From assembly GCA_027886925.1 (NCBI GenBank), contig JAPCJN010000019.1:3029-11586 (forward strand): DNA of 8,558 bases. Direction: 5' to 3'. The position numbers were made by a program, and so were the translations under genes. Of this stretch, positions 1-8,558 are shown piece by piece (position 1 is the first letter of the stretch; each line of letters opens with the position of its first letter). The notes beneath the pieces are model-generated. The model was not told where the DNA came from, did no database searches, and saw only the letters and a program-made list of their open reading frames with translations. This stretch comes from Nitrososphaerota archaeon. Its GTDB lineage: Archaea > Thermoproteota > Nitrososphaeria > Nitrososphaerales > UBA183.

Positions 1-292
1 TGTCAGCGGCCTCGACGTTCGTGGCGCCGATGTCGTTTAGCTTGACGTCCGCTATCAAGGGAAGGCCCTTTGAACGGCAGGCGTCGTCGAGCGTGCCCAG
101 CCCAAGTACGCCCGATGGGAGCAACAGGTGCCAGTTGACCTTGACCGCGACGATGCTCTCCCCGAGAAGGGAGACGAGCCGAGACGCCCTCTCGACCCTG
201 GTCCCATAGGGACCGTCGACGTCCGCGGCGAATATTATCCTGCTATTCGCCTTTCTTGATGTCGATTCGAGCCAATCGCCCAGCTGCCTCAC
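1..292 (-). CDS. pyrF: Orotidine 5'-phosphate decarboxylase, N-terminal part (runs off the window's left edge)
   Basis: Only the first 97 codons are visible; the gene continues to the left. The family decarboxylates OMP to UMP, the last step of de novo pyrimidine synthesis, in the cytoplasm. The family pattern is clear: a first-strand Asp (FAADVDG, D24), a strand with a conserved Lys (VAVKVNW, K51) and the catalytic D-x-K-x-x-D motif (ADVKLNDIGAT; D82, K84, D87). The start is GTG at 292-290. It overlaps the TGA of the upstream gene in a GTGA (4-nt) overlap, so translation is probably coupled and the two genes form an operon. This start leaves a usual-length N-terminus before the first barrel strand, and no nearer upstream in-frame start is evident. 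The phosphate-binding C-terminal half is not visible, so intactness cannot be judged. Confidence 0.9.
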   Translation of the reverse strand, partial: MRQLGDWLESTSRKANSRIIFAADVDGPYGTRVERASRLVSLLGESIVAVKVNWHLLLPSGVLGLGTLDDACRSKGLPLIADVKLNDIGATNVEAAD

Positions 293-990
293 TTGAACTC
301 TACCAGCGGGTGTTTCTCTTTCAGCTTGATGACCTTGACATAGATCGAGCCGTGCTCGTCGATCCGCTTGCTGAAGGCGGTGTCGGCGAGCCTCGAAGAC
401 GAATACCTGAGAAAGCCTGAGGGCGGCTCGATGTCGAGCCGCGAATAGAAGAAGAGAGAGGCCTCCTCGAAATCGTCGAGCCTCGCGAAGCAGCCCGTTA
501 TCCAGGAGCTGCCGTTCTTGAACGAGTAGAGGGGCAGCGGCGGCTCATCGTAGAGCATCTTGTAGGAAGCTATCTTCATGAGGTTCGACAGGTTCGAGAC
601 TTCGGCCGCCCAGAACCGCTGCTTGAACCCGGACTTTGGTTCCATGACCTTGGGGAGCTTCAGCACGTGGACTATGGGGGCGTACATGAACGACGCGTTG
701 TTCGCCCCATCGACCAGCTGGGCTTCCTCCGTCTCGCCCGTGCTCCTGTATGCGAGGAACTCTCCTCCATTCTCCGACTCAAAGTAGTAGAATATCGGGA
801 TGCCCATGAACAGGTCGGTCTGGACTGCCAGCCTGTACTTGCCGTCCTTCTGTGTCATGAAAATCGGGAACGGCGCCCTCTCGAAGGCGCAAGCCAGGCG
901 CCCCAGATCCGTAAGGGTCTCAAGCCCGACGAAACATGCGCCGACGGCCCTGCCCCTGCCGCCTCCCTCGTTTTTCGCCCTTGTCGACAA
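289..990 (-). CDS. Uncharacterised protein coupled to pyrF
   Basis: I do not recognise this family. From the TTG at 990 the product is 233 aa, apparently soluble, with no signal peptide or membrane segment. It is rich in aromatic residues (for example IPIFYYFESE near residues 64-73 and SLFFYSRLDIEPP near 178-190), suggesting a mixed alpha/beta fold. It has three Cys (19, 34, 167) but no metal-binding spacing. The frame stays open to an upstream TTG at 1074 (261 aa). I prefer 990 because an AT-rich TATA-like box (1015-1023) lies about 29 nt upstream, right for a leaderless or near-leaderless archaeal mRNA, and the extra 28 residues are basic and unlike a domain. A start at 1074 would also overlap the divergent gene that begins at 1055. 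Its stop overlaps the pyrF start by 4 nt, so a role linked to pyrimidine metabolism is possible but only inferred. Confidence 0.7.
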   Translation of the reverse strand: MSTRAKNEGGGRGRAVGACFVGLETLTDLGRLACAFERAPFPIFMTQKDGKYRLAVQTDLFMGIPIFYYFESENGGEFLAYRSTGETEEAQLVDGANNASFMYAPIVHVLKLPKVMEPKSGFKQRFWAAEVSNLSNLMKIASYKMLYDEPPLPLYSFKNGSSWITGCFARLDDFEEASLFFYSRLDIEPPSGFLRYSSSRLADTAFSKRIDEHGSIYVKVIKLKEKHPLVEFK

Positions 991-1014
991 ACTTCTGTGC
1001 TCGCGCTGCCTGGT

Positions 1015-1025
1015 CTTTAATAATG
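1015..1025. promoter_or_regulatory. Shared AT-rich TATA-like element between divergent genes
   Basis: The block CTTTAATAATG (plus strand) is the only AT-rich stretch between the minus gene starting at 990 and the plus gene starting at 1055. Read on the minus strand it is ATTATTAAAG, centred about 29 nt before the TTG at 990. Read on the plus strand it is TTTAATAAT, centred about 36 nt before the TTG at 1055. Both spacings suit an archaeal TATA box with little or no leader. One element may serve both directions; this is inferred from position only. Confidence 0.4.
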
Positions 1026-1054
1026 TTCGCAATTCAGGAAGCCAAAGTTTCCAT

Positions 1055-1492
1055 TTGGCCCACGTTCGCGTCAAGGGAGGAGGCGCTCTCGGGGAGTCAG
1101 AACTCGTAAGGTTCCGAGAGGAGGCCTCCTCTCTGAGCGCGAAACTGGCAGAGTCAACTTCCTCCGCTCAGCCTCCCGACGACACCGCGATCTGGAAGGT
1201 CTATGCGAAGACTGAGAAGCTGATCGCCGTCTTAAAGTTCAGAATCGAGTACGAGGCCCCGGGGAGGTTCGCAAAGCTCCCCGCGACGAGCGAGGAGAAG
1301 AAGCTCCTGGAAGACGCGCTGAGGTCTCTGGCTATGTCCGCGGAGGACATCTCCTCCCACCGTCTCAAGGAGGCGGTGGAGTCCCTGAGAGATGCACGGA
1401 ACAACCTTCGCGCCTATCTCATCCTCAAGAGGAAGTCCTCGCTAAAGGCCCATCGGGACGCAAGGAAAAAGAGCGCCTCGAAGGTCGCTTGA
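1055..1492 (+). CDS. Uncharacterised small basic helical protein
   Basis: No family recognised. From TTG at 1055 the product is 145 aa and mostly predicted helix. A charged N-terminal helix (about residues 14-35) and a Ser/Pro/Asp linker (35-44) come first. A core helix pair follows (about 45-65 and 78-125, including IWKVYAKTEKLIAVLKFR), then a Lys/Arg/Ser-rich tail (125-145) suited to nucleic-acid or ribosome contact. There is no Cys and no membrane segment. The frame is open upstream to about 800, but that part lies antisense to the 289-990 gene and reads as non-protein-like. TTG 1055 is the only start codon after the promoter element, though with no clear Shine-Dalgarno. The gene ends 5 bp from the stop of the convergent eL22-like gene. 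Helical content and length are seen; any function would be a guess. Confidence 0.6.
   Translation: MAHVRVKGGGALGESELVRFREEASSLSAKLAESTSSAQPPDDTAIWKVYAKTEKLIAVLKFRIEYEAPGRFAKLPATSEEKKLLEDALRSLAMSAEDISSHRLKEAVESLRDARNNLRAYLILKRKSSLKAHRDARKKSASKVA
1461..1473 (-). terminator. Possible T-tract terminator for the DUF373-uppS-eL22 operon
   Basis: On the minus strand CTCTTTTTCCTTG begins 25 nt past the TAG of the eL22-like gene. Archaeal RNA polymerase can stop at T-rich tracts without a hairpin. The tract is the antisense of the AAG/AAA lysine codons in the tail of the convergent gene, so it may exist only because of those codons. Confidence 0.3.
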
Positions 1493-1497
1493 ACGGA

Positions 1498-1932
1498 CTA
1501 GCTCTTCTTTTCGGTTGTTTCCTGGGTCTTTGACTCTTCTTCGGTATTCTTTGAGACTTGTGGGGTGGTTTCCTTCTCGGTCTCCTCATCGGAGGCCTTC
1601 TTCTCCTCCTTCTTCCCCTTTGCCTTCTTTTCCTCTTCTTCCTCCTCCTCGCCGTAGCCTTCGAGCTCCACGAGCCTGAGCTCGCCGCTCTCCACCAGGA
1701 CCCTGTAATCTGACCTGATCTTTTCTATGCTGAGGAAGCGCTTGATGTAGGTCTTTACGTGCCTGGAGCGGAGCCCTTTCTTCATCGACGAATCGTCGAC
1801 GTTGAGCTCGCCGCCTCCTACCTCAGGTTTCGCGCCAATTCTAGGCTCGAGAAATGCTGCCAAATCGTCGCCTCTGTCCTTCAGCGTGCCTAGGAGGATC
1901 TTCATGCTCTTTCGGTGCACCTCCTTAGCCAT
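1498..1932 (-). CDS. eL22-like ribosomal protein with long acidic/lysine-rich tail
   Basis: A 144-aa protein whose first ~92 residues line up in order with eukaryotic ribosomal protein eL22 (L22e). Shared blocks are FLEPRI (eL22: FLQERI) at 27-32, a GGG turn at 39-41, KTYIKRFL (eL22: KKYLKK) at 60-67, IRSDYRVLV (eL22: LRDWLRVVA) at 72-80, and ELRLVELEG followed by a run of seven Glu at 95-101. eL22 itself ends in an acidic tail; here the tail is extended to about 50 residues of Glu/Lys/Thr/Ser. In eukaryotes eL22 is a large-subunit protein that binds rRNA. The comparison is from memory of the eukaryotic sequence, so homology is likely but unconfirmed. The gene lies 13 nt after the uppS stop on the same strand. 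ATG 1932 is the longest start; an ATG at codon 10 (1905) is a realistic alternative, giving 135 aa. It could instead be an unrelated small basic RNA-binding protein. Confidence 0.7.
   Translation of the reverse strand: MAKEVHRKSMKILLGTLKDRGDDLAAFLEPRIGAKPEVGGGELNVDDSSMKKGLRSRHVKTYIKRFLSIEKIRSDYRVLVESGELRLVELEGYGEEEEEEEKKAKGKKEEKKASDEETEKETTPQVSKNTEEESKTQETTEKKS
1502..1520 (+). terminator. Possible T-rich terminator for the 1055-1492 gene
   Basis: Starting 9 nt after the TGA at 1492 the plus strand reads CTCTTCTTTTCGGTTGTTT, and pyrimidine-rich sequence continues to about 1640. This suits archaeal U-tract termination. The sequence is the complement of the Lys/Glu codons in the tail of the convergent eL22-like gene, so the reading is positional only. 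Confidence 0.3.
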
Positions 1933-1935
1933 GTC

Positions 1936-1942
1936 ATTATAA
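1936..1942 (-). promoter_or_regulatory. TATA-like box before the eL22-like gene
   Basis: TTATAAT on the minus strand lies in the 13-nt gap between uppS and the eL22-like gene. It is too close to ATG 1932 to drive a transcript that starts before it. It is about 34 nt before the ATG of codon 10 (1905), so it could give a separate short transcript from that start. AT-rich sequence at a stop codon is also common by chance. Confidence 0.25.
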
Positions 1943-1945
1943 CGG

Positions 1946-2728
1946 TTATCTTCCCATCCTCCTCTGCCTCCTTTGGAACGTCCTCACAGCCCTGAGGAGG
2001 TCTATCTTCCTGAATGCGGGCCAGTAGACGTCGAGGAAGACGAGCTCGCTGTACGCGCCCTGCCACAGGAGGAACCCGCTCATCCTCTCCTCTCCTGAGG
2101 TCCTGATTATGAGGTCGGGCTCTGGGTTGCGCAGATACGCCGTGTAGAGCCTCCTCGAGATGGTCTCCTCGGTTATGTCCTGCGGAGCCAAGCTCCCCTT
2201 CTTGACGTCCTCAGCGATGTTCCTCACCGTGTCCGTGATCTCCATCCTTCCCCCGTACGCTATCGCGATGTTGAGGTAGTGGCCCTTGAAGTTCTCAGTC
2301 TTTGCCTCCACTTCGTCCAGGATGTCCCTCATCGATGAAGGGAGAAGGTCAAGCTTCCCGATGGCCTTCACCTTCACCTGATACCTGTAGATCCTCTGGT
2401 CCGTCAGGAGCCTCTTGAGCCTCTCCTCTATGAGGCGAAACAGCTCCAGGACCTCCTCCGAGGTCCGCTGCAGGTTCTCCGTGGAGAGAACGTAGAGCGT
2501 TATCGACTCTATCCCAATCTCGTGGCACCAGTCGAGGAGTCTCTCCACGACGTCCGCGCCTTGCGTATGTCCCAGGTCGACGGTGAGCCTTCGGTTCTGC
2601 GCCCACCTCCTGTTCCCGTCAAGGATGATGCCGATGTGGTTAGGGATCGGCCCGTCCCGTATCTGAGAATTCAGCCTGCTCTCGTAGAGCTTGTACGCTC
2701 CGAGAGTACGTGCAACCGCGTCCAGCAC
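1946..2728 (-). CDS. uppS: Polyprenyl diphosphate synthase (cis-prenyltransferase, UppS family)
   Basis: The enzyme adds isopentenyl diphosphate in cis to an allylic primer to make the long polyprenyl carrier lipid used for N-glycosylation and cell-surface glycans. It acts at the cytoplasmic face of the membrane. All family motifs are present in the 260-aa product: HIGIILDGNRRWA (31-43, catalytic Asp37), GHTQGAD (53-59), LSTENLQR (81-88), AYGGR (157-161) and RTSGEERMSGFLLWQ (209-223), followed by YSEL and YWPAF. Length is normal. The frame is open upstream to 3412, but that part is antisense-like shadow of the DUF373 gene. GTG at 2728 gives the usual short N-terminal helix before the first motif. 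It begins 5 nt after the DUF373 stop, with AGGA about 9 nt upstream. In archaea the product is usually a shorter dolichol-type chain rather than strictly undecaprenyl, so the symbol describes the family, not chain length. Confidence 0.93.
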   Translation of the reverse strand: MLDAVARTLGAYKLYESRLNSQIRDGPIPNHIGIILDGNRRWAQNRRLTVDLGHTQGADVVERLLDWCHEIGIESITLYVLSTENLQRTSEEVLELFRLIEERLKRLLTDQRIYRYQVKVKAIGKLDLLPSSMRDILDEVEAKTENFKGHYLNIAIAYGGRMEITDTVRNIAEDVKKGSLAPQDITEETISRRLYTAYLRNPEPDLIIRTSGEERMSGFLLWQGAYSELVFLDVYWPAFRKIDLLRAVRTFQRRQRRMGR

Positions 2729-2733
2729 GGCCG

Positions 2734-3906
2734 TCAGTCCTGACGTTCCTGCTGCCCTTCGGCGATTGGTGAGTTTGGCCCCGGCGACACTGATGCAGGT
2801 GGCCTGCTGCGAAGTCGAGTGTAGAGGGTTACCACCACGAGGAATATCCCGGCTAGCCCGAGGAACACGTAGGTGATTAAGAGATAGGTCGAGGTGCTCT
2901 CTCCTGTGATCAGGAAGTTGCTGAACTGGCCCATGGGGAAATAGAGCAAGCTGAGGACTATCAAGCCCACGACGCTCCTCCAGGCCCTCGTGCTCCCCCT
3001 CAGGAACTGGGTCAGGAGGGTTCCGGCGAGGTAGACCGCGATCGCGGCCCAGACGAGTAGCAGTGATCCCTGAAGGTAGTATCCGACCAAGTTGTCTCCG
3101 TAGGAGAGAAAGAGCAGCGGCTTGCTGCTGACCTGAGCCACAAGCTGGGGGGCGGAGTTCTCCATGTATGAAAAGCCACTGGAGAGGCCCACGATGAGGA
3201 TGAGGATGCTCGCGGGGATAGAGAATAGGCGCATGTAACCGTAGGGTCTCTGGCTGAGCATGGTCGCAAAGAACCTGTCGATGTTGAAGCCCCGCACGAG
3301 GAATGTGGCGCCGAGGATGAGCAACACGGCGAGCAGCGCCTCGTAGCCCGCTCCGAACAGCGCCAGTACTCCGACAAGGAGCAGGATCACCCCCGGAATC
3401 CCGATCGCCCATTTCGAGTATCTGGGATCGAAGACCAACATCCTAAGATACCTGCCCAGCACCATGTAGTTCTCCTCGACCGTCCTGCTGTGCTTCACGA
3501 CTATCCTCCTCACGGAAACTATCGGCTTGAGCGGCTGGAGGATGGGGATGACCAGCTCGTCCTCGGCGCCGTCGCTGATGAGGACTAGGCCCGAATACTT
3601 TTGCTTTGCAAGGAGCTCCTCTACCTCCCGCCTGATCTTCCTGTCGGCTTGGAAGTCGCCGTCCTTGATTCCGCAGACGGCGCCGACGTCGCACAGCAAG
3701 TCCTCGCCGGCGAGCGCGTCGTATTCCTTGACGGCCGCGAAGAGCGCGTTGGCGTCAGCCTCCTCTGGATCGGCCACTGCGAGGCTGGTAGCGGCTGACA
3801 TGACCGCCTCCCTTCCCCAGATTGGAGTTCGGACGCGCGTCTTGCGCTCAAGGTCTCCATCTCGATCCACGGCCAAGATCAAGAAGCGCTCTTGCCGACC
3901 CGACAT
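2734..3906 (-). CDS. DUF373 family membrane protein
   Basis: This matches the archaeal DUF373 family (COG2237, predicted membrane protein; function unknown). The 390-aa product has a soluble N-terminal domain of about 160 residues, opening with the family signature LAVDRDGDLERK (11-22). It includes GLVLISDGAEDE (106-117) and a strand-rich region VSVRRIVVKHS (130-140). About six membrane segments follow, near 166-184, 188-205, 227-247, 276-298, 310-334 and 340-362, then a short Pro/Ser-rich tail. The frame is open to 4098, but the start is taken as ATG 3906. It gives the normal N-terminus (a few residues before the LAVDRDGD strand), and a TATA-like box at 3938-3946 is about 36 nt upstream. ATG 3930 would lie upstream of the expected transcript start. 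It is the first gene of the operon with uppS, so a role in lipid-carrier or envelope biology is plausible but inferred. Confidence 0.88.
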   Translation of the reverse strand: MSGRQERFLILAVDRDGDLERKTRVRTPIWGREAVMSAATSLAVADPEEADANALFAAVKEYDALAGEDLLCDVGAVCGIKDGDFQADRKIRREVEELLAKQKYSGLVLISDGAEDELVIPILQPLKPIVSVRRIVVKHSRTVEENYMVLGRYLRMLVFDPRYSKWAIGIPGVILLLVGVLALFGAGYEALLAVLLILGATFLVRGFNIDRFFATMLSQRPYGYMRLFSIPASILILIVGLSSGFSYMENSAPQLVAQVSSKPLLFLSYGDNLVGYYLQGSLLLVWAAIAVYLAGTLLTQFLRGSTRAWRSVVGLIVLSLLYFPMGQFSNFLITGESTSTYLLITYVFLGLAGIFLVVVTLYTRLRSRPPASVSPGPNSPIAEGQQERQD

Positions 3907-4022
3907 GCTTCTCTCTGGTGTAGAATCCATCTGCTCGATACTTAAGTGGTTCCTCCGGAAGGCAGGTTTTCGACGGGAAGAAAGACAGAATAGAAGGTTC
4001 CAATACAACTGGGCGAAGACCA
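3907..4022. other. Divergent intergenic region between DUF373 and acyl-CoA synthetase genes
   Basis: This 116-bp gap carries promoters for both directions. The minus-strand TATA-like box is annotated separately. For the plus-strand gene I see only a weak AT-rich stretch, AGAATAGAAG at 3987-3996, about 30 nt before TTG 4023. The hexamer GGTTCC occurs twice (3948-3953 and 3996-4001), which may be chance. No RNA gene is apparent. Confidence 0.4.
3938..3946 (-). promoter_or_regulatory. TATA-like box of the DUF373-uppS-eL22 operon
   Basis: CTTAAGTAT on the minus strand is centred 36 nt before ATG 3906, predicting a leader of about 10 nt. It is one of the few AT-rich stretches in the gap, which supports both the operon start and the chosen start codon. 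Confidence 0.45.
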
Positions 4023-5765
4023 TTGCTGGACGAGCGTCCTTGGCGGAAGGCTTGGGCCAGGCATGTCGTTGAAAGGTGGGACGCCCAACCTGAGCCAAAG
4101 CCGCTTTTCGACCTGGTTTCGAGCAGCCCGCCCCGGGACGCCGGACGCACCTGCATCAGGTTCATGGGGACGAGGCTCACCTACGGCCAGGTGGACGAAC
4201 TCTCTTCGAGGTTCGCTCAGGCCCTCCTGTCTCTCGGCCTCGAGCGGGGCGAAAGAGTCGCCCTTTTCATGCCCAACATGCCCCAATTCATCCTGTCCTA
4301 CTTTGGCATCTTGAAGGCGGGAGGGATCGTCGTCCCCTGCAGCCCGCTCTACAAAGGACACGAGCTCGAGCATCAGCTCAAGGATTCGGGCGCATCGTTC
4401 CTCGTCGCGGCGAACGACGTCGTGAAGGGTAACGACCTCTTCGCCAGCGTGGAGGCCTGCAGCGAGAAGACGGGCGTCCGCATCATAACCGCCAGCCTCA
4501 CAGACTACCTTCCGCCAGCGAAGCGCGCCCTTGCGAGATTGGCCGGCGTCAAGAACGTCAAGAGGGCTGGCGTGGCGGCCGAGTTCAAAGACCTTGTCGC
4601 TAGGCACCCGCCACTAGAAGGGGTTGCGAAGGTGGACCCCGCCCGGGATGTGGCGGTCCTGCAGTACACGGGAGGCACGACCGGGATTGCGAAAGGGGCG
4701 ATGCTCACGCACGCGAACCTTTACCTCAACGCGGCGGTCACTTGTAGCTGGCTCCCGCTCGCCGAAGACGACATTGCGCTGGGCGTCCTCCCGTTCTTCC
4801 ACGTCTACGGGATGACCGCTGCGATGAACGCGCCTCTCTTCGCGGGCGGGTCGATAGTGGTCCTGCCCAGGTTCGAGATAGAGTCCGTCATGAAGACCAT
4901 CCAGAAGGAGAAGATAACCTCATTCTGCGGCGTCCCCACCATGTACGTGGCGATCATAAACCACCCCTCCGTCTCGAAGTTCAGTCTCAGGACCGTCCGT
5001 GGATGCATCTCAGGAGGAGCGGCCCTTCCTGCGGCTGTAAGGGAGGGTTTCTCCAACCTCACCGGCGGGAGGCTCGTGGAGGGTTATGGGCTGAGCGAGT
5101 CGAGCCCGGTGACCCACTGCAACCCTATAGGAGAGGGCGCCAACGTGAGGGAGGGCTCGATAGGCATCCCAATCCCTTTCACCGATGCACGGGTCGTCGA
5201 CATGGACGACCCTTCAAAGGTGGTGGCCGTAGGCGAGGTCGGCGAGCTCGCAGTAATGGGCCCTCAGGTCATGCTGGGCTACTGGAACCGGATGGACGAG
5301 ACCAACAAGGTCCTTTCGAAGGACGGTTGGCTGCTGACGGGTGATATCGCTAGAATGGAGGCGGACGGCTATTTCTTCATCGTCGATAGAAAGAAGGACA
5401 TGATCAACGTCTCGGGCCTCAAGGTCTATCCGAGGGAGGTCGAGGAGCTACTCTTCACTCACGCCGCCGTGAAGGAAGCCGCCGTGGTCGGGATGCCAGA
5501 CGACTATAGGGGCGAGTCGGTGGAGGCGTACATCGTCCTGAAGCCTGAGAGCAGAGGCAAGGTGAGCGAGGGCGAGATCATAGAGTTCTGCAGACACAAC
5601 ATCGCTTCCTACAAGGCCCCGCGGAAGGTCGTCTTTGTCGATGACCTGCCGAAGAGTCTCATTGGCAAGGTGCTGCGAAGGCGGCTCAGAGAAGGCGGCG
5701 CTTCCTCGAGGGTGGTCATCGCTTCCGATCCAAAACCCGCCTCCGGCGCTAGCAGCTCTCGATGA
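4023..5765 (+). CDS. AMP-forming acyl-CoA synthetase (long-chain fatty acid-CoA ligase type)
   Basis: A 580-aa member of the ANL adenylating superfamily. It activates a carboxylic acid with ATP to an acyl-AMP and transfers it to CoA. Motifs in order: P-loop LQYTGGTTGIAKG (213-225), FFHVYGM (258-264), GVPTMY (303-308), EGYGLSES (353-360), GWLLTGDIA (435-443), VDRKKDMINVSGLKVYP (454-470) and PKSLIGKVLRR (543-553) with catalytic Lys549. Layout and length resemble fatty-acyl-CoA ligases (FadD-like), but the sequence alone does not fix chain length or substrate. TTG at 4023 is the first start in frame and gives the typical Trp-rich N-terminal helix before PLFDLV. No strong Shine-Dalgarno is present. 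The last ~20 residues after Lys549 are an Ala/Ser-rich tail, and its final codons overlap the convergent thiolase gene by 17 bp. Together with that thiolase it suggests acyl-chain use. Confidence 0.9.
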   Translation: MLDERPWRKAWARHVVERWDAQPEPKPLFDLVSSSPPRDAGRTCIRFMGTRLTYGQVDELSSRFAQALLSLGLERGERVALFMPNMPQFILSYFGILKAGGIVVPCSPLYKGHELEHQLKDSGASFLVAANDVVKGNDLFASVEACSEKTGVRIITASLTDYLPPAKRALARLAGVKNVKRAGVAAEFKDLVARHPPLEGVAKVDPARDVAVLQYTGGTTGIAKGAMLTHANLYLNAAVTCSWLPLAEDDIALGVLPFFHVYGMTAAMNAPLFAGGSIVVLPRFEIESVMKTIQKEKITSFCGVPTMYVAIINHPSVSKFSLRTVRGCISGGAALPAAVREGFSNLTGGRLVEGYGLSESSPVTHCNPIGEGANVREGSIGIPIPFTDARVVDMDDPSKVVAVGEVGELAVMGPQVMLGYWNRMDETNKVLSKDGWLLTGDIARMEADGYFFIVDRKKDMINVSGLKVYPREVEELLFTHAAVKEAAVVGMPDDYRGESVEAYIVLKPESRGKVSEGEIIEFCRHNIASYKAPRKVVFVDDLPKSLIGKVLRRRLREGGASSRVVIASDPKPASGASSSR

Positions 5766-6933
5766 GCATGGCTACGGCGTTGCCTCCGCCGAGGCAAAGG
5801 GTCGCGAGCCCCCTCTTCTTGCCGCTACGCCTCATCTCATGGATCAGGGTAGTGAGAATCCTCGCCCCGCTGCATCCGAGGGGATGCCCGAGCGCGACGG
5901 CGCCCCCGTTGACGTTGAACCTTTCCTCAGGAATGCCCAGCTGGTCCCTCACGACGATCGACGCCGTCGAATAAGCCTCGTTGTGTTCGACCAGGTCTAT
6001 CTCGTCCATGGAGACCCCGGTTTTCTTCAGCAGCCCCCTGACCGTCGGTATCGGTGCCTCCATCACGTCTTCCGGTTTCGTCCCGCCTGTCGCGTACGCG
6101 ACCACCTTGGCAAGGGGTTTCAGACTCCTTCGCGCCGCTGCGTCTTCGCTCGCCAAGACTAGAGCACACGCGCCGTCGCTCAGCTGAGACGAGTTCCCCG
6201 CCGTGAGGATGCCGTCCGCCTTGAAGGCGGGCTTGAGCCGGGCGAGCGCCTCCAAAGTCGTATCCGGACGGATGCATTCGTCAACCTCAAACTCCTCGAA
6301 GCCGCCTCCCCGTTCGAGTTCGACCGAGACTATCTCTTGCTTGAACTTTCCCTCCTTTTGGGCCTTCGCAGCCTTCGAGTAGCTCTCGAAGGCATACGTG
6401 TCCGCCTGTTTTCTTGTCACCCCGTATTTCTCCGCGACCCTCTCCCCGGTCATGCCCATCTGGAAGTCGTTGTAGCCGTCCCAGAGGCCATCGACCAATA
6501 TCGAGTCTTCCAGCTTCGCTTCGCCATATCGGCTCCCCCATCGCATCTTCCTATCTAGGTAGGGGGCGTTGGACATGTTCTCAGTCCCTCCTGCGACCAC
6601 GATATCCTGGTCTCCGGCCTTGATCGCCTGCGCCGCGAGCATGACGGACTTCAAGCCCGACCCGCATACCTTGTTGACGCTGAACGAGCCGACGCTGACG
6701 GGGACGCCCGCATAGATAGCCGCTTGCCTCGCCACGTTCTGGCCCAGGCCTGCGGATATCACGTTGCCCATTATCACCTCCTCCACATCTTCTGGACCTA
6801 GTCCCGAGCGTTCGATCGATTCCCGTACCACGATGGCCCCCAAACGGGCCGCGTGCACGCCTACTAGGCTCTTGCCGAACTTCCCGACGGGGGTCCTGCA
6901 CGCTGCGACTATTACCTGCGCCTGCAATTGCAA
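5749..6933 (-). CDS. Acetyl-CoA C-acetyltransferase (thiolase)
   Basis: A complete 394-aa thiolase of the bacterial/mitochondrial type: it condenses two acetyl-CoA to acetoacetyl-CoA or, in reverse, cleaves 3-ketoacyl-CoA. Catalytic residues are present: nucleophile Cys90 in NKVCGSGLKS, GGTENMSNAP (115-124), His318 in VEHNEAYS (a variant of the usual NEAF loop), His350 in GAVALGHPLGCSG and Cys380 in LCLGGGNA. The start is TTG 6933; a second in-frame TTG at 6927 is equally possible. A good TATA box at 6958-6966 lies 26-35 nt upstream, so the mRNA is probably leaderless. No DUF35/HMG-CoA synthase partner is adjacent, unlike the mevalonate-pathway thiolase clusters of many archaea. That, plus the convergent acyl-CoA synthetase, favours beta-oxidation-type or 3-hydroxypropionate/4-hydroxybutyrate-type use. 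Direction in vivo cannot be told. Confidence 0.92.
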   Translation of the reverse strand: MQLQAQVIVAACRTPVGKFGKSLVGVHAARLGAIVVRESIERSGLGPEDVEEVIMGNVISAGLGQNVARQAAIYAGVPVSVGSFSVNKVCGSGLKSVMLAAQAIKAGDQDIVVAGGTENMSNAPYLDRKMRWGSRYGEAKLEDSILVDGLWDGYNDFQMGMTGERVAEKYGVTRKQADTYAFESYSKAAKAQKEGKFKQEIVSVELERGGGFEEFEVDECIRPDTTLEALARLKPAFKADGILTAGNSSQLSDGACALVLASEDAAARRSLKPLAKVVAYATGGTKPEDVMEAPIPTVRGLLKKTGVSMDEIDLVEHNEAYSTASIVVRDQLGIPEERFNVNGGAVALGHPLGCSGARILTTLIHEMRRSGKKRGLATLCLGGGNAVAMLIESC

Positions 6934-6937
6934 TTGC
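6924..6937. promoter_or_regulatory. 14-bp perfect palindrome over the thiolase start: candidate operator
   Basis: GCAATTGCAATTGC is its own reverse complement and consists of two tandem CAATTG units. It covers both candidate TTG start codons and the predicted transcription start, 21 bp downstream of the TATA box. Its AT content stands out from the surrounding GC-rich sequence. A repressor bound here could block initiation; the regulator is unknown. Confidence 0.4.
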
Positions 6938-6957
6938 TCACCGGCTGAGAATCTTCC

Positions 6958-6966
6958 CTTTATAAC
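6958..6966 (-). promoter_or_regulatory. TATA box of the thiolase gene
   Basis: GTTATAAAG on the minus strand is the best TATA-box match in the window. It is centred 29 nt before TTG 6933 and lies in the 45-bp gap after the upstream membrane-protein gene. This implies the thiolase has its own promoter and a leaderless or near-leaderless mRNA. Confidence 0.6.
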
Positions 6967-6978
6967 GAAACGCCTCGC

Positions 6979-7545
6979 CTACGATCGGACGAGGGGGAGC
7001 TTCCGCGGCTTCGCGACCCTCGACGCGTAGAAGATGATCAGCGGGGCCAGGGTCGCGCCGGTAACGAGATCGCTCACCTCGTGGGCCACCATGAAGGGCA
7101 GGCCGAAAACCTCCGTTGTAATGAGGTTCTGAAACGAGATCGACGGCCAGAACGCCAGCAGTGCGGTTCCCGCGTTCGTCTCCAAATCCCAAAGAAACGC
7201 GCAGAGGGCGAGGACAGCCCCCAGGTAGAAGTTGCGTGCGGAGAGCCTGGCACCTCCTTCTCTCCAAATCCTGGATGCCCCCCAGCCCGCTAGCGCGAAA
7301 AGCACCTCGCCGGCGACCAGAAAAGGGATGATGTAGCCACCGAAGCCATAGGGGCTGATCGTGCCCCAGATCAACTCCGAGAGGACCCCGACATACACTC
7401 CCGTTTGTAGCCCAAAGACGAAAGCGACCGCGAAGACTATCGGGTCCACCAGCTTCACGTTCGGGAAATCTGTCAAGGCTAGGTCAGAACCGACTGACAG
7501 GGCCGTGAAAGTCGCGATGACCGCGAGGTCTCTCGTCACCGTCAT
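6979..7545 (-). CDS. Small integral membrane protein resembling an ECF transporter S component
   Basis: A 188-aa hydrophobic protein with five to six predicted membrane segments, near 6-24, 33-50, 50-66, 70-90, 105-122 and 150-176. The size, the small-residue-rich first helix (ATFTALSVGS, 11-20), the loop DFPNVKLVDPIVF (26-38) and GVYVGVLSELIWGTISPYGFGG (49-70) resemble substrate-binding S components of energy-coupling-factor vitamin transporters. This is recognition of style, not a firm family match. The substrate is unknown, and no EcfA ATPase or EcfT partner is in the window. The frame is open to a TTG at 7566, but ATG 7545 is preferred because the TATA-like box at 7577-7584 lies 35 nt upstream of it and only 14 nt from the TTG. 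It is divergent from the TrmB-family gene, which may control it. The alternative is simply an uncharacterised membrane protein. Confidence 0.6.
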   Translation of the reverse strand: MTVTRDLAVIATFTALSVGSDLALTDFPNVKLVDPIVFAVAFVFGLQTGVYVGVLSELIWGTISPYGFGGYIIPFLVAGEVLFALAGWGASRIWREGGARLSARNFYLGAVLALCAFLWDLETNAGTALLAFWPSISFQNLITTEVFGLPFMVAHEVSDLVTGATLAPLIIFYASRVAKPRKLPLVRS

Positions 7546-7555
7546 CTTTTCTCGG

Positions 7556-7574
7556 TGGCTGGACAAACCAGCCA
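7556..7574. repeat. Perfect inverted repeat at the ECF-like gene's transcription start: candidate operator
   Basis: TGGCTGG and CCAGCCA form 7-bp perfect arms around the 5-bp spacer ACAAA. The repeat lies just downstream of the TATA-like box and covers the predicted transcription start, a common site for archaeal repressors. It does not match the TACT-N3-AGTA pattern I recall for some TrmB proteins. A short RNA hairpin is the alternative if transcription starts further upstream. Confidence 0.45.
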
Positions 7575-7576
7575 GG

Positions 7577-7584
7577 CCTTAACC
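7577..7584 (-). promoter_or_regulatory. Weak TATA-like box of the ECF-like gene
   Basis: GGTTAAGG on the minus strand is the only TA-containing stretch at the right distance (35 nt) from ATG 7545. It is a poor TATA match, which would suit a regulated or weak promoter. Confidence 0.3.
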
Positions 7585-7629
7585 GTTTCCCGACCCGGGC
7601 AGACCTCTCCGACACCGGCCTCCTGAATT

Positions 7630-7638
7630 CTTTATCAC
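7630..7638 (+). promoter_or_regulatory. TATA-like box of the TrmB-family gene
   Basis: CTTTATCAC is centred about 32 nt before ATG 7665, predicting a leader of about 6 nt or less. It is the most AT-rich stretch in this divergent region. Confidence 0.45.
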
Positions 7639-7647
7639 TGAGTTTCC

Positions 7648-7669
7648 TCCATCCAGCGGGGACGATGGA
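7648..7669. repeat. Inverted repeat over the TrmB-family start codon
   Basis: TCCATC (7648-7653) and GATGGA (7664-7669) are perfect 6-bp arms 10 bp apart, and the right arm contains the start codon. Position suggests autoregulation or a hairpin hiding the start. Arms this short can arise by chance. Confidence 0.25.
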
Positions 7670-8471
7670 CGTGGGCCCATTGGAGGACGAACAGGTGGCG
7701 AACGAACTCAGGGACAAGTTCGGTCTCAACTCCTACGAGGCGAGGGCTTACGTGGCGCTGATGCGCTCACCGATGAAGGCGAAGGAGCTCTCTGCTGCAG
7801 CGGGCATCCCGATGCCCAGGGTCTACGACACCGTAAGAGCGTTGGAGTTGAAAGGTTTCGTCCACCAGAAAGGGGCTGGGACCTACGTCGGCGAGGCGCC
7901 TTCAGTCGCCCTGAGGGTGTTCATGAGCGGGTACCAGCGATCCTTCGAGAAGGCAAAAGAGGCAAAAGAAGCCTCCATCAAGCGCATCGTCGACATGATG
8001 CATCCGATTGCGGGGCCGAACGACGGTCCGTCGGAAGAGCCCGTGATGCTCAGGGGCATCGACGGGATAGCGGGTAAGTTCTTCGAGATAGTCAGCTCCT
8101 CGAAAGACATCGTCCTCATGGTCAGAAAGGCGCTGAAGGTCAAGGGAGTCTTCAGCGAATACCTTGAAGCGTTTCCGCTCTCAGGGAAGCGCATCCGCCT
8201 CCTCCTTCCATCGAGGCCTCCCATCTCGGAGAGAGACGCCAGGCTGCTGTCGCGCCTGAAGATAGAGACCCGATATTACGACCACCCCGTGCTCGATATG
8301 ATGGTGGCAGACGAGCTGGACGTGGTGCTGGGTGTCCCGGAGAGGAGCAACGACGAGCCTTTCAGCGCGATCGCCCTTTGGGTGAGGAACCCCTCGTTCG
8401 CGCGATCCACTCGAGCCGCCATCGACGAGATCTGGGAAGAAAGCTCGGAACGAGGGGTACGGCCTGGTTGA
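7665..8471 (+). CDS. TrmB-family transcriptional regulator
   Basis: A 268-aa protein with the typical TrmB layout. The N-terminal winged helix-turn-helix (about 9-80) contains FGLNSYEARAYVALM (19-33), AKELSAAAGIPMPRVYDTVRALELKGFV (39-66) and a wing ending in GTYVGEAP. A charged helix follows (about 92-112, FEKAKEAKEASIKRI). The C-terminal ligand or regulatory domain (about 125-262) holds VMLRGIDGI (127-135), the strand KDIVLMV (147-153) and a Glu-rich end. TrmB proteins are archaeal and bacterial sensors, often of sugars, that repress or activate nearby genes. The effector here is unknown: the C-terminal domain lacks sugar-binding landmarks I can identify. ATG 7665 is preceded by GGGGA and a TATA-like box. 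It is divergent from the ECF-like gene, so that gene is the most likely target besides autoregulation. A short gap leads into another ORF downstream. Confidence 0.85.
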   Translation: MDVGPLEDEQVANELRDKFGLNSYEARAYVALMRSPMKAKELSAAAGIPMPRVYDTVRALELKGFVHQKGAGTYVGEAPSVALRVFMSGYQRSFEKAKEAKEASIKRIVDMMHPIAGPNDGPSEEPVMLRGIDGIAGKFFEIVSSSKDIVLMVRKALKVKGVFSEYLEAFPLSGKRIRLLLPSRPPISERDARLLSRLKIETRYYDHPVLDMMVADELDVVLGVPERSNDEPFSAIALWVRNPSFARSTRAAIDEIWEESSERGVRPG

Positions 8472-8473
8472 CG

Positions 8474-8558
8474 ATGAAGAAAAGCCAGAATAGAGATGAG
8501 GCGCCCATAGCCTCGCTCGCGGACCGCCGCGTATTCAAATCGGGTTTCGAGCACATCA
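8474..8558 (+). CDS. Start of an unidentified ORF, cut by the window's right edge
   Basis: ATG at 8474 follows the TrmB-family stop by 2 nt, and the frame is open for 28 codons to the window end. It begins MKKSQNRDEAP, with SLADRRVFKSGFEHI after it. The tight spacing suggests an operon with the regulator, with GGTTGA just upstream as a possible weak ribosome-binding site. Too little is visible to name a family. Confidence 0.5.
   Translation, partial: MKKSQNRDEAPIASLADRRVFKSGFEHI

Follow-up and report, generated by a model that had tools for sequence, protein, structure and literature searches.

The 8,558-nt stretch of Nitrososphaerales DNA analysed here (hereafter the window) raises the question of whether an archaeon of this order carries eL22 (RPL22; Pfam PF01776, Ribosomal_L22e), a protein of the eukaryotic large ribosomal subunit. 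Such a gene had been proposed from the letters of one reading frame. A putative L22e was reported in Lokiarchaeum (PMC4571567), another paper, which in its available text treats eL22 as a eukaryotic protein, credits some Asgard archaea with eL22 and eL28 (PMC8997704), and the available part of a 2024 fold survey places eL22 under eukarya-specific (PMC11354259). The Asgard homologue, that of Lokiarchaeum, enters our comparison by report only (PMC4571567, PMC8997704). Our search of literature available without subscription turned up no work on eL22 in either Bathyarchaeia or Nitrososphaeria.

The reading frame at positions 1498-1932 of the minus strand (144 aa) is intact in the window, as originally described, but the start codon is more likely the ATG at 1905, which gives a protein of 135 aa (1498-1905, minus strand, stop codon included), because ATG or TTG stands at the homologous position in relatives, the database copy of the window protein has 135 aa, and a TATA-like stretch lies upstream. 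The homologous position was compared across 14 named loci with a long C-terminal tail (L001-L014), which come from MAGs titled Thaumarchaeota archaeon, Nitrososphaerales archaeon or archaeon; six of them have ATG there, and TTG, not ATG, is the apparent start codon in 8 of the 14. The TATA-like element, TTATAA (1937-1942, minus strand), was recognized by eye. Such a stretch precedes the homologous start in 15 of 15 sequences read in this way, and that of the window (1942-1937) stops 4 nt ahead of the ATG at 1932. The gene had been placed in an operon, and a neighbouring gene, uppS, does lie just upstream, within about 110 nt, in 12 of the 14 named loci; however, judging from the TATA-like element, eL22 seems to have its own promoter. 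The gene is not a chance reading frame, to judge by its 184 homologues (E ≤ 0.01, protein search with residues 1-96 as query) and its conserved synteny. Readable names among the best 120 of those 184 were 'hypothetical protein', some of them from Nitrososphaerales or Thaumarchaeota. The window gene was previously without annotation. Its host is a soil archaeon related to ammonia-oxidising archaea; judging from relatives, the organism is probably not an ammonia oxidiser itself.

The single window protein gave no L22e match in hmmscan against Pfam (E ≤ 10) and nothing useful from NCBIfam, and its PDB matches were not significant (E 0.15-0.36). Two weak matches were discarded, one to presenilin, which falls in the tail, and one to PspC, which spans helix 2 to the tail. 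The Pfam comparison suggested with the original prediction fails for the single sequence, but 4 of 21 tailed members do match L22e (best E 0.0079), and three short archaeal proteins described below match it over the cut-off. When the genomes of 14 relatives were scanned with Pfam L22e, the family protein was found in one, G003, at E 0.077, below the cut-off; sub-cut-off matches also occurred in 5 of 14 control genomes at E ≤ 10. The window sequence misses the Pfam gathering cut-off, which is a detection threshold and not a biological property.

Family profiles gave a significant relationship to eL22. A profile including the tail (A1) matched 28 distinct PDB sequences at E ≤ 10, with a best E of 5.3e-4, and all of them were eL22 or L22 by name except 8jiv_CU, which bears an assembly name. 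As the tail might inflate scores, a core-only profile (A2) was built and the PDB search repeated; it matched 25 sequences with the same single exception in name, at a best E of 0.012, which is borderline alone. A profile of 57 diverse archaeal members, the Pfam-positive ones included (A4), reached 2.1e-8, and 57 of the 60 rows shown were named eL22 or L22, the remaining three having gene or assembly names. The oddly named chains were taken as eL22 because they align as the other eL22 chains do. eL22 was the only PDB family among the matches, with the tail (A1) or without it (A2).

The predicted structure has the eL22 fold over the whole domain. Residues 1-83 (1657-1905, minus strand) form a predicted core of strand-helix-strand-strand-helix-strand-strand, with mean pLDDT of 89-95 per 10-residue block over residues 1-80, and the superposition that had been proposed as a check aligns the model with eL22 over residues 1-84. 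We also considered whether another family could have converged on a beta-alpha-beta-beta-alpha-beta arrangement with an acidic end, a fold class that is common among ribosomal proteins according to the part of PMC11354259 available, the more so as the single sequence has no significant Pfam match. This explanation is extremely improbable in our view, since the profile searches met no PDB family other than eL22, and since intermediate sequences lead to Pfam-positive L22e, with a neighbour gene common to part of the loci.

The window protein and eukaryotic eL22 have in common the fold, the family profile and part of the basic residues of helix 2, at 12-23% identity in the structural alignments shown. 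The motif blocks first noticed in the letters, FLEPRI, GGG, KTYIKRF, DYRVLV and the acidic EEEEEEE run, are all present, but GGG is confined to the closest relatives, others having SGD, SGG or SAD. R-H-V-K-T-Y-I-K-R-F-L is conserved, and the residues invariant among 21 tailed members cluster in F18-L19-E20-P21-R22 and R48-H49-V50-K51-T52-Y53..K55-R56. The latter cluster lies in basic helix 2 (residues 47-62, SRHVKTYIKRFLSIEK; 1720-1767, minus strand), placed by alignment and predicted structure. In the alignment, its stretch R48-K62 corresponds to residues 81-95 of eL22 and overlaps the cluster with which human L22 binds RNA (residues 80-93). According to the available part of PMC2668802, residues 88-93 of that cluster are indispensable for RNA binding, and 80-84 add to it. 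Counted along the eL22 row of the PDB match, R48, K51, K55 and R56 stand at R81, K84, K88 and K89, and these equivalents are invariant across the 21 tailed members. K92 and K93 of eukaryotic eL22 align with S59 and I60, which are not basic, and K80 falls in an insert with no aligned counterpart. With basic equivalents at 81, 84, 88 and 89 but not at 92, 93 and 80, the RNA-binding face of eL22 therefore appears to be partly kept.

The two proteins differ at both ends. The window protein has no N-terminal extension and begins directly with the first strand, its residue 1 aligning with residues 15-21 in many eL22 rows. It ends in a charged tail (residues 84-135; 1501-1656, minus strand) recognized by composition and low pLDDT. 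The long Glu/Lys tail of the original prediction is real: its 52 residues include 18 Glu, 12 Lys and 1 Asp, with a net charge of -7. For human L22, PMC2668802 states that 28S binding (data not shown there) and nucleolar localisation both survived the removal of residues 120-128. By analogy with the 60S subunit, basic helix 2 would bind 23S rRNA at the eL22 site and so hold the core on the outer face of the 50S particle, and the tail may stay flexible at the ribosome surface.

The family was next connected to archaeal proteins that Pfam recognizes. A scan of the phylum with A2 gave five matches in 299 genomes, namely the reference genome itself, L022, L019, L020 and L021. L022, a 454-aa frame at E 0.0095, was set aside as a chance match. 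L019, L020 and L021 are short proteins over the Pfam L22e cut-off of 23.6 bits, with 27.0, 34.0 and 29.4 bits. In hhalign, the tailed core (A2) and a profile of these three and their kin (A5) matched with 96.7% probability (E 4.3e-10). A protein search with A5 gave 2970 matches at E ≤ 1, and all of the best 120 carried PF01776. Two proteins listed among those 120 name their organism (P0269 and P0309); both are '60S ribosomal protein L22' of Bathyarchaeota or Bathyarchaeia, and they are 66% and 80% identical to L027. JGI labels on the other matches listed are 'hypothetical' or unrelated. From the two named proteins, we infer that the short loci of the phylum (L019-L021, L023-L052) are largely Bathyarchaeia. 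These short forms and the window protein have the profile relationship and a single core domain in common, but the short forms have 86-99 aa, no long tail and scores over the Pfam cut-off. Unlike in the window, a DUF47-like protein is encoded upstream of eL22 in the two loci read, L019 and L020 (PhoU-like DUF47, by Pfam in L019 and by eye in L020). The window gene is a new, divergent, tailed member of a known family, some of whose Bathyarchaeia members already carry database names.

A second, eL22-like paralogue family was also seen in phylum genomes G078, G237, G186 and G192 (L149-L154). Its open frames of 115-133 aa begin with a conserved motif (VDLGDL or similar), contain a K(F/Y)(V/I/L)Y helix and end at the C terminus in SWGL, TWGL or HGW; the two members tested had no Pfam match.

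The gene neighbourhood was compared as well. In the window, eL22 has uppS, a cis-prenyltransferase gene of uncertain start, as its upstream neighbour (1946-2740, minus strand; PF01255, E 2.3e-76), and farther upstream a DUF373 membrane protein frame whose true start is possibly downstream (2734-4098, minus strand; PF04123, E 2.4e-79). On the 3' side stand a convergent frame of uncertain start (1076-1492, plus strand), identified by synteny and profiles as the conserved 3' neighbour of eL22 and encoding a small helical protein, and a conserved downstream protein frame, ORF289m (289-1074, minus strand), which has no Pfam family over cut-off. Homologues of all four lie near eL22 in 14 of 14 tailed loci (L001-L014). 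Short eL22 genes of the order (L082-L113; median 88 aa, against 153 aa for tailed forms) resemble the window in this respect: within the stretches fetched, uppS accompanies 22 of 32, ORF289m 20 of 32, and at least one of the two 27 of 32, leaving five with neither (L095, L096, L098, L099 and L113). purA lies between uppS and eL22 in L107 but not in L094, in which uppS is directly upstream. The ORF289m homologue of L107 (3827-4537, plus strand) has about 236 aa.

An iterated profile placed the convergent frame beside eL22 in 25 of the order's 32 short loci and, among 31 distinct genomes of the phylum with the short Bathyarchaeia type, in 10, counts that are uncorrected for contig ends. A profile built from the tailed loci alone still found it in 21 of 32 and 5 of 31, respectively, at E ≤ 1e-3, these E values referring to a small ORF database drawn from the loci themselves. 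Through this convergent gene, the window gene is linked by neighbourhood to recognised archaeal L22e. Family profile, predicted structure and a neighbourhood shared with Pfam-positive archaeal L22e together support the proposal of an eL22-like ribosomal protein, and we consider it very probable that the gene encodes an archaeal orthologue of the eukaryotic large-subunit protein, within a Nitrososphaerales lineage that probably does not oxidise ammonia. Elsewhere in the window, positions 6979-7566 of the minus strand encode a membrane protein with a weak match to the S component of an ECF-type riboflavin transporter (15.4 bits, cut-off 26.7).

An orthologue of eL22 could nevertheless have left the ribosome and act as an RNA-binding protein elsewhere, for example by regulating mRNAs or by assisting ribosome assembly. 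In mammals and yeast, L22 also acts outside the ribosome, according to the available parts of PMC3750023 and PMC4838235. eL22 seems to be absent from sister lineages, some phylum genomes have two or three family matches including the divergent kind, and no other ribosomal-protein gene adjoins eL22 or was found by Pfam among the nine window ORFs scanned. Against this, there is one match per genome in all 70 eL22-bearing genomes of the order, and the helix that binds rRNA in eL22 is strongly conserved, so we think a function away from the ribosome quite improbable and retain the ribosomal reading.

The survey of orthologues that had been recommended found eL22 in 70 of 201 order genomes by A4 (70 of 201 also by A3) and in 45 of 300 phylum genomes by A4. 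Of the 70, 38 had high-scoring tailed forms and 32 mostly shorter ones by A3. Pfam L22e alone gave matches over its cut-off in 45 of 398 genomes of the phylum and in none of the 14 control genomes, a wider archaeal distribution than the original prediction had supposed. AmoA was found in 108 of the 201 order genomes, with zero overlap with eL22, and 23 of 201 had neither. The hypergeometric probability of this zero overlap is 2e-34, but the calculation disregards kinship, and a single event may lie behind the value. The searched genomes came without completeness values, and some absences of eL22 may be gaps. L22e matches in AmoA-positive G368 (22.8 bits) and G345 (19.8 bits) contained several stops, lay mostly antisense to long ORFs and were rejected as chance.

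Twenty order genomes lacking eL22, of which 14 are AmoA-positive, were inspected around ORF289. This frame was present in 17, among them all 14 AmoA-positive genomes, and a pyrF homologue adjoins it in those 17. In the AmoA-positive genomes, purA is kept near ORF289 in 11 of 14, being absent from view there in L143, L145 and L147, and the convergent frame in 5 of 14. The gap between purA and ORF289 is about 66 nt in L134 and L142, and about 1.1 kb in L141. No eL22 was found near ORF289 in these genomes, the best E being 0.45 over all 18 loci, and three non-AmoA genomes with ORF289 (L131-L133) likewise lack it there. Ammonia-oxidising relatives thus seem to be without eL22.

In a FastTree tree of 57 cores, the tailed forms make up a monophyletic group of 13 tips (support 0.86) inside the sequences of the order (0.77), so that the long Glu/Lys tail marks a single clade; L102 has a tail-like extension as well. 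The nearest relatives of the order's proteins are L019, L020 and L048, which come from phylum genomes outside the order. With the rooting chosen, the remaining phylum sequences do not form a single clade, and several nodes have weak support. On these sequence comparisons, the simplest reading would be vertical inheritance from a common ancestor of Bathyarchaeia and Nitrososphaeria that already had eL22, followed by its loss in the line leading to the ammonia oxidisers and by the gain of a long tail in the clade of the window. The loss may be earlier than ammonia oxidation.

Such a patchy occurrence, in 70 of 201 genomes of the order and 45 of 300 of the phylum, could also have come from horizontal transfer of the gene into separate lineages of archaea. 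We judge this unlikely, because the same convergent gene adjoins eL22 in part of the phylum loci and most order loci, 11 of the 14 ammonia oxidisers inspected still have flanking genes where eL22 is missing, and the tree keeps the proteins of the order together, tailed forms inside, next to their three nearest phylum relatives. With vertical descent as the favoured course, we are inclined to believe, with moderate confidence, that eL22 is an ancestral archaeal ribosomal protein and not an invention of eukaryotes or Asgard archaea. Bathyarchaeia and Nitrososphaeria would have received it by vertical descent, a single loss would have occurred in the ancestor of the ammonia oxidisers, and in one soil lineage the protein would have acquired a long charged tail extending a surface of the large subunit. 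It may have been overlooked because the best-studied Thaumarchaeota would be those that lost it and because the divergent form falls below the Pfam threshold.

If eL22 was indeed inherited vertically across Bathyarchaeia and part of Nitrososphaeria, its origin would move back in archaeal evolution, and it would be weaker as a marker of kinship between Asgard archaea and eukaryotes. The distribution of eL22 should be informative to specialists, and its complementary occurrence with AmoA would represent a defined change of the ribosome near the branch leading to the ammonia oxidisers.
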